A stretch of 64,000 nt of DNA from Halothece sp. PCC 7418 (lineage in GTDB: Bacteria; Cyanobacteriota; Cyanobacteriia; Cyanobacteriales; Rubidibacteraceae), in NCBI RefSeq assembly GCF_000317635.1, contig NC_019779.1, positions 2,790,001 through 2,854,000 on the forward strand. The letters are read 5' to 3'. Of the stretch, positions 1-64,000 are shown in pieces. Numbering within the stretch: the first letter of the stretch is position 1; each line of letters begins with the position of its first letter. Under the pieces are notes generated by a model. It worked only from the letters and a program-made list of their open reading frames with translations, ran no database searches and was not told the origin of the DNA. The translations under genes and the position numbers were made by a program.

Positions 1-489
1 CGGATTCCTATTCAGGTGGAAGAGTTTGTGGGGTTGGGTTGGCATCGTTTGAGCCTCCAATTTCCTTGGTCGCATCAAAAACAATGTAGCCTTGCTGTGG
101 AAGAAGCCTTAAGCCGAGTTGAGGGTCTTTCTCTTCGCCATAAACCGATTAGTCAGCTTTCTGGAGGAGAAACGAAGCGGGTGTTACTGGCTTATTGTTT
201 GGTGCGCCCACGACGCTTGTTGATTTTGGATGAAGCCCCCGCAGGCTTAGACTTTCGCGGTGAATCCGACTTTTATCAGTTACTGTATGAACTGAAAAAA
301 GAACAGGACTGGGCAATTTTACAAATTTCTCATGATTTAGATATGGTCAGACGACACTGCGATCGCGTGATTTGTTTTAATCGCAATATCTTGTGTCAAG
401 GTTCTCCTGAATCAGCCCTCTCTTCAGAAAATCTCGCTTTGGCTTATGGAGAAGAGTTTGTTCGTTATCAACATTCTTGCAAGGAATAA
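1..489 (+). CDS. znuC: Zinc/manganese ABC transporter ATP-binding protein (3' part)
   Basis: ATPase subunit of a metal-uptake ABC importer. The frame is open from the first base, so the start and Walker A lie outside the window. Visible parts are the ABC signature LSGGETKRV, Walker B RLLILDEAPAGLD and the H-loop ISHD, followed by the short C-terminal tail usual for ZnuC/MntB-type ATPases, which carry no extra domain. A ZnuB-type permease follows 107 bases downstream on the same strand. The substrate (zinc rather than manganese) is inferred from the neighbourhood: PyrC, a metal-sensing ArsR and a Zur-type box. The solute-binding subunit would be expected upstream, outside the window. Confidence 0.85.
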   Translation, partial: RIPIQVEEFVGLGWHRLSLQFPWSHQKQCSLAVEEALSRVEGLSLRHKPISQLSGGETKRVLLAYCLVRPRRLLILDEAPAGLDFRGESDFYQLLYELKKEQDWAILQISHDLDMVRRHCDRVICFNRNILCQGSPESALSSENLALAYGEEFVRYQHSCKE

Positions 490-518
490 TCCCATTTTAA
501 TCAACTTGCGCCACATTG

Positions 519-562
519 TGATCCCCCCAACCCCCCTTACTAAGGGGTGCTAAGGGCGGATC
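519..562. repeat. Cyanobacterial intergenic C-run/G-run repeat, copy 1
   Basis: Spacer between the ABC ATPase and permease genes with runs of C followed by AAGGGG. This style of short imperfect palindrome is frequent between cyanobacterial genes. A related copy in inverse orientation lies at 20186-20221. Whether it affects expression of the permease is unknown. Confidence 0.45.
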
Positions 563-596
563 AACTGTACTTGACTTTTTAGAAATGGTATAAGCA

Positions 597-1421
597 ATGA
601 TTTTAGAAACCGAAATCACCCGCGCTTTGGGGTTATTAGAATTTCCTTTCATGCAACGCGCCTTAATTGGCGGTGTTCTCACGGGGTTAATGGGAGGAAT
701 CCTCGGCAGTTTCACGATTTTAAGACAGTTATCCTTCTTCAGTGATGCTTTAGGACACTCGGCACTTTTGGGGATTAGTCTGGGGTTACTGTTGGGGTTG
801 AATCCCTCCCTGATTTTGTTACCCTTTGCGGTCATTTTTGCGTTTGGTATTGCCTATCTTTTGCAACGGACAGAACTCTGGACAGATGCGTTACTCAATA
901 TTGTCTATTCTTCTTCTTTAGCTGTGGGGATTATTATTCTCAGTTTTGTCGATCAGTACAAAGGAAGCATCAACAGTTTACTCTTCGGGGATATTCTCGC
1001 TGTGGGAGAAGGAGATTTAATATTAAGCGGTTTCCTCTTGCTGTGTTGTCTGGCTTTTATTGGTCTAACCTTGCGGACTCAACTGTTACTAACCTTAAAT
1101 GAATCCCTCGCGATCGCGCGGGGCATTTCAGTTTCCCTTCATCGTACCTTATTTATCGTTCTCCTCTCCTTAGTCGTCGCCGTTTCCATCAAAGCGGTAG
1201 GCGTTTTACTCGTGAGTGCGTTTGTGGTTATTCCCGCTTGTACAGCGCGATTATTGAGTCGCGGTTTTAGTCATTATGTGTTGTTTTCTGCCAGTTTCGG
1301 GGTGTTCTGTGCAGTATTGGGCATTATCCTCTCTGCGCTGTTCGATTTGCCCTCGGGTCCGAGTATTGTCGCCACCCAGTTCGGTGTCTTTTTGAGCGCA
1401 ATCGGATTAAGAAGAACTTAA
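597..1421 (+). CDS. znuB: Zinc/manganese ABC transporter permease
   Basis: Membrane subunit of the importer whose ATPase precedes it. The 274-residue protein has about eight hydrophobic segments. It shows the ABC-3 family pattern: an N-terminal block FMQRALIGGVLTGLMGGILG, then SDALGHSALLG, a central SSSLAVGIIIL and the late segment VKAVGVLLVSAF-like stretch near residues 198-210. Length is normal for ZnuB/MntC-type permeases. The start ATG at 597 leaves residues 1-20 ahead of the first membrane helix, as usual. Zinc rather than manganese is inferred from context. Confidence 0.88.
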   Translation: MILETEITRALGLLEFPFMQRALIGGVLTGLMGGILGSFTILRQLSFFSDALGHSALLGISLGLLLGLNPSLILLPFAVIFAFGIAYLLQRTELWTDALLNIVYSSSLAVGIIILSFVDQYKGSINSLLFGDILAVGEGDLILSGFLLLCCLAFIGLTLRTQLLLTLNESLAIARGISVSLHRTLFIVLLSLVVAVSIKAVGVLLVSAFVVIPACTARLLSRGFSHYVLFSASFGVFCAVLGIILSALFDLPSGPSIVATQFGVFLSAIGLRRT

Positions 1422-1475
1422 CGAATCTTTAATTTAAGTGTAAGATAGAAATAATTGCAAATTTTTTTTATTAAG

Positions 1476-2048
1476 ATGATGAGTGCCGAGCAAAACCCTT
1501 TCCCTACGCAACCATTGAGTTTCACGAAACAAGCACGCTTCATACAAGGACAGCATCTACCAATTTGGCAAAATTGGGCTTGGTTGATTGAAACTGGAGT
1601 CGTGAAAACTTATACTTGGAATGAGCAAGGAAACACCATTATTTTGGGCTATTGGGGCAAAGGAGAATTAGTTGGTCAAGCCTTATCAGTGGTTTCTCCC
1701 TATCAGGTAGAATGTTGCACCCCTGTAGAAGCACAACAAGTTCCCGCGACGCTTTGGTCGAGTTGGGGAGAGTGTTTATCTCAGCGCTGTCAGCAAAGTG
1801 AAGAATTATTATTTATTCATCGCTGTGAACCCTTGCAAGAACGGTTACGTTTATTCTTATTTTGGTTAGCCCGCAAGTTTGGGCAACCCGTCAAAGAAGG
1901 GTGGAAAATCTGTTTTAAGTTAACTCATCAAGAACTTGCTGATGCCATTGGTAGTTCCCGTGTGACAGTCACCCGCCTGTTAAGAAAGTTAGAACAACAA
2001 GGTATTATTAAGCGTTTTGGTCGCAACTGTATTGTGGTCAAAGAATGA
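1476..2048 (+). CDS. Crp/Fnr-family transcription regulator
   Basis: About 190 residues. The N-terminal half is a short cyclic-nucleotide-binding-like beta barrel (WLIETGVVKTYTWNEQGNTIILGYWGKGELVG) and the C-terminal half a winged helix with the recognition segment LADAIGSSRVTVTRLLRKLEQQG, typical of Crp/Fnr proteins. Residues contacting cAMP in classical CRP are not evident, so the ligand is unknown. I chose ATG 1476 (or 1479) over an upstream TTG at 1455, because the extra residues are a low-complexity FFIK run. It follows znuB by 54 bases and may be cotranscribed. It is distinct from NtcA, whose recognition helix differs. Confidence 0.8.
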   Translation: MMSAEQNPFPTQPLSFTKQARFIQGQHLPIWQNWAWLIETGVVKTYTWNEQGNTIILGYWGKGELVGQALSVVSPYQVECCTPVEAQQVPATLWSSWGECLSQRCQQSEELLFIHRCEPLQERLRLFLFWLARKFGQPVKEGWKICFKLTHQELADAIGSSRVTVTRLLRKLEQQGIIKRFGRNCIVVKE

Positions 2049-2068
2049 TTAAATACCAGAGCCAACAA

Positions 2069-2263
2069 TTATTCAAGATGAGAGAGAGCAGTAATATGGC
2101 TCGATCGCGTTTTTAGGCACTGCAGTTCCCCATTTGTGTCGCAGTTTGTTTCGCACCTTATATCACCAGTTATAGTGCTACGCGCTTCAGATTGAGAGAA
2201 CACCGAAGTAAAAAGGCTTTCTATAGCTGATGAATCGCTTGGTTTGTAGGCTCGGAATTCCAT
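2069..2263 (-). pseudogene. Truncated GNAT acetyltransferase, N-terminal fragment
   Basis: The reverse-strand frame opens with [20 protein letters not shown], which reads like the first beta strand and helix of a GNAT N-acetyltransferase. After about residue 26 the resemblance stops and the remaining residues have no family character. The acetyl-CoA loop is missing. I read it as the 5' end of a lost acetyltransferase gene. It could also be a short expressed peptide, which I think less likely. Confidence 0.45.
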
Positions 2264-2359
2264 GATTATTCCTTGGGTAGTGATGAGGGGAGTGAACTTT
2301 GCAATATCGTCATGTCACCTAACGACGTGAAACCTTTATTTTCATCTTATAATGAAGGA

Positions 2360-3388
2360 ATGCAAAAGCTCACCATTACCCGACCTGACGACTGGCATCT
2401 GCATCTCCGTGATGGTGCAATCCTAAAAGCGGTTCTGCCCTACACAGTGCGCCAGTTTGCCCGCGCGATCGTCATGCCAAACTTGAAGCCTCCGATCCGC
2501 TCAGTTGCGGATGCAAAAGCCTATCGCGATCGCATCCTCGCTGCCATTCCAGAGGACAAACCGTTTGAACCATTGATGACGCTCTATCTCACCGACAACA
2601 CAACCCCCGACGAGATCTTCCGAGCGAAAGAATCCCAATTTATCAAAGCAGTTAAATACTACCCAGCTGGGGCAACAACCAACTCAGATTCTGGTGTAAC
2701 GGATATTCGCAAGTGCGATCGCGCGTTTGAAGCAATGCAGGAAGTAGATATGCCGTTACTACTGCACGGGGAAGTGACCGATCGCGATGTTGATACGTTT
2801 GATCGCGAGAAGGTGTTTATCGAGCGACATTTAATCCCCCTCAAGCAAAGATTTCCTAACCTGCGGGTGGTGCTTGAGCATATCACCACTTCTGATGCAG
2901 TGCAGTATGTTCTCTCTACCAGCGCGATCGCGGCAACTATTACGCCACAACATTTGTTATTTAACCGTAATGCCCTGTTTAAAGGTGGTCTGCGTCCCCA
3001 TTTTTATTGCTTGCCGATTTTGAAACGGGAGGAGCATCGTCAGGCTTTGTTACAAGCAGCAACATCAGGGAATCCGAAGTTTTTTCTCGGTACGGATAGT
3101 GCTCCCCATACCCGCACCAGCAAAGAAAGTTCCTGTGGTTGCGCGGGATGCTTTTCGGCGCTGCACGCCCTTGAGTTGTATGCCGAAGCATTTGAAAGTA
3201 TGCAAGCCCTAGATAAACTGGAAGCCTTCGCTAGCTTTTATGGTCCAGATTTTTATCAACTACCGCGTAATACCGAGCGAGTTACCTTGTCTAAAACGAC
3301 TTGGCGCGTTCCTGATCAAGTTCCATTAATGGAATCTGGGCTTGTCCCTTTAGGGGCGGGGCAGGAAATGACATGGCAAATGATATGA
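2360..3388 (+). CDS. pyrC: Dihydroorotase, class II
   Basis: Zinc enzyme of pyrimidine synthesis that interconverts carbamoyl aspartate and dihydroorotate. Metal and substrate motifs are all visible: HLHLRDG (residues 13-19), MPNLKPP, the bridging lysine in [32 protein letters not shown] and [11 protein letters not shown], with [10 protein letters not shown] as in the E. coli-type enzyme. ATG 2360 gives 342 residues and starts as the family usually does ([19 protein letters not shown]). Upstream in-frame ATG 2312 would add a non-conserved leader. It stands among metal-handling genes, which is notable because dihydroorotase copies are zinc-responsive in some bacteria; I see no Zur box in front of this one. 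Confidence 0.93.
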
Positions 3389-3448
3389 CATTCCCCGCAA
3401 GTGTCTCATCAGTTAGACTGTTACTAATTCCCAATACAAAAAATACTG

Positions 3449-3817
3449 ATGGCAAAGGAAAAACAGACTGATGTTTGCCAAACTTTTTGTTTCGAGACTG
3501 AGAGGGTCAACAATGCCCTCAGCACAATGCCGAGTGATGAAATCCTAGAAGAAACGCAAATCCTTTTTAGCGCTTTAGCCGACCAATCACGCCTGAAAAT
3601 TCTCTACGCTCTCGGTAACGGTGAGGAACTGTGTGTGTGTGATATTGCTACGATGCTCGGAGTGAAAGTTGCAACCGCTTCCCATCAACTCCGCAAACTC
3701 CGCGACCTCAAAATCTTAAAATATCGCAATGAAGGAAAATTAGTTTATTATTCCCTGCGAGATCAGCGAGTCATGGATATTCTTAAGTTTGCTTTAAGTC
3801 AAATGATCCCCTGTTAG
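3449..3817 (+). CDS. ArsR/SmtB-family metal sensor, CadC-like alpha-3N type
   Basis: 122-residue winged-helix repressor that should leave DNA on binding a heavy metal. The core reads LADQSRLKILYALGNGEELCVCDIATMLGVKVATASHQLRKLRDLKILKYRNEGKLVYYSL. Four cysteines match the CadC-type alpha-3N site: Cys10 and Cys14 in the N-terminal arm (same spacing as CadC Cys7/Cys11) and Cys62 and Cys64 in the ELCVCD element. The C-terminal alpha-5 zinc site (Asp/His pairs) is missing, so a thiol-liking metal such as Cd, Pb or Zn is the likely inducer. It is followed by a broken CDF exporter with two operator-like dyads in between. Confidence 0.9.
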   Translation: MAKEKQTDVCQTFCFETERVNNALSTMPSDEILEETQILFSALADQSRLKILYALGNGEELCVCDIATMLGVKVATASHQLRKLRDLKILKYRNEGKLVYYSLRDQRVMDILKFALSQMIPC

Positions 3818-3825
3818 CTTTCTTC

Positions 3826-3850
3826 ATTCAAACATTCATTTGAATATTAT
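3826..3850. promoter_or_regulatory. Putative ArsR-family operator, site 1
   Basis: Dyad ATTCAAA-N6-TTTGAAT (3826-3832 and 3839-3845), AT-rich outside, just after the sensor gene. SmtB/CadC-type repressors bind imperfect dyads of this TTCAAA/TTTGAA kind. The 24 bases from 3827 recur with 20 matches at 3902-3925. Binding by the neighbouring sensor is inferred. Confidence 0.6.
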
Positions 3851-3901
3851 ACAATTGACCTAGATATCGAAGGGGTTGATGACAAAACGTTTGTCTTAAC
3901 C

Positions 3902-3925
3902 TTCAAACATTTGCTTGAATATAAT
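3902..3925. promoter_or_regulatory. Putative ArsR-family operator, site 2
   Basis: Dyad TTCAA-N8-TTGAA, a near copy of the site 75 bases upstream, ending 14 bases before the ATG of the CDF gene remnant. A repressor here would block transcription or translation start. The two sites together resemble the paired operators of cyanobacterial metallothionein and exporter promoters. Confidence 0.6.
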
Positions 3926-3939
3926 AAGAAAGAGGGAAA

Positions 3940-4555
3940 ATGGCTGATAATTGCTGTCAAGGGAAAACTCAAGCTCTCGAAAAGCTAAAAGGACGACAAA
4001 AGCGGGTTCTTTGGATCGTCTTAGGGATTAATGCTGTAATGTTTTTTGTCGAATTTGGGGGAGGGGTACGCGCCCAAGCGCTCTCGCTAACGGGTGATTC
4101 TCTGGATATGCTCGGGGATACGAAGCGTGTATGGGAGCAGTCTCTATGTGCTGAATCAAGGTCGCAAAGCACAAGCGAAATCAGCTTTATTGAAAGGGGG
4201 AATTATGTTTCTCTCCGCGATCGCGGTATTTGCGCGAGCAACCTACCAGCTTTTTGTCGGGGGAATACCTAATGCTCATCTCATGAGCAGTATCGGTTTG
4301 TTGGCTCTAGGAGCAAATCTGATCTGTTTGTATTTACTGACTCGTCACCGCAACGACAACCTCAACATGAGTGCGGTTTGGCTGTGTTCTCGCAATGACA
4401 TTATCGCCAATACATCAGTTTTAGCGGCTGCAGGTCTTGTTTTTCTGACTCACTCTCCCATTCCTGATTTAGTGGTTGGACTATTGCTGACGGTTGTTTT
4501 TGCCAAATCAGCAGGGAAAGTCCTTTCTCAAGGATGGAGAGAACTGCAAGTTTAA
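3940..4555 (+). pseudogene. CDF-family metal exporter, frameshifted
   Basis: Two reading frames together make a short (about 205-residue) cation-diffusion-facilitator-type transporter without a C-terminal cytosolic domain. The first frame runs from MADNCCQGKTQALEKLKGRQ to SLTGDSLDMLGD (about 4119). The second resumes at VYGSSLYVLNQGRKAQAKSA (4127). The expected family join is DMLGD-x-x-VYG, so a single extra base within 4120-4126 explains the break. The second frame keeps the CDF-like SRNDIIAN element and the hydrophobic segments. Regulator and operators upstream look intact. The break may be a true mutation or a sequencing error. Confidence 0.8.
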
Positions 4556-4628
4556 AGGTTTAGGGATGAGCTGTCTTCTATCAGAGTGGCTGTGGCTTAA
4601 AATTTGATTAGTTGAGGGAATTGAGATT

Positions 4629-5192
4629 ATGGTACAACTTCCAGACAAAACCATCACCTTAGAGGAGTTTCTGAAGCATCGGGAAACCAAGCCAGCCAGT
4701 GAATACATTAATGGACAGATTATTCAAAAGCCGAGGCAACAAGGAAAGCATAGTACTTTGCAAATTGAATTAGCCTCTGCTATCAATCAAGTGGGAAAAG
4801 CAAAAAAATTAGCTTATGCGTTTACAGAACTCCGTTGTACGTTTGCTGGACACTCCATCGTTCCAGATATCGCTGTATTTGAGTGGCAAAGAATCCCGTT
4901 AGATGAGAATGGTCAAATTATTGATCGATTTGAAATCGTTCCAGATTGGATTGTTGAAATTCTCTCTCCTGAACAATCGACAAATCGGGTAATTCGCAAA
5001 ATTGTCTTTTGTCTTAAAAATGGGACAAAATTAGGTTATCTCATTGACGCTGATGATCAATCAATAACAGTCTTTCAGCCCGATCGACTCCCTGAAGTAA
5101 AAGAGAAACAAGATGTTTTACCCGTATTAGACGCTTTGCAGGATTGGCAAATTACTGTAGAAGACGTATTTAACTATCTAAGTTTTACCTAA
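4629..5192 (+). CDS. Uma2-family (DUF820) putative nuclease
   Basis: 187 residues of the Uma2/DUF820 family, which is greatly expanded in cyanobacteria and has a PD-(D/E)XK nuclease fold; its biological role is not settled. Supporting motifs are LEEFLKHRETKPASEYINGQI near the start, VPDIAVFEW around residues 78-86, the strand DWIVEILSPEQS, and a late YLIDADDQSITVF. The acidic residues of PDI and VEILSP are the expected catalytic positions. It sits alone between the CDF remnant and the Zur-boxed operon and shows no sign of belonging to either. Confidence 0.8.
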   Translation: MVQLPDKTITLEEFLKHRETKPASEYINGQIIQKPRQQGKHSTLQIELASAINQVGKAKKLAYAFTELRCTFAGHSIVPDIAVFEWQRIPLDENGQIIDRFEIVPDWIVEILSPEQSTNRVIRKIVFCLKNGTKLGYLIDADDQSITVFQPDRLPEVKEKQDVLPVLDALQDWQITVEDVFNYLSFT

Positions 5193-5256
5193 GAACTAGG
5201 AATAGTCTCTATAGCGGTACCCAACAGACTGATCAAGAGTCTGTTAAACTATAATT

Positions 5257-5271
5257 TGATAATGATTATCA
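5257..5271. promoter_or_regulatory. Zur/Fur-type operator
   Basis: Perfect 7-1-7 palindrome TGATAATGATTATCA ending ten bases before the ATG of the G3E GTPase gene. This is the half-site architecture bound by Fur-superfamily repressors, and the core matches cyanobacterial Zur-type sites. Zur is favoured over Fur because the downstream gene is a G3E metal-chaperone relative and zinc-uptake genes lie nearby. Its position covering the start region implies repression when metal is plentiful. Confidence 0.75.
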
Positions 5272-5281
5272 TTTTGAAATT

Positions 5282-6040
5282 ATGAGTTCTCCTTCTCTAA
5301 TTGCAGTAGCAGGACCCTCTGGCAGTGGGAAAACCACTTGGATTAGCCAGTATTTAAAACAACCCGCTACTCCCACCTATTACCTTTGTCCAGGCTTAGG
5401 GAATGCTTCAGTTGATCTCGCTGGTATCAATTATCGTTTTCCTTGGGTACAAACGATTCAAGACACAGAAGCGCAAACCATTCTCAGCAGACTCTCGGAA
5501 GAAGCAGTGGTTTATGTGGAATTAGGGTTTTATTTGGATCTAGCCTCCCCTGTTCTCACTTCCTTTCCTTGTCATCGGGTGGCGGTTGTTCCCCCAGAAA
5601 CTGAATCGTCACAATGGCAAAACTGGGCTGATGAAATCATTACTGGCAATTCTGTTCAATTCTCACAATATGGTGACTCGCCTCAAATTTGGTGTCGCCC
5701 CTTAACGGGACAAGTATTTGATCCGCCCAGCTTAGAAACGATTTGGATGGAAATCATCGGGGGTGCTTATGGTCAAGTGCAACGGGCGAAAGGTCTTTTT
5801 GAACTTCCTGATGGAACGCTGATCCAGATGGATTTTGTCGATGCGCTTCCTGGTAGCGAGTATCGAGAGTTAAATGTTCCTCGGTGGTTGGAAGGGCGAC
5901 CGAATCGTTTTAGTGGAATGGAAGTGGTGGGCTGGAATTTGGAAGAAAGCACTATTAAACAGATTTTACTGGAGAGTTGCTTGTCAGATCATGCCCTGAG
6001 CCAGTATCAAAGTTATTATCAGGAGACGATCGCGTTATGA
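5282..6040 (+). CDS. CobW-like G3E-family GTPase (COG0523-related), divergent
   Basis: 252-residue P-loop protein related to CobW/COG0523 metal-delivery GTPases. Walker A GPSGSGKTT is at residues 11-19. VVYVELGFYLDLASP sits where G3E proteins have their E-x-SG-ADP motif, and the C-terminal part KGLFELPDGTLIQMDFVDA resembles the CobW C-terminal domain. It is shorter than classical CobW (about 320-350), has no CxCC metal motif after Walker A, and no clear NKxD guanine motif, so nucleotide specificity is uncertain. A perfect Zur-type box lies directly upstream, and the stop overlaps the next start as ATGA. Likely a zinc-starvation protein (inference). Confidence 0.75.
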   Translation: MSSPSLIAVAGPSGSGKTTWISQYLKQPATPTYYLCPGLGNASVDLAGINYRFPWVQTIQDTEAQTILSRLSEEAVVYVELGFYLDLASPVLTSFPCHRVAVVPPETESSQWQNWADEIITGNSVQFSQYGDSPQIWCRPLTGQVFDPPSLETIWMEIIGGAYGQVQRAKGLFELPDGTLIQMDFVDALPGSEYRELNVPRWLEGRPNRFSGMEVVGWNLEESTIKQILLESCLSDHALSQYQSYYQETIAL

Positions 6041-6846
6041 AATTAGCTGTTATTTCCTGCATTCATGGCAATTATGAAGCCTTAACTGCTGTTTTATCCG
6101 ACATTGAAGCCCAAAAAGCCGATCGCGTTTACTGTTTAGGAGATTTAGTCGGTTATGGTCCCTATCCTAACGAAGTAGTTGAGTTAATTCGGGATTTAGA
6201 GATTCCCACCTGTCAAGGCTGTTGGGATGAAGATGTGGTGGAAGGGTTAGACGCTTGTGAGTGTAGTTATCCCTCGCAAATCGCAGAAAAACGGGGAAAA
6301 CTTGCCCATGAATGGACCAATCGGGTTCTGAAATCAGACGTGCGGGACTATTTAGCCAATTTACCGATGATTCTGAAAGAAGACAATCTCTGTTTTGTTC
6401 ACGGTAGCCCCAACAGCCAACATGAATATCTCTTACCTGATACAGCAGGATTAATTGCACTGGAACGAGTTTTATCCATAGGGGCGGATACCTTGTTTTG
6501 TGGACATACCCACATTCCTTATGTTCGCAAGTTAGACAATATGAAGTTATCGGTGCAAGTGCAACAACCCGAAAAAATGAGCAACAACACCCTGACCACG
6601 CCGATGAAACGAATTATCAATGCTGGGTCAGTAGGAGAACCCCGTCACGGAAAACCCGATGCGACGTATGTTCTGTATGATACTGAAACTGAAGAAGTGA
6701 CGTTGCGGGAAGTTCCTTATAATTACACTAAAACCTGTTTAGCCATTTTAGAACAAGGACTGCCCCCGATTTTTGCTTGGCGGTTAGCGCGAGGTCTGGA
6801 GTTTGCAGAAAAAGCAGATGATCCGACTCATGTTTGTCAGAAGTGA
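6037..6846 (+). CDS. Metallophosphoesterase-fold protein with Cys-substituted ligands
   Basis: 269 residues from ATG 6037, which overlaps the GTPase stop (ATGA), a sign of translational coupling. The calcineurin-like fold is clear: VISCIHGNYEAL, LGDLVGYGPYP, CFVHGSP, TLFCGHTHIP and a late INAGSVGEPRHGKPDATYVL. Two metal ligands differ from the family norm. Motif I D-x-H is C8-x-H10, and in motif III the usual G-N-H-D reads G-C-W-D with Cys62. Both changes bring in cysteine, so metal choice or activity may have shifted towards zinc. Substrate unknown; related YfcE-type proteins cleave phosphodiesters. Confidence 0.82.
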   Translation: MKLAVISCIHGNYEALTAVLSDIEAQKADRVYCLGDLVGYGPYPNEVVELIRDLEIPTCQGCWDEDVVEGLDACECSYPSQIAEKRGKLAHEWTNRVLKSDVRDYLANLPMILKEDNLCFVHGSPNSQHEYLLPDTAGLIALERVLSIGADTLFCGHTHIPYVRKLDNMKLSVQVQQPEKMSNNTLTTPMKRIINAGSVGEPRHGKPDATYVLYDTETEEVTLREVPYNYTKTCLAILEQGLPPIFAWRLARGLEFAEKADDPTHVCQK

Positions 6847-6859
6847 GGAAGCTGGAACA

Positions 6860-7579
6860 ATGACACAGTGGGCGATTTTAAGCGGGATTGAAGGGAATTT
6901 ACAGGCTTATGAGGCGGTTCTCGCTGATATTAAGGGTCAAGAAATTCCAGTTACAGCGATCTACATTCTAGGAGATATCATTGGGTTACAGGGCGATAAT
7001 GAAGCAGTAGTGAAACGGATTCAGTTTCCTTACGCCGATGAAGTGAAACCGCAAGTGTGTACGGGGTGGTGGGAAGAACAATGTTTTGATTTGTATGCTT
7101 TCAGTGGTGTTGGAGAAGCCGTCGCCTTACGAGAACGTTATGGGACTGATGCGATTCTCAAGTTATGGGAATCTGTTTCCAGAGAAACCGTACAATGGTT
7201 ACGCAGTCTGGACTTTGGCTTTCACGAAGAAGACTGTTTGCTCATTCATGGCAGTACCGTAAGTTACGATGACGAGTTGACTCCCGAAACACCAGCGATT
7301 CAAATCTGTGACCGTGTTCTCAGAACAGAAGCAGAGACCTTATTTTGTGGGCGATCGGGGTTAACCTTTACCTACTCTGTGGAAAGAGCAAGTCTTGATT
7401 CCAGCACCCGAACCTTAGAAAAAACACAACAAACGTCACAAGAAACCCTGGCATTTTGTCGAGTGATTGGTGTGGGTAATGTGGGACATACGCCCCAAAA
7501 ATCGACCTATACTTTATATCAACCCCTGACCAAACAAGTAACCTTTCAAACCGTTGACTATCCAACCAATCCTCCATAA
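6860..7579 (+). CDS. Degenerate metallophosphoesterase paralogue
   Basis: 239 residues from ATG 6860. It is collinear with the preceding protein (LSGIEGNLQAYEAVLADI against ISCIHGNYEALTAVLSDI; YILGDIIG; CLLIHGST; TLFCGRSGL), so the pair arose by duplication. The metal-binding motifs are largely lost: motif I has Gly9 and Glu11 in place of Asp and His, motif III reads TGWWEE, and the final G-H-x-H is GRSG. It is probably catalytically dead but keeps an intact frame, which suggests a binding or regulatory role. The start follows the upstream stop by 13 bases. The 3' end overlaps the convergent permease gene by 22 bases. Confidence 0.75.
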   Translation: MTQWAILSGIEGNLQAYEAVLADIKGQEIPVTAIYILGDIIGLQGDNEAVVKRIQFPYADEVKPQVCTGWWEEQCFDLYAFSGVGEAVALRERYGTDAILKLWESVSRETVQWLRSLDFGFHEEDCLLIHGSTVSYDDELTPETPAIQICDRVLRTEAETLFCGRSGLTFTYSVERASLDSSTRTLEKTQQTSQETLAFCRVIGVGNVGHTPQKSTYTLYQPLTKQVTFQTVDYPTNPP

Positions 7580-8880
7580 ATCAAGCCACTCAACATCGCA
7601 CAGACCACCACAAGGAAAGCAAACACTGCTGTTTTCTTTGTCCCCAAAAGACTGCGAATGACCAACAAATTTGGGAGTGAAATGGCAGGACCGGCAAGTA
7701 ATAACGCCAAAGCAGGTCCTTGTCCCATCCCATTGCCAATTAACCCTTGTAGAATTGGAACTTCCGTTAGTGTAGCAAAATACATAAATGCCCCGATAAT
7801 TGCAGCAAAGAAATTAGCCAACAAGGAATTTCCCCCTACAGCCTGCACAATCGATCCTGAAGGGATCAGAGCTTCCTGTTGCGGACGACCTAATAAGAAT
7901 CCAGCCACTAAAATTCCCATCAGCAAAAGAGGTAAAATTTGCTTGGCATTATCCCAAGAAGACTCAAACCAGTCTCCTGCTTCTCCTTGATGAGTGCTAG
8001 TCAGCCAAGATAAACCAACCACAGCAACACTAAAGGGAACTAAAGGGGTTTCACTAAATTGCCAAGACAGCACTGACGTTACCGCGGCGATTAAAATTAC
8101 CTTTCCTCGGTTCAAATGAAACCAGACAACCAGCATGACAGCTAAGGCTAAACCGAGTAATCCTGTCAGCCACCATTTTAGGGAATCAACCCTATACCAA
8201 AAGCCTGTGGTAGTTTCTGGTTCTGCCCAATTCGCAAAGACTAAAATTCCCACTAAAACCGCGAAAAATAACGCATTTTGCCATAAGGGGCGGGTTTCTT
8301 CTTCATCAGGGAGAATGGCTGAACCATTTCTTTCATCAGGTTCATCTTTAAATGCAAATTGCATCCCTAAGCCAATAATAATACTAAACGCGATCGCGCC
8401 GATCGCACGGGCGATTCCGAGTTGCACTCCTAAAACCTTTGCAGTCAGAATAATCGCTAAAACATTAATCGCAGGCCCCGAATAGAGAAACGTAATCGCA
8501 GGTCCTAACCCTGCACCTCGGCGGTAAATCCCTGCAAACAAAGGAAGCACCGTACAGGAACAAACGGCCAAAATAATCCCAGAAACAGAAGCCACCCCGT
8601 AAGAAACAAAGGGATTAGCTTTACTACCGAGATATTTCATAATAGCATTTTGACCTAAGAAAACCGCGATCGCGCCCGCAATAAAAAATGCTGGAATCAA
8701 ACACAGTAAAACGTGCTCTTGAGCATACCACCGCACCAGATAAAGGGCTTCCCAGAAGGCTTGTTCTACCCGTTCTGATTGCTGTAAAACATTGACTGGT
8801 AAATAGAAACACAGTAGGAAAACACCAATAATAACTGATAGCGGTTTCCATTCTTCCCGCCAAAATGACGATTTTTCCAT
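7558..8880 (-). CDS. UPF0718/ArsP-like permease
   Basis: 440-residue inner-membrane protein with about ten hydrophobic segments. It belongs to the predicted permease family UPF0718 (DUF318), which includes ArsP and SO_0444-type metal exporters. The hallmark CSCTVLPLFAGIYRRGAGLG lies around residues 106-125 and the repeat element LLLAGPAISLPNLLVIR near the C terminus. The pair of cysteines in CSCT is family-conserved and may bind a thiophilic metal or metalloid. It is the last gene of the MerR-thioredoxin-permease unit and lies 87 bases after the thioredoxin gene. Export of a toxic metal or metalloid is inferred; the exact substrate cannot be told. Confidence 0.85.
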   Translation of the reverse strand: MEKSSFWREEWKPLSVIIGVFLLCFYLPVNVLQQSERVEQAFWEALYLVRWYAQEHVLLCLIPAFFIAGAIAVFLGQNAIMKYLGSKANPFVSYGVASVSGIILAVCSCTVLPLFAGIYRRGAGLGPAITFLYSGPAINVLAIILTAKVLGVQLGIARAIGAIAFSIIIGLGMQFAFKDEPDERNGSAILPDEEETRPLWQNALFFAVLVGILVFANWAEPETTTGFWYRVDSLKWWLTGLLGLALAVMLVVWFHLNRGKVILIAAVTSVLSWQFSETPLVPFSVAVVGLSWLTSTHQGEAGDWFESSWDNAKQILPLLLMGILVAGFLLGRPQQEALIPSGSIVQAVGGNSLLANFFAAIIGAFMYFATLTEVPILQGLIGNGMGQGPALALLLAGPAISLPNLLVIRSLLGTKKTAVFAFLVVVCAMLSGLIYGGLVG

Positions 8881-8967
8881 GATTCTCCCTCCTTAATAAC
8901 GAAAAATGAACAGATACACGCCCCCCGTCTTTGAGGAGAGGCTTCAATCGAGATGTCCTAATCGGGT

Positions 8968-9210
8968 TTAGGCTTTTAAGTAGGGTTGAATTTCTTGAGC
9001 ACTTAGCACTTTTCCCTGTGTTACGACTTGATCGTTAATAACCAAAGCGGGGGTTTTCATTACCCCTCGTTCTGCAATTTGCATGGGATCAGTGGTATGG
9101 AAAACGTCTCCCTCTAAATCAAGATTAGTCAGCGCAGCTTTCACATTCGCTTCGAGTTGCTGACATTTTTTACAGCCTGTTCCTAAAACTTCGGCTTTAA
9201 TTGCACTCAT
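8968..9210 (-). CDS. Small thioredoxin-like protein (MTH895/TM0996 type)
   Basis: 80-residue glutaredoxin-fold protein with the redox pair GTGCKKCQQLEANV at residues 11-24 and the cis-proline segment MKTPALVINDQVV. Length and motifs match the family called redox-active disulfide protein 2, often encoded beside UPF0718 permeases. In the operon it would reduce or pass on a thiol-bound metal or metalloid to the permease (inference). It is preceded by a MerR-type dyad promoter, which places it as the first gene of the controlled transcript. Confidence 0.87.
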   Translation of the reverse strand: MSAIKAEVLGTGCKKCQQLEANVKAALTNLDLEGDVFHTTDPMQIAERGVMKTPALVINDQVVTQGKVLSAQEIQPYLKA

Positions 9211-9233
9211 CGTTAGATTTCCCCTTCATTAAT

Positions 9234-9280
9234 AACTGATTAATTTCAGAGTAATCCTTATACTGTAGTATAAGGTCAAG
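9234..9280 (-). promoter_or_regulatory. MerR-type promoter with perfect dyad operator
   Basis: A 9-2-9 perfect dyad (CCTTATACT-GT-AGTATAAGG, 9256-9275) sits between the merR-like gene and the thioredoxin gene. Read on the minus strand, a TTGACC -35 overlaps the dyad edge. A 19-base spacer leads to a TTACTC -10-like hexamer. The overlong spacer centred on a dyad is the signature of promoters untwisted by MerR-family activators. It should drive the thioredoxin-permease transcript. Confidence 0.75.
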
Positions 9281-9680
9281 GGGTTTCGGAAAAATCATCA
9301 AGAGCAATACATTCGCGATCTTGATCAAGATAGGCTTCACAGTGTTTGAGTAAAGGGACAAGTTCTGCTCGTAATTGGGAATAGCGATTAATTTTTCGGT
9401 CAATTTCGGTAATTTTCTGTTGTAATCGCTCATAAACCGCTTGACAAGTCAGCGATTCTCCCTCTTTCAGGGCTAAAATTTCTTTGATTTCCTCAAGGGT
9501 TAACCCCAATGATTTAACACGGAGGATAAATGAGAGGCGTTCTATATCTTCTTCGTTGTAAAGGCGAAAACCACTTTTTGTTCTCTGAGGGGAGGGAATT
9601 AAACCAATCCTTTCATAAAAATAGAGCGTTTGCGGATTCACTCCTAACTGATGAGAGACTTCGCTAATCTTTAAGCCCAT
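9276..9680 (-). CDS. MerR-family metal-responsive activator
   Basis: 134 residues. The N-terminal winged helix is KISEVSHQLGVNPQTLYFYERIGLI, followed by the usual RTKSGFRLYNEEDIERLSFI wing. A long dimerisation helix covers residues 75-110. Three cysteines lie in the places used by ZntR/CadR/PbrR-type sensors: one in LTCQAV and two in KHCEAYLDQDREC. This suggests a soft divalent metal inducer. It is transcribed in the same direction as, and upstream of, the thioredoxin and permease genes, with a matching MerR dyad promoter between. Its own stop codon abuts the dyad. Confidence 0.9.
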   Translation of the reverse strand: MGLKISEVSHQLGVNPQTLYFYERIGLIPSPQRTKSGFRLYNEEDIERLSFILRVKSLGLTLEEIKEILALKEGESLTCQAVYERLQQKITEIDRKINRYSQLRAELVPLLKHCEAYLDQDRECIALDDFSETP

Positions 9681-9821
9681 TGTTTTTTACTGATTTGTCA
9701 AATAATCGACCTGATTTCCTATTGAACCTCTTCCATTAAACACGAGGTTCATTTAGACGTTCAAGTAAATGCCTAATTGAGTTCAGCGCGATCGCGCAAC
9801 TAGGCTCGTGATCAAAGGTTA

Positions 9822-9941
9822 TCATTTTTCATCCAGATGCTCAGCCACCGCTTGATATAACTCTAGGATGTGGTGATCCGCTAGGTGATAAAACACTTTA
9901 CGTCCTCGCTTTTGGTAGGCGACAAGACGCATCGCACCGCA
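9822..9941 (-). pseudogene. ArsR-family regulator, C-terminal remnant
   Basis: Reverse-strand frame reading RLVAYQKRGRKVFYHLADHH and ending ELYQAVAEHLDEK-stop. This is the wing and C-terminal helix of an ArsR/SmtB repressor (alpha-5-site type with DHH). The N-terminal two thirds and the HTH are absent; upstream sequence has no family character. It looks like a deletion remnant of a second metal sensor, in keeping with the metal-resistance neighbourhood. Confidence 0.65.
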
Positions 9942-10060
9942 CGCATTAATTTATAACTTGAGCTTATCTATACCCACTAAAACTATTAAACTAACTAATA
10001 ACGCTAGCTTAAGGTTGTACAAATCTTGTACAACGGATTTAGGTGATATCTGGAAAGCAA
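9942..10060. other. Spacer, no gene seen
   Basis: Low-complexity spacer between the ArsR remnant and tRNA-Val. It contains a short dyad around 10015-10035 (TTGTACAAATCTTGTACAA). I see no further coding signal. Confidence 0.3.
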
Positions 10061-10134
<74 letters not shown>

Positions 10135-10256
10135 GAACGCTTTGCTAATATAACATGAATTCTTGTTTGATGGCAAACCCCAATTTCAGATTTCCTGATT
10201 ACGCTTTACCTTCTTCTCGGACTAAGATTGAGCTAATCGCACTCTATTTTGCTCAG

Positions 10257-10868
10257 TTATAACGTCAGAAAATAGTCTTGAATCCCTCCTAAAATAATTT
10301 CTGTTGCTAACGCAGCCACCAGTAACCCTAAGATACGAGTAATAACATTAACCCCTGTGCGTCCTAATGCTTTCTGAATTAAATTCGCAAAGAGTAATGC
10401 GACATAAGTAAAGATCAAGACTGTCATTAAGGCTAAGGAAGTAATTGCCTGATCGATCGCGCCAAATTTGGTATTATCAGTCAATAAAACAACGGTCATA
10501 ATCCCGCCTGGCCCTGCGATGAGTGGGGTTGCGAGGGGAAAAACAGCAAGATCGATGGAAGATTCAGGATCAGTTGATGCTGAGTGTTCGTCTTCATTTA
10601 AAACCATGCGTAAACCGACAATTAATAACAGTAATCCCCCAGCAATTTTAAAGGCTGGTAAACTAATGTCTAAGGCGCTTAATAAAGTTTGACCGCCAAT
10701 CATAAAAGCAAATAAAATAATCGCTGAAATGCCAACCCCTAATAAAGCAATTCTCTGGCGACTGACTTGGGGTTCTTTTTGAGTAATGGCAATAAAAACT
10801 GGAACTAACCCCACTGGATCAATGACAACAAACAGCGTTGTTGCATCTTGAAGAAAGTGCTGAAACAT
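10257..10868 (-). CDS. MarC-family integral membrane protein
   Basis: 203 residues with six hydrophobic segments. MarC (UPF0056) features are seen: the N-terminal FVVIDPVGLVPVFIAIT, LPAFKIAGGLLLLIVGLRMV, and the conserved loop VFPLATPLIAGPGGIMTVVLL. Function of the family is not established; the old link to multiple antibiotic resistance has not held up. It is followed upstream (same strand) by a universal stress protein gene 21 bases away, suggesting a shared transcript. Confidence 0.9.
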   Translation of the reverse strand: MFQHFLQDATTLFVVIDPVGLVPVFIAITQKEPQVSRQRIALLGVGISAIILFAFMIGGQTLLSALDISLPAFKIAGGLLLLIVGLRMVLNEDEHSASTDPESSIDLAVFPLATPLIAGPGGIMTVVLLTDNTKFGAIDQAITSLALMTVLIFTYVALLFANLIQKALGRTGVNVITRILGLLVAALATEIILGGIQDYFLTL

Positions 10869-10889
10869 AAACCCTCTCGATAATAGTTG

Positions 10890-11321
10890 CTAAGACCGAC
10901 GATGAAAAAACACAATGTCACAGGGGGCGCGACGGTTGACTCTGCCTTCTATCGTACCTAATAAATAATCCACTGGTTCTGCGCGATCGCAGTTGAGAAA
11001 AATTAAATCGACTTTTTCTTCTTCCGCAACTGCTAAAATTTGGGTATGAACTAAACCATAGCGAAGGATAATATTCTCCATTAACGCTTCGGGAAGGTAA
11101 CGAGCAACAAACTCTTCAAGGGCTTCTCGCACTTTCGCATCTGCTTTTTCTTTAAACTGATCGGGTAGCAAAGGACTCAGAAAATATGAGTCATAATCGG
11201 GAAGCACGGTCATCAGTAAAAACTTTCCGTTTAAAGCGCTTGCATACGCGATCGCGCGGTTCAAAAAGTTTAGATTATAGTCAAGCTGATTAACATCAAC
11301 ATACAGTAAAATTTTCAACAT
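10890..11321 (-). CDS. Universal stress protein (UspA family)
   Basis: 143-residue UspA-fold protein. It starts MLKILLYVDVNQLDYNLNFL and ends with a strand and loop EGRVNRRAPCDIVFFHRRS, in the place where ATP-binding members have G-x2-G-x9-G(S/T). Here that loop is incomplete (no clear G2xG9xGS), so ATP binding is doubtful. It lies between nhaC and marC on the same strand with short gaps (35 and 21 bases), which points to an osmotic or ion-stress operon. Confidence 0.85.
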   Translation of the reverse strand: MLKILLYVDVNQLDYNLNFLNRAIAYASALNGKFLLMTVLPDYDSYFLSPLLPDQFKEKADAKVREALEEFVARYLPEALMENIILRYGLVHTQILAVAEEEKVDLIFLNCDRAEPVDYLLGTIEGRVNRRAPCDIVFFHRRS

Positions 11322-11356
11322 TGTCGTGTGTCCAAGTGGTGATCTTCAGTTCTTTT

Positions 11357-12865
11357 TTAATCAGAAGACCGAACCGATTCTGAAACCAACATTTCAGTTT
11401 CATCCAATGTTTCTAATCGAATGCGATCAATGGTTAAATTCATTACGCCTAAAAAGACAGAGATGATAGGACTGAGGAGGTTAAAAAAGCAAAAAGGAAG
11501 ATAACTCAGCGTAGAAACCCCTAACACCCCAGAATGAAACGCTGCGCCAGAATTCCAGGGAATTAATACAGAAGTGACGGTTCCCGAATCTTCAACCGCA
11601 CGGGAGAGGTTTTTGGGATGCAATTCTTTTCTGAGATACGCTGCTCGAAACATCCGCGCTGGCACCACGATCGCGATATACTGATCAGAAGCAGTGGCAT
11701 TGATAAACAAGCAGGTGGCAACAGTTGCACCAATCAACGTTCCCGCACCCCTTGCCCCAGCGAGAATCACATTAGCTAACTTGCGAAGCATCCCACAGGC
11801 TTCTAACATGCCGCCAAACACCATCGCACAGATAATCAGCCAGACGGTGTTCAACATACTCGCCATTCCCCCCCTGGAAAAGAGAGAGTCAATGACTTCG
11901 TTTCCGGTTTCAATACTAAAGCCACTGGCTGCAACGGTAACCAGTACACCATAAGCCTTCCCTAGAGAAAAGCCACCCTCCATCATGTTCCCTAACAAGT
12001 CTTGCTGAAACATGACACCCGCTAAACAGCCTAAAAGCACTCCGCCAATCAAAGCAGGTAAAGCTGGGACTTTCAATGCAACCATTGTTACCACTGCTAA
12101 GGGAACAAGCAAGAGCAAGAGATTAATATTAAAGTTATTGATGATTGTACTTTGCACATCCGCGATCGCGTCACTATTCAAGGCACTCCCTTGGTAGAAA
12201 AAGCCCAGAATCAGAAAGCCAACCAAGGATAAAACAATCGCCGGACCTGAGGTATAAACCATGTGGCGAATGTGGGTAAATAAGTCTGTCCCCGCCATTG
12301 CCGGTGCAAGATTCGTAGTGTCTGATAACGGCGACATTTTATCACCAAAATAAGCACCAGAAATAACCGCTCCTGCAACCATTCCCATGGGAACTCCAAG
12401 TGTCTGACCAATGGCAATCAGGGCGATGCCGATCGTGCCACTGGTTGACCAACTACTCCCCGTACACAGGGAAACAATACAACTCACCAAACAGCTAACC
12501 GCAAGAAACACACTCGGATTAATAATTTCTAAGCCATAATAAATCATTAGCGGAACGATGCCACTGGCAATCCAAATCGAAATCAATGATCCAACCACCA
12601 ATAGGATTAATATCGACTGCATCGCCATCGCGATCGACTTAATCACTTGTTTTTCTAAATAAATATAAGACAGCCCTAAGGAAAACACCCCTAGCATCCC
12701 AGCGACTAAAGAGGCAATCAGCAAAGCAAGCTGATTGGGACCAAAGGTGGCGTTATCTTTGAAGATGACAACATTAAACACCATCAGCGCAATCAAAACA
12801 CTGATTGGGATTAAAGATAAAGTAATTGAAGGGTCTGGCTGATTAAAATTGTTTTGTTCTTGCAT
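11357..12865 (-). CDS. nhaC: Na+/H+ antiporter, NhaC family
   Basis: 502-residue membrane protein with about twelve hydrophobic segments. NhaC-family signatures include CTGSSWSTSGTIGIALIAIG, VISGAYFGDKMSPLSDTTNL, and ATASDQYIAIVVPARMF with the downstream LSRAVEDSGTVTSVLIPWNSG. These hydroxyl and acidic residues form the ion path in the IT superfamily. It would exchange sodium for protons across the cytoplasmic membrane, useful for a halotolerant cell. It is the first gene of the nhaC-usp-marC cluster, with a 261-base upstream region. Confidence 0.93.
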   Translation of the reverse strand: MQEQNNFNQPDPSITLSLIPISVLIALMVFNVVIFKDNATFGPNQLALLIASLVAGMLGVFSLGLSYIYLEKQVIKSIAMAMQSILILLVVGSLISIWIASGIVPLMIYYGLEIINPSVFLAVSCLVSCIVSLCTGSSWSTSGTIGIALIAIGQTLGVPMGMVAGAVISGAYFGDKMSPLSDTTNLAPAMAGTDLFTHIRHMVYTSGPAIVLSLVGFLILGFFYQGSALNSDAIADVQSTIINNFNINLLLLLVPLAVVTMVALKVPALPALIGGVLLGCLAGVMFQQDLLGNMMEGGFSLGKAYGVLVTVAASGFSIETGNEVIDSLFSRGGMASMLNTVWLIICAMVFGGMLEACGMLRKLANVILAGARGAGTLIGATVATCLFINATASDQYIAIVVPARMFRAAYLRKELHPKNLSRAVEDSGTVTSVLIPWNSGAAFHSGVLGVSTLSYLPFCFFNLLSPIISVFLGVMNLTIDRIRLETLDETEMLVSESVRSSD

Positions 12866-13126
12866 TACATGATTTTTAATCCTATTGCTTCAACTTAGCG
12901 TTGGCAATTCCTTAATTTTGTTCTTTGGAATACCAGTTACAGTAGTTAACCATGAACCAAATAATGTACAGACGTTTCATGGAACGTCCCAACAGATATT
13001 ACTGACGCGCTTTGTAGCTCAACAGATTAAGAAAAGCTATATTAAGGCGTTATGAGGTTTTGTGCTCAAACCAGTTCCAAGTGAGTGAGGGGTGAAGCTA
13101 GCCCGCAGAGCGAGCCTGATATTCGT
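12866..13126. other. Spacer upstream of nhaC with one palindromic repeat
   Basis: No gene seen. The nhaC promoter should lie here. The one recognisable element is a copy of the 28-nt palindrome family at 12966-12993. Confidence 0.3.
12966..12993. repeat. 28-nt palindromic repeat, copy 1
   Basis: Imperfect palindrome centred on CCATGG-like sequence (arms GTACAGACGTT and AACGTC). It belongs to the dispersed family also found at 33144-33171 and, decayed, at 24664-24691. This kind of GTAGAGACGT...ACGTCTCTAC element is widespread in cyanobacterial genomes. Confidence 0.7.
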
Positions 13127-13438
13127 TTACTGGAATTTTAAGCGATACTGAGTGCAAACCCGTTGCTGTTCAGGATTCATCTTTTCAAAACGACGCACAA
13201 AGTCCGCCTCTGCCCGTTCAACCATTTCTCCGATTGTATTAGACGCGGTATAAACCATTGCTTCGAGAACACTTTTCGTTAAAGCGTCGATATCATCAGT
13301 GGGTTCAGTATTTGCAGCAACATTTGCCATAATTTCTTCTAAAGAAAAGACATAAGCATGGGGATAGTTCTGTTGAGTCGCCTCCACATATTGAGTATGT
13401 AACGCTTGCAGCTTTGTTTTTTCTGCTGTTAAAACCAT
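13127..13438 (-). CDS. Conserved-looking hypothetical protein, 103 aa
   Basis: I do not recognise the family. The protein is soluble and mostly helical: an N-terminal helix VLTAEKTKLQALHTQYVEAT, a central acidic segment NTEPTDDIDALTKSVLEAMVY, and a C-terminal amphipathic region GEMVERAEADFVRRFEKM. There is no signal peptide or membrane segment. Codon use and frame integrity support a real gene. It stands alone, divergent from the next gene at 13742. Confidence 0.65.
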   Translation of the reverse strand: MVLTAEKTKLQALHTQYVEATQQNYPHAYVFSLEEIMANVAANTEPTDDIDALTKSVLEAMVYTASNTIGEMVERAEADFVRRFEKMNPEQQRVCTQYRLKFQ

Positions 13439-13741
13439 ATATGCTGTACTTCAGTTCGACTCCTTCAGGTTACTGATTGTTAATTTACATTACTGTTTAT
13501 TGTGAACTTTATGATTTTCCTTGACTTTTGTCTTGATTAATGAGACTGCAATTGAGTGAAGCTCAGCGACGCTCAGCCAAACGGTTGTTGACACTTTTTT
13601 GATTGTCGATTTAAGTTATTCTATAACCATAGAGTGAAAAATTGACTGCCTAAGATTATCCGTTTGTGGGAAGTTTTGATCATGGCTCGGAACTTATTTT
13701 AGTAAATGAAGCAAAACCAAGAAAAGGAGGTTGTCAGCGAT
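13439..13741. other. Divergent promoter spacer
   Basis: Spacer between two divergent hypothetical genes. A TTGACA hexamer at 13588-13593 points towards the plus-strand gene, but no convincing -10 is found at 17 bases. A strong ribosome-binding site AAGGAGG lies near 13724, deciding the start at 13742. Nothing else is seen. Confidence 0.4.
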
Positions 13742-14113
13742 ATGCGTCGTTTGACACTCGGCACTCTTACCACCTTACTGCTCACTTTAGGAGCTACAGG
13801 AACAGCACAAGCAGAAGCCATGTCTTCTGGAAATGAACAAGTTCGGGTTCAAGGACACCAAAATGTCCGCAGTACCGAAGCATTTAATCTCGTCGCTTCT
13901 GCTTATCGGGGTGAGTTCAGATCCCAAGGAGTACCTAGCTATGGGAATTTAGAGCAAGCCTACGCAACTGGACAAATTGACGCAGAAACCTTAGTGAACC
14001 GCGCGATCGCTGCGGGAGAACTTGCACCAGCAGCGGCTCAAGATGAAGATTATCTCAATGCAGTTAGTCTTCACTTATCGGACTTAGTCGATCGCGGACA
14101 AGACGACAGTTAA
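13742..14113 (+). CDS. Exported hypothetical protein
   Basis: 123 residues from ATG 13742, chosen because AAGGAGG lies about 12 bases upstream and because the product then begins with a clean signal peptide: MRRLTLGTLTTLLLTLGATG ending TAQA with cleavage before EAMSS. An upstream ATG at 13706 would add a charged leader. The mature part is about 99 residues, acidic, with a region VRSTEAFNLVASAYRGEFRS and a helix QIDAETLVNRAIAAGELAP. No family is recognised. The location is periplasm or thylakoid lumen. Confidence 0.7.
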   Translation: MRRLTLGTLTTLLLTLGATGTAQAEAMSSGNEQVRVQGHQNVRSTEAFNLVASAYRGEFRSQGVPSYGNLEQAYATGQIDAETLVNRAIAAGELAPAAAQDEDYLNAVSLHLSDLVDRGQDDS

Positions 14114-14278
14114 AATTTTAACGGCAATAAACACCAGTAATCAACCCCATAGATTGATCGATGCTTTTTTCTTACTTTTTGATTAATTCATAAGAAAAAG
14201 GTCGTGAACCCCCCGTCATTTCTAATACCATTTTCGACCAGTCACAGATTACACCTTCGGAAAACGGAAGGGGTTAGA

Positions 14279-14300
14279 GGGTGGGCAATGCCCACCCTAC
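14279..14300. repeat. GTAGGGTGGGC palindrome, copy 1
   Basis: GGGTGGGCA-ATGCCCACCC palindrome. It belongs to the 25-nt family found also at 21697-21721, 30693-30717 and 39886-39910. This copy is the only one not between convergent genes. Confidence 0.75.
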
Positions 14301-14309
14301 AATTTAATT

Positions 14310-14356
14310 CAGGAGCGCGATCGACGCTGAGCTTTGCGCGATCGCGCATTTCCTTC
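14310..14356. repeat. Direct repeat flanking toxin-antitoxin island, left
   Basis: Begins AGGAGCGCGATCGACGC and continues through a HIP1 site to CGCGCATTTCC. A related copy with the same opening and a similar end (CGTGCATTTCATTCC) is at 15269-15327. The pair brackets the DUF433/DUF5615/antitoxin genes. Confidence 0.5.
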
Positions 14357-14456
14357 AATGTTCAAACCTTTTTCGATCAACTCGTTATAATTTTAAAAAG
14401 TTTAGAATAAAACGCTACTTTCCAGCATCACTGCTTGATCCAAGTGCATTACTCTT

Positions 14457-14699
14457 ATGACACTAGACCGTATTACTAGCGATCCGAACCGTATGAACGG
14501 TCAACCTTGCATTCGTCATCTCCGCCTAACGGTGCGCCGAGTGCTGGAATTAATTGCAACCTATCCTGATCGTCAAGAACTATTTCAAGAGTTTCCTGAG
14601 TTAGAAGAGGAAGACCTCCAACAAGCACTCATTTTTGCCTCTTCCTACTTGGATGATTATATTATGGAACTACCTAAAAGTAATGAGACTGCTGCTTGA
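14457..14699 (+). CDS. DUF433 antitoxin-like protein
   Basis: 80-residue DUF433 protein, a family found as the partner of DUF5615 PIN-like toxins. Typical features: [20 protein letters not shown] at the N terminus, then [20 protein letters not shown] and the acidic helix [20 protein letters not shown], an HTH-like arrangement. The frame is intact. It overlaps the start of the toxin-like gene by 17 bases (ATG 14683), as is usual for these pairs. Confidence 0.85.
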
Positions 14700-14947
14700 T
14701 CAGGGCTTACCTCGCTCTGCTGCAACTCAACTCTCTGAAGCTGGAATCAATACAATTCATGTTGCTGAAATCGGTTTGTCAGCAGCAGATGATCAAGACA
14801 TCCTCCAGAAAGCGAAAGATGATAAATAATCGAGTTGTTATTACCCTTGATGCAGACTTTCATGCTCTATTAGCCCTCAGTGGTGCCGATTCTCCTTCTG
14901 TAATTCGCATCCGAGTCGAGTTCGTATGCGTCACCTCCCACTGGTAA
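14683..14947 (+). pseudogene. DUF5615 PIN-like toxin, frameshifted
   Basis: Starts [20 protein letters not shown] with the first catalytic-type Asp of the PIN-like fold, through [20 protein letters not shown], then stops at 14829. The conserved next segment [18 protein letters not shown] reappears in another frame. A tandem duplication ATAA-ATAA (14822-14829) accounts for the shift: removing one copy restores [12 protein letters not shown]. The C terminus after SVIRIRVE is also abnormal. The toxin is therefore probably inactive while its antitoxin persists. Confidence 0.82.
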
Positions 14948-15056
14948 AAGATAGCTAGAATAATGAACAATCGCGCTCTATTTAACTATGACAACTGATC
15001 TGCTCCTTTGTCATAATAATTGTAAGCAGCGATTGGTTATTAGTGAGACTTTAGGA

Positions 15057-15269
15057 ATGACGTTACAAGAGATTATTCAATCCCTAGAAACTTTGTCTGA
15101 AGAAGAGCAAGACATCTTATTTGAAATTTTACGTCAGAGACGAAACCCCAATCAGAAATATGCACTCATTCATTCCTTACGGGGAAAATATGCTGATGTA
15201 ATGACCAGTAGTGATGAGTTTGCTGCTAGAAAAGAGCAAGAAATTGATTGGGGAAATTGTTTGAATTGA
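15057..15269 (+). CDS. Antitoxin-like small protein, orphan
   Basis: 70 residues from ATG 15057 (MTLQEIIQSLETLSEEEQDI). This opening, with a helix then LFEILRQRRN, is typical of short cyanobacterial antitoxin-like proteins that precede PIN or RelE toxins. An upstream ATG at 14988 would add a cysteine-rich leader lacking that character. No toxin follows: downstream is a repeat and the remnant of another gene. So it is an orphan, perhaps left after toxin loss. Function is inferred only from resemblance. Confidence 0.55.
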   Translation: MTLQEIIQSLETLSEEEQDILFEILRQRRNPNQKYALIHSLRGKYADVMTSSDEFAARKEQEIDWGNCLN

Positions 15270-15327
15270 GGAGCGCGATCGACGCGGAGCGTTGCGGAGC
15301 TTTACTCAATCGTGCATTTCATTCCCT
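15269..15327. repeat. Direct repeat flanking toxin-antitoxin island, right
   Basis: Partner of the element at 14310-14356. It shares AGGAGCGCGATCGACGC and a similar end, but has an internal duplication of GCGGAGC. Confidence 0.5.
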
Positions 15328-15356
15328 ATTCATACTTCTGTGTTAATGTATTAAGT

Positions 15357-15573
15357 TCATTGACCCATTTCTCTATTTACAAATTCTACCAACGTCGAAA
15401 GCGGATTAATAAAACTTGATGGCATCTCAGGTAATTCTTTAGCTAAAAAAGCCTTATCGAAAAATTTCAACATTCCCCTTTGCTGCGGATTATTTAAGAA
15501 CAGGTTGTAGATTCTTATTTTTTGAGAACTGTTTGAGTATATCTTTTTCCAATCTATCTAATTGATAAGACAT
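15357..15573 (-). pseudogene. Broken ORF coupled to the DNA methyltransferase (possible restriction-gene remnant)
   Basis: Three bases after the methyltransferase stop, an ATG opens MSYQLDRLEKDILKQFSKNK and closes after 27 codons at 15490. A second frame then reads NNPQQRGMLKFFDKAFLAKE and runs to EFVNREMGQ-stop at 15357. The two pieces look like the start and end of one gene joined by a frameshift or an internal deletion. Position and coupling behind a type II methyltransferase suggest the remains of the cognate restriction gene, but neither piece has a recognisable nuclease motif. Confidence 0.5.
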
Positions 15574-15576
15574 TAG

Positions 15577-16575
15577 CTAAAATAAGCTTAATTGAATTGA
15601 AGTAGCGGGAGCTTTAATTTTCCGATTAGATTCAAGACTTTTTATGACTTGACTAGCGATATCTTTTACAACAGGCGGGACTACAGCATTACCAAATTGT
15701 TTATAGGCTTGATTATCAGAAACAGGAATCTTAAAGTTTTCAGGAAATCCCATTAATCTAGAACATTCTCTAGGAGTTAGTCTTCGGGGATTCTTGTTCT
15801 CTTGAGGAATTAAAATTTCCGAACCATCTTTGTAATACCTAGCACTTAAAGTACGAGTGATTCCCTCAAAATCAACCAAACCATATCCAAAACCATTTCC
15901 TTTTGCTTTATGTTTCTCAGCATAGTTTTTTAAATATAACCATAATTTATCACTTAAGGTATATTGATCAGGAACATCAGGTTCTAAAATCTCTTTAACT
16001 TGCGGTTGTTGATCAGTAAAATATGGAAATTCAAATTCTAAGGCAGGTTTGAAGCCAACAATAAAAATTCTTTGTCTGTTTTGTGGGACAATATAACGAG
16101 CATCAACGATTTGATAATAAATTTGGTATCCTAATTCGTTAGATAAAGTATTTTTAATAACTTCAAAAGTTTTCTTTTTATTATGGCTTAAGAGGTTTTT
16201 AACATTTTCTAAAATGAAAGCCCTAGGTTGCTTATATTTAAGAATTCTTACAATATGAAAAAAGAGATTACCTTGAGTGATATGTTCAAACCCATGTTTA
16301 AGATTGAGAGAATTATTTTTAGTTACACCAGCAATACTAAATGGCTGACAAGGGAATCCTCCCACTAATAGGTCATGATCAGGGATCTCTTTTTCTGAAA
16401 TTTGAGTAATATCTCCTTGTGGTGTTTCATTAAAGTTAGCGAAATATGTCTGTTGACAAAATTTATCCCATTCCGATGTAAAAATACATTGACACCCTAA
16501 ATCTTCAAGTGCAATTCTAAACCCCCCTATCCCTGCAAATAAATCGATAAACTTGTAACCTTTTGGAATATCCAT
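15577..16575 (-). CDS. DNA (cytosine-5-)-methyltransferase
   Basis: 332-residue C5-methyltransferase with motifs in canonical order: FIDLFAGIGGFRIALE (I), DLLVGGFPCQPFSIAG (IV, catalytic Cys), ILENVKNLL (VI), QNRQRIFIVGF (VIII), a target-recognition region about residues 195-265, RLTPRECSRLMGFP (IX) and QFGNAVVPPVV (X). It transfers methyl from AdoMet to cytosine in an unknown sequence. AT-rich composition compared with neighbours suggests transfer. It is followed by a broken ORF, so it probably now acts as an orphan. Confidence 0.93.
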   Translation of the reverse strand: MDIPKGYKFIDLFAGIGGFRIALEDLGCQCIFTSEWDKFCQQTYFANFNETPQGDITQISEKEIPDHDLLVGGFPCQPFSIAGVTKNNSLNLKHGFEHITQGNLFFHIVRILKYKQPRAFILENVKNLLSHNKKKTFEVIKNTLSNELGYQIYYQIVDARYIVPQNRQRIFIVGFKPALEFEFPYFTDQQPQVKEILEPDVPDQYTLSDKLWLYLKNYAEKHKAKGNGFGYGLVDFEGITRTLSARYYKDGSEILIPQENKNPRRLTPRECSRLMGFPENFKIPVSDNQAYKQFGNAVVPPVVKDIASQVIKSLESNRKIKAPATSIQLSLF

Positions 16576-16709
16576 CCGCCGATTTAACTACTTTCTTAAG
16601 AAGTCTGTAAAAAATATCCTAGCACTTGATTACTGGTTCTACTTCTTCGCCTCACTTATCGATCGCGCTATCGTGAGAAATAAAGAACAAGTGAGCCACA
16701 AATAACGGT

Positions 16710-18815
16710 ATGACAACGACAGCGACAAAACCCAATCCTCTACTCATTGGCGAAGGATTACCCCCATTCCCCGAAATTGAACCGCAGCATGTGGTGAGTG
16801 GGATACAACAACTGTTAGCGGAACTCGATACCCAACTGACGGAATTGGAACAGACGGTTCAACCCACTTGGGAGGGCGTGGTGGAACCCCTGACGGAAAT
16901 TGAAGAACGCTTAACTTGGAGTTGGGGTATTGTTAGCCATCTCATGGGCGTGAAGAATAGCCAAGACTTGCGGGAAGCCTACGAAACAGTGCAACCCGAG
17001 GTGGTGCGGTTTATTAATAAGCTGAATCAAAGTAAGCCCATTTATGAGGCGTTTAAGGCGCTGCGCCATAGTGAAGAGTGGAATCGTTTGGATGATGCCC
17101 AAAAACGGATTGTGGAGTCTTCTTTGCAAGATGCAGAACTCTCTGGTGTGGGGTTAGAAGGGGAAACCAAGGAACGGTTTAATGCGATTCAATTGGAGTT
17201 AGCAGACCTTTCCACGCAATTTTCCAATCATGTGCTGGATGCAACGAAAGCCTTTAAGCTGAAACTGACTACCCCCGAAGAAGTGGCAGGTTTACCGCAA
17301 AGTGCGCTCAATTTAGCCGCGCAAACTGCCCGTCAGGAGGGAGAAGAAAATGCAACGGCGGAAAAGGGTCCTTGGGTGATTACTCTTGATTTTCCCAGTT
17401 TTGTGCCTTTCCTGAAGCATAGTCAACGGCGAGACTTGCGGGAAAAAGTTTATCGGGCGTTTATTACTCGCGCTTCTAGTGGGGAATTAGACAATCAACC
17501 GATTATTCAGCGCATTCTGACGTTACGGAAAGAGAAAGCCCATATTCTCGGTTTTGAAAACTATGCCCGCTTGAGTTTAGCCCGAAAAATGGCACCGAGT
17601 GTGGAAGCGGTGGAAAAACTTCTAGAGGAGTTGCGTCAGGCGAGTTATGATGCAGCAGTTGCTGAACATGAAGAATTAAAAGCCTTTGCGAAAAGTAAGG
17701 GTGCAGCGGAAGCCGATGACTTGAAACATTGGGATATTCAGTATTGGGCGGAACGTCAACGGGAAGAGAAGTTTGCTTTTAACGCGGAAGAGTTACGTCC
17801 TTATTTCCCGTTACCGCAAGTGTTAAATGGCTTGTTTAGCATTACGCAACACTTGTTTGGTGTGACGATTACGGCTGCGGATGGAGAAGCCCCAGTTTGG
17901 CATGAGGATGTCCGCTATTTTCGCATTCAAGATCACGATGGCAACCCCATTGCCCATTTCTATCTTGATCCCTTTTCTCGCCCTGCTGAAAAACGCGGTG
18001 GGGCGTGGATGGATGAATGTATTAACCGCCGAAAAATGAAAGCCAGTAATGGGGATGAAACCACGCGTTTACCCGTGGCGTATCTCACTTGTAACCAAAC
18101 TCCCCCTGTGGATGGTCAACCCAGTCTGATGACCTTTGAAGAAGTGGAAACTCTCTTCCATGAGTTTGGACATGGCTTACAGCATATGTTGACGCAAGTG
18201 GATTATCCAGGTGCTGCTGGGATTAATAATGTGGAATGGGATGCGGTGGAGTTACCGAGTCAGTTCATGGAAAACTGGTGTTATCATCGCCCGACGTTAT
18301 TCTCCATGGCGAAACATTATGAAACGGGGGAACCGTTACCTGAAGAATACTATCAAAAACTTTTGGCAGCGCGAACTTATCGCAGTGGTTCCATGATGTT
18401 ACGACAACTGCACTTTAGTTTCCTCGATTTGGAACTGCACGCCCATTATGATCCCGATGGTAACGAAACTGCCTTTGATGTGCGCGATCGCGTTGCGGAA
18501 ACGACCACTGTCATGCGTCCGCTTCCCGAAGATGCTTTCTTATGCAGTTTTGGACATATCTTTGCTGGGGGATATGCAGCTGGGTATTATAGCTACAAAT
18601 GGGCGGAAGTCCTCAGTGCTGATGCCTTTGCTGCCTTTGAAGAAGCGGGCTTAGATGATGATATGGCACTTGCCAAAGTCGGGAAACAGTTCCGCGATAC
18701 GGTTTTAGCCTTAGGCGGATCGTTGCATCCCATGTCAGTGTTCAAAGAGTTCCGGGGACGAGAACCGCAAACCGAACCCTTGTTAAGACATAGTGGTTTA
18801 ACCCCTGCAACTTAA
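16710..18815 (+). CDS. prlC: Oligopeptidase A-like M3 metallopeptidase
   Basis: 701-residue thimet-type zinc endopeptidase of the cytoplasm that degrades short peptides. The zinc site is HEFGHGLQHML (HExxH) in the context FEEVETLFHEFGHG. The downstream Glu lies in NNVEWDAVELPSQFMENW, and the substrate-binding tyrosines lie in GGYAAGYYSYKWAEVL. Length matches oligopeptidase A. The start ATG gives MTTTATKPNPLLIGEGLPPF, in line with the family's N terminus. The gene stands alone, followed by a 9-bp inverted repeat. Confidence 0.95.
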   Translation: MTTTATKPNPLLIGEGLPPFPEIEPQHVVSGIQQLLAELDTQLTELEQTVQPTWEGVVEPLTEIEERLTWSWGIVSHLMGVKNSQDLREAYETVQPEVVRFINKLNQSKPIYEAFKALRHSEEWNRLDDAQKRIVESSLQDAELSGVGLEGETKERFNAIQLELADLSTQFSNHVLDATKAFKLKLTTPEEVAGLPQSALNLAAQTARQEGEENATAEKGPWVITLDFPSFVPFLKHSQRRDLREKVYRAFITRASSGELDNQPIIQRILTLRKEKAHILGFENYARLSLARKMAPSVEAVEKLLEELRQASYDAAVAEHEELKAFAKSKGAAEADDLKHWDIQYWAERQREEKFAFNAEELRPYFPLPQVLNGLFSITQHLFGVTITAADGEAPVWHEDVRYFRIQDHDGNPIAHFYLDPFSRPAEKRGGAWMDECINRRKMKASNGDETTRLPVAYLTCNQTPPVDGQPSLMTFEEVETLFHEFGHGLQHMLTQVDYPGAAGINNVEWDAVELPSQFMENWCYHRPTLFSMAKHYETGEPLPEEYYQKLLAARTYRSGSMMLRQLHFSFLDLELHAHYDPDGNETAFDVRDRVAETTTVMRPLPEDAFLCSFGHIFAGGYAAGYYSYKWAEVLSADAFAAFEEAGLDDDMALAKVGKQFRDTVLALGGSLHPMSVFKEFRGREPQTEPLLRHSGLTPAT

Positions 18816-18831
18816 TTTTCTCTCTCCCTTT

Positions 18832-18884
18832 CACCACCAGCTTAAAACGCAATTTTTCTACATGAGAATAGCTCTCTGGTGGTG
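18832..18884. terminator. Inverted repeat after prlC
   Basis: Perfect 9-bp arms CACCACCAG (18832-18840) and CTGGTGGTG (18876-18884) around a 35-base loop. There is no T-tract. It could end the peptidase transcript or regulate apcD. Confidence 0.3.
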
Positions 18885-18928
18885 ATATCCTAGACTTACC
18901 CGACATAATTTAATACGATCATAAAATC

Positions 18929-19414
18929 ATGAGTGTAATTAGTGAAGTTATCCTCAAAGCTGACGACGAACTGCGTTATCCCACCAGTGGCGAACTGAAA
19001 GTAATCCAAGAATTCCTCAAAACTGGTGAACAGCGTATGCAAATCGCGCAAACTTTAGCTGAAAACGAAAAGAAAATCGTTGACCAAGCTAGTAAACAAC
19101 TCTGGAAACTCCATCCCGAATATATTGCCCCTGGCGGAAATGCTTTTGGGTCTCGGGAACGGTCTCTCTGCATTCGCGATTACGGTTGGTATTTGCGTTT
19201 AATCACTTATGGCATTGTTGCTGGGGATAAACAGCCCATCGAAAGCATTGGCTTAGTTGGTGTTCGGGAAATGTATAATGCGTTAGATGTTCCTGTCCCA
19301 GGCATGGCGGATGCGATTCGTTGCTTAAAAGATGCGTCTCTCGGTTTACTCAGTGCCGAAGAAGCCCAAGAAGCAGCCCCCTACTTCGACTATATTATCC
19401 AAGCGATGTCTTAA
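18929..19414 (+). CDS. apcD: Allophycocyanin-B alpha subunit
   Basis: 161-residue phycobiliprotein of the phycobilisome core, a terminal emitter that passes energy to photosystem I and to other membrane acceptors. The chromophore-binding cysteine lies in [20 protein letters not shown]. It is recognised as ApcD rather than ApcA by the start [20 protein letters not shown], the segment [20 protein letters not shown] and the end [11 protein letters not shown]. The gene stands alone, as apcD usually does apart from apcABC, and ends in a strong hairpin terminator. Confidence 0.95.
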
Positions 19415-19435
19415 AAAATTATAAATTCGGATGAT

Positions 19436-19471
19436 GAGGCGCATTCTTGATGAGTGCGTCTCTTTTTTTTT
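19436..19471 (+). terminator. Rho-independent terminator of apcD
   Basis: Stem GAGGCGCATTC / GAGTGCGTCTC with loop TTGAT and two G-T wobbles, followed directly by nine T. A textbook intrinsic terminator. Confidence 0.9.
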
Positions 19472-19492
19472 AGTGAACAAACTTAATTGATT

Positions 19493-19954
19493 ATGCGCCA
19501 AATTCCCTTCATTTCCTTTGTCTTGCTACTCCTTGCTTGTACTGTTTTTGGTTGGGTTGTTTCGACCGCGACAGAAGCATTTTGGGTTTGGTTAATTGCA
19601 GGGAGTTTTTTATTACTAATGGATGCGGGATTAACCGCCCCGTTAACCTTAATTGAAGTCTTTTTTGGCAGTTGGTTAACTTCAGATAAACGTGCCTTTA
19701 TAACGGTTTTAATGTTTTCCTTGGGTTTTGTTTTTGCGATTACTTGGATTCACATTTTTGCCCGTGTTTTAGTCTTACTTGCAGCAGGAACATTATTTCG
19801 ATTAGACTTACAACGGGCTAGATTCCCCCGTTGGCAAGCCTTAAGCATTTTGTTATTAACTTGTGTAGTGGGTTATAGCATTGGTATTGTTAGCCATGAG
19901 TTTTTCGCTTCAGATCAACCCATTTTTTCGCTTCTCGAATCGCTTGGTTTTTAG
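19493..19954 (+). CDS. Hypothetical membrane protein
   Basis: 153 residues from ATG 19493, with about four hydrophobic segments (VLLLLACTVFGWVV, WLIAGSFLLLMDAGL, FITVLMFSLGFVFAITWI, LSILLLTCVVGYSIGIV). It has the feel of a cyanobacteria-only inner-membrane protein; I do not recognise a family. An in-frame TTG at 19487 is a weaker start. The last 65 bases overlap the convergent small gene at 19890-20117. Confidence 0.7.
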   Translation: MRQIPFISFVLLLLACTVFGWVVSTATEAFWVWLIAGSFLLLMDAGLTAPLTLIEVFFGSWLTSDKRAFITVLMFSLGFVFAITWIHIFARVLVLLAAGTLFRLDLQRARFPRWQALSILLLTCVVGYSIGIVSHEFFASDQPIFSLLESLGF

Positions 19955-20117
19955 TATTTGCTGCAGGCGTTGCCATTGCCCAACCATAATCATATCCAAT
20001 CCATGCGGAATAAGTAATCCCATCTTCATCCTCATCAATACAAATTTCAATGGTGAAATCGTAATAAGAAAAGGCAAGGACTTTTTTGGGATAGTGGGGG
20101 TCAAAAATAATTGTCAT
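19890..20117 (-). CDS. Small hypothetical protein, 75 aa
   Basis: Begins MTIIFDPHYPKKVLAFSYYD and reads through an acidic strand-rich part IEICIDEDEDGITYSAWIGY to a basic helix QAIREAKKWVDLKRKTHG. This pattern resembles short HicB-like or DUF1902-style beta-beta-alpha proteins, but the match is not firm. An alternative start at 20159 adds 14 residues. It is convergent with, and overlaps, the membrane-protein gene by 65 bases, so one of the two 3' ends may be shorter in practice. Confidence 0.5.
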   Translation of the reverse strand: MTIIFDPHYPKKVLAFSYYDFTIEICIDEDEDGITYSAWIGYDYGWAMATPAANTKNQAIREAKKWVDLKRKTHG

Positions 20118-20185
20118 TCGATTTGACTCTAGTAAATCAAAGTTCAGTGACAGTACCATTTAAAGAAAGTTCAGTGATATTCAAT

Positions 20186-20221
20186 CCCCCGTTCCCTTTT
20201 GAAAGGGAGGTTGGGGGGATC
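20186..20221. repeat. Cyanobacterial intergenic C-run/G-run repeat, copy 2
   Basis: Reads CCCCCGTTCCCTTTTGAAAG and then GGAGGTTGGGGGGATC, an imperfect hairpin related to 519-562 in inverse orientation. Confidence 0.45.
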
Positions 20222-20277
20222 AGTAGGTAGCATTAGTCGATCAAAATGGTATTGCTTACATTAAGAATAACTGATTA

Positions 20278-20880
20278 CTATTTTGCCTTAGCAAAATTTT
20301 CTGCAGCAAATTCCCAATTGACAATCTGATCTAAGAAAGCATCAATGTAAGTTCCACGCTGATTCTGATAATCTAAATAATAAGCGTGTTCCCACACATC
20401 CATTGTTAAAAGCGGGATTTGTCCTTTAGTTAAGGGGTTATCCGCATTCAAGGTTTTTGTGACTTTCAGGATTCCTTGATCTAAAACCAACCAAGCCCAA
20501 CCGCTACCAAATTGACCAGTTCCGGCAGATTTAAAGGCTTCTTTAAACTTTTCAAAACTGCCAAAGTCCGCATCAATTTTTTGTGCAAGTTCCCCTGTAG
20601 GCGTTCCGCCACCATTGGGCTTCATGGAATTCCAGTAAAAGGTATGATTCCAAGCCTGTGCGCCAGTATTAAAGATTGCGGTTTTACTTTCATCACTGGC
20701 AACCATTTTAATCACGTCTTCAATCGGCTTACTGTCTAACTCTGTTCCTTCAACTGCAGCATTAAATTTGTTGACATAACCCGCATGGTGTTTATCGTGA
20801 TGAAATTCGAGTGTAGATTTAGAAATGGCAGGTTCTAAAGCGGTGTAATCATAAGGGAGTGGGGGAAGTTCATAAGCCAT
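20278..20880 (-). CDS. sodB: Superoxide dismutase [Fe]
   Basis: 200-residue iron superoxide dismutase, cytoplasmic, converting superoxide to peroxide and oxygen. Metal ligands lie in LEFHHDKHHAGYV, AQAWNHTFYWNSMKP and DVWEHAYYLDYQNQRG. Iron type is indicated by AQAWNHTFYW and GSGWAWLV. ATG 20880 gives the family start MAYELPPLPYDYTALEP; an ATG three codons upstream is less likely. The gene has its own leader; nothing else is cotranscribed. Confidence 0.96.
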   Translation of the reverse strand: MAYELPPLPYDYTALEPAISKSTLEFHHDKHHAGYVNKFNAAVEGTELDSKPIEDVIKMVASDESKTAIFNTGAQAWNHTFYWNSMKPNGGGTPTGELAQKIDADFGSFEKFKEAFKSAGTGQFGSGWAWLVLDQGILKVTKTLNADNPLTKGQIPLLTMDVWEHAYYLDYQNQRGTYIDAFLDQIVNWEFAAENFAKAK

Positions 20881-21088
20881 GATGTTCAACCTCGTTAAGC
20901 AAAATCAAGTTCTGGGAACGATGATAAGGTAGATTTTTGGTTTATGTAATCCCTATCCCCCCCAGGGGAATTGATAGTCTGGTATGGCGAAAGATTTCAG
21001 AAAATGCTTGGCAATACGCCATAATTTTTACTCCGTGATTTCTATACGGTTCATTGTCATTTCATTAGCATTTCAATAGGATTAATTT

Positions 21089-21664
21089 ATGGAAGTTGAT
21101 ATTGCAAATGTAATTTCGGGATATTCCCAAGGGCTTTTTTTAATGGCAGATGACAACGGCGGACTCGGTTGGTATGCTAGTCGATCTCATGCCGTGATTC
21201 CTCTTGATGAAAGGTTTCGTTATCCTAAATCTCTGCGACGAGTAATTAATCAAAATCGATTTGAAGTGGCGATTAATCGTGATTTTGCTGCGGTTTGTGA
21301 TGGCTGTTCTGACCGAGAAACAACTTGGATTTCTTCTGATTTAAAGTCGGTTTATTGGCAACTCTATCAAGCGGGATTTGCTTTTAGTTTTGAAACGTGG
21401 CATGGGAATCAATTAGCTGGAGGAGTTTTAGGTATTGTTATTGGAGGTGCTTTTATTGGAGAATCGATGTTTTATCAGATTCCAGAGGGATCAAAAGTTG
21501 CTTTAGTGAAATTAGTCGAGCATTTACAATCTAGAGGATTTTTACTGTTTGATGCCCAAATGCAAAATCCTCATCTAGCTCGTTTTGGTGCGTATGAGGT
21601 GAAGGAAAGAGATTACAAAAAAACCTTAGAAAAAGCAATCAAAAAAACTTGTTGGTTTGTTTAA
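21089..21664 (+). CDS. aat: Leucyl/phenylalanyl-tRNA-protein transferase
   Basis: 191-residue N-end-rule enzyme that adds Leu or Phe to N-terminal Arg/Lys substrates. Recognisable blocks: NVISGYSQGLFLMADDNGGL near the start, RFRYPKSLRRVINQ, ETWHGNQLAGGVLGIVIGGA, FIGESMFY and LLFDAQMQNPHLARFGA. It is slightly shorter than the E. coli enzyme (234), as is common in cyanobacteria. The C-terminal KKTCWFV lacks the usual final helix. Convergent with the DUF92 gene, with a palindrome between. Confidence 0.9.
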   Translation: MEVDIANVISGYSQGLFLMADDNGGLGWYASRSHAVIPLDERFRYPKSLRRVINQNRFEVAINRDFAAVCDGCSDRETTWISSDLKSVYWQLYQAGFAFSFETWHGNQLAGGVLGIVIGGAFIGESMFYQIPEGSKVALVKLVEHLQSRGFLLFDAQMQNPHLARFGAYEVKERDYKKTLEKAIKKTCWFV

Positions 21665-21696
21665 AACACTTTTAAAAAAGAAGGACTCCATCCATT

Positions 21697-21721
21697 GTAC
21701 GGTGGGCAATGCCCACCCTAC
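21697..21721. terminator. GTAGGGTGGGC palindrome, copy 2, between convergent genes
   Basis: GTACGGTGGGCA-A-TGCCCACCCTAC, one mismatch from a perfect 12-1-12 dyad. It lies between the stop codons of aat and the DUF92 gene. It could serve both as a bidirectional terminator. See also 30693 and 39886. Confidence 0.6.
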
Positions 21722-21760
21722 GACTTTTTGCATCAGTATTAGGACTGCTATCATTTCATC

Positions 21761-22534
21761 TCAATAAAAGTTAGTCAGGATAACAAACAATATACTGGCA
21801 ATAACTGCCCCGAAAAAGGTGTTAATAATATTAACGACTTCATTGGTTAAAAAGTCGAATTTTTCTTGTAAAGTTGCTCCAATTAAACTTTCTAAATTAG
21901 TGGCAATAAAAGCAGCAACGATACAGTATAAAATCCCGAAACTTGACATTAATCCGACACTCCACCCCACAACAGCAATAACGGCGGAAGCGAACAATCC
22001 AGCTAATGTTCCTTCTAAACTCACTGCTCCTTCGGTTCCGGGGGCAACGGGTTTTAAACTCGTAATTAAAAAGGTGCGTTTTCCGTAGGCTTTCCCCACT
22101 TCACTGGCGGTTGTATCCGATAATTTGGTACTAAAACTGGCGACATACGCTAATAATAAAATAGGTGTGGGAATGATTCCGAAATCGCTGATTTGATTCA
22201 GCATTACTCCCAACGCGCACACCGTCGCCACTAATGCCGATCCCCAAACATTTTCTGGTCCTCGCGCCCCAGACCGTTTCTCAGCAATCCCAGCGGCTTC
22301 TTTTTGGGCTAAGCCAATGCGAGTCACGGCGGATCCCACCAGAAAATAAAACATGACAACCGTGTAGCCTTGCCAACCTAATGTTCCCCAAATTATCACC
22401 CCTAATAACCACGCATTCGCCAGTCCAAGAGGGGTTAATAGTTTTTTCGGAGCGATAACTGCAATCCCGCATAAGATGGTGTTAAGCGCGATCGCGACAA
22501 GCCAAGGCATGAAAACGGGAGGGAGGTTGCTCAT
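21761..22534 (-). CDS. DUF92/TIGR00297 membrane protein, VTE6-like kinase
   Basis: 257-residue integral membrane protein with about six helices. The family includes the plant phytyl-phosphate kinase VTE6, which makes phytyl diphosphate for tocopherol and phylloquinone side chains. Blocks seen: KEAAGIAEKRSGARGPENVW, SFSTKLSDTTASEVGKAYGK and RTFLITSLKPVAPGTEGAVS, the polar loops expected to bind substrate. The function is by homology to the plant enzyme and is not certain here. Confidence 0.82.
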   Translation of the reverse strand: MSNLPPVFMPWLVAIALNTILCGIAVIAPKKLLTPLGLANAWLLGVIIWGTLGWQGYTVVMFYFLVGSAVTRIGLAQKEAAGIAEKRSGARGPENVWGSALVATVCALGVMLNQISDFGIIPTPILLLAYVASFSTKLSDTTASEVGKAYGKRTFLITSLKPVAPGTEGAVSLEGTLAGLFASAVIAVVGWSVGLMSSFGILYCIVAAFIATNLESLIGATLQEKFDFLTNEVVNIINTFFGAVIASILFVILTNFY

Positions 22535-22604
22535 TGCGCAGTTTTAGATTAAATTTGCCACAATGGTAGGCGATCGCGCTGTCGATTAGCAAGAGGAGAA
22601 AGCT

Positions 22605-23036
22605 ATGAATACTCCGATTTTTCATCTCGCGATTCCAGTTAAAAATATTACAACAGCTAAGACCTTTTATGTGGATGGATTAGGTTGTGAAGTGGGAAGA
22701 GAAAGCGATCGCGCTGTGATTCTCAACTTCTACGGACATCAATTGGTGGCTCACGTGACAACTGAAGAATTAACCCCACAAAACGGAATTTATCCCCGCC
22801 ATTTTGGCATGATTTTTCCCACAGAAGCAGATTGGGAAGCAGTTTGGAAACGAGCCAGCACTCAAGAACTAAAAGTTTACCAAACTCCAAAACATCGCTT
22901 TCCAGGGGAACTTACTGAACATCAAACCTTCTTTTTAGAAGACCCCTTTTATAACCTGCTGGAGTTCAAATATTATCGTCACGCTGAAGCCATTTTTGGT
23001 GGACGCACTTTGACCGCAGTGGGAGAAAGAGATTAA
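22605..23036 (+). CDS. VOC-family (glyoxalase/dioxygenase-fold) protein
   Basis: 143 residues with two beta-alpha-beta-beta-beta modules. Starts FHLAIPVKNITTAKTFYVDG, with DRAVILNFYGHQLVAHV in the middle and FFLEDPFYNLLEFKYYRH at the end. These contain the His/Glu positions that bind a divalent metal in the fold. The substrate is unknown; glyoxalase I proper is longer and different. A purine-rich AAGAGGAGAAAG leader gives a good ribosome-binding site. Confidence 0.85.
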   Translation: MNTPIFHLAIPVKNITTAKTFYVDGLGCEVGRESDRAVILNFYGHQLVAHVTTEELTPQNGIYPRHFGMIFPTEADWEAVWKRASTQELKVYQTPKHRFPGELTEHQTFFLEDPFYNLLEFKYYRHAEAIFGGRTLTAVGERD

Positions 23037-23066
23037 GTCGTTTTTCACTTCAAAAGGAGAGCTACC

Positions 23067-24623
23067 GTGAACCGTCTCACTCACCCCAGTTTATCCCTTA
23101 TCATCGCCCTGAGTAGCTTGTTTCCAAGTCTGGTCGCCCCAGCGATGATGAACTCAGTGCACGCTCAAACCACAAAAACAGTTGTCTATGTTAATCCCAA
23201 TCTGGGGAATGATCAAAACGGGAAAGGAAGTCGTGATCGTCCTTATCAAACCTTAACCCGCGCGATCGCTGCTGCCCCTGCTCAAGCAGTGATTCAACTG
23301 GCTGATGGCACTTACAGCGAGGAAACAGGAGAATCCTTCCCTATTATTGTCAGAAAATCCCTTGAAATTCGAGGTAACCCCAATAATCAAGGCTATAACG
23401 TCAAAATTAAAGGGGGAGGAGACTTGAATAGTCCCACTGGGGCGGGACAAAATGTTGCTATGGCACTGCTTGCCAATAGTACCCTCACTGGGGTCAGCGT
23501 CACGAATCAGCGCGATCGCGGAATTGGCGTGTGGATTGAAGGAGCAAGTCCCACGGTTTTTAAAAATACCTTTCAACAAAACGATAACACTGGGGTTGCG
23601 GTGAATGGCAGAGGCAGAGCCGTCATTCTCAATAACTATTTTTACAGTAATTCTGGCAATGGCATGGTCATCTATGGACAAAGCCAACCCACGGTTAAAA
23701 ATAATACCTTTGAACGCACGGGTTTCGGGATTAGCATTACCCAAGAAGCAAGTCCGCAACTGATTGGCAACGAACTGAAGCATAATCGCATTGGCATTAT
23801 GGTAGAAGGGAACGCCGAACCCATTCTGCGGGAAAATCTGGTGACACTTTCCACAGAAGATGGCTTGGTCGCGATCGCGCAATCTCGACCGAATTTAGGG
23901 ACATCAGAAGAACCGGGGAGAAATATTTTCCGCAGTAATCGAGGAAACGCTATTAAAAACTTGACGAAAACTTACACGATTCCCGCTAGTGGAAATCAAA
24001 TCACAGGAGAAACCGCAGGGAAAGTTGATGTCAGTGCAAGCGTCGCCCAAAGAGCACCGCTTCCTCTCAACCGTAATTTATCTTCACCAGTAGAAAATTC
24101 AAGTCCGCAGCCATCTCTGGGGTCTTCCCGCGAACAAGTTTGGACAGCACCTCGCCCCTTCCCGAATAATAATGCTCCCTCTAATCAACCGTCCCCGTTA
24201 AATCTTCCTGAACTTGATCCAGTTCCCAATGCCAACACAACCAGACGCAATCCTTCTTCCCGCAATAATCGCGCCCGTCTCGATGATCTGCTTGTGGTCG
24301 AACCCAAGGCCTCACCCACGTCTCGTCATCCCAATGCTTTACCCGTTCCCAGTGGTAATATTCCTTCTGGCAATCCCTTTCGTCCAGGTGCTTCCCCACA
24401 AGAGCGGGTGAGAGCAGTCGGGGGACAATATCGGGTTGTGGTGGAGATTCGGCAAGCCAGTGATAAAACGCGAGTGAAACAGATTGTTCCAGATGCCTTC
24501 ACCAGTCGGTATCAAGGGCGTGCAGTGATGCAAGTGGGAATTTTTCGTGATCGCGCCAATGTAGATGAAATTCAGCAACAGTTGCAACAAGCGGGATTAA
24601 ATGTGCGCGTGATTTCACTTTGA
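23067..24623 (+). CDS. Exported DUF1565 beta-helix protein with C-terminal SPOR-like domain
   Basis: 518 residues starting at a GTG. Residues 1-34 form a signal peptide ending in HAQ. A DUF1565 parallel beta-helix (VVYVNPNLGNDQNGKGSRDR to about residue 310) shows repeated N-x-F/G-I-x-V turns such as PTVKNNTFERTGFGISITQE. A proline/asparagine-rich linker (about 330-440) follows. The last 75 residues look like a SPOR domain that binds denuded peptidoglycan (AVMQVGIFRDRANVDEIQQQ). Probably a periplasmic cell-wall-linked protein. Confidence 0.82.
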   Translation: MNRLTHPSLSLIIALSSLFPSLVAPAMMNSVHAQTTKTVVYVNPNLGNDQNGKGSRDRPYQTLTRAIAAAPAQAVIQLADGTYSEETGESFPIIVRKSLEIRGNPNNQGYNVKIKGGGDLNSPTGAGQNVAMALLANSTLTGVSVTNQRDRGIGVWIEGASPTVFKNTFQQNDNTGVAVNGRGRAVILNNYFYSNSGNGMVIYGQSQPTVKNNTFERTGFGISITQEASPQLIGNELKHNRIGIMVEGNAEPILRENLVTLSTEDGLVAIAQSRPNLGTSEEPGRNIFRSNRGNAIKNLTKTYTIPASGNQITGETAGKVDVSASVAQRAPLPLNRNLSSPVENSSPQPSLGSSREQVWTAPRPFPNNNAPSNQPSPLNLPELDPVPNANTTRRNPSSRNNRARLDDLLVVEPKASPTSRHPNALPVPSGNIPSGNPFRPGASPQERVRAVGGQYRVVVEIRQASDKTRVKQIVPDAFTSRYQGRAVMQVGIFRDRANVDEIQQQLQQAGLNVRVISL

Positions 24624-24663
24624 TTGAAAATTATGGATGATAAACTAACAAGCAACTCATAAT

Positions 24664-24691
24664 ATAAAGATATTCCATAAAACGTCTCTAT
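24664..24691. repeat. 28-nt palindromic repeat, decayed copy
   Basis: AGATATTCCATAAAACGTCT preserves one arm (ACGTCTCTAT) of the palindrome family seen at 12966 and 33144. It lies in the leader of dxr, ending five bases before the ATG. Confidence 0.5.
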
Positions 24692-24696
24692 CAACA

Positions 24697-25878
24697 ATGA
24701 AATCAATTACTGTCATCGGCTCAACTGGCTCTATTGGCACGCAAACCCTAGAAATTGCCACACAATACCCAGAAGAATTTAGAATTGTCGGACTGGCTGC
24801 GGGAAATAATATTGAACTATTGGCGCGACAGGTGCAGCAGTTTCGTCCACAAATTGTCGCCACTTGCTATGCAGAAAAATTACCAGAACTCAAAGCAGCC
24901 CTAGCGGGATTAGATTACGAACCGATCATTCTGGCTGGGGAAGATGGCGTTGTGGAAGTGGCAAAATATGGCGATGCAGAAAGTGTGGTCACGGGGATTG
25001 TGGGTTGTGCGGGATTATTGCCAACCTTAGCCGCGATCGAGGCGGGAAAGAATATTGCTTTGGCAAACAAAGAAACCCTCATCGCAGGCGCACCCGTGGT
25101 GTTACCTCTCGTGGAAAAGCATGGGGTGAAGTTATTACCAGCAGACTCGGAACATTCTGCGATTTTCCAGTGTTTGCAAGGGGTTCCCGATCAGGGGTTG
25201 CGACGGATTTTATTAACCGCTTCTGGTGGGGCGTTTCGCGATTTACCCGTGGAACAGTTATCCACCGTGAAAGTGGCGGATGCCCTCAAACACCCTAATT
25301 GGTCTATGGGTCAAAAAATTACCATTGATTCGGCAACGTTGATGAATAAAGGGTTAGAAGTCATTGAAGCCCATTATCTCTTCGGTCTCCCTTATGACCA
25401 AATTGAGATTGTGATTCATCCTCAAAGCATTATTCACTCTCTGATTGAGTTACAAGATACCTCGGTTTTAGCGCAGTTGGGATGGGCGGATATGCGGTTA
25501 CCGTTACTCTATGCTCTCTCTTATCCAGATCGCCTTTACACCGATTGGGAACCGTTAGATTTAGTAAAATCGGGTAGTCTGACTTTTAAAGATCCCGATC
25601 ATGATAAGTATCCTTGTATGCAGTTGGCTTATAAGGCAGGTCAAGCGGGTGGGTTAATGCCTGCGGTTTTAAATGCAGCCAATGAGCAAGCAGTCAGTTT
25701 ATTTTTAGAAGAGAAAATCAGCTTTTTAGATATTCCCCGTTTAATCGAAAAAGTCTGCGATCGCGCTGCCGATTACAATACTCAAACTCCTTCCCTAGAA
25801 GATATTCTCACCGTTAACCAACAAGCTCGACAAGAGGTTGTCACCGCAGCCCAATCCTTAAAAACAGTAACAGCGTGA
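24697..25878 (+). CDS. dxr: 1-deoxy-D-xylulose-5-phosphate reductoisomerase
   Basis: 393-residue enzyme of the MEP isoprenoid pathway converting DXP to MEP with NADPH. Blocks: [20 protein letters not shown] (nucleotide binding), [30 protein letters not shown] (metal Asp/Glu), [12 protein letters not shown] and [20 protein letters not shown] (Met/Lys of the active-site lid). Length and order are standard. The stop overlaps the GTG of the acyltransferase gene by 4 bases, so the two are probably cotranslated. Confidence 0.96.
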
Positions 25879-26705
25879 ATGATTCCCCTCTTTCCGGTTG
25901 GTCATTAGATGAACGTGACCCGAAAACAATTCGCTCTTGGTTATCTCAGTGTCAGTGGTTTTATGACCACTATTTTCAAGCGGAGAGCGATGGCTGGGAA
26001 AATATCCCAGAAAGCGGTGCTGCTCTCATCGTGGGCTCTCACAATGGAGGGCTTGCTACCCCTGACATGATGATTACCTTATATGACTGGTTTCGTCATT
26101 TTGGTATGGAAAGACCCGCTTATGGGCTCATGCACCGTCATGTGTGGGAAGTTTATCGTCCTGTCGCAGAAATGGCGAGCCAACTGGGGGCGATCCGAGC
26201 CGATCCCCGAATGGCAATTCCCGCGTTGCGCCGGGGTGCTTGTGTCTTGGTTTATCCAGGGGGAGGACCAGATGTATTTCGTCCGTATTGGGAGCGCGAT
26301 CGGATTAAATTTTGCGGTCGTAAAGGCTTTATTAAACTCGCCCTACGAGAAAACGTCCCCATTATTCCCGTAGTGTCTTGGGGAGCGCATGAAACCTTAT
26401 TTGTGTTAGTCGATATTTATGAGCCGATGAAAGCGTTTTTAGAGACCTTTAATCTGCCTTGGCTGTTTAACCTTGATCCAGAAGTGTTTCCGATTTATTT
26501 AGGCTTACCTTGGGGAATCTCCTTTGGGCCATTAATGAATTTTCCCCTCCCCGCAAAGGTGCGGGTGCGAGTCTGTCCACCGATTATTTTTGACCGCTAT
26601 GGGAGAGACTCAGCCCTAGATTCCACTTATGTTCAGCAGTGTTACGATCGCGTTGTCGAACAGATGCAACGGCAACTGAATCAATTAATTGCGGAGTGCA
26701 GTTGA
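25875..26705 (+). CDS. Lysophospholipid acyltransferase-family protein
   Basis: 276 residues from a GTG overlapping the dxr stop. PlsC-type blocks appear: [16 protein letters not shown] (an HNGG variant of HxxxxD with His-Asn-Gly-Gly), [40 protein letters not shown] and [14 protein letters not shown]. This arrangement matches the diacylglycerol/wax-type acyltransferase-like subfamily more than classical PlsC. There is no clear membrane helix. The acyl acceptor is unknown; linkage to dxr is common only locally and says little. Confidence 0.82.
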
Positions 26706-26845
26706 ACCTGTGGCGGAAGTTGACTCACAGGTGCGGGTTTCATTTCGCCTCGACTGTCGAGGATAAACACCAAAATGAGATAAACTACCGCAATTAAAAT
26801 TGAAAATGCACCTGTCGCGATCGCGACAATTTTTCCTTTCGTCAT
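26681..26845 (-). CDS. Small single-helix membrane protein, 54 aa
   Basis: Reverse-strand ORF MTKGKIVAIATGAFSILIAV continuing VYLILVFILDSRGEMKPAP to a proline-rich tail and stop. One strong transmembrane segment (residues 6-28) with a basic N terminus (MTKGK) and a hydrophilic C terminus fits a small thylakoid- or plasma-membrane protein. The 3' end overlaps the acyltransferase gene by 25 bases on the other strand. The frame fills the gap and has good codon use. Not recognised as a known photosystem subunit. Confidence 0.6.
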   Translation of the reverse strand: MTKGKIVAIATGAFSILIAVVYLILVFILDSRGEMKPAPVSQLPPQVQLHSAIN

Positions 26846-26893
26846 GAAACTCACTCGATCCTAGACAGACATTTGACTTTTTCTAGCATATCG

Positions 26894-27229
26894 TTAAAAG
26901 AGCGACTCAAACTCCTGCCTTAAAGAATCGGAATTGGCAACCCGCCCCACCAGTAAACTGTCTTCTTCTACCACAGCTAATTCCTGCTTCCACTGTTGAA
27001 TCGGCTCTTCTGATTGGAGCCAGAAATTAACAATCTCTGCTAAGACCTGATCCCAATCCCAATCGGGCTTATGGGGAATCATTTTCGTTGCCTTGATTAA
27101 GCCATCTAAAGAACAATCATAACTCCCGAGATATGTTTTGCTACGATTTGGTTGGCGAGAAAATTGGTGTTGAAATTGAACAAATTGAGTAATGGGGGTA
27201 ACACCAATAATATCAAACGTATAAGCCAT
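26894..27229 (-). CDS. Hypothetical protein, 111 aa
   Basis: Soluble protein starting MAYTFDIIGVTPITQFVQFQ, with a tryptophan-rich middle PDWDWDQVLAEIVNFWLQSE and an acidic end. I do not recognise the family; the style (MAYTFDIIGV) is that of cyanobacteria-only proteins. No membrane or signal segment. It lies on the same strand as the small membrane protein, 48 bases before it, and could be cotranscribed with it. Confidence 0.65.
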   Translation of the reverse strand: MAYTFDIIGVTPITQFVQFQHQFSRQPNRSKTYLGSYDCSLDGLIKATKMIPHKPDWDWDQVLAEIVNFWLQSEEPIQQWKQELAVVEEDSLLVGRVANSDSLRQEFESLF

Positions 27230-27306
27230 AACAAATCCATCTAAACTTGTCCATGCTGTGTTTCATATTCTAAACACTGGAAATCAGAAAAGATGGTTTA
27301 TTTTGA

Positions 27307-27459
27307 ACATTTCTTGAAGAAGGTGAGCCTTCGGGAGATGAGACCGCTACTCAGGTAGGACGGACATCTCACGATGCGGAATCAAGCTCCGCATCCGTGT
27401 CCTCACAAGTCCTGTCTGAGCAAGTCACGTCGCAGAACGAAGAATCCAACGCGCTTTAA
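27307..27459 (+). mobile_element. IS200/IS605 tnpB 3' remnant
   Basis: Short open stretch reading TFLEEGEPSGDETATQVGRT through SVSSQVLSEQVTSQNEESNA to a stop. It resembles the variable C-terminal tail of cyanobacterial IS605-type TnpB, and the sequence around the stop (GAATCCAACGCGCTTTAAG) resembles the right-end hairpin of those elements in decayed form. No RuvC part, tnpA or left end is present. Only a relic; low-to-moderate certainty. Confidence 0.45.
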
Positions 27460-27471
27460 GCCGTTGCAGTC

Positions 27472-27699
27472 TCAATTCTTGTTCATTCTGACAAGAGGGG
27501 TCAGCAAGGGGAGAATCGCTCCCAAAATGAGACCGACACTGAAACCAAAAGCGAGCAACACCCCAAAGGGAATTTCCACGGATCGAAAAAATAAGAATTG
27601 TAGAGAAATAGCGGTAATATTTTGAATAGAGATCACCGCCATGAAAATCATTGCGAAAGCGATTATTAAAAAAGCCAATAGTGTGCTGAGTCTTTGCAT
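27472..27699 (-). CDS. LapA-domain (DUF1049) membrane protein
   Basis: 75 residues from ATG 27699, with two transmembrane helices. The pattern FMAVISIQNITAISLQFLFF followed by EIPFGVLLAFGFSVGLILGA is the LapA/DUF1049 signature (QN-x3-V-x-LQFL, then a glycine-rich second helix). In proteobacteria LapA works with LapB in LPS assembly control; the cyanobacterial role is unknown. An upstream start at 27741 is possible but adds residues with no family match. Confidence 0.78.
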   Translation of the reverse strand: MQRLSTLLAFLIIAFAMIFMAVISIQNITAISLQFLFFRSVEIPFGVLLAFGFSVGLILGAILPLLTPLVRMNKN

Positions 27700-27839
27700 T
27701 CTTCCTAAGCCAATATGAACTTTGTTTATTGTCAAACCCACTGTCAGGGACTAAGCCCCCCTATAAAATGCTAAATTAACCTATAAAGTGCTTGTACTGA
27801 TCTCAACCTTGTTGCAAACGAACTCCTAAATCTAGAATC

Positions 27840-28373
27840 GTGAGTCAGGCTGAACCTTCTCATCTCGAAACCCTCCAAGCCGAAATTGCCCATCTCCAAG
27901 GGGAATTACAATTGCGGGATCAACTGGTTGATCAACTTTCCCAAGAGTTATTTCGGCTGGTGAAAGATCCCACTTCTGCTGCATCTCCCCCAGTAGGTGC
28001 AGATCCTGAACAATCCCAAATTGAACGCTTAAATGCTCAACTCACTGAAATTGAGGAACAAGTCCAATTTTATCAACAGCAAATCACAACGCGGGATCAA
28101 GAAATTTATCAGCTACAAAATACAATCAAAACCTTGATGGCAAAAAATAAAAACTTGGAAAAAATGCTAGAAGATTTACCCGAACTGTACCGTCAAAAAT
28201 TTGCCCAGCGCCTGAAACCAGTCAAAGAAAAAGTAGAACAATTGCAACGGGAAAATCAGCAACTCCAAGCCCAAGTTCAAACTTTAACGTATCGTTTAAC
28301 GGTGAGAAATCGTTCCTCTCATGATCAAGATATTGACTTACCTAACTTCCAACAAAGCGATCCGCGCTTGTAG
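27840..28373 (+). CDS. Coiled-coil hypothetical protein
   Basis: 177 residues from a GTG. Two coiled-coil blocks are visible: residues 6-40 (SHLETLQAEIAHLQGELQLR) and 60-150 (IERLNAQLTEIEEQVQFYQQ and on), separated by a proline/alanine linker. Glutamine-rich heptads suggest a structural or scaffolding role. I cannot assign a family. It stands alone ahead of an apparent cyanobacteria-specific gene. Confidence 0.72.
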   Translation: MSQAEPSHLETLQAEIAHLQGELQLRDQLVDQLSQELFRLVKDPTSAASPPVGADPEQSQIERLNAQLTEIEEQVQFYQQQITTRDQEIYQLQNTIKTLMAKNKNLEKMLEDLPELYRQKFAQRLKPVKEKVEQLQRENQQLQAQVQTLTYRLTVRNRSSHDQDIDLPNFQQSDPRL

Positions 28374-28518
28374 TCACTAAAGATTGTGTTCGGTTTTTCA
28401 TTTGACCTCGATCTTGGCAGCCATCTAATCTTCGGGGCCCGCGAAGCTACCTCTCCCCACCCTAAACTTCATTTTTGGTTAAGGCTAGTATCACTCATTG
28501 TCTCATTACGTTACGGGA

Positions 28519-29229
28519 ATGTATAAGGTTCTAATTATTATTAACGCTCAGCAGGTGTCCAACCAAGGGACAATCCTTTCCACCTCTCCAGCAACTCAGC
28601 GCATGAGCGCTGCTTTAAAAGATGCCATTGTTACTGAAACGAAAGAAGAGACAATGGTCAAGATTGTTGCTGCCCATCAACTTTTACATCAAACCAGTTG
28701 GTATGATCCTGAAGATCCCTCTTGGATTTGTTGTCCCTTAACCATTGAACTTCCCCCGCAATTTAATTTTCCTAATGCCCAGTTATTCCAAACTTTTCGG
28801 GATATTAAAGGGACTCGTAAATGGGTGGAAAAACACTTAAATTTACGAACGGGGAATCAAATTAAGAAAGTGTGGCATGGGAACTATTGGCTTCCCATTG
28901 TTTATACGGCAAAAGGCCCCCTTTATGGAGAAGTGATTGGAGAAACTCAACTCCCGAATTGGTTTCGACAACCGATTGATTTTCCAGATGAAAAACGTCA
29001 ACCTCTCTATCGCTTAGGACATGATTTGCTCTTTGCGTTTACGGCTCAACCTAGCGTCTATTTATTGCAATTTGGCTTTCAAAATGACACCTTGATTTTT
29101 GATCGGGTTTGGCCCTTTCCTGCTGCCCCTGCTTTGGCGAGTATTGATGTCCAAAAACCGAATCTCTACGCTTGTTATTGGCAATGTTTAATTCAACAAC
29201 CGATTCAGGATTTAGTGATTAGTTCTTAG
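28519..29229 (+). CDS. Conserved-looking hypothetical protein upstream of pyrFE
   Basis: About 236 residues from ATG 28519; a start at 28603 (MSAALKDAIV) is also possible and would drop a leader of uncertain value. The main part holds many aromatic residues (VWHGNYWLPIVYTAKGPLYG, FDRVWPFPAAPALASIDVQK) and no membrane segment. No family is recognised. Its stop is directly followed by the pyrFE ATG, so the two are almost certainly cotranslated. That coupling hints at a link to pyrimidine supply, but no more. Confidence 0.65.
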   Translation: MYKVLIIINAQQVSNQGTILSTSPATQRMSAALKDAIVTETKEETMVKIVAAHQLLHQTSWYDPEDPSWICCPLTIELPPQFNFPNAQLFQTFRDIKGTRKWVEKHLNLRTGNQIKKVWHGNYWLPIVYTAKGPLYGEVIGETQLPNWFRQPIDFPDEKRQPLYRLGHDLLFAFTAQPSVYLLQFGFQNDTLIFDRVWPFPAAPALASIDVQKPNLYACYWQCLIQQPIQDLVISS

Positions 29230-30639
29230 ATGAATTTTATTGATAAACTAGAACGCGCGATCGCGCAAAATAATACCCTACTTATCCTAGCGCTTGATCC
29301 CAATCCAGAAATGATTCCTCAAGGAGAAAAGGTTGAGGATTGGTTAGCATTGATTATTGAAAAAACACAGGACAAAGTATGTGCTTATAAGCCGACTTTA
29401 GGGTTTTATCAAGCAATGGGGGAATCAGGATTCGCACTTTTGCAGAATATTTTACAATTAATTCCTGCAAGAATTCCGATTATTCTAGATGCGAAACATG
29501 GCGACTTGAATACTAGCACTCTCGTTGCCAAAACGGTCTTTGAAAAATGGGGAATTGATGGCATCACTATTAATCCTCTCTCTGGACAAGATCAAGCAGC
29601 GCCGTTTCTCTTACATCCAGATAAAACTGTTTTTGTTACCTGTCGGACTTCTAACCCCACGGCTTCCATGATTCAAGACTATCCTCATGCCACTTCTCCA
29701 CTATATTTAGAGTTAGTCAGAGAGGCGCAAAAGTGGGGAACATCGGAACAAGTGGCGTTAGAAATTGGCACAAATGATGCTAATATTCTCAGAACAGTGC
29801 GTCAAAATGCCCCAGAACGTCTGATTTTATCTCGTAGTCTTTGGAATTCCACAGAAATTGCCCCTCTCATTGCTGCGGGTCTTAATCATCATGGTAGCGG
29901 GTTATTAATTCCCGTTCCCCAAGATTTTTTAAGACAAGAAACTTTAGAAGATTCAATGATTGATCTCAATCAAAATATTAATGCAATTCGTCAAGATGTA
30001 GCCAAAAAAGATCAGATCTGTCAAATTTGGACGAGCGATGTTTGTTTCTTAACGGATCATCCTCATCAAGATCTAATCTTACAACTCTATGACCTTGACT
30101 GTATTTTGTTTGGCGATTATATCCAAGCCTCTGGTGAAAAATTTCCCTATTATATCGACCTGAGAAAAATTATTTCTCAACCGCAGATTTTCCAACAAGT
30201 TTTAAACGCTTATTCGGAAATTCTACAAACGTTAACCTTTGATCGGATTGCAGGAATTCCTTATGGGGCGCTTCCCACGGCAACAGGGTTATCTCTACGG
30301 TTACATCATCCCATGATTTATCCCCGTAAAGAAGTGAAAGCCCACGGGACACGACGGGTGATTGAAGGACATTTTGAACTGGGGGAAACGGTCGTGGTGA
30401 TTGATGATATTTTAATTAGTGGAAAAAGCGCGATCGAAGGGGCAGAAAAAATAGAATCTCAAGGCTTGAATGTAGAAGATATTGTTGTCTTTATTGATCA
30501 TGAAAAGGGGGTAAAAGATCGCTTGAAAGCCAAAGGATACAATGCTCATTCGGTCTTGAAAATTTCCGAAATTAATCAAACCTTATATGAAGCGGGCAGA
30601 ATTAGCCCAGAACAATATAAACTCTTGACTCATGAGTAA
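29230..30639 (+). CDS. pyrFE: Bifunctional OMP decarboxylase / orotate phosphoribosyltransferase (PyrF-PyrE fusion)
   Basis: 469-residue fusion doing the last two steps to UMP. Residues 1-270 are a group II PyrF: LILALDPNPEMIP, YKPTLGFYQAMGESGFAL, and the catalytic IILDAKHGDLNTS (Lys/Asp). Residues 285-469 are PyrE with the PRPP motif VVVIDDILISGKSAIEGAEK and the flexible-loop region YPRKEVKAHGTRRVIEG. The order F-E is reversed from the animal UMP synthase (E-F) and is found in several cyanobacteria. pyrC and pyrG are elsewhere in the window. Confidence 0.93.
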   Translation: MNFIDKLERAIAQNNTLLILALDPNPEMIPQGEKVEDWLALIIEKTQDKVCAYKPTLGFYQAMGESGFALLQNILQLIPARIPIILDAKHGDLNTSTLVAKTVFEKWGIDGITINPLSGQDQAAPFLLHPDKTVFVTCRTSNPTASMIQDYPHATSPLYLELVREAQKWGTSEQVALEIGTNDANILRTVRQNAPERLILSRSLWNSTEIAPLIAAGLNHHGSGLLIPVPQDFLRQETLEDSMIDLNQNINAIRQDVAKKDQICQIWTSDVCFLTDHPHQDLILQLYDLDCILFGDYIQASGEKFPYYIDLRKIISQPQIFQQVLNAYSEILQTLTFDRIAGIPYGALPTATGLSLRLHHPMIYPRKEVKAHGTRRVIEGHFELGETVVVIDDILISGKSAIEGAEKIESQGLNVEDIVVFIDHEKGVKDRLKAKGYNAHSVLKISEINQTLYEAGRISPEQYKLLTHE

Positions 30640-30692
30640 TCTCGAAAGTGTTATTGAACAAAGGCGCGATCGTCCCTAATCTCACCTAAGTA

Positions 30693-30717
30693 GTAGGGTG
30701 GGCATTGCAAACCCTAC
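30693..30717. terminator. GTAGGGTGGGC palindrome, copy 3, between convergent genes
   Basis: GTAGGGTGGGCATTGCAAACCCTAC, with the right arm partly changed (CAAACCC). It sits between the stops of pyrFE and the convergent oxidoreductase gene. Confidence 0.55.
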
Positions 30718-30720
30718 AGT

Positions 30721-31839
30721 CTAGTTTGATCGTCCTAGAAATACCTCAAAATTCGGAACATCTACCCAACGCTTTTGTTCGTGGGATTGGTGAGTTAAAT
30801 CCATCAATAACTGAGAATAAACTCCTTCTCGCAAGGAGGGAGTCATTGGTTTTTGGGTTTGAATCGCTTTTACCCAATGATCCACTAAGCGCAAAACGGG
30901 TGCAATTCGCCCTTCTTGATAGACTTTCGGAAAACTGAGATGTTGGGGAATAAAAACTTCTGACAGTTCTTCGCCTGCGGGTGCTGCTAAAAAGCGAAAG
31001 CCATGAATATAATCTTTGAGGTTACCACTTCCGAGGACTACTGTTGCGCGATCGCCGTAAATTTCTAGCCAATGTCCGCGCCCTTGATACGCCACTGAAC
31101 TAATGGTTAATTGACAGGGCGTTCCATCGGCTAATTCTAACATTAACAAGCAAGTATCATCAGAATCAACTGACTTCAGTTTCCCGTCTTCTTTGGGATC
31201 TGGGCGTTCTGGAATTGCTGTGGAGAGTACCGCACACAAGCGATTAACCCCACCAAATAACCAATTAATATAATCAAAGGCATGAGACCCCACTGCGCCT
31301 AGGGCACCGCCTCCTTTCTCTTTTTGGGCGTACCAACTCCAACTTCCTTCTGGGTTGGCGCGTCTTCCCAGTACCCAGTCAATTTTAACTAACCGCTTTT
31401 TCCCCACATAATCATTTTGTAAATATTCGGCTAAAAGTTGCCATTCGGGAACACAGCGAAATTCAAAGTCACTGGCTGCGACGACTCCTTTTTCTCGCGC
31501 TAAATGATAGAGTTCTCGGGTTTCTTCCGCGTTTAAGTTGAGGGGTTTTTCGAGGAGAAGATGTTTCCCTGCATTCAGTACCGCTTTTCCCATCTCGTAG
31601 TGTAAAAAGGGCGGTGTGGAAATACTAACCGCATCCACATCAGGGAGAGAGAGAATCGTGTCGAGTTGATTACTGGCGTGGGGAATGTCGTTTTCTTGCG
31701 CGATCGCGCGGGCTTTGTCTAAGCTGGGATTATATACCGCGACAGGTTTCGTTTCTTCATGAATCTGAAACACAGGGATATGGACTTTTTGTCCAAAGCC
31801 AGTTCCGACAATCGCAACGCCTAGGGGTTGATTCCTCAT
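30721..31839 (-). CDS. Gfo/Idh/MocA-family oxidoreductase
   Basis: 372-residue NAD(P)-dependent dehydrogenase. The N-terminal Rossmann fold is VAIVGTGFGQKVHIPVF, then SISTPPFLHYEMGKAVLNAG and HLLLEKPLNLNAEETRELYH (EKP catalytic lysine). The C-terminal domain holds DWVLGRRANPEGSWSWYAQK and GGALGAVGSHAFDYINWLFG (GxxxDxxH-like). The substrate, probably a sugar or inositol derivative, cannot be told. Convergent with pyrFE. Confidence 0.9.
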   Translation of the reverse strand: MRNQPLGVAIVGTGFGQKVHIPVFQIHEETKPVAVYNPSLDKARAIAQENDIPHASNQLDTILSLPDVDAVSISTPPFLHYEMGKAVLNAGKHLLLEKPLNLNAEETRELYHLAREKGVVAASDFEFRCVPEWQLLAEYLQNDYVGKKRLVKIDWVLGRRANPEGSWSWYAQKEKGGGALGAVGSHAFDYINWLFGGVNRLCAVLSTAIPERPDPKEDGKLKSVDSDDTCLLMLELADGTPCQLTISSVAYQGRGHWLEIYGDRATVVLGSGNLKDYIHGFRFLAAPAGEELSEVFIPQHLSFPKVYQEGRIAPVLRLVDHWVKAIQTQKPMTPSLREGVYSQLLMDLTHQSHEQKRWVDVPNFEVFLGRSN

Positions 31840-31970
31840 CCTTTCTCCTCAGCAAGACTTCCTGAGGTGATTTTATCGGAAATCAGCTATCTAACGCTAC
31901 CTTTTCCCAGAATTGCAAACTTGAAAAGATGTTATCTTGGATCGGGCTTATTATTTTCCTTGATCCAAAT

Positions 31971-32705
31971 ATGACTCAACCCGAATCCTCCGTAACCCTC
32001 GGGGTGAATATTGACCATATTGCTACGATTCGACAAGCGCGACGTACCATCGAACCTGATCCCGTTGCTGCTGCGGTATTAGCCGAACTTGGTGGCGCGG
32101 ATGGGATTACTGTGCATTTACGAGAAGATCGTCGCCACATTCAAGATCGCGATGTTCGTCTGTTGCGAGAAACGGTACAATCTCATTTAAACTTAGAGAT
32201 GGCTCCCACTGACGAAATGGTTGCCATTGCTTTAGACATTAAGCCTGATTATGTCACCATTGTCCCAGAAAAACGGGAAGAAGTCACGACCGAAGGCGGG
32301 CTAGATGTTGCAGGTGATTTATCTCGAATGACCCGAATCGTAGAAAAGTTACAAGATGCTGAGATTCCTGTTAGTTGGTTTATCGACCCTGATTCAACGC
32401 AAATTCAAGCAGCAGCCGATACGGGGGCGAAAATTATTGAACTGCATACCGGAAGATACGCGGAAGCCAAAACCGAAGCCAGTCGAGAGAAAGAATTAAA
32501 TCAATTAAAAACCAGCAGCGATCGCGCTCTCTCTCTGGGGTTACGGTTAAATGCAGGACACGGCTTAACCTATTATAATGTTTCTCCTGTTGCTGCGATT
32601 CCAGGGATGGAAGAACTGAATATCGGTCATAGTATCATCAGTCGGGCGGTCTTGGTAGGATTAGAAAGAGCCGTCCGTGAAATGAAGTCACTCATCAAAC
32701 AGTAA
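31971..32705 (+). CDS. pdxJ: Pyridoxine 5'-phosphate synthase
   Basis: 244-residue TIM barrel that condenses 1-deoxyxylulose 5-phosphate with 3-amino-2-oxopropyl phosphate to make pyridoxine phosphate. Clear blocks: [69 protein letters not shown] and [15 protein letters not shown] 31971 matches the family N terminus; an upstream ATG at 31929 would add a hydrophobic leader that the family lacks. It is followed by ycf54 after 7 bases. Confidence 0.95.
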
Positions 32706-32712
32706 GGAAACG

Positions 32713-33048
32713 ATGCAAACTTATTACTACGTTTTAGCCAGCCAGAAATTTCTGTTAGAAGAAGAACCGTTTCAAGAAGTCTTAGAAGAACGGTATCGTT
32801 ACTACAAAGAACATAACAAAGAAATTGACTTTTGGTTAGTCAAACAACCTGCTTTTTTAGAAGCTCCCAGTTTGAAATCCGTTAAGGAAAAATGTCCCCA
32901 GCCTTCCGTTGCTGTGATTTCCACGGATGTTAATTTCATTAACTGGTTAAAGTTGCGTTTGGAATTTGTTCTTACGGGAAATTTTCAAGCCCCATCAGAT
33001 GAAATTCCAGAACCCCTCGCCTCTTTAGAAGCAGAAGCCACTGCTTAA
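32713..33048 (+). CDS. ycf54: Ycf54 (DUF2488), Mg-protoporphyrin ester cyclase factor
   Basis: 111 residues matching Ycf54 across its length: TYYYVLASQKFLLEEEPFQE, RYRYYKEHNKEIDFWLVKQP, AFLEAP and WLKLRLEFVLTGNFQAPSDE. The protein is needed for assembly or activity of the AcsF cyclase in chlorophyll synthesis. Compact alpha/beta fold, no cofactor motif. It is in a two-gene operon with pdxJ and ends in a strong hairpin terminator. Confidence 0.94.
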   Translation: MQTYYYVLASQKFLLEEEPFQEVLEERYRYYKEHNKEIDFWLVKQPAFLEAPSLKSVKEKCPQPSVAVISTDVNFINWLKLRLEFVLTGNFQAPSDEIPEPLASLEAEATA

Positions 33049-33059
33049 TTTAATTCTTT

Positions 33060-33098
33060 GAGGTTGGATCGCATCTTATCAAATCCAGCCTCTTTTTT
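33060..33098 (+). terminator. Rho-independent terminator of pdxJ-ycf54
   Basis: Stem GAGGTTGGAT / ATCCAGCCTC (one wobble) with a 13-base loop and six T directly after. Confidence 0.88.
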
Positions 33099-33101
33099 AA
33101 T

Positions 33102-33190
33102 CAGTAATCAGTAATGGTCAGTGACCAGTGACTAATGACCAATGTACAGACATTCCATGGAACGTCTCTACCTAATAACCAATAACCAAT
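33102..33190. repeat. Heptamer array interrupted by the 28-nt palindrome
   Basis: Units CAGTAAT, CAGTAAT, GGTCAGT, GACCAGT, GACTAAT, GACCAAT (33102-33143), then the 28-nt palindrome (33144-33171), then AATAACC, AATAACC before the YqhA ATG at 33192. The array reaches the start codon, so it forms the leader of that gene. See findings on the array family. Confidence 0.8.
33144..33171. repeat. 28-nt palindromic repeat, copy 2
   Basis: Arms GTACAGACATTCC and GGAACGTCTCTAC around CATGG, close to a perfect palindrome. It is placed inside a heptamer array, as if inserted. Confidence 0.75.
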
Positions 33191-33191
33191 C

Positions 33192-33764
33192 ATGTTTAAT
33201 CCCCGAAAGATTGAAGCCTACTTTGAATTATGCCTCTGGAAATTTCGCTTGTTTACACTAATTCCAGTTCTTTTCGGGTTGCTCAGCACGCTGAATTTTT
33301 TTGTTATCGGTAGTTTAGAAGTAGTAGAAGGAATTCTTTATAGCTTCCAAGCCGACTATCAAGAAGATGGGGCATTTATTGAGGTGATCACGAAAGTAGT
33401 AGGCGGAATTGATCATTATTTGATTGGAATTGTTTTATTGATTTTTAGTTTCGGAATTTATGAATTATTTATCTCCGAAATTGATGTTCGCTTTCAGTTT
33501 CAGGAAGTCAAGATCTTACAAATTGAGAATCTCGATCAACTCAAACATAAAATTCTACAAGTTATCATCATGGTCATGGTGATTAGTTTTTTTAAGAAAG
33601 CACTTTCGATGGAGATTAAAACAATGCTCGATCTGCTGTTATTTGCAAGTGCTGTGTTGTTAATTGCAGTCAGTAGTTATTTACTCCATCTGCAATCCAA
33701 CAATAATCCTCTAATTCGCTCTGCTCCGCAAAAACAACAAAAAAACGATCACAACCAAGGTTGA
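33192..33764 (+). CDS. YqhA/UPF0114 family membrane protein
   Basis: 190 residues with four hydrophobic segments: LFTLIPVLFGLLSTLNFFVI, HYLIGIVLLIFSFGIYELFI, IIMVMVISFFKKALSM and LLLFASAVLLIAVSSYLLHL. The order and the ISEID loop fit UPF0114 (YqhA). Function of the family is not known. The C terminus is asparagine/glutamine-rich and not conserved. The leader is a heptamer repeat array. Confidence 0.83.
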   Translation: MFNPRKIEAYFELCLWKFRLFTLIPVLFGLLSTLNFFVIGSLEVVEGILYSFQADYQEDGAFIEVITKVVGGIDHYLIGIVLLIFSFGIYELFISEIDVRFQFQEVKILQIENLDQLKHKILQVIIMVMVISFFKKALSMEIKTMLDLLLFASAVLLIAVSSYLLHLQSNNNPLIRSAPQKQQKNDHNQG

Positions 33765-34005
33765 GCCAACCGCGCGATCGCGCTCCCTAAAACAACTCCC
33801 ATCTTACTCGAACAAGCACAAGAAACTGGTGTCAAACCAAGCCATTGAATTTTCAGGATCCAGTCAATAATTGGCGTTGGGATTATATCTAGTGAACTTA
33901 AAAAAAACTGTACATTCTATACAAAATTAACGCAGTCTTCTCAAGTTCTTCACATTTCTTCTCTACAGTGACGTTACAGATGAAACAATCTAGGAGTTAT
34001 TAAAG
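33765..34005. other. Spacer before the RTX gene
   Basis: No convincing gene. An AT-rich stretch from about 33890 with TACATTCTATACAAAATTAA may hold the promoter of the RTX protein gene. A short peptide frame KTTPILLEQAQETGVKPS around 33787-33845 may be a coding relic; not recognised. Confidence 0.3.
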
Positions 34006-35430
34006 ATGGAAGATCAACTACTCGATGCCATTCCAATTAATGATGAGTCTGTCGAGGCTGATTCTCAAGCCGAAGCTGGACCTAATCAAACTGAGGATAT
34101 GGATATTGATATGGAGACCTCTGAAGATGAGGAACCAACGCCAACTCCTGAAGAACCTGAAGAACCTGAACAGCCTGAACCACCACTCGGTGAACAGCCT
34201 GAAGAACCTGAACCACCGATAGCTGAACAGCCTGAAGAACCTGAAGAACCTGAGCAGCCTGAGCCACCAGTCGGTGAACAGCCTGAAGAACCTGAAGAAC
34301 CTGAACAGCCTGAACCACCAGTCGGTGAACAGCCTGAAGAACCTGAAGAACCTGAGCAGCCTGAGCCACCAGTCGGTGAACAGCCTGAACAGCCTGAAGA
34401 ACCTGAACAGCCTGAGCCACCAGTCGGTGAACAGCCTGAAGAACCTGAAGAACCTGAACAGCCTGAACCACCAGTCGGTGAACAGCCTGAAGAACCTGAA
34501 GAACCTGAGCAGCCTGAGCCACCAGTCGGTGAACAGCCTGAACAGCCTGAAGAACCTGAACAGCCTGAGCCACCAGTCGGTGAACAGCCTGAACAGCCTG
34601 AAGAACCTGAGCAGCCTGAGCCACCAGTTGGTGAACAGCCTGAACAGCCTGAAGAACCTGAACAGCCTGAACCACCAGTCGGTGAACAGCCTGAACAGCC
34701 TGAAGAACCTGAACAGCCTGAGCCACCAGTCGGTGAACAGCCTGAACAGCCTGAAGAACCTGAACAGCCTGAGCCACCAGTCGGTGAACAGCCTGAAGAA
34801 CCTGAACAGCCTGAGCCACCAGTTGGTGAACAGCCTGAAGAACCTGAAGAACCTGAACAGCCTGAGCCACCAGTCGATGAACAGCCTGAAGAACCTGAAG
34901 AACCTGATGAAGGTGGCGGACAACCCAATGTTTCTTTTGGTACTATCGGTGATGACGACTTCTCAGAAATTGATGTTCCAGACGCAGTCCCAGGAGATAG
35001 TTCAATACTCTTTACAGGGGCAGGTAACGATTTTATCAATACTGTTGGTAATCCACTCAGTAATACCGTTTACGCTGGCTCTGGAGATGACATTTTAATT
35101 GCAGGGAATGAGGATCGTTTCTTTGGTCAAGCTGGTGATGATCAATTCTTTATCACCGATCAAGGAGATAACATCCTTAACGGTGGTGCTGGAACCGATA
35201 CCTTTAACCTAGCGAATGCAGAACTTCCTAGCGGAATCAATACTGTCAGCGACTTTACACAAGGTGAAGACATTATTGGCATTAATGGTTTTGAGGATCT
35301 CACTTTTGAAGATCTGAGCCTAACTCAGTCTGAAAACGACACCATTCTGGGCTTATCGGGTCAGGATTTTGCAACTTTATCTGGAGTTGAAGCAGACACT
35401 CTTGAGGCTGATGATTTCGTATTTGGTTAA
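34006..35430 (+). CDS. Acidic Pro/Glu-repeat protein with C-terminal RTX (calcium-binding) region
   Basis: 474 residues with no signal peptide. Residues 1-45 are acidic. From about 80 to 298 run thirteen tandem units of the 17-residue type EEPEEPEQPEPPVGEQP (one shortened to 14), preceded by two diverged short units. From about 310 an RTX-like region follows: LFTGAGNDFIN, VYAGSGDDILIAGNEDRF, FGQAGDDQFF, NILNGGAGTDTFNLA, then a beta-rich end typical of type I secreted proteins. Likely exported by a type I system and folded by calcium outside the cell. The repeat stalk should be extended and strongly negative. The partner protein is unknown. Confidence 0.85.
   Translation: MEDQLLDAIPINDESVEADSQAEAGPNQTEDMDIDMETSEDEEPTPTPEEPEEPEQPEPPLGEQPEEPEPPIAEQPEEPEEPEQPEPPVGEQPEEPEEPEQPEPPVGEQPEEPEEPEQPEPPVGEQPEQPEEPEQPEPPVGEQPEEPEEPEQPEPPVGEQPEEPEEPEQPEPPVGEQPEQPEEPEQPEPPVGEQPEQPEEPEQPEPPVGEQPEQPEEPEQPEPPVGEQPEQPEEPEQPEPPVGEQPEQPEEPEQPEPPVGEQPEEPEQPEPPVGEQPEEPEEPEQPEPPVDEQPEEPEEPDEGGGQPNVSFGTIGDDDFSEIDVPDAVPGDSSILFTGAGNDFINTVGNPLSNTVYAGSGDDILIAGNEDRFFGQAGDDQFFITDQGDNILNGGAGTDTFNLANAELPSGINTVSDFTQGEDIIGINGFEDLTFEDLSLTQSENDTILGLSGQDFATLSGVEADTLEADDFVFG
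34255..34900 (+). repeat. Tandem 51-bp coding repeat, 13 units
   Basis: In-frame minisatellite inside the RTX gene. The unit encodes E(E/Q)PEEPEQPEPPVGEQP; one unit lacks three codons. Units differ mostly by an EEP/EQP switch and by silent changes (gag/gaa, gtc/gtt), which group neighbouring copies and indicate recent unequal exchange. Confidence 0.9.
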
Positions 35431-35661
35431 ATCATTCTGCTAAATTGTTTAATCTTTCATTACCAGACGTTTAAAGTTTTCATTTCATCCTTCACTTTGT
35501 GTGGAGGATTTTTTTGATGGCTTAGAAATTTTCGGACCTCGAATCCTCGCGCTTTCTGTGCTATCCTTCCTCAATCCGCGATCGCGCTCGATTGAGGACT
35601 GTCGCACTTTAGTTGAAGGCGTAACAGCTTACAGCAAATTAACCTTTGGCGGGAGAGGATG
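35431..35661. other. Spacer with possible coding relic
   Basis: After the RTX gene an unclaimed frame reads VEDFFDGLEIFGPRILALSV followed by LSFLNPRSRSIEDC and more, to a stop near 35676. It has no start codon that I trust and no recognised family. Possibly the tail of a lost gene. Confidence 0.3.
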
Positions 35662-36117
35662 TCAAAGCCAAGGTTGAGCTAGCAGCGCGATCGCGATGCC
35701 AAGAATAACCCCAACGATGACTTGTAAGGGGGTATGTCCAAGGAGTTCTTTCAGTTTCTCCTCATTAAAATCCTTGTGTTCTTGAAACAGTTCATCAACA
35801 ATTTGATTCAGCAACCGAGCTTGTTTCCCAGCTGCTTGTCGCACCCCAGCAGCATCAAACATGACAATAATGGCAAACAGCAGCGCGATCGCGAAATCGG
35901 TACTTTCCCAGCCTTCTCGAATCCCGACACCAGTAGCCAGAGAGGCAACTAAAGCAGAATGAGCACTGGGCATTCCCCCCGTTGTAAACAACGATCGCGC
36001 ATCAAATTTTCCTTCACGGAGGAATTCAATCACCAACTTGAGTCCCTGGGCAACTAAGCAAGCAATCAGGGAAACCCAAAGCAGATGATTTTCAACGATA
36101 CTGGCAAAGTTTTCCAT
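35662..36117 (-). CDS. Divergent PAP2 family (DUF212) membrane protein
   Basis: 151 residues with four hydrophobic segments. The conserved DUF212 pattern is seen: SLIACLVAQGLKLVIEFLRE, then FTTGGMPSAHSALVASLATG (PSAHS phosphatase-like motif), IVMFDAAGVRQAAGKQARLL and LKELLGHTPLQVIVGVILGI. It resembles acid phosphatase/PAP2 proteins but the activity is unproven. It follows crtE after 2 bases and may act on prenyl phosphates (inference from linkage). Confidence 0.9.
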   Translation of the reverse strand: MENFASIVENHLLWVSLIACLVAQGLKLVIEFLREGKFDARSLFTTGGMPSAHSALVASLATGVGIREGWESTDFAIALLFAIIVMFDAAGVRQAAGKQARLLNQIVDELFQEHKDFNEEKLKELLGHTPLQVIVGVILGIAIALLAQPWL

Positions 36118-36119
36118 GA

Positions 36120-37043
36120 TTAATTCTTGCGATTAGCAATTAATTGCGCGATCGCCTGTAACGCCATAGCGGAATCGCCATAAGAAGCAAGTTCTGCACA
36201 AGCAGCTTCGGTTAACTCATCGGCTTTTGCTTTTGACGCTTCTAGCCCTAACAACCGAGGATAAGTAGCTTTATCGGCTTCGAGATCTTTCCCTGCTGTT
36301 TTACCGAGTTCTTCTTGGGTAGCAGTAATATCCAGAATATCGTCAACAATCTGGAAAGCTAAACCAATATCATAAGCATAGCGAGATAAGCGCCCTAAAT
36401 CTTCCTCAGTTGCTCCCCCTAATATTGCCCCACTGACCACACAGGCTTCTAATAACGCTCCAGTTTTATGGGTATGAATATAGTTGAGCGTTTCGAGATT
36501 AATATCTGGATTTCCCTCAGAGGCTAAATCCACCACTTGACCGCCAACTAACCCAGTTGCGCCCACAGCATGACCTAATTTCGAGACAACTTTTAACACG
36601 GCAGCTGGTTCAACCCCTTGGGTATAAGTCGCAATATACTCAAAGGCATAAGCGAGTAACCCATCCCCAGCTAAAATCGCAATATCTTCACCAAACTTCT
36701 TATGATTCGTGAGTTTTCCGCGACGATAATCATCATTATCCATCGCTGGTAAATCGTCATGAATCAATGACATGGTGTGAATCATCTCTAAGGCACAAGC
36801 GGTGGGCATCGCCATTTCAATGCTTCCCCCCACTAACTCGCAGGTGGCTAAACATAAAATCGGGCGTAACCGTTTTCCGCCCGCTAACAAAGAGTAGCGC
36901 ATGGCTTCGTAGATTTGAGGCGGTTCGCCCACCCGCAACGATTGATCTAGAGCTTTTTCCACAATCGCTTTTCGGGCTTGGAGATAGCTATCGAGATCAA
37001 AGGCTAGAGTTTGCTTACAAATCGATTGATCAGTCATTGTCAT
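36120..37043 (-). CDS. crtE: Geranylgeranyl diphosphate synthase
   Basis: 307-residue trans-prenyltransferase supplying GGPP for carotenoids, chlorophyll and quinones. First aspartate-rich motif [20 protein letters not shown], second [20 protein letters not shown], plus [15 protein letters not shown]. Residues just before the first DDxxD fit a C20 product enzyme. The start has MTMTDQ; the second Met could also serve. It lies between folD (74 bases) and the DUF212 gene (2 bases), same strand. Confidence 0.94.
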
Positions 37044-37117
37044 GGTTTGGGTTTGGGTGAAGAATAGTTCTTGGGTTGCAACTCGATTTTATATTTTACG
37101 GGTCAAGGGGGGCTGTT

Positions 37118-37999
37118 TTAAAAACAACGCTGTTCAAAACTTGCCACGGTATTTTCTAGCAGGATGGCAACGGTCATCGGTCCCACTCCCCCTGGAACAG
37201 GAGTGATATAACTGGCAATCTTCTCGACTTCAGGATAATCAACATCCCCAGTCAAGCGCACTTTCCCATCTTCTCCTTCAATGCGGTTAATCCCAATATC
37301 AATGACCACTGCACCTGGTTTGACCATATCGGCTGTAATCAAATTGGGTTTTCCCACCGCAACACATAAAATATCGGCTTGTTGGGCAAGTTCTTTTAAT
37401 TCTTCAGGGGGCGTGTAAATATGAGCAATGGTTACAGTAGCATTAGCTTCTAGTAACATTAAGCCTAAAGGTTTTCCCACTAGGCTGCTGCGCCCAATAA
37501 CCAATGCTTTTTTGCTGGTAACGGAAATATTATAGGTTTCTAATAACCGCATGACTCCAGCAGGGGTACAACTTCTAATTCCGGGTTCTTCCCGCGCTAA
37601 ACGTCCTAAATTATTGGGATGCAAGCCATCGACATCTTTATCGGGCGTGATTTGATAGATCACTTGCGGTGCATCTAAATGTTTAGGAAGCGGGAGTTGC
37701 ACTAAAATCCCATCAATCTCTGGGTCTTCATTGAGTTCATGAATGGTTGCTTCCAGTTCGGCTTGGGTAATGTTGGCTGGAAAATGTTTCCCAAAGGAAA
37801 TAATGCCAACTTTTTCGCAGGCTCGTTTTTTGTTACGGACATAAACTTCACTTGCTGGATCATCTCCCACCATAATCACGGCTAAGCCAGGAGAGCGTCC
37901 CACCTGAGCCTTGAGTGTTTCAATCCGCTGTTTGAGTTCCCCTTGAGTCTGCTGAGCAAGGGCTTTTCCGTCTAATCGCTGCGCCATTTGAGAGGTCAT
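37118..37999 (-). CDS. folD: Methylene-THF dehydrogenase / cyclohydrolase
   Basis: 293-residue bifunctional one-carbon enzyme interconverting methylene-, methenyl- and formyl-tetrahydrofolate. Family blocks: [16 protein letters not shown] (active-site Lys), [46 protein letters not shown] (NADP) and [23 protein letters not shown] 37999 (or 37987) matches the usual start; an in-frame ATG at 38056 would overlap the divergent lipoprotein gene. It heads the folD-crtE-DUF212 cluster. Confidence 0.95.
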
Positions 38000-38073
38000 T
38001 GCAAAATTGATCAAAATGGAGGACACTCTATGATAGTTTCTCAGATTTTGTGCCATTTGAAACTACGGATCTT

Positions 38074-38421
38074 GTGCCAGTATTATCTCGATTGCTCGGT
38101 AGGAGTCTGGTCTTAGTGTTACTTGGACTGACCGCTTGTGTGGAAAAAACGCCCCTCCCAACTCCCATCGCTGAATTAGATCGTAAAATGGGAACATCTG
38201 TTTATGTGCAAGGAATCGTGCGCGATCGCGCTCCTTTGCTCAATCAAACCGCCTACCAACTCCAAGACGACACTGGACAAATTTGGGTTATCACCACTGA
38301 TTCTGCACCAGAAAGTGGTCAAACCGTGACCATTCAAGCCAAAATAAAGTCAACATCAATTGTTCTCCACCAGCAACGCGCTCAGGAACTTTATTTACAA
38401 GAAGTGCAAACGCTTCCATAA
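38074..38421 (+). CDS. Small putative lipoprotein with OB-fold-like domain
   Basis: About 115 residues. From GTG 38074 the product begins with a lipoprotein signal: VPVLSRLLGRSLVLVLLGLT with lipobox LTAC and cleavage before Cys. An alternative GTG at 38050 would add eight residues. The mature part MGTSVYVQGIVRDRAPLLNQ ... YQLQDDTGQIWVITTDSAPE resembles a small OB fold. Likely a membrane-anchored periplasmic protein; role unknown. Divergent from folD. Confidence 0.7.
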   Translation: MPVLSRLLGRSLVLVLLGLTACVEKTPLPTPIAELDRKMGTSVYVQGIVRDRAPLLNQTAYQLQDDTGQIWVITTDSAPESGQTVTIQAKIKSTSIVLHQQRAQELYLQEVQTLP

Positions 38422-38521
38422 TCCCTGACCCCACTAGGATGATTTCCTCTTTTCATCATAATTTAAGTTTCAATTGTAATCTGGGTTGAGAACGCACCTG
38501 ATCGGAAAAAGACAAGACAAT

Positions 38522-39853
38522 ATGAATCAAACCTCCTGCCACCGCTTAAAAAAATACGTTCGCTCAGCAACCCTCGCGGGAACGATCATGAGTGTTTCTT
38601 GGCTGATGCCAAGTATTACCTTACCTGCTGCAGCGAGTCTCACCGAAAGTCCGAAAACCGTTGTTGATGAAGTTTGGCAAATTGTCAATCAAAGTTATGT
38701 TGATCCCGAATTTAACCATGATGATTGGGAAACGACCCGAGAGGAACTTTTAGAACGGAACTACACTTCTAAAGCGGAAGCCTATCGCGCTATACGCAAA
38801 GCACTCAATAAACTGAATGACCCCTACACGCGCTTCCTGAATCCTGAAGAATATGAATCCTTAACCAACCAAACCTCAGGAGAATTATCGGGGGTCGGTT
38901 TGCGCCTTGAAATTAATGAACAAAATCAATCTTTAACCGTGGTTGAACCCATTCCTGATTCTCCCGCAGCAGCAGCAGGAATTCAAGCGGGAGATGAAAT
39001 TGTTGCTATTAATGGTCAACCCACGGCTTTGTTAAGTTTAGAGCAAGCCTCAGAGTTAATTCGCGGTGAGTCGGGAACTGAGGTGAAACTGCAACTGTCT
39101 CGCCGTGGAAAAGGCTTATTTGCTCTCACCCTCACTCGCGCTCAAATTGAGTTACCCAGAGTAACTTATGAACTACGAGAAACCGAGGAAACTCGCGTCG
39201 GTTATATCAAGGTGAAAGAGTTTAGTTCCCACGCAGCAGAACAAATGCGAGAAGCGATTCTTGATCTCAAAGAACAAAAGGCTGAAGCCTATGTGCTTGA
39301 TTTACGCAATAATCCAGGGGGATTGCTCTACGCCAGTATTGAAATGGCAAGAATGTGGTTAGAACAAGGGGCGATTGTTTCTACTGTGGATCGCACGGGT
39401 GGCGATCGCGATTTTCAAGCCAATCGCACCCAACTCACGGATCGCCCCTTAGCCGTTTTGGTTAATGGGAATTCCGCTAGTGCCAGCGAAATTCTGGCGG
39501 GAGCACTTAAGGATAACAACCGAGCAGTGATTGTTGGCAGCCCAACTTATGGCAAAGGAACGGTGCAATCGGTCAATTCTCTTTCTGATGGCTCAGGGAT
39601 TGCGGTGACAGTTGCTCGCTATTATCCTCCCAGTGGCACGGATATCAATAAAAAAGGGATTGAACCCGATATTAAAACCAGTTTAGAGCGCAGTGACCAG
39701 TTGCGGTTATCAGCGAATCCAGAGTTACAAGGGACTCAACAAGATCCTCAATTTGTCCGCGCGATCGCTGCTCTCAATCAACGGCTCGGTAAGACGACTC
39801 TGGAGGCCACCTCCTTTTCCCTCGACTCAGGGAATCATTTAGAAGTGGATTAA
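38522..39853 (+). CDS. ctpA: Carboxyl-terminal processing protease, S41 family
   Basis: 443 residues from ATG 38522, with a signal peptide reaching about residue 38 (LPAAAS). A PDZ domain follows (SGVGLRLEINEQNQSLTVVE; SPAAAAGIQAGDEIVAINGQ), then the protease core with LDLRNNPGGLLYASIEMARM, the nucleophile Ser in VNGNSASASEILAGAL and the general-base Lys in GSPTYGKGTVQS. CtpA matures the D1 protein of photosystem II in the lumen; several paralogues exist, so whether this copy is CtpA or CtpB/C is not certain. Confidence 0.88.
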   Translation: MNQTSCHRLKKYVRSATLAGTIMSVSWLMPSITLPAAASLTESPKTVVDEVWQIVNQSYVDPEFNHDDWETTREELLERNYTSKAEAYRAIRKALNKLNDPYTRFLNPEEYESLTNQTSGELSGVGLRLEINEQNQSLTVVEPIPDSPAAAAGIQAGDEIVAINGQPTALLSLEQASELIRGESGTEVKLQLSRRGKGLFALTLTRAQIELPRVTYELRETEETRVGYIKVKEFSSHAAEQMREAILDLKEQKAEAYVLDLRNNPGGLLYASIEMARMWLEQGAIVSTVDRTGGDRDFQANRTQLTDRPLAVLVNGNSASASEILAGALKDNNRAVIVGSPTYGKGTVQSVNSLSDGSGIAVTVARYYPPSGTDINKKGIEPDIKTSLERSDQLRLSANPELQGTQQDPQFVRAIAALNQRLGKTTLEATSFSLDSGNHLEVD

Positions 39854-39885
39854 ATCAAACGAATCAGTTTTAGCCCTATTTTATC

Positions 39886-39910
39886 GTAGGGTGGGCAATG
39901 CCCACCCTAC
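39886..39910. terminator. GTAGGGTGGGC palindrome, copy 4, between convergent genes
   Basis: Perfect 12-1-12 dyad (GTAGGGTGGGCA-A-TGCCCACCCTAC) between the stops of the ctpA-type gene and rplY. The best copy of the family and a good candidate bidirectional terminator. Confidence 0.7.
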
Positions 39911-39928
39911 AAGACTACAAGACACTCT

Positions 39929-40573
39929 TTAGACGGAAACATCGCCCAATTCTTCGACCACACCGCCTTCGATGCCTTCTTCTGCTTCACCTTCTTCTGC
40001 GGGGGGTTCTTCGGTTTTACCTTCGACAATGGTTAAAACAGTACGCTCAGGATCATCACTGGCGGTAACGCCTTCGGGTAGCTTTAACTCGCTAATGTGG
40101 AGGGTTGTTCCGATGGGCATTTCGGTAACATCAATATTGATCACTTCTGGAATTTGACTCGGAGGACATTGAATCGTTAATTCCGTGATAATTTGCTCTA
40201 AGAGTCCGCCTTCTCTAACGCCTTCAGCTTCCCCTTCTAAGTGTACGGGAACGACAACTTCCACGCTATCTTGACCCGCGACAGCAAAAAGACTGACGTG
40301 ATAGATATCGGGTCGCCAAGGATGTTTTTGCACTTCCCGAATTAAAGCGCGTCCTTTCCAAGAGGTTTCGGGAACATTCACTTCCACTAGGGTATTATTT
40401 ACAGACGCATTTTTCAGCAGGATTTCCACATCTTTGGCTTTTGCCACCAAAGACATCGATTCTGCGCCTTTATGACCGTATAAAGCAGCAGGAATTAACC
40501 CGTCACGACGCAACGCTCTCGGTTTACTCCCTTCGGGTCGAGTTTGACATTCAAATTTAACAGTGGTTGTCAT
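39929..40573 (-). CDS. rplY: 50S ribosomal protein L25/general stress Ctc type
   Basis: 214 residues: an N-terminal 5S rRNA-binding L25 domain (FECQTRPEGSKPRALRRDGL, IPAALYGHKGAE) and the C-terminal TL5/Ctc extension (GEAEGVREGGLLEQIITELT, IQCPPSQIPEVINIDVTEMP), then an acidic tail. This is the long form usual in cyanobacteria. It follows purA by 44 bases on the same strand. Confidence 0.93.
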   Translation of the reverse strand: MTTTVKFECQTRPEGSKPRALRRDGLIPAALYGHKGAESMSLVAKAKDVEILLKNASVNNTLVEVNVPETSWKGRALIREVQKHPWRPDIYHVSLFAVAGQDSVEVVVPVHLEGEAEGVREGGLLEQIITELTIQCPPSQIPEVINIDVTEMPIGTTLHISELKLPEGVTASDDPERTVLTIVEGKTEEPPAEEGEAEEGIEGGVVEELGDVSV

Positions 40574-40617
40574 GGTTTCTTGTTCAGTAAGTAGGTGTTC
40601 AGATTAAAAATCAGCAA

Positions 40618-42212
<1,595 letters not shown>

Positions 42213-43241
42213 GTGGCACTGTATGCAGAATTACATCGTCATTTAGGCGGATCGGTTGTTCCTCGGGTGTTGTGGCGTTATTTTCAACGACGAGATACCG
42301 CAAAAGCAGAACCATTTGAGGATTATTCGGAATTTGAAGATTTTTACACCCGCCCTCGTAATACTTTAGAAGAATATTTAGAATTACACACTTTAGTGGA
42401 AAGTGTCCAAACGCCCGAAACTTTACCTTATTTTATCTATCGCTTGATTAGGGGAGCTTATGTGTTTGAAAACCTGGCTTATCTTGAATTACGCTATACC
42501 CCTTATTTACGCACTGATGAAAGTCTAGATCCGTCTCAACGCATTGATCAGATGCGGGATATTGTGAAAATTGTGGGAGAAGCTAGCAAAGTTGGGGAAT
42601 ATCCCATCATTACCAGTCAGATTCTCTGTATGCACTCTCGGTTGTCTTATGAGGTGAATCGGGCGATTATTGATTTAGCTGCGGATCATCCTGAATATGT
42701 CTGTGCGGTGGATTTGGCGGGAGGCGATGCCCTGTATGCTGAGCGATTAGATGAATTAAAAGGATTGTATCAGTATGCGCGATCGCGCGATTTAAAAACA
42801 ACGGGTCATGTCTTTGAAACCAGCGATGGCTTATACCCCGATCTTTTGCCCTATTTAATGCGGATCGGTCATGGCATTCAAATCCCCCTCAAATACCCCG
42901 AACTGCTCCCACAATTGGCAGAATGGGGGCAATGCTTAGAAGTTTGTCCCACCACCTACACGAAAACGGGGACTTTAGATAATCTCTCGCAACTGAAAAC
43001 CGTATTTGATCGTTGCTTTGAAGCGGGGGTTGATATCGCCATTTGTACCGACAATGCGGGCTTACACAATGTTCGGTTACCGTTTGAATACGAAAATCTG
43101 CTGACCCTTGATGTGATCAACTTTGAACAACTGCAAGCCTGTCAAGAAGCTGCTTTTCGCCATGCTTTTGCTTGGCCCTATAGTCAACCGCCAGCGTCGT
43201 TGTTAACAGGATTATTACAAGGACGTTATGACAACAGTTAA
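42213..43241 (+). CDS. Adenosine-deaminase-like amidohydrolase
   Basis: 342-residue TIM-barrel hydrolase from a GTG start with a strong ribosome-binding site. Metal and catalytic motifs of the ADA superfamily are seen in variant form: LHRHLGGSVV (HxH), VDLAGGDALY, GHVFETSD, LMRIGHGIQIPL and the late ICTDNAGLHNV (Asp). The usual STDDP is CTDNAG here, and NPxSN is CPTTYTKTG, so the substrate might not be adenosine. Other options are N6-methyl-AMP or aminodeoxyfutalosine-like compounds. Confidence 0.82.
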   Translation: MALYAELHRHLGGSVVPRVLWRYFQRRDTAKAEPFEDYSEFEDFYTRPRNTLEEYLELHTLVESVQTPETLPYFIYRLIRGAYVFENLAYLELRYTPYLRTDESLDPSQRIDQMRDIVKIVGEASKVGEYPIITSQILCMHSRLSYEVNRAIIDLAADHPEYVCAVDLAGGDALYAERLDELKGLYQYARSRDLKTTGHVFETSDGLYPDLLPYLMRIGHGIQIPLKYPELLPQLAEWGQCLEVCPTTYTKTGTLDNLSQLKTVFDRCFEAGVDIAICTDNAGLHNVRLPFEYENLLTLDVINFEQLQACQEAAFRHAFAWPYSQPPASLLTGLLQGRYDNS

Positions 43242-43255
43242 CCTAGAACCCCCGC

Positions 43256-43684
43256 TCAATTGGTAGCAAACATAGAAAAAATAAATCCAATTCCTGTTAA
43301 AAATACGCCGACTAAACTTAAAACTATCGGCGGTTTTCCCGAAGTTTGAGTTTTAACTAGGCTCGTAGCATAGACACTTGCTAAACAGGTAACAAGACTA
43401 ACACTAGGAACCGCATAAATTGACCAACTTTCTCCAGCCCGCCAAGGAATGATCAACAGCAATAGCATCGTTAATCCTGTTACTAAAAAGCCAGAACCAG
43501 CGACTTTCATCAAAGCAAGAATCAAAACCTGCAAGTTAGAATCTAGTTCTGACCAAGATGAACCAAGAGCTTGGCTATGATAGGGCATAAATTGTTTTTT
43601 CATTAAATAAATCACACCAAAAGCTAAGAAAATCAGGGCGACGATGGTATAACAAATTAAGGAAATTAAAAATAAGTTAGGCAT
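43256..43684 (-). CDS. Hypothetical membrane protein, four helices
   Basis: 142 residues from ATG 43684 with four hydrophobic segments: LISLICYTIVALIFLAFGVI, SGFLVTGLTMLLLLIIPW, VSLVTCLASVYATSLV and IVLSLVGVFLTGIGFIFSMF. No known motif. Four-helix proteins of this size with MPYHSQALG loops are seen near regulatory genes but I cannot assign one. It is convergent with the deaminase gene, 14 bases apart. Confidence 0.68.
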   Translation of the reverse strand: MPNLFLISLICYTIVALIFLAFGVIYLMKKQFMPYHSQALGSSWSELDSNLQVLILALMKVAGSGFLVTGLTMLLLLIIPWRAGESWSIYAVPSVSLVTCLASVYATSLVKTQTSGKPPIVLSLVGVFLTGIGFIFSMFATN

Positions 43685-43766
43685 CAATTACTAGCTTACT
43701 CTCTGCCTGATGAGATGAAAAAATGAAAGTTAGAGCGAAGCAAGTTCGCTCCAACGCAATCAAAAC

Positions 43767-45371
43767 TTATGAAATATTGGAAGTAAGAGAAGTTGTCACT
43801 TGATGCTGTTGAGAAGAGTCTTTTTTAGCATCTTGAGTGGCTTTGACTTTTAAGTATTCTTCTAATTGCGCTTCAATTTTCTCGCGGACTAATTCTCGAT
43901 AGGCTAAGAAATGTTCTCCGAGGGCGCAAAAAGACAGATAACTTGCCCATAGTTTGGGTTTCGCGCGATAAATATGGAAGAGATATTTCCAGAATGTCCA
44001 ACGAGTTTTACGCACAATCCCTTGTCGCCAGAAAATCAGCAACATGGCACGTAAGGTAACAAAATCAATTTTTCGTGAGGGACGTTTATGTTTCGGTTCG
44101 CCAATGCTGAGATATTGATTATAAGCGCGATCTAAATAATTTTGGGGATCGTACAATTCCCAGAAGGCTTCCACATACTCTTTAGCAATCTCTTCAATAG
44201 GACGAGTGGGGACAAAGTTCATTAATGTGGTTTGATTAATATCAGCCCCTTGATCTAACAAGCGTCCTTCTTTTTCTAAACGATGCCACAGTGCGGTATC
44301 AGGTAGGGCTTGCAGCATACTAAATAATGCCAGTGTAATCGGAGTATTTTCGACAAAATTAATAATCCGTTTTCCAGCGTCTGGTTTTTCGCCATCAAAG
44401 CCAATAATGAATCCTGCGGTGACTCGTAACCCGTGACGCATAATCGTTTTGACGGCTTCTGATAAGGGGTCACGAGTATTTTGATGTTTCTTGGTCAAAA
44501 CTAGACTGTCTTCGTCTGGGGTTTCAATACCTAAAAAGACGGAATTAAAGTTAGCCTCGACCATTAAATCCATTAATTCAGGATCTTGGGCTAAATCAAC
44601 GGATGCTTCTGTATTCAGGGTGAAAGGATAGTTATGTTCTGCCATCCAGATTTTTAACTCTCGCAATAGCAGTTTCACATTCCGTTTATTACCAATAAAG
44701 TTATCATCGACAACAAAAATACTTCTTGTCCAGCCTAGTTCATAGAGTCGTTCCAATTCTGCAATGAGTTGCGTCGGGGTTTTTGTGCGCGGTTTGCGCC
44801 CATATAGAACAATAATGTCGCAAAATTCACACTGGAAGGGACAGCCCCGAGAAAACTGTACCGACATATTATCGTAGGCTTGGAGATCTAGTAAATCATA
44901 GCGAGGAATGGGAGTTTGGGTAACATCAGGTTTCTCATCCGCTCTAAATTTACCACTGCTTTCGCCACGTTCAAGCGCTTCTACAAACTGGGGTAGGGTA
45001 ATTTCCCCTTCATCAAGAATTAAATAGTCAGCCCCTGTTGCTTCTGCTTCTGCGGGGAGGGCTGTTGGGTAGGGTCCCCCCACAGCAACGGGTTTACCGT
45101 ATTGTTTAGCCGTCTGAATTTGGGTGTTAAAGTCTTCTTTTTGCACGATCATGGCGGAAACAACAACCAGATCCGCCCATTCCCATTCGGTCGCAGTCAC
45201 CTCCCGCAAATTACAATCAACTAGGTGAAACTCCCATTCTTGAGGAAGAATTGCAGCAACAGTAATTAATCCTAAAGGGGGTAAGAAGGTTTTACGGTTA
45301 ACGAGGGCTAAAGCCTCTTCAAAAGACCAGAAACTTTTGGGAAAACGGGGATAAACGAGTAATACACGCAT
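43767..45371 (-). CDS. B12-binding radical SAM protein (DUF4070 type)
   Basis: 534 residues. N-terminal cobalamin-binding-like domain (MRVLLVYPRFPKSFWSFEEA, AVGGPYPTALPAEAEATGAD), radical SAM core with the 4Fe-4S motif RGCPFQCEFCDIIVLYGR, IFVVDDNFIGNKRNVKLLLR and FLGIETPDEDSLVLTKKHQN, then a DUF4070-type C terminus (LPDTALWHRLEKEGRL). The B12-site His (DxHxxG) is not evident, so cobalamin binding is unproven. The family includes methyltransferases such as HpnP, but the substrate here cannot be told. Confidence 0.88.
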   Translation of the reverse strand: MRVLLVYPRFPKSFWSFEEALALVNRKTFLPPLGLITVAAILPQEWEFHLVDCNLREVTATEWEWADLVVVSAMIVQKEDFNTQIQTAKQYGKPVAVGGPYPTALPAEAEATGADYLILDEGEITLPQFVEALERGESSGKFRADEKPDVTQTPIPRYDLLDLQAYDNMSVQFSRGCPFQCEFCDIIVLYGRKPRTKTPTQLIAELERLYELGWTRSIFVVDDNFIGNKRNVKLLLRELKIWMAEHNYPFTLNTEASVDLAQDPELMDLMVEANFNSVFLGIETPDEDSLVLTKKHQNTRDPLSEAVKTIMRHGLRVTAGFIIGFDGEKPDAGKRIINFVENTPITLALFSMLQALPDTALWHRLEKEGRLLDQGADINQTTLMNFVPTRPIEEIAKEYVEAFWELYDPQNYLDRAYNQYLSIGEPKHKRPSRKIDFVTLRAMLLIFWRQGIVRKTRWTFWKYLFHIYRAKPKLWASYLSFCALGEHFLAYRELVREKIEAQLEEYLKVKATQDAKKDSSQQHQVTTSLTSNIS

Positions 45372-45550
45372 GAAGGAAGTATTATTGATTTATTTGAAGG
45401 ATTCCCCTCTAGATAACATAAAATTCTTCGTTAAGCCAACTTTTTTTGCAATTATCAACAAATTGTTTCTTGATCAATTGAGAGACAAGGTGAGTCGGCA
45501 GATGTTATTCGTTTGTCCTTTATTATTAGTTACTGTAACTGGTGTCCCAC

Positions 45551-45592
45551 AGAACTAAGAACAAATAACCAAGAACAAATAACAAAAAATTA
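45551..45592. repeat. Heptamer array (AGAACAA/ATAACAA)
   Basis: Six 7-base units in one phase: AGAACTA, AGAACAA, ATAACCA, AGAACAA, ATAACAA, AAAATTA. It abuts the stop codon of the TPR protein gene. Same family as 48934-48975 in inverse orientation. Confidence 0.8.
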
Positions 45593-46759
45593 AGATTTGA
45601 GTTGCTGAATTTTATCTTGAAAGTAGTCTTCTTGATAGTTTAAAGATCGCGCAAATTCAAGGGCTTTTTGATAGGCCGATCGCGCTGGTTCAGGCTGATG
45701 ATTGTCCTGATAAATCTCACCAATTTTATCGTAAGTCATCATTAAACCATAATGATCATAAGATTGTTGTTGGACAATTAACAGTTGCTCGTAAATTTCC
45801 AAAGTCGCCTGAAGAGAACCTTGATTCTGATACAATTGGGCTAAGTTTTCTAGAGCCATTGCAGCGATCGCGTATTTTTGTTGAGAACGTGCAATTCTAA
45901 ACGCTTCTTGATAGGTGGTACTGGCTTGATCGAACTGCTGGAGCGTGACATAATCTTCACCTAAAGAAACCATAATCGCAGGGAGTGCTTGCTCATTATT
46001 TTGCCGTTGATAAAGTTCAATTAAATGCTGCTTGGTTTCAATTCCTGCTTGGGGATTTTCCGCTTGTTCGTACCAAGTTTTCAGTTGTTTTAAGTAGTTA
46101 ATGATTACTATCGTATTCTCTGCGGGTTTGGCTTGGGCTAAGAGTTTTTCGTAAGCATCTGCTGCTTCTTGATAATGAAATTGATCGGCATGGAGTTGAG
46201 CAATTTTTTCGAGTAAAGTAGTGGGGTTGTTGCTGTTTTCTATTAATCCTTGATACAGCGCGATCGCGCCGTCAAGTTCTCGCATTTGTTCATAGTTTTC
46301 AGCAAGAGTTGCTAACAACTCAGAATTATTATTTTCTCGTGCCTTTTCTTCAATGACTCTTAACCGTTCCCGAATATTCCGAAAGTCAGCAGAACGATTT
46401 TCTAACCATGCGATTTCTCCCACTCGCCCTAATGCTTGTACTTCTTCAGGGAAATCAAGTTTCTGACGCAACCGTAATTCTCGATACCAAACCTGAAAGG
46501 CGCGTTCAATTTTTCCTTGTTGATAATTCTCTCGCGCTTGTTGATTCAATCCATCTAGGGCTTCTTTTAAGCGGAACTTTTCCAGAGGACTTAAAGGGCG
46601 TTGAACAGGAGTTTTCGGAAGCAGTGGATCATCAAACTTCTCAACTTGTAAAGGATTTTTGAACGGGGGTTGTGCTTTAATTGGAATCGCTAGACTTAGA
46701 GAAAAACTTACTGTTAAACTGGCGATTAATCCCTTCCAAAATAATATCTTTTTGTTCAT
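45590..46759 (-). CDS. Exported TPR-repeat protein
   Basis: 389 residues from ATG 46759. Signal peptide MNKKILFWKGLIASLTVSFS ... PIKAQ, then a linker and about seven tetratricopeptide repeats (ATLAENYEQMRELDGAIALY, EKIAQLHADQFHYQEAADAY, MVSLGEDYVTLQQFDQASTT, ALENLAQLYQNQGSLQATLE, YDKIGEIYQDNHQPEPARSA). A periplasmic scaffold for protein contacts. Its first 83 bases overlap, in another frame, the end of the upstream membrane-protein gene. Confidence 0.85.
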   Translation of the reverse strand: MNKKILFWKGLIASLTVSFSLSLAIPIKAQPPFKNPLQVEKFDDPLLPKTPVQRPLSPLEKFRLKEALDGLNQQARENYQQGKIERAFQVWYRELRLRQKLDFPEEVQALGRVGEIAWLENRSADFRNIRERLRVIEEKARENNNSELLATLAENYEQMRELDGAIALYQGLIENSNNPTTLLEKIAQLHADQFHYQEAADAYEKLLAQAKPAENTIVIINYLKQLKTWYEQAENPQAGIETKQHLIELYQRQNNEQALPAIMVSLGEDYVTLQQFDQASTTYQEAFRIARSQQKYAIAAMALENLAQLYQNQGSLQATLEIYEQLLIVQQQSYDHYGLMMTYDKIGEIYQDNHQPEPARSAYQKALEFARSLNYQEDYFQDKIQQLKS

Positions 46760-47057
46760 AGTTTTCTCGATATCTATCATTAGGCGAGTCAAGAACTCCC
46801 CATTTATCTAATAGCAAAGCTACCCCTAGCGTTAAAATGCCACCGACGACAATTCCTGTCACAATCAGGCTAATATAAAAACGTTGTAATAATCGTAAAT
46901 TTTCTTTCCCCTGTTGGGTCAAAGGTTGTGAGGATTTTTTTTCAGAAAAATTGTCTGCTAAATCAGGATCATTCTCGTCACGAAAGGGCCATTGCATGGA
47001 AGGACGAGAACCATTGTGATTATAACGCGAGTCATCATGATGATTATTGTTATACAT
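46677..47057 (-). CDS. Hypothetical single-pass membrane protein
   Basis: 126 residues. The N-terminal half is hydrophilic and His/Asn-rich (MYNNNHHDDSRYNHNGSRPS), then one helix (FYISLIVTGIVVGGILTLGV, residues 64-85) and a charged tail. The 3' end overlaps the signal-peptide region of the TPR gene by 83 bases in a different frame, so the two are likely translationally coupled. The 30-base leader is part of a heptamer array with no Shine-Dalgarno. No family recognised. Confidence 0.68.
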   Translation of the reverse strand: MYNNNHHDDSRYNHNGSRPSMQWPFRDENDPDLADNFSEKKSSQPLTQQGKENLRLLQRFYISLIVTGIVVGGILTLGVALLLDKWGVLDSPNDRYRENYEQKDIILEGINRQFNSKFFSKSSDSN

Positions 47058-47106
47058 AGTTATTTGTTATTAGTCATTAGTCACTGGTCACTGGTCACTG
47101 GTCACT
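47057..47106. repeat. Heptamer array supplying the cofH stop codon
   Basis: Units TAGTTAT, TTGTTAT, TAGTCAT, TAGTCAC, TGGTCAC, TGGTCAC, TGGTCAC in one phase. The cofH stop (47088-47090) and its last codons are inside the array, and it continues to the next gene's ATG. Confidence 0.85.
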
Positions 47107-48233
47107 GCTTGATAGAGGGTATTGCGTTCTTGGTAAGGACGGTTAACAGAGGCGATCGCGCGTTGCAAATCGGATACCCCAAGACAAGTTCCGCCTTGCG
47201 CTCCTGCCATCGTGGTAATATGTTCTTCCATCAATGTTCCTCCCAGATCATTACAGCCCCAATTCAGTGCTTTTGTCGCACCTAAAAGTCCCAGTTTAAC
47301 CCAACTCGGTTGATGATTGGGAATCCATTGTCCGAGGTAGATTCTCGCCACTGCGGTTAAGAGTAACGCATCTTCTAAAATCGGTTGATCTCGCCCGACT
47401 CGTTGGCGTAGAGGTTTCGGGGCTTCTTGTCCCACAAACGGCAGTAAAATAAACTCAGTAATGCCAGCAGGATAATTATTATTAATTGCAATTTCTTGCA
47501 GCGATCGCAGCTTTTCTAAATGCTGAATTTGCTGTTGTGGGGTTTCAATATGCCCTGATAGCATTGTGCTGGTAGTAGGCATTCCCAAGCGGTGGGCGGT
47601 ACTAACAATATCTAACCAAGTTTGGGTATTAATTTTTTCAGGACAAATGATCTTGCGAGCGCGATCGTCTAGAATTTCAGCAGCAGTTCCAGGCATCGAC
47701 CCCACGCCAGCAGCTTTTAATTCCGCAATCACGGTTTCATAGCTGATACCATCTTCTCGGGCGATAAACTGCACTTCTTGGGGGGAAAACGCATGGAGAT
47801 GGAGTAGCGGGAACTCCGCTTTTATCGTTTTTACTAACTGCTTATAATATCCCAAACTAGAACCGTTAATCTTTGCCCTTGGATTGAGTCCCCCTTGCAT
47901 ACAAATTTCCGTTGCGCCTCGTTCCACTGCATTGGCACATTTCGCTAAAATCTCCTCAAAATTAAGCCAATATGCCCCGTCTGTATTTTCATCTCTACGA
48001 AAGGCACAAAAACTACAATGTTGCTCACAAATATTCGTAAAATTAAGATTGCGATTGACAACATACGTCACCGTCTCCCCGATTTGTTTTTGACGCAGGA
48101 AGTTGGCAGTGTCTCGAATTGCCTCTTTCACTGTGGGATCAGTTTGACGCAGTAAGACTTCACCCGCTTCAGGAGACAGTTGTTCTTGATTTTGGGCTTG
48201 CTTGAGGATGGTGTCTCGTTCTGTAGAAATCAC
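47088..48233 (-). CDS. cofH: FO synthase subunit 2 (CofH)
   Basis: 381-residue radical SAM enzyme that joins 5-amino-6-ribitylaminouracil with a tyrosine-derived hydroxyphenyl group on the way to the deazaflavin FO. The cluster motif is [20 protein letters not shown]. Further blocks: [38 protein letters not shown] and [20 protein letters not shown]. Its partner cofG is not in this window. FO serves as the antenna of cyanobacterial photolyases. The last five residues (VTSDQ) come from a heptamer array. Confidence 0.94.
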
Positions 48234-48273
48234 ACTAATTTTTCGGATAGATGATTGGTTTCGATTCTAGCGA

Positions 48274-48891
48274 TCAAAATTCTTTTTTGACAGCTTCTGG
48301 AACACCTACCGCGGAGCGACCTGCTAATTTGCGTAAGTTTTGCAAGCGTACTAATTCCGAAAAGCTAAGATTATTTCTCGCTTCAATTTCTGCGATTTTT
48401 TCAATGCTACTTAACAAGGCTTTTGCTGCATCTTCTAGATCATAACCTCGTCTTTGAGCGACTTTAACCGCTGCTTCATCAGCATCTAATTCGGTTTGTA
48501 CACTACGAGTTTTTCGCCAAATTTGACTCCCTGCTAAAATCGCTAGACCTCCACTGACGAGCAAACCAATGGCATCACCTTGTCCCGCTTCTACCCCTGC
48601 ACCAATCAAGCCTGCAACTACCACACCTTGATACAAATCAGGCTTAAACCATTTAATTCCTGTTACCCAACAGACTGCTCGTAATAAGGCTAAATCTCGT
48701 TCTCCCCGCGAGAGATCACTCCACAAGTCGAAGTTAATATAAATAGACCGCGCTCCTTGCTGCCAGGGCATCGGAAAAGGGGTTTCTATCAGACGAGACT
48801 GCTGGGGCTTAGGAACAATCTTAGTGTACATCCGCCCCGATGCTGGCATTAAGTCGATTAAATGACGAACTTCATCTTGATCTGCGTACAT
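48274..48891 (-). CDS. DUF3318 membrane protein
   Basis: 205 residues of a cyanobacteria-specific family. Seen: VRHLIDLMPASGRMYTKIVP, FDLWSDLSRGERDLALLRAV, two hydrophobic segments around residues 95-125 (VVVAGLIGAGVEAGQGDAIG, LLVSGGLAILAG) and a C-terminal helical part with TELDADEAAVKVAQRRGYDL, which recalls M48-like or TIM44-like membrane-proximal proteins. Function unknown. Confidence 0.82.
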   Translation of the reverse strand: MYADQDEVRHLIDLMPASGRMYTKIVPKPQQSRLIETPFPMPWQQGARSIYINFDLWSDLSRGERDLALLRAVCWVTGIKWFKPDLYQGVVVAGLIGAGVEAGQGDAIGLLVSGGLAILAGSQIWRKTRSVQTELDADEAAVKVAQRRGYDLEDAAKALLSSIEKIAEIEARNNLSFSELVRLQNLRKLAGRSAVGVPEAVKKEF

Positions 48892-48933
48892 GGTTCAGGT
48901 TCGCTGAAAGGGCTTTGTAACATTTATATCATA

Positions 48934-48975
48934 TAGTCATTTGTTATTTGTTCTTGGTTATTTGTTCTTTGTTCA
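48934..48975. repeat. Heptamer array (TTGTTCT/TTGTTAT)
   Basis: TAGTCAT, TTGTTAT, TTGTTCT, TGGTTAT, TTGTTCT, TTGTTCA, six units in phase, in the spacer between the DUF3318 gene and a histidine kinase gene. Confidence 0.82.
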
Positions 48976-49088
48976 CACTCTCTCCTTGTCTCCCACTTAT
49001 CCTTAACCGCAAAATTTCGTGAGTTCAGTCTCTTCTCAGGATAAGGCTCTAACTTGGAAGGGGTAAGCGTTCAACTTTTCAATTTCTA

Positions 49089-50534
49089 ATGACCCGACTC
49101 CAATCTTTGCCCAGTAAACTTCATCGTGCCTTTAAGGCTTGGAATCCGCGATCGCTGCGTTTTCGTCTCACCATTGGCATTGCGACAGTATCAGCAGTCG
49201 GTTTGGGTGGCGTGGCAATCTGGTTGGGTTGGAGTATGAAGCAAATTCTGATCGCAGCGCACAAAGAAAATATTGTGTATTTGGCGGAACGAATGCCTCA
49301 AGATATCGAGATTTATCAGGAGATGTATGCGCCACAGGAAGCAATGCAAAAAGCAGTGCAGAATTTGAGTCGCGATCATGTTTTTCTGTGGATTGAAAAC
49401 GAACAAGACCAATTAATTGCTCGTACAGACGGTTTAGACTCACCGCATCCGTTACCTGTGTCCCCGCAACTATCGATTTTTCCCTTTTCTGGGGTTGATG
49501 TGTCGCAGGTGGAGGATCGCTATTGGGTACTGTGTGCCAACGCCTTGGTTGTCAATCAGCAAACGGTGGGAAAACTGTATATTGCTCAAGATATTAGTCC
49601 TGATCAAATCATGTTTGTTCAGATGATTAGAAACTTAGGGCTAGCAACAGTTGTCGCCATTGGTGGAATGAGTCTGGCTGGGGGCATTTATATTGCGCGA
49701 TCGCTGCTTCCTCTCCAGCGCATTTGTCAACTCACTGAAAGGATTTCTGCGGATCAATTGGGAGAAGCCAAAATAGAACTCGATCGCGCCCCGACAGAAG
49801 TCAAACAACTTGCCGAGCGCTTTGATGAGATGTTGATGCGCTTATATAGGGCTTGGGAACAACAACAGCAATTTGTCAGTGATGTCTCCCATGAGTTACG
49901 CACTCCCCTGACGATTGTGTCTGGTTATTTACAAAGTTTGCAACGGCGCGGGGATAACTTAAGCCCACCGCAACGAGAGGCTTTAGCTTGTGCGACTTCC
50001 GAGGCAGATCGCACGATTCAACTCTTGCAAGATTTGTTGACTTTAGCTCGCATTGATAATGGTCAGATGCAGTTTCAACTGGAAGACCTTTGTTTGAAGG
50101 AATTTGTACAAGAGGTGATCACTCTTGCTGAACAATATCACGATCGCGCGATTCGTTACGAAGGTAGCAATGATTCGATTCGAGTTAATGTTGATGCCAA
50201 TCGTCTCAAGCAAGTGTTACTCAATCTCATCGACAATGCCGTTAAGTATTCCGAACCCGAACAAGCTGTTATCCTGAGTTTACAGAAACAGGAAAACACT
50301 GTCATTTTAGCCGTGCGTGATCAGGGAATAGGGATTCCTTTTGCCCAACAAACTCGCATTTTTGAACGGTTTTATCGGGTGGATGATGCGCGATCGCGCT
50401 CCACTGGCGGAACGGGCTTAGGGTTATCCATTGTCAAAACTCTAGTGGAAGGGATGGACGGTAAGATTACAGTTAGTTCTCAGTTAGGCGTGGGAACAAC
50501 TTTTACCATTTCCTTACCTTTCAAGCAAGAGTGA
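49089..50534 (+). CDS. Membrane sensor histidine kinase
   Basis: 481 residues. Transmembrane segments at about 27-50 (LTIGIATVSAVGLGGVAIWL) and 178-200, bracketing a periplasmic sensor of about 125 residues. A HAMP domain follows (SLLPLQRICQLTERISADQL), then HisKA with the phospho-acceptor in FVSDVSHELRTPLTIVSGYL, and HATPase with N box LKQVLLNLIDNAVKYS and G boxes VRDQGIGIPF and STGGTGLGLSIVKTL. No response regulator is adjacent, so its partner is elsewhere. Signal unknown. Confidence 0.92.
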   Translation: MTRLQSLPSKLHRAFKAWNPRSLRFRLTIGIATVSAVGLGGVAIWLGWSMKQILIAAHKENIVYLAERMPQDIEIYQEMYAPQEAMQKAVQNLSRDHVFLWIENEQDQLIARTDGLDSPHPLPVSPQLSIFPFSGVDVSQVEDRYWVLCANALVVNQQTVGKLYIAQDISPDQIMFVQMIRNLGLATVVAIGGMSLAGGIYIARSLLPLQRICQLTERISADQLGEAKIELDRAPTEVKQLAERFDEMLMRLYRAWEQQQQFVSDVSHELRTPLTIVSGYLQSLQRRGDNLSPPQREALACATSEADRTIQLLQDLLTLARIDNGQMQFQLEDLCLKEFVQEVITLAEQYHDRAIRYEGSNDSIRVNVDANRLKQVLLNLIDNAVKYSEPEQAVILSLQKQENTVILAVRDQGIGIPFAQQTRIFERFYRVDDARSRSTGGTGLGLSIVKTLVEGMDGKITVSSQLGVGTTFTISLPFKQE

Positions 50535-50789
50535 TCATAGTTCGCTGATTTGCGCTTCAATCTCCGCGATCGCGCTCAAAACTAAGGCTCTTTCTGATTC
50601 TGCCTCAACATACCAGGCCTGACTAATTGGCGTTGCACTCCACTTAATCCCATGTGTCATTTCACTGTAAAAGGTAGAAACACTAATCACAACGCCATTC
50701 ACTAACCAGCGCTCATCTTGTTTGAGCCAACCCGATTGTTGCCAAATAATCTTATTAAAAAGGTTAAGCTGATGCTGAATTTCTTCCAT
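50535..50789 (-). CDS. Small hypothetical protein, 84 aa
   Basis: Starts MEEIQHQLNLFNKIIWQQSG, with WLVNGVVISVSTFYSEMTHG in the middle and an acidic helical end. Convergent and directly adjacent to the histidine kinase gene (stop codons abut). It has the look of a cyanobacteria-only soluble protein. Not recognised. Confidence 0.62.
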   Translation of the reverse strand: MEEIQHQLNLFNKIIWQQSGWLKQDERWLVNGVVISVSTFYSEMTHGIKWSATPISQAWYVEAESERALVLSAIAEIEAQISEL

Positions 50790-50943
50790 GCTTGCTTTCC
50801 TCAGTATTTTACGTTGGTCAATTATAGTTGCACGAATTGAGGGCCCTCAGGCTTAAAATTTTGTGCCGATTCTTTTTCTAACCTAACTTAACCCGCATTG
50901 AAAAGAATTCTTGTTAGAACTAAAGTAAGCTCCTCATTTACTT

Positions 50944-51798
50944 TTGATTTCTATGGAAACTACACCTTTCAACCTCATCAAACTCATTGGGAAACGGTGG
51001 CGTTATGGACTGCTTTCCCTTTTGGTGGCAACAGGCTTAGTTGTGGGCACTCCCCAAGTTGCCCAAGGGTTTTCCTTTTTTGATGTCCTCTTCCGAGGCG
51101 TGCAAGTGTTTCAACTCTCGAATATGTCTGATGAACAAGAGGTGAAATTAGGAAAACAAATTAATCAGCAACTGATTGAAAATGAAATTACTTTATCTCG
51201 TGATGGTCAACTGAATGCTTATGTGGATCGGATTGGTCAACGCATTGTTCCTCACAGCGATCGCCGTAATATCCCTTATACTTTTCAAGTGGTGCAAGAT
51301 GACAGTATTAATGCTTTTGCCACCATGGGAGGCTTCGTTTATATCAACACGGGCTTGATGGCAACCGCAGAAAACGAATCAGAATTAGCGAGTGTTATTG
51401 CCCACGAAATTGGTCATATTTCGGGAAGGCACGCTGTTCAACAAATGAAACAACGCGCGATCGCGCAAGGTCTCCTTTCCGCAGCTGGATTAGACGAAAG
51501 TAATGCTGTACAAATTGGGGTAGAATTGGCGGTGAGCCGTCCGAATAGCCGTGAAGATGAATTAGAAGCGGATCAAAAAGGATTAGACAGTTTGACCAAA
51601 GCGGGTTATGCACCGATTGGCATGGTGACGTTTATGGAAAAACTGCAACAGCAAGGAGGATCACCACCGAGTTTTTTAAGTACCCACCCTGCAACGGGTG
51701 ACCGTATCACAGCCCTGAAAGCCCAAATTAATAATCCGACCCAAGGGGATGGCTTGAATGCACAAGTTTATCAGCGACGGACGCAAGCTCTGAGATAA
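50944..51798 (+). CDS. M48-family metallopeptidase (BepA/YfgC-like)
   Basis: 284-residue exported zinc protease. An N-terminal hydrophobic segment (GLLSLLVATGLVVGTPQVAQ) around residues 22-42 acts as signal or anchor. The catalytic HEIGH lies in ASVIAHEIGHISGRHAVQQM, and the third ligand is Glu in NSREDELEADQKGLDSLTKA. The substrate segment FLSTHPATGDRITALKAQI is family-typical. Probably in periplasm, acting on misfolded envelope proteins. It is followed by ssrA on the same strand. Confidence 0.9.
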   Translation: MISMETTPFNLIKLIGKRWRYGLLSLLVATGLVVGTPQVAQGFSFFDVLFRGVQVFQLSNMSDEQEVKLGKQINQQLIENEITLSRDGQLNAYVDRIGQRIVPHSDRRNIPYTFQVVQDDSINAFATMGGFVYINTGLMATAENESELASVIAHEIGHISGRHAVQQMKQRAIAQGLLSAAGLDESNAVQIGVELAVSRPNSREDELEADQKGLDSLTKAGYAPIGMVTFMEKLQQQGGSPPSFLSTHPATGDRITALKAQINNPTQGDGLNAQVYQRRTQALR

Positions 51799-51802
51799 CC
51801 CC

Positions 51803-51832
51803 TTGTCAAAGTGAAAGTAAATCCTCTATAAT
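51803..51832 (+). promoter_or_regulatory. Promoter of ssrA
   Basis: TTGTCA at 51803-51808, an 18-base spacer and a perfect TATAAT at 51827-51832, 15 bases ahead of the mature tmRNA 5' end. Confidence 0.7.
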
Positions 51833-51846
51833 AGCAAGTGAAGCGC

Positions 51847-52234
51847 GGGGCCGTAATGGTTTCGACAGGCTGGTAAAAGCCACCCCGTGAAGCAGGTCGA
51901 GAGGGAGTCCACTCTCGGAAATCAAGGCTCAACAAAATAGTAATTGCGAACAACATCGTTCCTTTCGCTCGTAAGGCAGCTGCTGTTGCCTAAACAAAAC
52001 CTCTAACTAGGTTCGAGCACTCATCGTCTGACACCGTTAAGGGCGATGGGTAAAACCCCAACGGTTGCTCGCTTGAACCATCTCTGGTTGGTCAAGCGAT
52101 AAGACTTAACCAGAGCTCCCCTTCATCTGGGATAAAGGATGAACCCCGTTGCGTCGGGTCAACGCAACTAAGCCTGTGAATGAGCGGACGGTCAATAGCC
52201 AGTCTGGACAGCAGTTCGATTCTGCTCGGCTCCA
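51847..52234 (+). ncRNA. ssrA: tmRNA (transfer-messenger RNA)
   Basis: 388-nt RNA that rescues stalled ribosomes. The 5' end GGGGCCGTAATGGTTTCGAC and 3' end GTTCGATTCTGCTCGGCTCC pair as the tRNA-like acceptor (GGGGCCG with CGGCTCC, one wobble). The tag frame starts at the resume codon GCG (51946) and reads ANNIVPFARKAAAVA, stop 51991. The CCA is half-encoded (TCCA). Long-range helices of pseudoknots follow (GAGGGAGTCCACTCTC near the 5' part). The tag's last residues (AAVA) are the degradation signal. Confidence 0.97.
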
Positions 52235-52244
52235 TTTTTTTGTC

Positions 52245-52433
52245 TTAATTCCCGAATTTCTGGCGGGCTTCTTCCACCATTTCGGCGGTGACAACTTCAG
52301 CATCGGCGGAATAAGCCATTTCTTCAACTCGCTGTCGGGCTTGAGAGCGGACAAAGAAGGGGATATTTTTCAGTTTTGCTTTGGCTTCGGGAGTCCATTT
52401 CAGAGTGGAAAAAGAAGATTGTGAACGGGTCAT
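52245..52433 (-). CDS. PCP_red-domain small protein
   Basis: 62 residues. The sequence [20 protein letters not shown] followed by [20 protein letters not shown] and EEARQKFG matches the PCP_red domain found at the end of ChlB (light-independent protochlorophyllide reductase). Standalone small copies occur in cyanobacteria; their role is not known, but a DNA- or protein-binding role in the dark reductase has been proposed for the domain. Convergent with ssrA. Confidence 0.8.
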
Positions 52434-52520
52434 TGTCTATACGATTCCTTGATTATCAATTGCTATATCTTCTAGTTTCTCGAAAATGAGGCGCGATCGG
52501 CACTGAACTTAACAGATGTT

Positions 52521-52610
52521 TATTAGTCATTAGTTATTCGTTATTCGTTTTTTGGTCACTGATCACTATCCACTATCCACTATCCACTGATAACTGATCA
52601 CGGGTCACTG
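52521..52610. repeat. Heptamer array supplying a kinase stop codon
   Basis: About 13 units in phase: TATTAGT, CATTAGT, TATTCGT, TATTCGT, TTTTTGG, TCACTGA, TCACTAT, CCACTAT (twice), CCACTGA, TAACTGA, TCACGGG, TCACTG. The histidine kinase stop (52598-52600) is the first triplet of unit TCACGGG. Confidence 0.85.
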
Positions 52611-53911
52611 TTTTCGGGGAGGGTGACAGTAAAGGTTGTTCCTTGTTTGGGGAAACTAGAGACGCTAATATCGCCGTGATGATTTTGGACGATGGCTTGC
52701 GCGATCGCGAGACCTAACCCTGCACCTGTTGCGCCTTGAGTGGTGCTATCTTGAGGGTAGGGAGAAACGCGATAGAAGCGATCGAACAAATGGGGAATCG
52801 CTGTTTCTGGGATGCCTTTTCCTGTATCTTTAATATCAACTTGTAAGTAATGATGATGGTTGCGTTTGATCTGCTGAACTTCAATGGTTACAGTTGGTGA
52901 AACCGTTTCTTGATCGGAATGTTCAATTCCATTACTAATCAAGTTGGTGAAGAGTCGCGCTAGCTGATCCCAGTCGCCTTTGACACTGAAAGCAGTGTCT
53001 GTTTCTGATTCAGGGAGATGGAGGTTGAGTTTGATTCCTTTTTGTTGCGCGATCGCGCTTTGTTCTTCCATCACTTCCATCAATAACGCATCCAAAGGAA
53101 TGGACTGTTGTTGCGTTGCAATCATCCCACTATCCGATCGCGCTAGGAATAACAAATCATTGACCAATTTTCCCAAGCGTTGCGTCAAGCGTTCAATCAC
53201 TTGTAACTGTTGCTGTTGTAATTCCCCATCAGGATAGGCAAGTGCCATTTGCACATTAGTTTGAATCATCGCGATCGGGTTTCGCAACTCATGAGAAGCA
53301 TCGGCGGTAAACTGTTTCAGACTTTGATAGGATTCTTTCACCGGTTGAATCGCAATCCCAGATAACCACCAGCTAATTCCCGCAACACAAACCACAACCG
53401 CACTAATCCCAATCGTTAAATCTAAAAGTAACTGTCGAATCGGCTTTGTTACCTCAAACCAAGGATGACTGACGCGCAGATACCCTAAAGTTTGTTTTCC
53501 CAGTTGAATCGGTTCAGTCACTTGACGTAAAAGGTATCCCGAAGCCAAATGAACCGTTTCTGTGGAACGATTTTTATGGAGGGGATAGCTAATGGCATCG
53601 GAAAAAGTTGACCACACTAACTCCCCCTCTGGATTAAACCATTCTAAATCAATATGGTCGTCTTCTACCGTTTCCGTATCATTGCCAAAGCTGGTTTCAA
53701 TATCGAGACGGTAGCCATTATCGGAAGTTGCAACTGGCTGAATCATCAGCGATCGTTCTACCACTTCTACCACGTGCTTTAAGGTATCATCAACCCGTTC
53801 AATGAGCGTACTACGAACATAGAAATAAACCCCCGTTGCAAACAGGAGTAACAGCACTGCGGTGACAGTGGCGTACCATAAGGCTAACCGTCTCCGTGTG
53901 GTTTGGAACAT
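52598..53911 (-). CDS. Membrane sensor histidine kinase, RppB/ManS-like
   Basis: 437 residues. TM1 at about 12-32 (WYATVTAVLLLLFATGVYFY), a periplasmic region of about 130 residues rich in acidic residues, TM2 near 167-190. HisKA with the acceptor His in FTADASHELRNPIAMIQTNV, then HATPase with N box LARLFTNLISNGIEHS and G boxes VDIKDTGKGIPE and GATGAGLGLAIAQAIV. No HAMP is obvious and no response regulator is adjacent. The acidic periplasmic loop would suit metal sensing (as in the manganese sensor ManS), which I cannot confirm. Transcribed after pyrG. Confidence 0.9.
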   Translation of the reverse strand: MFQTTRRRLALWYATVTAVLLLLFATGVYFYVRSTLIERVDDTLKHVVEVVERSLMIQPVATSDNGYRLDIETSFGNDTETVEDDHIDLEWFNPEGELVWSTFSDAISYPLHKNRSTETVHLASGYLLRQVTEPIQLGKQTLGYLRVSHPWFEVTKPIRQLLLDLTIGISAVVVCVAGISWWLSGIAIQPVKESYQSLKQFTADASHELRNPIAMIQTNVQMALAYPDGELQQQQLQVIERLTQRLGKLVNDLLFLARSDSGMIATQQQSIPLDALLMEVMEEQSAIAQQKGIKLNLHLPESETDTAFSVKGDWDQLARLFTNLISNGIEHSDQETVSPTVTIEVQQIKRNHHHYLQVDIKDTGKGIPETAIPHLFDRFYRVSPYPQDSTTQGATGAGLGLAIAQAIVQNHHGDISVSSFPKQGTTFTVTLPENSDP

Positions 53912-53913
53912 GA

Positions 53914-55653
<1,740 letters not shown>

Positions 55654-55660
55654 TCAAATC

Positions 55661-55999
55661 TTAATGCGACGCTTCTGGGGATACACTTTCCCCAATCCAT
55701 TGTAGATAGGAATTTAACCCCATTTGAATGGGAAGCGCAATGATTTCAGGAACGTCGTAAGAATGCAGTTCACAAATGCGGGTTTCCAGTTGCGAGTAAT
55801 AGGCTAAATTGGTTTTAATCATCAGTTGCCATTCGGGATCGCTATGGACTTCATTTTCCCAGATGTACAGGGAATGAATCGGGGTAATGCTGACACAAGC
55901 CCCATATTTTTCTTTAACGATAGCTGACGCGATCGCGCGGGCTTGTTCTTCGGATTCTGCGGTGACTAAAACAACACCGTATTGTTGATTTTTACTCAT
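55661..55999 (-). CDS. cutA: Divalent cation tolerance protein CutA
   Basis: 112-residue trimeric ferredoxin-fold protein. Blocks: YGVVLVTAESEEQARAIASA, YGACVSITPIHSLYIWENEV, EWQLMIKTNLAYYSQLETRI and YDVPEIIALPIQMGLNSYLQ. Linked to copper tolerance in E. coli; its precise job is unresolved. It sits 43 bases from the next gene on the same strand and 58 bases before pyrG. Confidence 0.93.
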   Translation of the reverse strand: MSKNQQYGVVLVTAESEEQARAIASAIVKEKYGACVSITPIHSLYIWENEVHSDPEWQLMIKTNLAYYSQLETRICELHSYDVPEIIALPIQMGLNSYLQWIGESVSPEASH

Positions 56000-56042
56000 A
56001 TTGACCCTAAAACTTGCACTCGTTTCTAATTATCATCTGGGA

Positions 56043-57017
56043 TCATGACAACTGATTGCAAATTTGTTTTGCAACCGCTAACCCCGATAAAAATGCACTC
56101 TCAGCACTGGAAACGAAGGAATCTCCTGAAGAAAACCCATCTCCTGCTAAATACAGATTCAACGCTGAGGAAGCGAAAAAAGGGGCATTAAACTGAGTTT
56201 TGGGAGTGCTATATCGCCAAAAATGAACTTGATGATCGATGATCTCAGCTTCTCCTAAATAATTTCTCGCTGCTGTCATTAATTCTTCCGCACCGCTTTC
56301 TCTGGTTTCAGGATCAAGATATTTTTCACTAAAGGCTGCATTCCCTTGTAAAGTAACTGCATACGCATGCGGTGAAATGCCTTTTTGATAATTACAAATA
56401 ATGGACTTCAGTTTCTCTCCTTCCACTAAAGCAGGTTTGATCAAAATCGGACGAGAAACTAAAAGTAAAACGGTCAGACAACTGTAATAGGTGACTTGAT
56501 CGAGGGTTTCTAAATTGGTATTAGGTTGAAGAAGATTAGAGTTTTTAAGCAGTTCAAGACTTTGGGGGACTGGAGGCGTAAGTAAGAGAAAACGGCTTTG
56601 ATTCGTTGTTCCCTCTTCTGTTGTAACACGCCAGCAATCAGCCTTGTAAGCTAAATGAACAACTTTGGTTTGGTTTTGAATATTTAAGTTGGAAGCAAGG
56701 TGTTTTGCAATCCCACGAATCCCATCAACGCCCCAATATTGATCCCATTCTGATTTGACAATTCCCTGTTGCTGTAATTCCTTTAGCCATTGCTGAAAGG
56801 TTTCGGTTTTAGCGCTGAGAAATTGTACGCCATAATCAAAGCGGGCTTCTCCCCATTCAGGATCACTCATGCGACGAGTCGCGAAACGCCCACCGATTCC
56901 ACGTCCTTTATCAAGGAGTTTAACCGTTAACCCTTGTGTTTGTAGATCTATCCCTGCAATTAAGCCCGTTAGCCCACCGCCAATAATTAAACAGTCTGGT
57001 TTTGAGTGATACTGCAT
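56043..57017 (-). CDS. FAD-dependent oxidoreductase (renalase-like)
   Basis: 324 residues. The dinucleotide motif CLIIGGGLTGLIAGIDLQTQ opens the protein, followed by DKGRGIGGRFATRRMSDPEW and a C-terminal FAD segment LYLAGDGFSSGDSFVSSAES ... AFLSGLAVA. The pattern resembles renalase-type NAD(P)/FAD amine oxidases common in cyanobacteria, which are thought to oxidise aberrant NAD(P)H forms; the substrate is not proven here. Between cutA and a pentapeptide-repeat gene on the same strand. Confidence 0.84.
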   Translation of the reverse strand: MQYHSKPDCLIIGGGLTGLIAGIDLQTQGLTVKLLDKGRGIGGRFATRRMSDPEWGEARFDYGVQFLSAKTETFQQWLKELQQQGIVKSEWDQYWGVDGIRGIAKHLASNLNIQNQTKVVHLAYKADCWRVTTEEGTTNQSRFLLLTPPVPQSLELLKNSNLLQPNTNLETLDQVTYYSCLTVLLLVSRPILIKPALVEGEKLKSIICNYQKGISPHAYAVTLQGNAAFSEKYLDPETRESGAEELMTAARNYLGEAEIIDHQVHFWRYSTPKTQFNAPFFASSALNLYLAGDGFSSGDSFVSSAESAFLSGLAVAKQICNQLS

Positions 57018-57032
57018 TCCTATTTTTAATAC

Positions 57033-57950
57033 TTATAACGCGACGTGATAGGCAATATTTTCATAATAATAACTGTTGGCTTGCGGGAAATTAGCAGGTT
57101 CTAAAGGGAGGTGACTCACTGGTTTAATTTGTGGTATATTTGCACCCTGAAGGCGAGCTTTTTCGAGATTAACACCGTTTAAGGTTGCCCCTGTTAAATT
57201 AGCATCCGTTAAATTAGCTTCTTTGAGGCTAGCATGAGTAAGATTGGCTTGTTCTAACCCTGCTTGCACTAAATTTGCTTGATCAAGATTAGCGTTTTCT
57301 AAATTAGTCCAATGCAAGCGCGATCGCGCTAATTTTGCTTTGGATAAATTCACTTCTGCTAAGTTTGCCCCACTCAGTCTTGCTTCTACCAAATTAACAC
57401 CAGATAAGTCAACTTTTTCCAAATCTACCAGTTTTAAAAATGCTCTTTTCAAGTTGACTTCTGTTAACAAAGCCTCTCGCAAACAAGCCCGAGTCAACCT
57501 TGCTTCTAATAAATTCGCCCAATTTAAATTAGCTGCTTGTAAATTCGTTTCTCTTAAGTTGGCGTGATAAGCATTCACTCCACAAAGATTTGCTCCTTGT
57601 AAATTAGACCGTTTCAGATTAACATGAGATAAATTTCCACCACTCAGTTTCGCCCCGACTAAGACCGCATTCATCATAAATGTTCCTTGAAAAACTGCCT
57701 TAGTGAGTTCGGCATTTTGAAAGCTAGTATCACTCAATTTCGCGTAACTAAAATTTGTCCAATTTAATTTAGCTTCATCAAATCTTGACTTAGTTAAGAA
57801 GGCTCGTGTAAAATTAGTGCCGATTAAGTTTGCTCCAGTAAAATCAACAGCAATCAGTGTAATTCCTGTTAAGTCTAAACCACTGAGATCAACGCCCCGA
57901 AAATCTCTTTCTCCTTGATCATAAAGCCTCAGCAAACGACTAAGTTTCAT
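57033..57950 (-). CDS. Pentapeptide-repeat protein
   Basis: 305 residues from ATG 57950 (MKLSRLLRLYDQGERDFRGV). Around fifty A(N/D)LxX pentapeptides run almost without break from residue 18 to 285, for example LRETNLQAANLNWANLLEAR. They should fold as a right-handed quadrilateral beta-helix. No catalytic domain or membrane segment. Such proteins are very numerous in cyanobacteria; few have known roles. A longer start at 58019 adds a cysteine-containing leader I consider untranslated. Confidence 0.88.
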   Translation of the reverse strand: MKLSRLLRLYDQGERDFRGVDLSGLDLTGITLIAVDFTGANLIGTNFTRAFLTKSRFDEAKLNWTNFSYAKLSDTSFQNAELTKAVFQGTFMMNAVLVGAKLSGGNLSHVNLKRSNLQGANLCGVNAYHANLRETNLQAANLNWANLLEARLTRACLREALLTEVNLKRAFLKLVDLEKVDLSGVNLVEARLSGANLAEVNLSKAKLARSRLHWTNLENANLDQANLVQAGLEQANLTHASLKEANLTDANLTGATLNGVNLEKARLQGANIPQIKPVSHLPLEPANFPQANSYYYENIAYHVAL

Positions 57951-58129
57951 TGGTTGATTCCCTTTTTTAGATTCGTTTCTGCAACAATAGCTAGGGGTTG
58001 AGGAGATCAACCATAACACCAGCTATAATACTTTATTTTCATTTTAGAATTAAGCGAGGGAAATCACCAAGGCTTGCTAAGGGATTTCAGAATATTTAAT
58101 AAAAGTTAATCTTCCTGATTTGAGATCCG

Positions 58130-59713
58130 CTATGGCGCACCTAAACCTGATTCTTCTGTATTATCGCTGTCTTGAGAATCATGAGATTTCCAAACCACTT
58201 GAGAGAGTGGTAATTTTTGGTATTGGATAATCTGAACAGGATGCTGTTGAGTCATTATATTTGTTAATTCTACAGAAGGTTTGTATAAAAAAGTTGAGCT
58301 AGTTTTCTTGATCTGATGAGTCTCATTAGTGGATTGAAAAAGCTGAAATTTTGTTTCTGGTTCAACATAGTGTGCTAAAGAAAAAATATCACCTAAATTC
58401 GTTTCTCCTTTATTGGTGCTAATGATTAATGGTTCAGAGACTTGATTAATGATCGTAGCCGTGTTGATATTTTGTTGGCTAACTGTTTTATTCCACCAAA
58501 CCTCTGCTTGGGATATCTTCCAAGAAGATATTAAACCAAGAATTAAAATAAATCCTACTAATCCCTGCCAAACTTTTTGATGAATTTGAGACGTGAATAA
58601 ATAAGCAATAATGACTTGAGCCGAAATTAAACTCGGAATAAAGTAACGGGTCATTGTTGATCGTCTGCCTCCTAAAATAACATCTGGTAAGATTAGAGAA
58701 AGACTAGGAATTAACAGTAAGCAAAGCAGGAATAAGAAAATATCTCGTTTGTTGTGCTTTCTTAAAATCAATAATCCATAACCAATTAAGACTAAAATAA
58801 GAGGCGGAACTAAATAAGTGTAGGGGTGATCTAAACTCAATCCTAAATCAATTAATAAACTGCTAAAATGAAGACCCCAAAGTTTGACTAAAAAAGATGA
58901 TGAGACAACCGCCTCTGTCCAAGCTGTCTTTTCTCGTAATTGCTCAAATTTAGTTATAATCAGTATTACCCAAGGTAAAAACGCGATCGCGCTGCCTAAA
59001 AGCACTAAAAAATAATTCCGAATCACCTTCGTATAAAATCGTTTTTCTCGCCAGAAAAGATAGACAGTTGTTGCTAAAAGTCCTAAGACAGTAAATAGTT
59101 TTGTGTATAAACTGAGAATCGTTGTTACACCAAAAGTAAGCCAGTGAAACTTATGTTTTTGATGAACAGCTTGCCAAAAACTACCATAAGTCAATAACAG
59201 CGTGAGAGTCCATAAGCTATATTGTCTCGCTTCTTGAGCATAAATAACATGAAACGGCGAAACTGTCATTAATAAAACAGCCATTAATGCAACAGCATCG
59301 GATTGAAATAAAACATAGCAAAACCAATATAAAGCAGGGAAAACCAGCAAGCTAAAAATAACGGATAAGCTACGCATTGTGGCGATTGAACTGCCGAACC
59401 AATCCTGCCAAAATCTGACTAAAATATAGTATAAGGGTGGATGTTCAGGATGCGTTTTTAAGGCTGCTATAGTTTGACCGAAGTCTGTATTAGAACTAAG
59501 CGTTTGATAGCGGAGTAAATCAGATCGCGATAAAATTTCTCCAGTAAATAACTCATTAACAACTTCTTCTCCAGTATATCCAGCGGTTCTTAGAGAAGTA
59601 AAAACTTCATCGTGCCAATAAACTTTTTTGTCGATATTTTCCCACCGCAACCAAATCCCAACTAATAAAAAAGAGAGGAATAAGCCTCTTACAAAAGTAT
59701 CTTTTTTGGTCAT
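58130..59713 (-). CDS. Glycosyltransferase family 39-like membrane protein
   Basis: 527 residues, about eleven hydrophobic segments. The GT-C signature is visible: an early acidic loop VYWHDEVFTSLRTAGYTGEE (first luminal loop, catalytic Asp/Glu), then THPEHPPLYYILVRFWQDWF and QEARQYSLWTLTLLLTYGSF. It would transfer a sugar from a polyprenyl-phosphate donor outside the membrane. Acceptor unknown. It stands alone, 101 bases from the HTH gene. Confidence 0.82.
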   Translation of the reverse strand: MTKKDTFVRGLFLSFLLVGIWLRWENIDKKVYWHDEVFTSLRTAGYTGEEVVNELFTGEILSRSDLLRYQTLSSNTDFGQTIAALKTHPEHPPLYYILVRFWQDWFGSSIATMRSLSVIFSLLVFPALYWFCYVLFQSDAVALMAVLLMTVSPFHVIYAQEARQYSLWTLTLLLTYGSFWQAVHQKHKFHWLTFGVTTILSLYTKLFTVLGLLATTVYLFWREKRFYTKVIRNYFLVLLGSAIAFLPWVILIITKFEQLREKTAWTEAVVSSSFLVKLWGLHFSSLLIDLGLSLDHPYTYLVPPLILVLIGYGLLILRKHNKRDIFLFLLCLLLIPSLSLILPDVILGGRRSTMTRYFIPSLISAQVIIAYLFTSQIHQKVWQGLVGFILILGLISSWKISQAEVWWNKTVSQQNINTATIINQVSEPLIISTNKGETNLGDIFSLAHYVEPETKFQLFQSTNETHQIKKTSSTFLYKPSVELTNIMTQQHPVQIIQYQKLPLSQVVWKSHDSQDSDNTEESGLGAP

Positions 59714-59814
59714 TCTTATAATAAAACAGCCCTGTTTACTAAGGGGGAATTGGAAGTTAATCTACTTTTTACAGATCAGATCATATTGCTGTATGGAGGG
59801 TGCTGAACTCTACT

Positions 59815-60675
59815 TTAAGAAAGCATATACACTTTACCATCCATTAAAATCCGTTTAATCCCTTTGGCTTCTAAATGCTCTTTTGTTTTTTGAATCATTT
59901 TTCCATCGGGAACTTTAATCACTTTTTGGGAACGATTAGAAAATCGTCTCGCCACTCGATGATTATCAAAAATTGGTAATGTTTTTTGTTGGGTTTCTAC
60001 ACTCGGGATTTCACCGAGATCTCTAAAGTCTTTCAGGGGTTTGGTAATTAAATTTGCACCGCGATCAATCACTAAATAACAAGTTTTAGGGAACTTCGCT
60101 TGAGACAAAGGTAACACTTCCACTTCATTTGATTCTGACTGCTGATTGGTTTGGTCAGTGGTTTCGTCATCATCCCAATCTTCTTCTTCCGTGTCTTCTA
60201 AATCGTCATCATCCCCCACATCTTCTCCGAACATATCTCGAATGACACTGAAATCAATCTCATCCACATTTTCCGTTTCATCTTGTTCAGGAGAAAGGCT
60301 AGTTTTTGGAGGGGTTTCACTATTAGAAAAAGACAATTCGATTTGTGTGCTTTCCGATGTTTTCTCTGTGGTTTCTGTTTCAGAAGATTCTTCAGTTTGA
60401 GGAGAGGAAAGTTCAGTTTCTTCTGTCTGTGGTGTTTCTGTCTCGATTGAGGTTTGCTCGGATGAGGAATCTGAGCGAGATTTGTGTCGGTTGTGGCGTT
60501 TTCTTTGAATCAAATTTTCGTATTCTTCGCCTGATAAGTTATTTCTTAAAACTCGACTCACTGTAGAATTACTCACCTGAAAGCGATCCGCTAAAGTCGC
60601 TGAGGTTTCATCGGTTTCGCGGTATAAACGGACGAGTTCTGTTTTTTCTTCATCGGAGAGTTTTCTCGGACTCAT
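59815..60675 (-). CDS. HTH protein with acidic linker and conserved-looking C-terminal domain
   Basis: 286 residues. Residues 5-50 make a transposase-like HTH (LSDEEKTELVRLYRETDETS, then SATLADRFQVSNSTVSRVLR). A long Ser/Thr/Glu/Asp linker (about 68-190, with an extreme acidic block DVGDDDDLEDTEEEDWDDDE) leads to an 80-residue folded end, KFPKTCYLVIDRGANLITKP ... KGIKRILMDGKVYMLS. It is not a transposase: no DDE core. It looks like a cyanobacteria-type DNA-binding regulator. Target unknown. Confidence 0.72.
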   Translation of the reverse strand: MSPRKLSDEEKTELVRLYRETDETSATLADRFQVSNSTVSRVLRNNLSGEEYENLIQRKRHNRHKSRSDSSSEQTSIETETPQTEETELSSPQTEESSETETTEKTSESTQIELSFSNSETPPKTSLSPEQDETENVDEIDFSVIRDMFGEDVGDDDDLEDTEEEDWDDDETTDQTNQQSESNEVEVLPLSQAKFPKTCYLVIDRGANLITKPLKDFRDLGEIPSVETQQKTLPIFDNHRVARRFSNRSQKVIKVPDGKMIQKTKEHLEAKGIKRILMDGKVYMLS

Positions 60676-60782
60676 AAGTTAGTTCAGGTGTTTAGGTGAA
60701 TCGTCATTTCAAGAAACTTGTTGTTTCTATCCTACTATCTTTTTGGATCAGTGATGCTATGATAAAATGTAATTCCGAATAT

Positions 60783-60855
60783 GGGTGTGTAACTCAGTGG
60801 ATAGAGTAGCTGCCTTCTAAGCAGCGAGTCGCAGGTTCAAATCCTGCCACACCCG
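60783..60855 (+). tRNA. tRNA-Arg(TCT)
   Basis: Cloverleaf with acceptor GGGTGTG/CACACCC and discriminator G. The D arm is AACTCAGTGGATAGAGTA. The anticodon stem GCTGC/GCAGC holds loop CTTCTAA (anticodon TCT, reading AGA/AGG). The T arm is CAGGTTCAAATCCTG. CCA is not encoded. Confidence 0.95.
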
Positions 60856-60878
60856 TTTATTCTAGCTTTTTGCTTTGG

Positions 60879-62477
60879 CTATTTCCTCTCGGTTGCCGTA
60901 GATTCTAGAGATAAAAACAGATCGATTTGACGCAAAGAGGGTTTTGGTTGAGATGCTGTTAGTGCGATCTGTCGGATCGAGTTGAGGGTTGCTTTCGCTT
61001 CTGGAGAAAGATTTTTGAGCGGTTGCTGAGGAATCGTTTCTAAAAGAGTCATCCCTTGCTGCATATCAAGGTAGATGTAGCCAAAATTGGTCTCTGGTAA
61101 CTGTTGCGCGATCGCGCTGAATTGCCTACTATTTTTTAAAGCCCTTTCTCCTTGTTGTTGGGCAAAAATCCGAAAGGGTGTCCCGACTGTGACCATTAGC
61201 CGTTCATCTTGTAACCAACCGTAACTCAGAAGTGGTTGCTGTGAGGGATCTTCCCAAGTGGTAATTGTTGTATTCCCTAAAGTTTCCGTTTCTTGGTCTA
61301 GAAAGGGATTTTTGGCTGCGATTTTACCCAGTTTCGCCAGTGTTTGTTCCCCTACCTCTCGCTGACTGGATTGGATTAAAATTCCACCCGCAAGGGGGAG
61401 ATTAGGAAGACTGGATTCTTCGGTTGGAAACAGCGCGATCGCGTACTCGCCATCTAACCAAGAAAACACATCTTGATCTAAATCCAGATCCCAAGATTTT
61501 GCCCAACGACGCATGACCGATAAACCGATCCCTAACACAGGATTGTCTTCACTCTGACGTACCACCTGCGACCAAACTTGATCCAACTGATGACCATTGA
61601 TGACAGCAAGTGTGCTATCTGGAAACTCTGAAAGTAATTGACTGTCATTGGGAGAAAGGCTTAAAAAGTTAGTTTCTGCACTCAGGGCTAAAGTTTGCAG
61701 ATGCAATCCTTCTGCTTCAAAAGAAACGCCCATAACCGCCGATTCAATGATATCTAAACCTGAGCCAGAAAAATTATTTCCCAGCCATTGGGTGTAATTC
61801 CTAAAGTAAACTTGTGCTGCGGGATTCTCTAAGTTTAAGCCTTGGGATAGTAGTTTTTGCACCCCTTCGTCACTAGCAAAAGCAGGGTCACCTTGAGCGG
61901 TATCAATCGTCTGTTCAATTAGGTTTCCTTGTTGAGAAAAAAGGACATAACCTTGTAACATTGCAGCACTGGCGCGATCGCCCTGGGCTGTTTTCACTTC
62001 TGTAATCGTAACGCCTTTGTATTGACGTTGCCTAACTTCTGTTTCTTCATTACTCTCTAAAGAACGTAAAAAGTTTCCCGCTTTTAAAGAATTTGTAATT
62101 CCCGCAATGAGCAAAACATTTTCTTCTTGAGAAAAAGGATTGATGGAGGGAAAATTAGCAATCGCTATTCCACTTAGCCAAGGGGCAACATCTTCTTCAT
62201 AATCAATATTAGCATCAGGGAGGAATTCTTGTTCTAACTCTTGCAGAGAACTTTGCCAAACCGCTTGGGCTTCTGTTGTTCCATATTGTTCTAATTCCGA
62301 CCAAACTTCGGGATCAGTCTCCATAAAAAGCATCGTTGAAGCACTTTCTGGTAATATTTTCGCGCTCGCTTGTGGCGTTAACCGCTTACCAACAATTAAA
62401 CGAAAATAACCATAAATCCCCCCTGCAATTAACAGCAGTATAATTCCCACTAATGTAATCCGTTTTTTATTGAACAT
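60879..62477 (-). CDS. DUF3352 membrane-anchored protein
   Basis: 532 residues with one N-terminal helix (ITLVGIILLLIAGGIYGYFR) and a large soluble part. Family features: ASAKILPESASTMLFMETDP, WLSGIAIANFPSINP, LSEFPDSTLAVINGHQLDQV and FSWLDGEYAIALFPTEES. DUF3352 proteins are widespread in cyanobacteria; function unknown. It lies convergent with tRNA-Arg (23 bases apart). Its 5' side directly meets the longest heptamer array. Confidence 0.85.
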   Translation of the reverse strand: MFNKKRITLVGIILLLIAGGIYGYFRLIVGKRLTPQASAKILPESASTMLFMETDPEVWSELEQYGTTEAQAVWQSSLQELEQEFLPDANIDYEEDVAPWLSGIAIANFPSINPFSQEENVLLIAGITNSLKAGNFLRSLESNEETEVRQRQYKGVTITEVKTAQGDRASAAMLQGYVLFSQQGNLIEQTIDTAQGDPAFASDEGVQKLLSQGLNLENPAAQVYFRNYTQWLGNNFSGSGLDIIESAVMGVSFEAEGLHLQTLALSAETNFLSLSPNDSQLLSEFPDSTLAVINGHQLDQVWSQVVRQSEDNPVLGIGLSVMRRWAKSWDLDLDQDVFSWLDGEYAIALFPTEESSLPNLPLAGGILIQSSQREVGEQTLAKLGKIAAKNPFLDQETETLGNTTITTWEDPSQQPLLSYGWLQDERLMVTVGTPFRIFAQQQGERALKNSRQFSAIAQQLPETNFGYIYLDMQQGMTLLETIPQQPLKNLSPEAKATLNSIRQIALTASQPKPSLRQIDLFLSLESTATERK

Positions 62478-62489
62478 CTTTTTACTCTT

Positions 62490-62685
62490 TTGTTATTTGT
62501 TCTTCGTTCTTTGTTCTTCGTTCTTTGTTCTTCGTTCTTTGTTATTTGTTCTTCGTTCTTTGTTATTTGTTCTTTGTTCTTTGTTATTTGTTATTTATTC
62601 CTTGATAACTGGTAACTGGTCACTGGTCACTGGTCACTGGTCACTGGTCACTGATAACTGATAACTGGTAACTGGTCACTAATTA
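62490..62685. repeat. 28-unit heptamer array
   Basis: The longest array in the window. Fifteen units of the TTGTTAT/TTGTTCT/TCGTTCT type, two joining units (TTATTCC, TTGATAA), then eleven of the CTGGTCA/CTGGTAA/CTGATAA type, ending CTAATTA. The phase of seven is kept across the change of unit. It lies between divergent DUF3352 and rpmI genes, so it sits in their shared promoter region. Confidence 0.9.
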
Positions 62686-62725
62686 CTCGTTTCCCTCAAC
62701 AGACTTAAAAAACGCAATATAACTA

Positions 62726-62755
62726 TTGCCCGATCGCGCTGAATTGACTTATAAT
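62726..62755 (+). promoter_or_regulatory. Putative rpmI-rplT promoter
   Basis: TATAAT at 62750-62755, 34 bases before the rpmI ATG, with TTGCCC (62726-62731) 18 bases upstream as a weak -35. A TTGACT abutting the -10 is too close to serve. Confidence 0.45.
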
Positions 62756-62789
62756 AGTAGGCTGTGTCAAAAAAATATGATTCAAAACA

Positions 62790-62990
62790 ATGCCAAAGCT
62801 CAAAACCAACCGTGCAGCAGCAAAGCGGTTTCGCACCACTGGAAGTGGTAAAATCCGTCGTCGCAAAGCCTTTAAAAACCACCTCCTACAACCAAAAACG
62901 ACCAAGCGCAAGCGGACATTATCAAAATTAACCATTGTTAATGAAAGAGACGAGGACAACGTTCGTCAAATGTTGCCTTATTTGAAGTAA
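62790..62990 (+). CDS. rpmI: 50S ribosomal protein L35
   Basis: 66-residue basic protein of the large subunit: [20 protein letters not shown], then [20 protein letters not shown] and [13 protein letters not shown]. Full-length and typical. rplT follows after 33 bases. infC, the usual first gene of this operon in other bacteria, is not upstream here, as in many cyanobacteria. Confidence 0.97.
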
Positions 62991-63023
62991 ATTGAATCAT
63001 ATCATCAAGGGAAATTATTATTT

Positions 63024-63374
63024 ATGTCACGAGTAAAAAAGGGGAATGTCTCCCAGAAACGACATAAGAAAATTCTAAAGTTAGCCAAAGGATTTAGAGG
63101 CGCACATTCTAAACTTTTCCGCACCGCGAATCAGCAGGTCATGAAAGCCCTGCGCCATTCCTATCGCGATCGTCGTCGTCGCAAGCGTGATTTTCGTCGC
63201 TTATGGATTGCGCGGATTAATGCTGCGGCGAGACAAAACGGAATGAGTTATTCTCAACTGACAGGTCAACTGAAAAAAGCAGACATTCAACTCAATCGTA
63301 AAATGTTAGCAAACTTAGCAATGCTCGATCCTGAAGCATTTGCAAAAGTTGTGGAAACAGCTAAGCAAGCCTAA
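63024..63374 (+). CDS. rplT: 50S ribosomal protein L20
   Basis: 116-residue early-assembly protein: [78 protein letters not shown]. In other bacteria L20 represses its own operon; no clear site is seen in this leader. The next gene starts 20 bases after the stop, so it may belong to the same transcript. Confidence 0.97.
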
Positions 63375-63393
63375 GCGTTGGTGGAGTCAAGTC

Positions 63394-64000
63394 ATGAGAC
63401 AAGTGAACTCGGTTTCTTGGGGAAGCCGAGTTTTAAATTTAGGATCGCGGTTGCTGATAGCGGGTGTGCTGTCTTTTCTCCCCCTCCGCGCAACAGCAGC
63501 AGAATTAGCAGAAATTGAGGCGAGAGGACATCTTACCATAGCGGTTAAGGATAACCTCCGTCCGTTGGGATTTGAAGATGCACAGGGCAATTTAAAGGGG
63601 TTTGAGATTGATTTAGCGCGACGATTAGCCCAAGAAATTGTTGGCGATCCCAATGCGGTGCGTTTACAACCTGTGATGAATCGGGATCGTTTAGATGTCG
63701 TATTAATAGGAGAGGTAGATTTAACGATCGCGCACGTCAGTCAAACCTCAGCGCGATCGCGCCTTGTTACCTTTAGCCCGCATTATTATCTCAATCGCAT
63801 TGCATTGGTTACAAAAGACCCCAATCTGAATGTTTTAAGTGAGGTCAAGCAAGGAAAAATAGCCGTTTTAAATCAATCCAGCGCGATCGCGGAAGTGAGA
63901 TTTCGTCTCCCCCAAGCCCAACTCATCGGCGTTAACTCTTATCAAGAAGCCCTTTCTCTTCTCGAAGCAGGAGAAGCTGTTGCATTTGCAGGAGATGAGA
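63394..64000 (+). CDS. Extracellular solute-binding protein family 3 (5' part)
   Basis: Open to the right edge with no stop, 202 codons visible. Signal peptide MRQVNSVSWGSRVLNLGSRL, then a hydrophobic segment and ATAA cleavage before ELAEI. The SBP family 3 core follows: LTIAVKDNLRPLGFEDAQGN, LKGFEIDLARRLAQEIVGD, then VDLTIAHVSQTSARSRLVTF and SPHYYLNRIALV. It would bind a polar amino acid or similar small ligand in the periplasm. The C-terminal half lies outside the window. Confidence 0.85.
   Translation, partial: MRQVNSVSWGSRVLNLGSRLLIAGVLSFLPLRATAAELAEIEARGHLTIAVKDNLRPLGFEDAQGNLKGFEIDLARRLAQEIVGDPNAVRLQPVMNRDRLDVVLIGEVDLTIAHVSQTSARSRLVTFSPHYYLNRIALVTKDPNLNVLSEVKQGKIAVLNQSSAIAEVRFRLPQAQLIGVNSYQEALSLLEAGEAVAFAGDE

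Follow-up and report, generated by a model that had tools for sequence, protein, structure and literature searches.

Three consecutive genes of the window, by which is meant the whole 64,000-nucleotide stretch analysed here, form what is, judged from sequence, a zinc-starvation operon, as a Zur-type box lies at its promoter, it is linked to genes of zinc uptake and sparing, and its first two genes are linked and coupled. Zur control is predicted with high confidence. That the trio encodes a split zinc metallochaperone, in which the metal is carried on ORF2 rather than on the NTPase ORF1, is a tentative proposal. Zinc can limit photosynthetic microbes, and the COG0523 zinc chaperones, which have been investigated in organisms ranging from bacteria to man, have few known clients; the uncharacterised trio may be an unrecognised route for handling scarce zinc.

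The Zur-type box and the operon

The features of the window, all on the forward strand, are the following:

1 to 489, forward: ABC transporter ATPase, znuC-like; the start lies outside the window and scores are below the equivalog cut-offs
597 to 1421, forward: zinc-type ABC permease, znuB/aztB-like (AztB 161.6 bits, under the equivalog cut-off of 280)
5250 to 5255, forward: TATAAT, a −10-like hexamer just 5' of the box, read by eye
5257 to 5271, forward: Zur-type 7-1-7 palindrome TGATAATGATTATCA, an exact 15-mer and predicted site
5282 to 6040, forward: ORF1, a P-loop protein of COG0523/YjiA fold that lacks CxCC and NKxD (AlphaFold2, Foldseek, hhalign, motif counts)
6037 to 6040, forward: ATGA overlap of the ORF1 stop and the ORF2 start, read in the sequence
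6037 to 6846, forward: ORF2, a Cys/His-rich metallophosphoesterase-fold protein (Pfam Metallophos_2, structure-profile alignments, conservation)
6860 to 7579, forward: ORF3, a degenerate ORF2 paralogue (hhalign against ORF2)

The perfect box that the initial annotation placed directly before a three-gene run is indeed there, and it is the sole site with at most one mismatch in the window, where 0.01 would be expected. The consensus promoter scan lists no promoter with TATAAT at 5250 to 5255, and the −10 element is a reading by eye. Genome-wide (4.18 Mb), TGATAATGATTATCA occurs in five exact copies, two in front of ZnuA genes and one each in front of a COG0523 gene, an OprB porin gene and the trio. 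One of these ZnuA genes, with its box, lies just upstream of the znuC-like ATPase of the window. The COG0523 gene behind one of the boxes is split over two frames in the assembly.

The palindrome could instead be a Fur box and the operon an iron-starvation unit. In favour of this reading, TGATAATNATTATCA doubles as the classical 7-1-7 Fur consensus, the genome carries three Fur-family genes, and cyanobacterial OprB-type porins have been linked to iron uptake. It is nevertheless very improbable and was rejected as the main one, because zinc-type genes or the trio follow four of the exact copies and the porin follows the fifth; no iron gene was recognised behind these exact sites, and the genes around the trio in other genomes are largely zinc genes. 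The truncated ORF1 orthologue of PCC 7002 (G0131) also argues against Fur, since it is derepressed in a zur mutant, as well as by TPEN, according to a published report (PMC4628125). Taken with the conserved boxes and the zinc-gene linkage, this derepression strongly supports the zinc-starvation unit that had been proposed from the sequence.

G0131 corresponds to residues 1–147 of the ORF1 of PCC 7117, and the remnants of the trio in PCC 7002 comprise only the first half of ORF1 and the end of ORF3. As the zur response is kept there without ORF2, the module is dispensable in PCC 7002, and it may have been overlooked because it is mostly gone from the strain in which the published zur transcriptome was obtained. 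Members of the Zur regulons of Anabaena 7120, PCC 7002 and WH8102, namely znuABC, hemB2, folE, thrS2 and COG0523, recur in the neighbourhood of the trio; the trio itself is not among the members described in the available parts of those accounts.

Distribution of the trio in cyanobacteria

The presence of the trio was counted in 194 genomes of the class; beyond the class, the searches covered the best 80 of 347 relatives and the plasmid, structure and profile libraries. Picosynechococcus PCC 7117 and Trichormus variabilis ATCC 29413 are among the strains with an intact trio. ORF2 is present in 60 of the 194 class genomes, 59 of which also carry ORF1. Five of the 194 (G037, G064, G086, G088 and G187) match ORF1 but not ORF2, and in G064 the locus is cut at a contig end. 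The translational coupling of ORF1 and ORF2, claimed originally from the ATGA, recurs in relatives as the same 4-nt overlap (66 of 77 named loci and 33 of 59 other loci).

With a threshold of at least 12 of 14 matches within 250 bp 5' of ORF1, a box is found at 34 of 69 loci, compared to 42 of 2041 random 250-bp control windows (2%), and at 37 of 76 named loci. Among 126 loci, 56 have their own box upstream of ORF1 and 19 more have one at the head of the putative operon; in 50, neither was found within the stretch examined. The search for the trio and its box across cyanobacterial genomes, which the initial annotation had suggested, shows conserved linkage of ORF1 and ORF2 and a box before many ORF1 genes. 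The neighbours include znuABC, zur-like, hemB, folE, thrS and COG0523 genes, and in 129 trio loci COG0523 is found in 56, hemB in 40, folE in 40, znuA in 24 and the Fur family in 18.

In small picocyanobacteria-like genomes the picture varies. Every site with at most one mismatch lies at the trio, ZnuA or COG0523 in G139 (2/2) and G132 (4/4). G146 has boxes at its trio and at ORF3, but three of its five sites lie away from these, and none of the three sites of G153 is at the trio of that genome; no evident zinc gene was found at those three sites of G146 or at any of the three of G153. The genes SYNW0968–0973 of WH8102 were considered as a trio and set aside; the ZnuA neighbours at L247 and L254, in other picocyanobacteria-like genomes, are not ORF1–3.

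ORF1 and ORF2 as a candidate metal-handling pair

ORF1 was described initially as a CobW-like protein without CxCC, and both halves of this description hold. The AlphaFold2 model (pLDDT 93.2) has its best Foldseek match in YjiA (1nij, E 2.2e-8), with which it aligns by VIA over residues 2–234 (Z 10.5), the first domain being tied with SRP GTPases. The VIA list consists mostly of SRP GTPases, matched over residues 1–126. The C-terminal domain is related to that of canonical COG0523 proteins (hhalign E 1.1e-6) and reaches 14 bits with Pfam CobW_C (E 0.046), under the cut-off of 22; by structure and hhalign comparison, the two-domain fold with a CobW_C-like domain is thus present. A search of the same genome with the nucleotide-binding family PF02492 gave seven matches, none of them at ORF1, and a Pfam scan up to E 0.1 did not list the family for ORF1 either. 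The Walker A motif, GPSGSGKTT, fits GxxGxGK[ST]. Of 130 ORF1 proteins, some of which are short, 111 carry G..G.GK[TSN] within their first 60 residues. CxCC is absent from all 130 distinct orthologues, as is [NT]KxD within residues 86–145, whereas CxCC is present in 69 of 69 trio-linked COG0523 proteins of 280–420 residues, a count that excludes six shorter cluster members. ORF1 therefore resembles the COG0523 GTPases (YjiA 1nij/4ixm), to which ZagA/YciC and ZigA also belong, in its two-domain fold, Walker A, CobW_C-like domain and Zur linkage, and differs from them in lacking CxCC, NKxD and a PF02492 match and in being translationally coupled to a phosphoesterase-fold partner.

ORF2 belongs to Metallophos_2 (PF12850; 74.1 bits, cut-off 27), and its profile matches the structures of a Sphaerobacter metallophosphoesterase (3rqz, E 1.5e-36) and SapH/Spr1479 (3qfm, E 1.8e-8). 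The metal-ligand positions of the fold were mapped onto ORF2 and ORF3 through alignments. The earlier statement that metal ligands are changed applies to two of the seven in ORF2, where the Asp at position 8 and the Asn at position 62 have become C8 and C62; it fails for the other five, H10, D36, H122, H157 and H159, which are retained. Accordingly, the DxH and GN[HW] motifs of the PF12850 family are not intact, and the GD, HGS (His122) and GHTH ligands are kept. C8, C33, C62, C74, C76, C155 and C267 as well as H122, H157 and H159 occur in 62 of 62 orthologues, and D36 in at least 97%, being invariant in alignments of 15 and of 43 sequences. ORF2 has the fold and five of the seven metal ligands in common with SapH and 3rqz. 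Compared to these two, the invariant residues also include an extra CxC (74/76), HxC (265/267), C33, C155 and H204. On this sequence evidence, ORF2 looks like an Ap4A-hydrolase-like phosphoesterase rebuilt with additional metal-binding cysteines.

In the proposed mechanism, zinc-loaded Zur would shut off transcription, and the three proteins would be produced together when zinc is scarce. ORF2 would be the metal-carrying half, its phosphoesterase site with C8, C62, the five kept ligands and the extra Cys/His gripping zinc tightly. ORF1, a COG0523-fold NTPase now devoid of a metal motif of its own, would load ORF2 or free its metal through nucleotide binding or hydrolysis, and the clients receiving the metal would perhaps be FolE, HemB or other neighbours. 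The original suggestion that the GTPase delivers metal to its phosphoesterase-fold partners, or senses it through them, is plausible. In HypA/HypB and UreE/UreG, the G3E GTPase and the metal binder are separate proteins; by analogy, the trio would work like these pairs, with a G3E-type NTPase and a separate putative metal-binding partner, without belonging to their families. It differs from them in the phosphoesterase fold of ORF2, and no nickel enzyme is found among the named neighbour families of trio loci. An NTPase without its own metal motif, tied to a Cys-rich partner, would split the NTPase and metal roles and so open each of them to testing.

ORF2 could also act enzymatically instead of carrying metal, because enough of its active site is kept, with metal-competent residues at all seven ligand positions. 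It would then be the client, a nucleotide phosphodiesterase of the Ap4A- or alarmone-hydrolase-like type that is matured by ORF1, with ORF3 as a regulatory subunit and a Cys-containing dinuclear site that would remain metallated at very low zinc or accept another metal. SapH, the nearest structure for which an activity is named, is titled an asymmetric Ap4A hydrolase and phosphodiesterase, and its third motif (GNWED) shares with that of ORF2 (GCWDED) a Trp in place of the catalytic His; the idea that the missing His makes ORF2 inactive was dropped for this reason. G3E proteins, moreover, usually occur as an NTPase dedicated to its client (PMC9164220). This alternative is possible, if rather unlikely, as the exchange of Asp and Asn for Cys is absent from the aligned relatives of known structure (3rqz and SapH), and C74, C76, H265 and C267, outside the active site, are equally invariant and needed by no ordinary hydrolase.

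A more doubtful alternative is that ORF2 buffers zinc or keeps it in reserve, or senses redox state or zinc, with ORF1 as a regulatory partner and without NTPase-driven transfer. The invariant richness in Cys/His fits this, as does the AlphaFold2 model of middling confidence (73.7), in which the segments with pLDDT below 50 (64–75, 125–144 and 263–269) hold the invariant C74, H129, H265 and C267, as expected if a metal or partner orders them. The low confidence can, however, also be explained by the alignment, which is shallow and holds 43 similar sequences. A zinc store should be made when the metal is in excess rather than under a repressor opened by starvation, and the near-obligate linkage to an NTPase would be left to explain.

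The split metallochaperone could, more speculatively, stand for a new class of zinc-handling machine that allocates the last zinc atoms in about a third of the sampled cyanobacteria, marine picocyanobacteria probably among them. Here, the metal site of a G3E-type NTPase would have moved to a protein derived from an Ap4A-hydrolase-like ancestor by exchange of Asp and Asn ligands for Cys, with a pseudo-phosphoesterase as scaffold; this broader reading is doubtful.

ORF3, a degenerate paralogue

The two phosphoesterase-fold proteins had been called paralogous, and hhalign confirms their homology (E 1e-33). ORF3 itself has no Pfam or NCBIfam match up to E 0.1. The claim of changed metal ligands applies to most of this protein, with five of the seven altered and two, D39 and H130, kept. 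None of 112 ORF3 proteins has GNH[DE] or GHxH, and none has DxHx[ND] within its first 40 residues. Within the split metallochaperone, ORF3 would be a scaffold or heterodimer partner. Its start is most likely the ATG at 6860, with the end at 7579. The frame of 258 residues in the list of open reading frames is a longer one that starts with TTG. ORF3 is not always made from the ORF1 operon, as had been considered, since the two phosphoesterase-fold genes are apart in 25 of 114 loci, and in four of these 25 ORF3 is preceded by a box with at least 12 of 14 matches. In G146, an identical 15-mer lies ahead of ORF1 and ahead of ORF3.

A conserved gene trio

Downstream of a Zur-type box lie three genes on the forward strand, which the initial annotation had described as a run with a translationally coupled first pair:

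5282-6040 (+), ORF1, 252 aa, P-loop protein of the COG0523/YjiA fold
6037-6846 (+), ORF2, 269 aa, metallophosphoesterase-fold protein
6860-7579 (+), ORF3, from an ATG, 239 aa, degenerate paralogue of ORF2

The coupling is present as an ATGA overlap between ORF1 and ORF2, and a 4-nt overlap recurs in 66 of the 77 named loci and 33 of the 59 others, two sets with some organisms in common. The proposed linkage is also conserved in the class. ORF1 is present in 64 of 194 genomes and ORF2 (E ≤1e-30) in 60, of which 59 have both; the sole exception, G188, carries an ORF2 truncated at a contig end. ORF1 is matched without ORF2 in five genomes (G037, G064, G086, G088 and G187), the match in G064 ending at a contig edge. 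ORF3 matches were found in 70/194 genomes, some of them weak or cross-matches to ORF2. The order ORF1-ORF2-ORF3 is kept in nearly all loci that have all three together, with ORF3 upstream of ORF1 in two (L201, L204) and sometimes distant; it lies apart from ORF2 in 25/114 loci.

A scan of the collected genomes for two motifs of ORF2 returned 347 relatives, the best 80 of which are cyanobacterial by title, bar one metagenome-assembled genome labelled Gracilibacteria, which is probably mis-binned. Judged from these best 80, the module is likely confined to cyanobacteria. In G194 (L262), a genome of the same genus, ORF2 is broken by several stops, and G196 (85% complete) gives no match, so that the module may be undergoing loss in some close relatives.

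The Zur-type box

The perfect box reported before the run is indeed exact at 5257-5271 (TGATAATGATTATCA) and is the single site in the window at ≤1 mismatch, where shuffles give 0.01 expected. The genome (4,179,170 bases, one contig) holds five exact sites, whose genes were identified by reading out ORFs and scanning them against Pfam.

Exact box sites in the Halothece genome and the genes behind them
577883: ZnuA protein gene with ABC partners
2767464: OprB porin with an SLH domain
2785204: COG0523 gene (broken into two frames in the assembly), then a WD40 protein
2788553: second ZnuA, then the ABC genes at the window's left edge
2795257: ORF1-ORF2-ORF3 operon

Both one-mismatch sites lie within ORFs, and weaker sites are unreliable, because ≤2 mismatches give 57 matches against 28 for the reversed control. 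The porin (G000:C1:2767464-2769089 on the Halothece contig; L235) is a candidate zinc porin. Immediately 5' of the box is a TATAAT (5250-5255), so that a repressor bound there would, on our reading, cover the start site; the promoter scan returned no promoter containing this hexamer.

Upstream of ORF1 orthologues, a TGATAATNATTATCA match of ≥12/14 positions occurs within 250 bp in 34 of 69 loci (the window included, two loci without an N-terminus dropped), against 42 of 2041 random windows drawn from the same zinc-rich loci, and in 37/76 named loci, a partly overlapping set. When as much as 325 bp was allowed, among the 126 loci with ORF1 out of 129 non-identical ones, the box expected to accompany the trio elsewhere precedes ORF1 itself in 56 and a putative operon head in 19 more; 50 have neither, and one is too short. 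Where ORF3 is separated from ORF2, 4/25 loci have a box of ≥12/14 before it. Four small, divergent genomes (family f11), which we infer to be picocyanobacteria, were scanned for TGAGAATNATTCTCA at ≤1 mismatch; the reversed control gave 0, 0, 0 and 1 sites in the order below.

TGAGAATNATTCTCA sites in the f11 genomes
G139: two sites, one at the trio and one in the interval from ZnuA to ABC genes
G132: four sites, one at the trio, two ahead of a CxCC-bearing COG0523 gene and a fourth at ZnuA
G146: five sites, at ORF1, at ORF3 (7 kb from ORF1) and three with no obvious zinc gene beside them
G153: three sites, none at its trio

Across genomes, the comparison establishes a conserved operon with a Zur-type box and a zinc neighbourhood, and control of the operon by Zur is very probable.

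The three proteins and their possible division of labour

The ORF1 model (AlphaFold2, mean pLDDT 93.2) has YjiA as its best Foldseek match (1nij, E 2.2e-8), followed by 4ixm and 4ixn, with the next matches some four orders behind. VIA aligns residues 2-234 to 1nij (Z 10.5, rmsd 14.7), the rmsd probably being due to domain angle; SRP GTPases score similarly (best 10.7), their matches covering residues 1-126. The C-terminal domain was aligned by hhalign to 24 canonical COG0523 proteins (E 1.1e-6, probability 91), and the joint alignment has the P-loop and a C-terminal RxKG region in common. As had been noted for the window, CxCC is lacking: it occurs in 0 of 130 ORF1 proteins, as does [NT]KxD, whereas all 69 COG0523 neighbours of 280-420 aa carry CxCC (six shorter cluster members uncounted). 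With the fold of COG0523, yet without these two defining features or a PF02492 profile match, ORF1 was not filed as a member.

ORF2 matches Pfam Metallophos_2, and its nearest structures are 3rqz (E 1.5e-36), 1nnw, 2gju and SapH (3qfm, E 1.8e-8), the last titled an asymmetric Ap4A hydrolase. The main rival reading would make ORF2 a nucleotide phosphodiesterase for low zinc, matured by ORF1. Its SCxH aligns with SDxH of 3rqz and SapH, and its GCWDED with GNHD or GNWED of the structural relatives; therefore, the Asp and Asn ligands expected at positions 8 and 62, which in this fold belong to separate halves of the dinuclear site, are both cysteines in ORF2. The claim that its metal ligands are changed thus stands for these two positions, while H10, D36, H122, H157 and H159 are kept. 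The third motif was placed by profile alignment and by fits to 1nnw, SapH and ORF3, the single-sequence alignment to 3rqz being off by two residues.

Seven cysteines (C8, C33, C62, C74, C76, C155, C267) and eight histidines (H10, H91, H122, H129, H157, H159, H204, H265) are invariant in 62/62 orthologues, and C234 occurs in 61/62; this set was collected without the ORF2 motifs and includes the window's own protein and a few from the same organism. Among 130 distinct proteins, of which 80 named ones were picked by two of these same motifs, SCxH, CxCSYP, CGHTH and HxC occur in all and GCWDED in 129. Some invariant Cys/His stretches fall in the low segments of the model (64-75, 125-144, 263-269; mean pLDDT 73.7), which would fit ordering by metal or a partner, although a shallow alignment could cause the low values.

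The second paralogue, ORF3, is homologous to ORF2, and no further relative was found in the Halothece genome at E ≤10. Its ligands are altered as claimed: in the window the seven positions are occupied by Gly, Glu, Asp, Trp, His, Arg and Gly, which makes it a pseudo-phosphoesterase.

By comparison of sequences, then, a metal motif has been lost from the NTPase and cysteines gained in its partner. A split chaperone is a tentative reading, somewhat short of an even chance: at a locus very probably repressed by Zur, ORF2 would bind zinc, ORF1 would power metal transfer, and ORF3 would serve as a scaffold.

Zinc neighbourhood and published zur data

Neighbours were counted in 129 loci from -7 to +8 kb, many contigs being shorter, so the counts are lower bounds; names come from annotated plasmid records, Pfam scans of some representatives or, otherwise, reading of the sequences.

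Neighbours of the trio (loci of 129, each at least)
COG0523 56; FAD/NAD(P) protein 55, most of them encoded on the other strand; HemB 40; FolE 40; ZnuA 24; WD40 22; ZnuC 22; ZnuB 19; Fur family 18; methyltransferase 16; SmtB-like 11; HisI 11; ThrS 10; CDF 8; CysS 7

Several of these are shared with the Zur regulon of Anabaena 7120, which includes znuABC, COG0523, hemB2, thrS2 and a folE (PMC6103462). In Synechococcus PCC 7002, hemB-II, folE-II, G0131 and G0132 are raised by zur deletion and by TPEN, and the zur mutant shows no rise of G0129 ("phosphoesterase") or G0130; the paper mentions these trio remnants (PMC4628125). Gene order on pAQ7, by which the G numbers were also assigned to RS tags, and alignment to PCC 7117, where the trio is intact, show that G0131 corresponds to residues 1-147 of ORF1 and G0129 to the last 111 residues of ORF3. 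The stretch that replaces the trio's interior (pAQ7, L135, about 8430-9380) matches nothing in PCC 7117 and encodes a 235-aa protein; ORF2 is entirely gone. PCC 7002 keeps only the ends of the trio, and therefore the published zur data found for the module come from a strain lacking most of it. No description of the trio was found in the accessible literature on cyanobacterial Zur, COG0523 and phosphoesterases, with thin coverage of subscription journals.

In the Halothece zinc island around the intact trio, a CDF exporter (window 3940-4555), the Zur-boxed COG0523 (G000:C1:2785240-2786206) and FAD/NAD(P) (G000:C1:2787293-2788523) genes are each split over two frames, by either decay or sequencing error. 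The WD40 propeller protein (G000:C1:2786209-2787267, L236) follows the boxed COG0523 gene, and its relatives near the trio include L148:15211-16305. The island also holds a dimer-type dihydroorotase (window 2273-3388; TIGR00856, 516 bits); searching the genome with this protein turned up no further copy, and an Acaryochloris plasmid carries another dihydroorotase near folE and an ORF1 fragment. A 138-aa protein (L194:1225-1638) matching PF20704 ("NucS shadow ORF", E 1.4e-54) has relatives near ORF1 in nine loci, L194 counted, and since this type of ORF comes first in the operon of ORF1, preceded by a box of ≥12/14, in L168, L182, L084 and L126, it could be a genuine zinc-starvation gene. Finally, an ArsP_1-type permease (7558-8880) is convergent with ORF3, overlapping it by 22 bases, and beyond it a small ORF (8968-9210) with a CxxC motif reads as thioredoxin-like; the two are possibly a metal or arsenic gene pair.
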